This document shows positions 1 to 5,426 of a DNA stretch of 5,426 nucleotides, one piece after another. The stretch's first letter is position 1; each line of letters begins with the position of its first letter. Source of the DNA: Clostridia bacterium (GTDB lineage Bacteria > Bacillota_A > Clostridia > Oscillospirales > CAG-272); assembly GCA_017533545.1 (NCBI GenBank), contig JAFXHW010000188.1, forward strand, positions 1 to 5,426. The letters are read 5' to 3'. The notes beneath the pieces are model-generated. The model was not told the DNA's origin and searched no databases. It worked only from the letters and a program-made list of their open reading frames with translations. The translations under genes were made by a program, and so were the position numbers.

Positions 1-506
1 GCATGGAATATTTCAAGAGCACGAATGACTCGTTTCTTATTGTTTGGGTGGATCGCATCGGCCGACACGGGATCACATTCGCGAAGAAGTCGGTGAAGCT
101 CGGCGTTATCGATCTTTTCAAGCGATGCGCGATAGTCTTCATCGCTTGCGCCCGATGAAAATACATTGGCGGTAAGCACGGCATCGAGGTAGAGGCCGGT
201 GCCCCCGCAGAAAATTGCCCTTTTGCCGCGCGACTGTATATCATCGATCGCCCGCTCGGCTTCTTCCTTATAGTCGGAGACGTTGAATGATTCGTCGGGG
301 TCTTTTATATCGATAAGGTGATGCTTCACCCCGTCTGTTTCTTCAGCTGTCGGCTTTGCGGTTCCGATATCCATTTTGCGGTAAATCTGCATTGAATCAC
401 AGGATATTATCTCGCCGTCGATCTCTTTTGCCAAAGCGATGGACAACGCGGTTTTGCCCGATGCGGTCGGTCCGCAGATAGCTATGATCTTTGATCTGTC
501 AATCAT
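1..506 (-). CDS. miaA: tRNA dimethylallyltransferase MiaA, 3' end cut by window edge
   Basis: MiaA transfers the dimethylallyl group of DMAPP to N6 of adenosine 37, next to the anticodon, in tRNAs reading codons that start with U. The reading frame is open from the ATG (504-506 on the plus strand) to the window edge, 168 codons of a protein usually near 300 residues. Visible family motifs are the P-loop GPTASGKT (residues 12-19), DSMQIY (37-42, substrate tRNA contact region), GTAKP (48-52), HHLID (62-66), GGTGLYLDA (101-109) and IHPNNKKRVIRALEI (152-166). The ATG fits the usual start just before the P-loop and has AGG/AGGA about 8-10 nt upstream (514-516). It lies downstream of queA on the same strand, but a 177-bp gap filled by a repeat element separates them. 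No frameshift is seen. The identification is firm; only the C-terminal part is missing. Confidence 0.97.
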   Translation of the reverse strand, partial: MIDRSKIIAICGPTASGKTALSIALAKEIDGEIISCDSMQIYRKMDIGTAKPTAEETDGVKHHLIDIKDPDESFNVSDYKEEAERAIDDIQSRGKRAIFCGGTGLYLDAVLTANVFSSGASDEDYRASLEKIDNAELHRLLRECDPVSADAIHPNNKKRVIRALEIFH

Positions 507-529
507 TGCTTTTCCTACCCTTTCAGTGG

Positions 530-543
530 ATAAACATCGCATC
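530..543 (+). repeat. 14-bp direct repeat, miaA-side copy (possible target-site duplication)
   Basis: ATAAACATCGCATC occurs here and again, identically, at 691-704. The bases outside the two copies differ. The two copies bracket exactly the hairpin-rich interval 544-690. On the minus strand this copy continues as CCACTGA, which would be an in-frame stop for queA if the interval were removed. Confidence 0.85.
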
Positions 544-563
544 CGCAAACCTTACGGCTTGCG
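544..563 (-). repeat. Terminal hairpin at miaA end of the element
   Basis: CGCAAACC, loop TTAC, GGCTTGCG on the plus strand. All positions pair except one A/C, which becomes a G-U wobble in minus-strand RNA, so the stem is better on the transcribed strand. Its outer base pair coincides with the edge of the 14-bp direct repeat. Confidence 0.7.
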
Positions 564-564
564 G

Positions 565-658
565 GAGGTAAAAAGTAAGAGTGAATAGTGAATAAGTTTG
601 GTGGATTTTCGCCAAAGGCGAAAATCTTCATTACCTCTTCACTTTTCACTATTACCTC
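565..658. repeat. Long imperfect inverted repeat built of AGTGAA-type units
   Basis: The arms 565-593 and 630-658 are complementary at 21 of 29 positions and enclose the perfect hairpin at 604-626, so the region can fold as one long stem. The left arm contains AGTGAAT twice in tandem (580-593). The right arm carries ATTACCTCTTCACT at 630-643, repeated at 651-664 with a 21-nt period. Spacings of 7 and 21 suggest a heptad-based repeat. Confidence 0.7.
604..626. repeat. Perfect central hairpin of the element
   Basis: GATTTTCGCC, loop AAA, GGCGAAAATC: ten perfect base pairs with a 3-nt loop. It is not followed by a T-run on either strand, so it is not an ordinary intrinsic terminator. It sits at the tip of the larger inverted repeat. 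Confidence 0.8.
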
Positions 659-664
659 TTCACT

Positions 665-689
665 GAATAAAGGACAACGTCCTTTATTC
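665..689 (-). repeat. Hairpin overlapping the queA stop codon
   Basis: GAATAAAGGAC, a 3-nt loop, GTCCTTTATTC: eleven perfect base pairs. The queA stop codon (684-686) lies in one arm. On the transcribed minus strand the bases after the stem are AGTGAAGAGG, not a T-run, so it is a poor intrinsic terminator, though it could protect the queA 3' end. Confidence 0.75.
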
Positions 690-1754
690 TATAAACATCG
701 CATCGCCGTACGAGAAGAATCTGTATTTTTCTCGTATGGCTTCGTTATATGCATTGAGCATGATCTCTCTTGAAGAGAGTGCAGAAACCAGCATTAAAAG
801 CGTACTTTCCGGCAGATGGAAATTGGTGATGAGTGCGTCGGTCGCCTTGAATTTATAGCCCGGATAAATAAATATTCCGGTATCGCCCGACACGGGATGA
901 ATGATGCCGTTTTCGTCGGCGGCGGATTCAAGCGTACGGCAGGAGGTCGTGCCGACGGCAATGATCCTTCCCTTTCGGTTATTGATCTTTTCGGCGGCCT
1001 CGGGAGTGACGCAAATGTACTCGGTATGCATAACGTGGTCGGCAACCTCGTCCTCCTTTACGGGACGGAATGTACCAAGTCCGACGTGGAGCAGCACCGG
1101 TACTATCTCGGCGCCTTTTTGTCTGATCATATCAAGAAGCTCGGGAGTAAAATGAAGCCCCGCGGTGGGAGCTGCGGCAGATCCGCGTTCGCGGGCGTAG
1201 ACAGTCTGGTACCTCGCAGGATCTGACGCGCGCGAAGTTATATAGGGGGGCAAGGGCATGCTTCCGACGCGGTCGAGAATCGAATATATGTTGTCGCCCT
1301 CGTATGAAAAGCGGAGTATTTTGCATCCGTCCTCGCTGTCACCCATTACTGTTGCGCGCAAAAGTCCCTCTCCGTAGACGATCTCGGTGCCGATTTTTGC
1401 ACGTCGTCCCGGCTTTAGGAGACATTCCCATGTATCAAGCTCAACTTGACGCAAAAGAAGGGTTTCCATAGCAATTCCCGTGCTCTCCTTTATGCCCATC
1501 AGGCGGGCGGGAATAACCTTGGTATCGTTTATAACGAGCACATCGCCCTCGTTGATGTAATCGACAATATCGCGGAAAATACGGTGTTCTGTCTTTCCGT
1601 CCTCGCGGGATACGCACATAAGACGGGACATATCGCGCTTTTCGGCGGGAGTCTGGGCGATAAGCTCCTCCGGCAGATCATAGTAAAAATCCGATCGCTT
1701 CAAATCGGTGGGTGTGAGCTCGTTTCTGATTACGTTGTTTTTTGAGTTATTCAT
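684..1754 (-). CDS. queA: S-adenosylmethionine:tRNA ribosyltransferase-isomerase QueA
   Basis: QueA moves the ribosyl moiety of S-adenosylmethionine onto preQ1 already in the anticodon wobble position of tRNA, giving epoxyqueuosine, the penultimate step of queuosine synthesis. The 356-residue protein shows the family signatures in order: DLPEELIAQTP (26-36), INDTKVIPARL (75-85), LKPGRRAKIG (113-122), LPPYI (168-172), a tract from RYQTVYARE to PTAGLHF (181-202), HVGLGTFRPV (223-232), VGTTSCRTLES (267-277) and TNFHLPESTLLML (310-322). The ATG at 1752-1754 has a GGAAGAAG ribosome binding site. It gives about 17 residues more than the usual family start near LKRSDF; a TTG at that leucine is possible but lacks a good site. 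The final Glu codon and TAA come from the adjoining repeat element. Neighbouring miaA suggests a tRNA-modification unit. Confidence 0.98.
   Translation of the reverse strand: MNNSKNNVIRNELTPTDLKRSDFYYDLPEELIAQTPAEKRDMSRLMCVSREDGKTEHRIFRDIVDYINEGDVLVINDTKVIPARLMGIKESTGIAMETLLLRQVELDTWECLLKPGRRAKIGTEIVYGEGLLRATVMGDSEDGCKILRFSYEGDNIYSILDRVGSMPLPPYITSRASDPARYQTVYARERGSAAAPTAGLHFTPELLDMIRQKGAEIVPVLLHVGLGTFRPVKEDEVADHVMHTEYICVTPEAAEKINNRKGRIIAVGTTSCRTLESAADENGIIHPVSGDTGIFIYPGYKFKATDALITNFHLPESTLLMLVSALSSREIMLNAYNEAIREKYRFFSYGDAMFIE
691..704 (+). repeat. 14-bp direct repeat, queA-side copy
   Basis: This is identical to 530-543. In queA it encodes the end of GDAMFI on the minus strand. The copy therefore lies within coding sequence, while its twin lies just upstream of the miaA ribosome binding site. 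Confidence 0.85.
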
Positions 1755-1801
1755 ATATCTTCTTCCGACTGTGTATTTTTTGAAAATATTTTTTATTTGC
1801 C

Positions 1802-1830
1802 TTGACAGAAAAAAATTATCGTGATATTAT
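1802..1830 (+). promoter_or_regulatory. Sigma-A-type promoter of the dapA-dapB operon
   Basis: A perfect -35 box TTGACA (1802-1807) is followed after 17 bp by TATTAT (1825-1830), one mismatch from the -10 consensus. A TATAAT at 1828-1833 would give a longer 20-bp spacer. A start near A1837 puts the first transcribed bases at the beginning of the lysine riboswitch, which supports the call. Confidence 0.8.
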
Positions 1831-1836
1831 AATGGC

Positions 1837-2017
1837 AGATAGAGGTCGCGGCAACGATCAGTAGGTTTTTTCACCGAAAGGCAATGCCGCCGAAGATGTT
1901 TTGGTTTGAAATATCTGGGACGCAGGTGAATAATCTGCGGACTGTCATCATAAAAGGCAAGGTTTTTTCATATATCTGCATAATGAAAACCGTTTTGCCG
2001 TCTGATGGAGTGCTATC
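1837..2017 (+). promoter_or_regulatory. Lysine riboswitch (L box) aptamer
   Basis: This leader RNA binds lysine and controls dapA-dapB. The conserved blocks of the lysine riboswitch family (Rfam RF00168) appear in order: GATAGAGGTCGCG (from 1838), CAGTA (1859-1863), GCCGAAG (1889-1895), CTGGG (1915-1919), GGACTGTCA (1939-1947) and GGAGTGCTATC (2007-2017). P1 can form between GATAG (1838-1842) and CTATC (2013-2017). A CGCAG/CTGCG stem (1921-1925 with 1935-1939) and a long hairpin GGCAAGGTTTT...AAAACCGTTTTGCC (1956-1999) match expected arms. Its position between a good promoter and dapA fits exactly. It is the expected regulator for this operon; the call rests on motif recognition, not on a covariance-model search. 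Confidence 0.93.
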
Positions 2018-2095
2018 ATGTAAATGAATAAAATACGCTCGTGCTTTGTCGAAAAAACGCAAAACACCATAGTGTATATTATATTACATGTATAG
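2013..2095 (+). promoter_or_regulatory. Putative antiterminator helix of the lysine riboswitch
   Basis: CTATCATGTAA (2013-2023), which includes the 3' strand of P1, is complementary to TTACATGTATAG (2084-2095) with one bulged base. The second strand reaches into the foot of the terminator (A2094, G2095). Pairing of this helix and of P1 exclude each other, which gives a simple on-state when lysine is absent. Overlap with the terminator stem is only at its base, so disruption of the terminator may be partly steric. The mechanism is inferred from base pairing. Confidence 0.5.
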
Positions 2096-2124
2096 CCGGT
2101 TTTCAACCGGTTTTTTCGTTTTTT
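2094..2124 (+). terminator. Intrinsic terminator in the dapA leader
   Basis: CCGGTT (2096-2101), loop TTC, AACCGG (2105-2110), extended by a G-U and an A-U pair and followed by TTTTTTCGTTTTTT (2111-2124). It lies between the lysine aptamer and the dapA start, as expected for the off-state of a transcriptional lysine riboswitch. Confidence 0.88.
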
Positions 2125-2165
2125 ACAATAAATTTAATTATTTACCTGAAAAGGAGCATGCCGAA

Positions 2166-3053
2166 ATGAAATCAAATCCCATTTTCCAAGGAGCTGCCGT
2201 TGCAATTATCACTCCCTTCAAAAACGGACATATAGACTACGACGCGTTGGGTGCAATTATAGAAAATCAGATTGCTAATTCGACAGATGCCATCGTTATA
2301 TGCGGAACCACGGGCGAATCATCCACCCTGACCGACGAGGAGCATCGCGCTGCAATCGCATTTGCCGTAGAAAAAGTAAATCATCGCGTACCCGTTATCG
2401 CAGGTACCGGATCTAATGATACCGCTTACGCTATCGAACTTTCCCGTCACGCCTGCGAGATAGGCGTTGACGCGCTTTTGGTGGTTACTCCCTACTACAA
2501 CAAAGCCACTCAGAAGGGACTTATCAAGAGCTTTACCGCCATCGCCGATGCCGTTACAAAACCGATCATCCTTTACGATGTACCCTCACGTACCGGCTGC
2601 GGTTTTTCGATCTCCACATACCGTGAGCTTGCAAAGCATGAAAACATCGTTGCGGTAAAAGAGGCATCGGGCAATATTTCACAGATAGCGCAGCTCATCG
2701 CCGAGTGCGGCGACATGCTTGATATCTACAGCGGAAACGATGACCAGATCGTTCCGATACTCTCGCTCGGCGGAAAGGGCGTAATTTCGGTGCTTTCCAA
2801 CGTATGCCCGCGCGAAACTCACGACATCTGCCAGCTCTTCTTTGACGGTAAAATAAAGGAGAGTGCCGCGCTCCAGTTAAAGCTTCTCCCGCTCATCAAT
2901 GCCCTTTTCTGCGAGGTCAATCCCATACCCGCAAAGACAGCAATGTCAGCGCTCGGTTATTGCACCGAGGAGATGAGACTGCCCCTTTGCGAAATGGAAG
3001 ACGCAAACCGTCAAAGACTGCTTGACGCAATGAAAAAAACAGGTCTTATCTAA
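2166..3053 (+). CDS. dapA: 4-hydroxy-tetrahydrodipicolinate synthase DapA
   Basis: DapA condenses pyruvate with aspartate semialdehyde in the cytoplasm, the committed step to diaminopimelate and lysine. The 295-residue TIM-barrel protein has the GTTGES motif (47-52; T48 and T49 in the proton relay), Y111, YDVPSRTG (137-144; Y137 and R142) and the Schiff-base lysine K165 in VAVKEASGN (162-170). All sit four residues later than in the E. coli enzyme, and the length is typical. The frame is open upstream to 2088, but that stretch is the leader terminator. The ATG at 2166 has AGGAG at 2152-2156 with 9-nt spacing and gives the expected N-terminus. A nearer ATG at 2158 is out of frame and stops after three codons. 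dapB follows after 67 bp. Expression is expected to fall with lysine through the upstream riboswitch. Confidence 0.98.
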   Translation: MKSNPIFQGAAVAIITPFKNGHIDYDALGAIIENQIANSTDAIVICGTTGESSTLTDEEHRAAIAFAVEKVNHRVPVIAGTGSNDTAYAIELSRHACEIGVDALLVVTPYYNKATQKGLIKSFTAIADAVTKPIILYDVPSRTGCGFSISTYRELAKHENIVAVKEASGNISQIAQLIAECGDMLDIYSGNDDQIVPILSLGGKGVISVLSNVCPRETHDICQLFFDGKIKESAALQLKLLPLINALFCEVNPIPAKTAMSALGYCTEEMRLPLCEMEDANRQRLLDAMKKTGLI

Positions 3054-3095
3054 GCTTTCAAAACACAACTTTTAAAACAAAAAGGAAGGATTGCC

Positions 3096-3108
3096 TGGCA
3101 TTTTGCCA
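3096..3108 (+). repeat. Small hairpin between purine-rich site and dapB ATG
   Basis: TGGCA, loop TTT, TGCCA lies between the strong purine tract AAAGGAAGGA (3081-3090) and the dapB ATG at 3121. If it folds, it shortens the distance between that tract and the ATG to about 17 nt. It may be incidental. Confidence 0.35.
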
Positions 3109-3120
3109 AGCGAAGAAAAG

Positions 3121-3885
3121 ATGATTAAAATTATTCTCGCAGGCGCCAACGGACGCATGGGAAAAGCCGTTGCAGAGGCTGTTTTGCAAAAGAACGAATA
3201 TACGGTCGTTGCAGGATTTGACACAAATGAAACGTCGGCAAACACCCATCCCTTCCCCGTTTTTTCGTCGCCCGACGATTACGAAGGCGAAGCTGATGTC
3301 ATAATCGATTTTTCCCATCACACATCGGTTGATGCCCTGCTCAAATACGCCAAAAAGCGTTCCCTTCCCCTCATAATCTGCACAACCGGTCACACTGATG
3401 AGGAGATAGCAAAAATCGAGGCCGCATCGGCATCGAACGCGATCTTCCGCTCGGGCAATATGTCGCTCGGAATTAACCTTCTCGTCGAACTCTGCCGACG
3501 CGCCGCAGCCGCTCTCGAAGGCTTTGACATTGAGATAATCGAACGTCATCACAATCAGAAGCTCGACGCTCCCAGCGGCACCGCCATCATGCTTGCCGAC
3601 GCTGTTTCCGCAGCGAAAAATGGAGAGAGCGAGTATGTGTATGAGCGTCAATCCCGCCGTCAGAAGCGAAACGAAAAAGAGATCGGCATACACTCGGTAA
3701 GAGGTGGCAGTATCGTCGGTCAGCACGACGTTATATTTGCCGGTCAGCAGGAGTGCATAACGCTGTCCCACACCGCCGAATCTCGTTCGGTATTCGCAGA
3801 GGGCGCTCTGCGCGCGGCTAAATTCATGGCAGGTAAAAAAAGCGGTCTTTACAGTATGAAAGACGTCATTGCAGGCATTATTTAA
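3121..3885 (+). CDS. dapB: 4-hydroxy-tetrahydrodipicolinate reductase DapB
   Basis: DapB reduces the product of DapA with NAD(P)H to tetrahydrodipicolinate in lysine and diaminopimelate synthesis. The 254-residue protein begins with the Rossmann motif GANGRMG (8-14). It has DVIIDFS (59-65), TTGH (88-91), SGNMSLGIN (111-119) and the signature ERHHNQKLDAPSGTA (141-155) with the catalytic H143 and K147. It ends with RGGSIVGQHDV and GALRAA segments and a short GLYSMKDV tail, all typical. The ATG at 3121 matches family starts but has only a weak GAAG site 5 nt upstream. A TTG at 3091 in frame has a strong purine tract just before it and would add ten residues (MPGILPSEEK). I favour 3121. It follows dapA after 67 bp with no terminator between, so the two are probably one operon under the lysine riboswitch. 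Confidence 0.97.
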   Translation: MIKIILAGANGRMGKAVAEAVLQKNEYTVVAGFDTNETSANTHPFPVFSSPDDYEGEADVIIDFSHHTSVDALLKYAKKRSLPLIICTTGHTDEEIAKIEAASASNAIFRSGNMSLGINLLVELCRRAAAALEGFDIEIIERHHNQKLDAPSGTAIMLADAVSAAKNGESEYVYERQSRRQKRNEKEIGIHSVRGGSIVGQHDVIFAGQQECITLSHTAESRSVFAEGALRAAKFMAGKKSGLYSMKDVIAGII

Positions 3886-3969
3886 CGATTTGTGGTTTAA
3901 ATGCGCAATATTTTTTACTTAACTGTGTATAAATTCAAAAATATTAACAAAATATTCTTTATTTTTGGG

Positions 3970-4005
3970 GCGCGATGTTATATACTAAACGTATATGCAT
4001 CGCGC
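3970..4005. terminator. Strong palindrome after dapB: terminator or operator
   Basis: GCGCGATG (3970-3977) pairs perfectly with CATCGCGC (3998-4005). Inside it ATATAC (3980-3985) pairs with GTATAT (3991-3996) around the loop TAAAC. On the plus strand it is followed by TTTGCGTTT, a weak T-rich tract, 84 nt after the dapB stop, so it could end the dapAB transcript. It also contains TATACT (3981-3986), a possible -10 box for the mgtE leader, though no good -35 is seen at the right distance. In that case it would be a repressor operator. The upstream stretch 3886-3969 is AT-rich and shows nothing else. Confidence 0.55.
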
Positions 4006-4022
4006 TTTGCGTTTGCAAAAAC

Positions 4023-4156
4023 TACCGAAAGAGGTGAAGATCATGGACGCTGGAGGCGGTCGAAGTAGGTCGCAGTTGTTATGCCAAAGCTCATACATGT
4101 CGGCGTCAGTAAACGATCTTTGCCGATTTGTTTTTCTTCGGTAATTTATACCGAAG
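4023..4156 (+). promoter_or_regulatory. Structured leader RNA upstream of mgtE (riboswitch-like)
   Basis: Nested helices can form. P1 is TACCGAA (4023-4029) with TTCGGTA (4137-4143). P2 is GGTGAAGATC (4033-4042) with GATCTTTGCC (4115-4124), ten pairs including two G-U. P3 is 4046-4053 with 4100-4107, eight pairs including two G-U. They enclose an unresolved inner domain of about 46 nt. The 3' strand of P1 pairs equally well with TACCGAAG (4149-4156), so an enclosed and an open fold exclude each other, as in riboswitches. AGGTGA near the 5' side and CAGTAAACGATCT on the 3' side resemble the edges of the M-box magnesium riboswitch (Rfam RF00380), but the M-box core is not recognisable. The ligand is unknown; Mg2+ is a guess from the mgtE context. 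Confidence 0.55.
4043..4144 (+). CDS. Possible 33-residue leader peptide upstream of mgtE
   Basis: ATG at 4043 follows GAGGTG (4031-4036) with 6-nt spacing, a very good ribosome binding site. The frame runs 33 codons to TAA at 4142-4144. The peptide begins MDAGGGRSRS and contains SSYMSASVND; it is rich in Ser and Arg, with no membrane segment, and I recognise no family. The ribosome binding site lies in the 5' strand of P2 and the stop lies in the P1/alternative-hairpin strand, so translation would remodel the leader RNA. It could be an attenuation peptide, as magnesium transporter genes in some bacteria use. Or it could be a chance frame inside a structured RNA. Confidence 0.33.
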   Translation: MDAGGGRSRSQLLCQSSYMSASVNDLCRFVFLR

Positions 4157-4222
4157 CACCAATTTAATATTGTTTTTAAGGGCTTTTACATAACAACGCA
4201 GGACTTATACTGCTTCCCTCTC

Positions 4223-4251
4223 GCCGCGATTCTTTTAAGATCACGGCTTTT
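4223..4251 (+). terminator. Terminator-like hairpin 1 in mgtE leader
   Basis: GCCG (4223-4226) with CGGC (4244-4247), continued by GA/TC and TCTT/AAGA around a TT loop, with one C/A mismatch and one bulge. TTTT (4248-4251) follows directly. It lies between the structured leader and mgtE, where an attenuator would be expected. The preceding stretch 4157-4222 holds no clear structure. Confidence 0.45.
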
Positions 4252-4276
4252 GCGGGTATTTCTTTTATCCGCTTTT
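4252..4276 (+). terminator. Terminator-like hairpin 2 in mgtE leader
   Basis: GCGGGTA (4252-4258) pairs with TATCCGC (4266-4272), seven pairs including one G-U, around a T-rich 7-nt loop. TTTT (4273-4276) follows. It abuts hairpin 1 and ends 15 nt before the mgtE ribosome binding site. The stem is modest, so termination strength is uncertain. Confidence 0.45.
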
Positions 4277-4304
4277 ACCACTATTTTTGAGAGGAGTGTT
4301 TACA

Positions 4305-5426
4305 ATGGAAGAGGCCCTTGTTTTAATTGAAGAAAAGCGCTTTCGCGAGCTTCGTGAGATGCTCTGCGAATGGGAACCCGCCGATATCGCATCTCTGCTT
4401 GCCACCCTGCCCGACGACAGACTTGTTGTAATTTTCCGTCTGTTGCCCAAGGAGATCGCGGCAGAGGTATTCGTTGAGATGGATGCCGACGCTGAAGAGC
4501 TGCTCATCGGCGCATACAGTGACTCCGAGCTTCGTGAGGTTATCAATCTGCTCTTCATGGACGATACCGTCGACATCATCGAAGAGATGCCCGCCAATGT
4601 TGTCAGCCGTATGCTTAAAGCGGTCACCCCCGACAAGCGTTTGCTTATCAACGAGCTGCTTAAATATCCCGAATCAACTGCGGGCAGCGTTATGACCACC
4701 GAGTATATCGTCCTTCGCGCCGACATGACAGTTGACGATGCAATGAAGCGTATCCGCCGTACCGGTATATCAAAAGAGACCGTTTATACCTGCTACGTCA
4801 CCGATCCGCGCCGACGTCTTATCGGATACATCGACGCGGTCACATTGATGATCGCCGATCCGGACGAGCTCATTGGCGACCTTATGGAAACCTCGGTAAT
4901 ATCCGCAAAAACGACCGACAACAAAGAGGACACCGCCGCCGATATTCAAAAATACGACCTTCTTGCTCTGCCCGTTGTTGACGGTGAAAACCGTCTCGTG
5001 GGCATTATCACGGTTGACGACGCTATCGACGTTATCACCGAGGCAAACGAGGACGACTTCGCTATCATGTCGGCTATGCAGCCTATCGAGGAAACGTATT
5101 TCAAAACGTCCGTCCTCACGCATGCGAAAAACCGCATTATCTGGCTTGTTATCCTCATGCTTTCGGCGAGCATTTCGGGTATCATCATAACCCACTACGA
5201 AAACACATTTGCGACAGTTCCGATACTCGTTTCCTTTATCCCAATGCTTATGAACACGGGCGGTAACTGCGGCTCGCAGTCGTCGACAATGATCATCCGC
5301 GGACTTGCAACCGACGAAATCAGCCCATCCGATTTTCTCCGAGCCCTCTTTAAGGAATTCAGAATAGGAGTGCTTATCGGCGCGGCCCTTTTCGTTGTCG
5401 GATTCGTTCAGATAATGATCCAGCAA
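4305..5426 (+). CDS. mgtE: Magnesium transporter MgtE, 3' end cut by window edge
   Basis: MgtE is a homodimeric, Mg2+-gated Mg2+ channel of the cytoplasmic membrane; its cytosolic domains close the pore when internal Mg2+ is high. The open frame covers 374 residues of a protein near 450. The acidic helical N domain spans about 15-118, then YPESTAGSVMTTEYI (121-135) leads into CBS domain 1 (about 130-190) and CBS domain 2 (about 194-250, with ALPVVDGENRLVGIITVDD at 221-239). A linker resembling the plug helix follows (about 251-275), then membrane segments at about 279-298, 303-330 and 353-372. The pore-domain signature MNTGGNCGSQSS (316-327) and IIRGLA (330-335) identify the family. The ATG has AGGAG at 4292-4296, 8 nt upstream. 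The last two or so membrane segments lie beyond the window. The long structured leader suggests control before translation. Confidence 0.97.
   Translation, partial: MEEALVLIEEKRFRELREMLCEWEPADIASLLATLPDDRLVVIFRLLPKEIAAEVFVEMDADAEELLIGAYSDSELREVINLLFMDDTVDIIEEMPANVVSRMLKAVTPDKRLLINELLKYPESTAGSVMTTEYIVLRADMTVDDAMKRIRRTGISKETVYTCYVTDPRRRLIGYIDAVTLMIADPDELIGDLMETSVISAKTTDNKEDTAADIQKYDLLALPVVDGENRLVGIITVDDAIDVITEANEDDFAIMSAMQPIEETYFKTSVLTHAKNRIIWLVILMLSASISGIIITHYENTFATVPILVSFIPMLMNTGGNCGSQSSTMIIRGLATDEISPSDFLRALFKEFRIGVLIGAALFVVGFVQIMIQQ

Follow-up and report, generated by a model that had tools for sequence, protein, structure and literature searches.

The region ahead of mgtE in the window (the whole 5,426-nucleotide stretch of clostridial DNA analysed here) is probably a leader-peptide switch of that gene, judging from its sequence and from related leaders. 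A short translated leader is a more likely reading of it than a riboswitch. The region contains a leader open reading frame (uORF) whose ATG sits five bases past its Shine-Dalgarno sequence (SD). This frame was absent from an earlier, sequence-only reading of the same DNA, which had described three nested helices and proposed a riboswitch-like mgtE leader. The features discussed here, helices P1 to P3 included, are:

4023 to 4029 (+): TACCGAA, first copy, 5' strand of P1; 7 pairs with TTCGGTA at 4137-4143
4030 to 4037 (+): AGAGGTGA, uORF SD, strong, containing AGGTGA; read from the sequence
4033 to 4042 (+): GGTGAAGATC, 5' strand of P2, overlapping the uORF SD; 10 pairs with GATCTTTGCC, two of them G-U
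4043 to 4144 (+): leader ORF MDAGGGRSRSQLLCQSSYMSASVNDLCRFVFLR, 33 codons plus TAA (ATG at 4043, TAA at 4142-4144)
4046 to 4048 (+): GAC, codon of Asp2; in mgtE leaders, SD-led frames of 15-60 aa have Asp in second place more often than any other residue
4046 to 4053 (+): GACGCTGG, start-region strand (A) of P3; 8 pairs with TCGGCGTC, two of them G-U
4052 to 4057 (+): GGA GGC, SD-like Gly-Gly codons; relatives with Gly-Gly here mostly have GGAGGT
4061 to 4063 (+): CGA, arginine codon 7; the Arg codon at this position is CGA in 17 of 18 cases among 61 uORFs
4095 to 4131 (+): terminator-like hairpin inside the uORF, using strand B and followed by TTTTCTTC; -11.7 kcal/mol, no shuffle control
4100 to 4107 (+): TCGGCGTC, 3' strand (B) of P3, partner of GACGCTGG
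4115 to 4124 (+): GATCTTTGCC, 3' strand of P2, partner of GGTGAAGATC
4137 to 4143 (+): TTCGGTA, common to two exclusive helices, overlapping the uORF stop codon
4149 to 4156 (+): TACCGAAG, second copy, alternative partner of TTCGGTA directly 3' of the uORF stop
4217 to 4222 (+): CCTCTC, candidate anti-SD against GAGAGG at 4289-4294, from predicted folds
4223 to 4251 (+): weak terminator-like hairpin GCCGCGAT..ATCACGGC plus TTTT, with one mismatch; read from the sequence
4292 to 4296 (+): AGGAG, mgtE SD; predicted unpaired probability 0.30
4305 to 5426 (+): mgtE, 5' part, continuing past the window end; Pfam MgtE_N, CBS and MgtE

We compared this leader with mgtE leaders from two samples. A protein search for MgtE relatives supplied the best 80 of 122 loci. 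The second sample consisted of 391 genomes of one class, presumably Clostridia because an Oscillospiraceae locus led to the centre of the class, and 220 of these have an mgtE at E<=1e-70. Together with the window, the 80 loci, 38 further leaders (L103-L135, including second mgtE copies) and another 80 (L136-L215) made 199 leaders; dropping three shorter than 150 nt left 196. The samples are non-random (the best 80 of 122 loci; for L136-L215, 80 of at least that many mgtE places listed), and p-values are overstated because the leaders are related. The best identity to the window's MgtE is 55% among the best 80 of 122 and 58% among the matches listed from the 391 genomes. The closest relatives of the window, the sources of DapA proteins at 95% and 87% identity whose contigs do not exceed 1369 and 2506 bases, lie outside all leader comparisons. 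A DNA similarity search with the leader in 16 genomes gave short, weak matches only (best E 0.004).

We scored as a uORF any ATG or GTG that has an SD ahead of it and Asp as its next codon and that begins a frame of 15-60 aa, no more than 400 nt from mgtE. Such M/V-Asp uORFs were present in 63 of the 196 leaders versus 2 of 196 on the reverse strand; shuffled leaders (20 rounds) gave a mean of 3.2 per round and a maximum of 8. The count of 63 includes L161 and L191, which repeat L061 and L044; their removal leaves 61 uORFs, among which further duplicates between the two collections may remain. When Asp was not required, it was still the top second residue (64 of 193 SD-led frames of 15-60 aa, the next being Leu with 20); on the reverse strand Asp came second in 2 of 64 SD-led short frames. 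Within the uORF set, the SD, Asp2 and the frame length are not independent evidence because they were used to select it. The CGA codon, the start helix and the burial of the mgtE SD are.

The hosts of this family are Clostridia and two Holdemania. Its peptides, 21-44 aa long, resemble one another in their N-termini (M/V-D with Gly, Ser or Pro to follow) and have variable C-termini; a CGA codon occurs at position 7 or 11-14, and GAGGTGA-type SDs stand ahead of many of the frames. Typing by regular expression placed 35 of the 61 uORFs in the MDAG type ([MV]D[ASTGV][GA]), the type of the window: MDAG or alike, then Gly, Ser or Asn, often followed by (P)GRS. These uORFs stop 27-208 nt ahead of the mgtE SD in 30/33 cases. 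The Pro type (MDPGPLPS, MDYDPLP, MDAYPGR and others) stops 0-17 nt ahead of it in 15/25. L104, L141 and L168 fit both rules. Across the 61 uORFs, 27 have a Pro in positions 3-8 and 10 have a second acidic residue there.

Three of the window's four best DapA matches fall in one order; the four genomes of it covered here all have an SD-led uORF, with the N-termini MDTADSTAATVPGRSRQ, MDAGPCRSRID, MDPIPSRSRRF and MDNIPGRSSL. A DNA pattern for the class, built from an SD, ATG, an Asp codon and additional codons, matched 16 times in the 391 genomes and 0 times in a reversed control, and all 16 matches lie directly upstream of an mgtE on the same contig and strand. Recovery of these leaders was expected because the pattern was derived from them; the absence of other matches was not. 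The window's uORF itself falls outside the pattern, with Gly6 instead of Ser/Asn. Three spirochaete loci (L029, L068 and L080) carry SD-led, Asp/Pro-rich uORFs before mgtE (DPDSDPDSSKN, DTDSDPYGSKKN and NPDSDPYSSKN), perhaps a separate and more MgtL-like type.

The conservation of these leaders follows the reading frame. Of the 49 uORFs with an Arg among their first 18 residues, 40 use CGA for the first one; elsewhere, CGA accounts for 8 of 88 later uORF Arg codons and for 9.0% of 1554 Arg codons in the mgtE genes. Arg is encoded by CGA in 17 of 18 cases at codon 7 and in 25 of 34 at codons 11-14. By frame, CGA words in codons 3-20 number 46/7/10, the 46 being those in the uORF frame, and the 14 CGAAGTA words within uORFs lie at six spacings from the ATG, all multiples of three. 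Gly-Gly at codons 4-5 (15 uORFs) is written GGAGGT in 10, GGAGGC in 2 and otherwise in 3. Substitutions at codon positions 1/2/3 (codons 2-10, ten close-homolog groups) number 28/33/49, a weak result because the comparison was ungapped and pairwise. An SD-led short ORF is conserved before mgtE under coding-frame constraint, as expected of a leader peptide, and these patterns indicate that its translation is under selection. An RNA-only element is disfavoured because such frame adherence is not expected of it. The sequence-only reading had named conservation that amounts to a codon pattern as counting against its proposal; this is largely what is seen, with CGA held in frame and SD-led starts carrying Asp2.

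Another explanation is that the uORF encodes a small protein with a function of its own, on MgtE or elsewhere, and no switch in cis. Its N-terminus is conserved and its gene adjoins mgtE, yet the C-terminus and the length vary, a particular rare codon is kept, the pairing of the start region described below would not be expected, and the window peptide matches no Pfam family. We consider this explanation very unlikely. Leader peptides for amino acids are classical, and CGA is the most constrained feature we found, so an attenuator answering arginyl-tRNA, CGA decoding capacity or the general translation rate has also to be weighed. The controlled gene, however, belongs to a Mg2+ transporter family, and the CGA-marked position comprises one or two codons, not a run. 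Sensing of Arg would moreover leave the near-absence of other Arg codons at codon 7 (17/18 CGA) unexplained. A signal other than Mg2+ therefore strikes us as quite unlikely.

The Rfam scans covered the window and the 80 leaders L136-L215. Across 4227 families, only the lysine riboswitch before dapA reached its gathering score in the window (RF00168, 78.8 bits, 1832-2023 (+), directly upstream of dapA-dapB), an ordinary instance. Scanning 3900-4310 alone gave two chance-level matches, bxd_4 (E 5.8) and rli43 (E 9.3), and no family at threshold. Degenerate repeats CCTCTTCACT / AGTGAATAGTGAATA lie between miaA and queA (window 540-690), with only a sub-threshold, hairpin-like Rfam match, and L171 has a TPP riboswitch on the opposite strand (207-316 (-)), upstream of its mgtE leader.

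The M-box riboswitch (RF00380) sits before mgtE in related bacteria, as the window leader does, and the sequence-only reading had pointed to M-box words at the leader edges, raising the prospect of a divergent or shortened M-box. Genuine M-boxes were found in 10 of the 80 mgtE leaders L136-L215, at 94-155 bits. The leader of the window, in contrast, gave no RF00380 match at E<=10, either in the whole window or in 3900-4310 alone; its edge word AGGTGA is a piece of the uORF SD, and no M-box occurs in any of the 27 leaders of MDAG type included in that scan of 80. The M-box is a metal-binding aptamer, whereas the window leader has no match to its model. Membership in that family is thus unsupported, and we regard it as extremely improbable. 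Six of the ten M-box leaders (L158, L167, L194, L199, L212 and L215) have, between the M-box and mgtE, a PLP-type uORF (VDPGPLPS, for example), apparently two Mg2+-linked elements in tandem.

What structure does the window leader have? The strands of the three helices described in the sequence-only reading (7, 10 and 8 pairs) are all present, and they lie within the uORF or span it: P2 lies over the SD, and P3 pairs codons 2-4 with a segment further along the frame. For the 3' strand of P1, the second partner is likewise real (4149-4155, or 8 pairs as 4136-4143/4149-4156) and makes exclusive folds possible. The minimum-energy fold of 4023-4147 includes P1; when the downstream partner is added, the exclusive hairpin wins. 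A 7-mer with two perfect partners arose in 0.3% of 2000 dinucleotide shuffles, in a test picked post hoc; the same shuffles contained an 8-bp Watson-Crick helix in 8.9% and a 7-bp helix in 32.7%. The overall fold is weak and ordinary versus shuffles: -36 kcal/mol for 4023-4147 (z -1.52, 12 of 200 shuffles equally good) and -41 kcal/mol with the downstream partner (z -1.80, 9 of 200). P3 of the window (8 bp) is not significant alone (p=0.15 and 0.31 in two shuffle tests).

Start-region pairing stands out in the MDAG-type relatives. With positions -2 to +11 around the uORF start taken as one strand, 13 of the 35 MDAG-type leaders form a helix of 10 bp or more between it and a segment further along the uORF, versus 0.9 of 35 expected from dinucleotide shuffles; in non-MDAG leaders this was 1 of 26 versus 0.6. 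When start strands were swapped for the differing ones of relatives, the mean longest helix fell from 8.1 to 7.0, and the own strand gave the longer helix in 46 of 61 uORFs (p=5.7e-6). The helix was individually significant (p<=0.05) in 11 of 27 leaders with GACGC versus 5 of 34 others (L144 GATAC, L181 GACAC, L171 GACGT, L148 and L189 GATTC); the remaining 29 of the 34 had no significant start helix. The folds do not support a general thermodynamic occlusion of the uORF start: the accessibility of the start region was no lower than with shuffled 3' parts (0.372 versus 0.392, p=0.71). RNA structure seems also to be under selection in the MDAG subclass. A lack of covariation, which the sequence-only reading had named as counting against its helices, is not what this subclass shows, since its P3-type start helix beats both the shuffles and the swap test.

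This retained helix, the two-partner strand of the window and the recurrent words GGGCGAAGT (6) and GGACGAAGT (3) are what an unrecognised riboswitch would offer as evidence. The conserved nucleotides (GGAGGTAGT, GGGCGAAGTA) and the start helix would form its aptamer, and the frame would be incidental or belong to the expression platform. Such an aptamer does not account for CGA words held to the uORF frame (46/7/10), for in-uORF CGAAGTA words that keep multiples of three from the ATG at six spacings, or for the SD-led starts; no Rfam family reaches threshold, and the third-position excess of substitutions (28/33/49) points the same way, albeit weakly. We judge a riboswitch of this kind unlikely. 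The earlier proposal is retained in part: the leader is conserved and apparently undescribed, may adopt exclusive folds and is plausibly linked to Mg2+, but an RNA aptamer as its sensor is unsupported.

A leader-peptide switch needs an output, and predicted folds point to the SD of mgtE. In MDAG-type leaders its unpaired probability is 0.21 versus 0.33 in shuffled sequences (p=0.001), and it lies below 0.1 in 13 of 35 (5.0 expected). This SD is also more buried than in 109 mgtE leaders lacking an Asp2 uORF (p=1.9e-4). With an in silico ribosome at the uORF start versus its stop, the unpaired probability of the mgtE SD went up by at least 0.2 in 7 of 61 leaders; the window is outside those seven (predicted 0.18 at the start versus 0.30 at the stop). 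A partner of strand B (strand C) competing with the start helix was found at p<=0.05 in 10 of 59 leaders, with ~3 expected, and the competing B:C partner lies within 15 nt of the uORF stop in 9 of the 10, as does the doubled TTCGGTA partner of the window. The start helix itself is significant in only three of those ten (L134, L148 and L186), and the B:C pairing of the window is not significant (p=0.61).

Of 63 leaders, 29 have a terminator-like hairpin downstream of the uORF start (no shuffle control), and an intrinsic terminator as universal platform is thus unsupported. Also seen are SD burial and, in 15/25 of the Pro type, a uORF whose stop comes 0-17 nt ahead of the mgtE SD. In the window, a consensus terminator scan gave only 4056-4073, at chance level; the hairpins at 4095-4131 and 4223-4251 were absent from its output, the latter being embedded in a wider hairpin (4216-4256, -12.5 kcal/mol, without shuffle control). 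L158 and L194 have hairpins near the uORF stop, directly ahead of the mgtE SD (GACAGGGTCAT:ATGACCCTGTC and TACGGGGTCA:TGACCCTGTA), whose letters differ while the pairing is kept.

A switch by ribosome frailty, following the logic of mgtQ/mgtL, appears to be the best-supported reading of these leaders. At adequate Mg2+, ribosomes would translate the uORF through, and the downstream RNA would fold so that mgtE is off, by a buried SD or, in some members, a terminator. At low Mg2+, ribosomes would initiate the uORF but slow or drop off early, at weak points that may include the acidic residue 2, Pro or Gly, the slow CGA codon and the SD-like GGAGGT. The downstream strands could then re-pair (in the window, TTCGGTA with its two partners) and mgtE would be expressed. 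We infer the Mg2+ step from the identity of the gene and from the Salmonella precedents. The clostridial uORFs combine Asp2, CGA, often Pro or SD-like Gly codons, pairing of the start and burial of the mgtE SD. Since second acidic residues are rare (10/61), CGA may be the main weak point.

Several known systems are comparable. In Salmonella mgtQ (mgtCBRU), the Asp2 and Glu5 codons destabilise the ribosome; the frame overlaps alternative stem-loops (1:2/3:4 or 2:3), the buried RBS of mgtB is under its control, and destabilising codons in it raise transporter output (PMC8092293). Ribosomes on mgtQ must both start and falter because removal of the start codon lowers mgtB (PMC8092293). The clostridial leaders share with it a short SD-led ORF before a Mg2+ transporter gene, Asp2, overlapping (here predicted) RNA stems and a buried transporter RBS. 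They differ in length (21-44 codons versus 8), in gene (mgtE versus mgtB), in their conserved CGA and in mostly having no second acidic residue where mgtQ, an intergenic ORF of enterobacteria, has Asp2 and Glu5. The mgtL ORF of mgtA likewise leads a Mg2+ importer gene with an early destabilising segment, EPDP (PMC11282234, PMC11552253), and ribosomes drop off this ORF at limiting Mg2+ (PMC11282234). Some relatives here have similar segments (DPGPLPS, DPLP, DPIP), whereas the window peptide has no Pro; mgtL acts via Rho-dependent termination, whereas here SD burial or intrinsic-terminator-like hairpins are predicted. The window peptide, with neither Pro nor another acidic residue at positions 3-8, thus carries the known destabilising motif only in part.

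Other described leaders are more distant. The corL uORF of corA has a conserved N-terminus before a Mg2+ channel gene, and more of its translation means less channel; by its description as enterobacterial with a UUG start, it is set apart from the clostridial uORFs (PMC11552253). The mgtE motif of Thioalkalivibrio is also a candidate structured mgtE leader, but as described it is exclusive to that genus and, rather than a uORF, a strong candidate riboswitch that covers the start of mgtE (PMC11109978). The rv1805A uORF is likewise conserved in a Mg2+-regulated leader; it follows a mycobacterial M-box that controls it, however, and lies upstream of pe20 (PMC12810186).

Decoding of CGA relies on an inosine-adenine wobble. 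A tentative and so far rather doubtful extension of the ribosome-frailty reading would make decoding itself the sensor: one conserved, rare CGA (codon 7 or 11-14) behind Asp2 would be a calibrated weak point whose decoding fails as Mg2+ falls. How stable the ribosome is at that one codon would then signal Mg2+ to mgtE, in Clostridia leaders without an M-box and in a family that is not known to share descent with MgtL or MgtQ. In a his-leader assay, CGA was translated significantly slower than CGU and CGC, and the authors mention that SD-like codon pairs, too, may slow translation (PMC4046918).

In the largely open-access literature on mgtE and Mg2+-transporter leader peptides and uORFs, preprints being outside its scope, we found no description of an mgtE uORF family in Clostridia; the comparison takes in 2 of the 8 uORF candidates of PMC11109978. 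Switches of this kind are known. What appears to be new is the family, together with its gene, its hosts and the frame-fixed CGA. Leaders of this type can pass for riboswitches. In the papers covered here, sensing of Mg2+ through translation of a leader peptide is mainly enterobacterial (mgtL, mgtQ and corL). If our reading is true, the frame-fixed CGA would be a sharp, testable feature at the level of a codon, and the family would suggest that the frailty of the ribosome has served bacteria as a Mg2+ gauge more than once.
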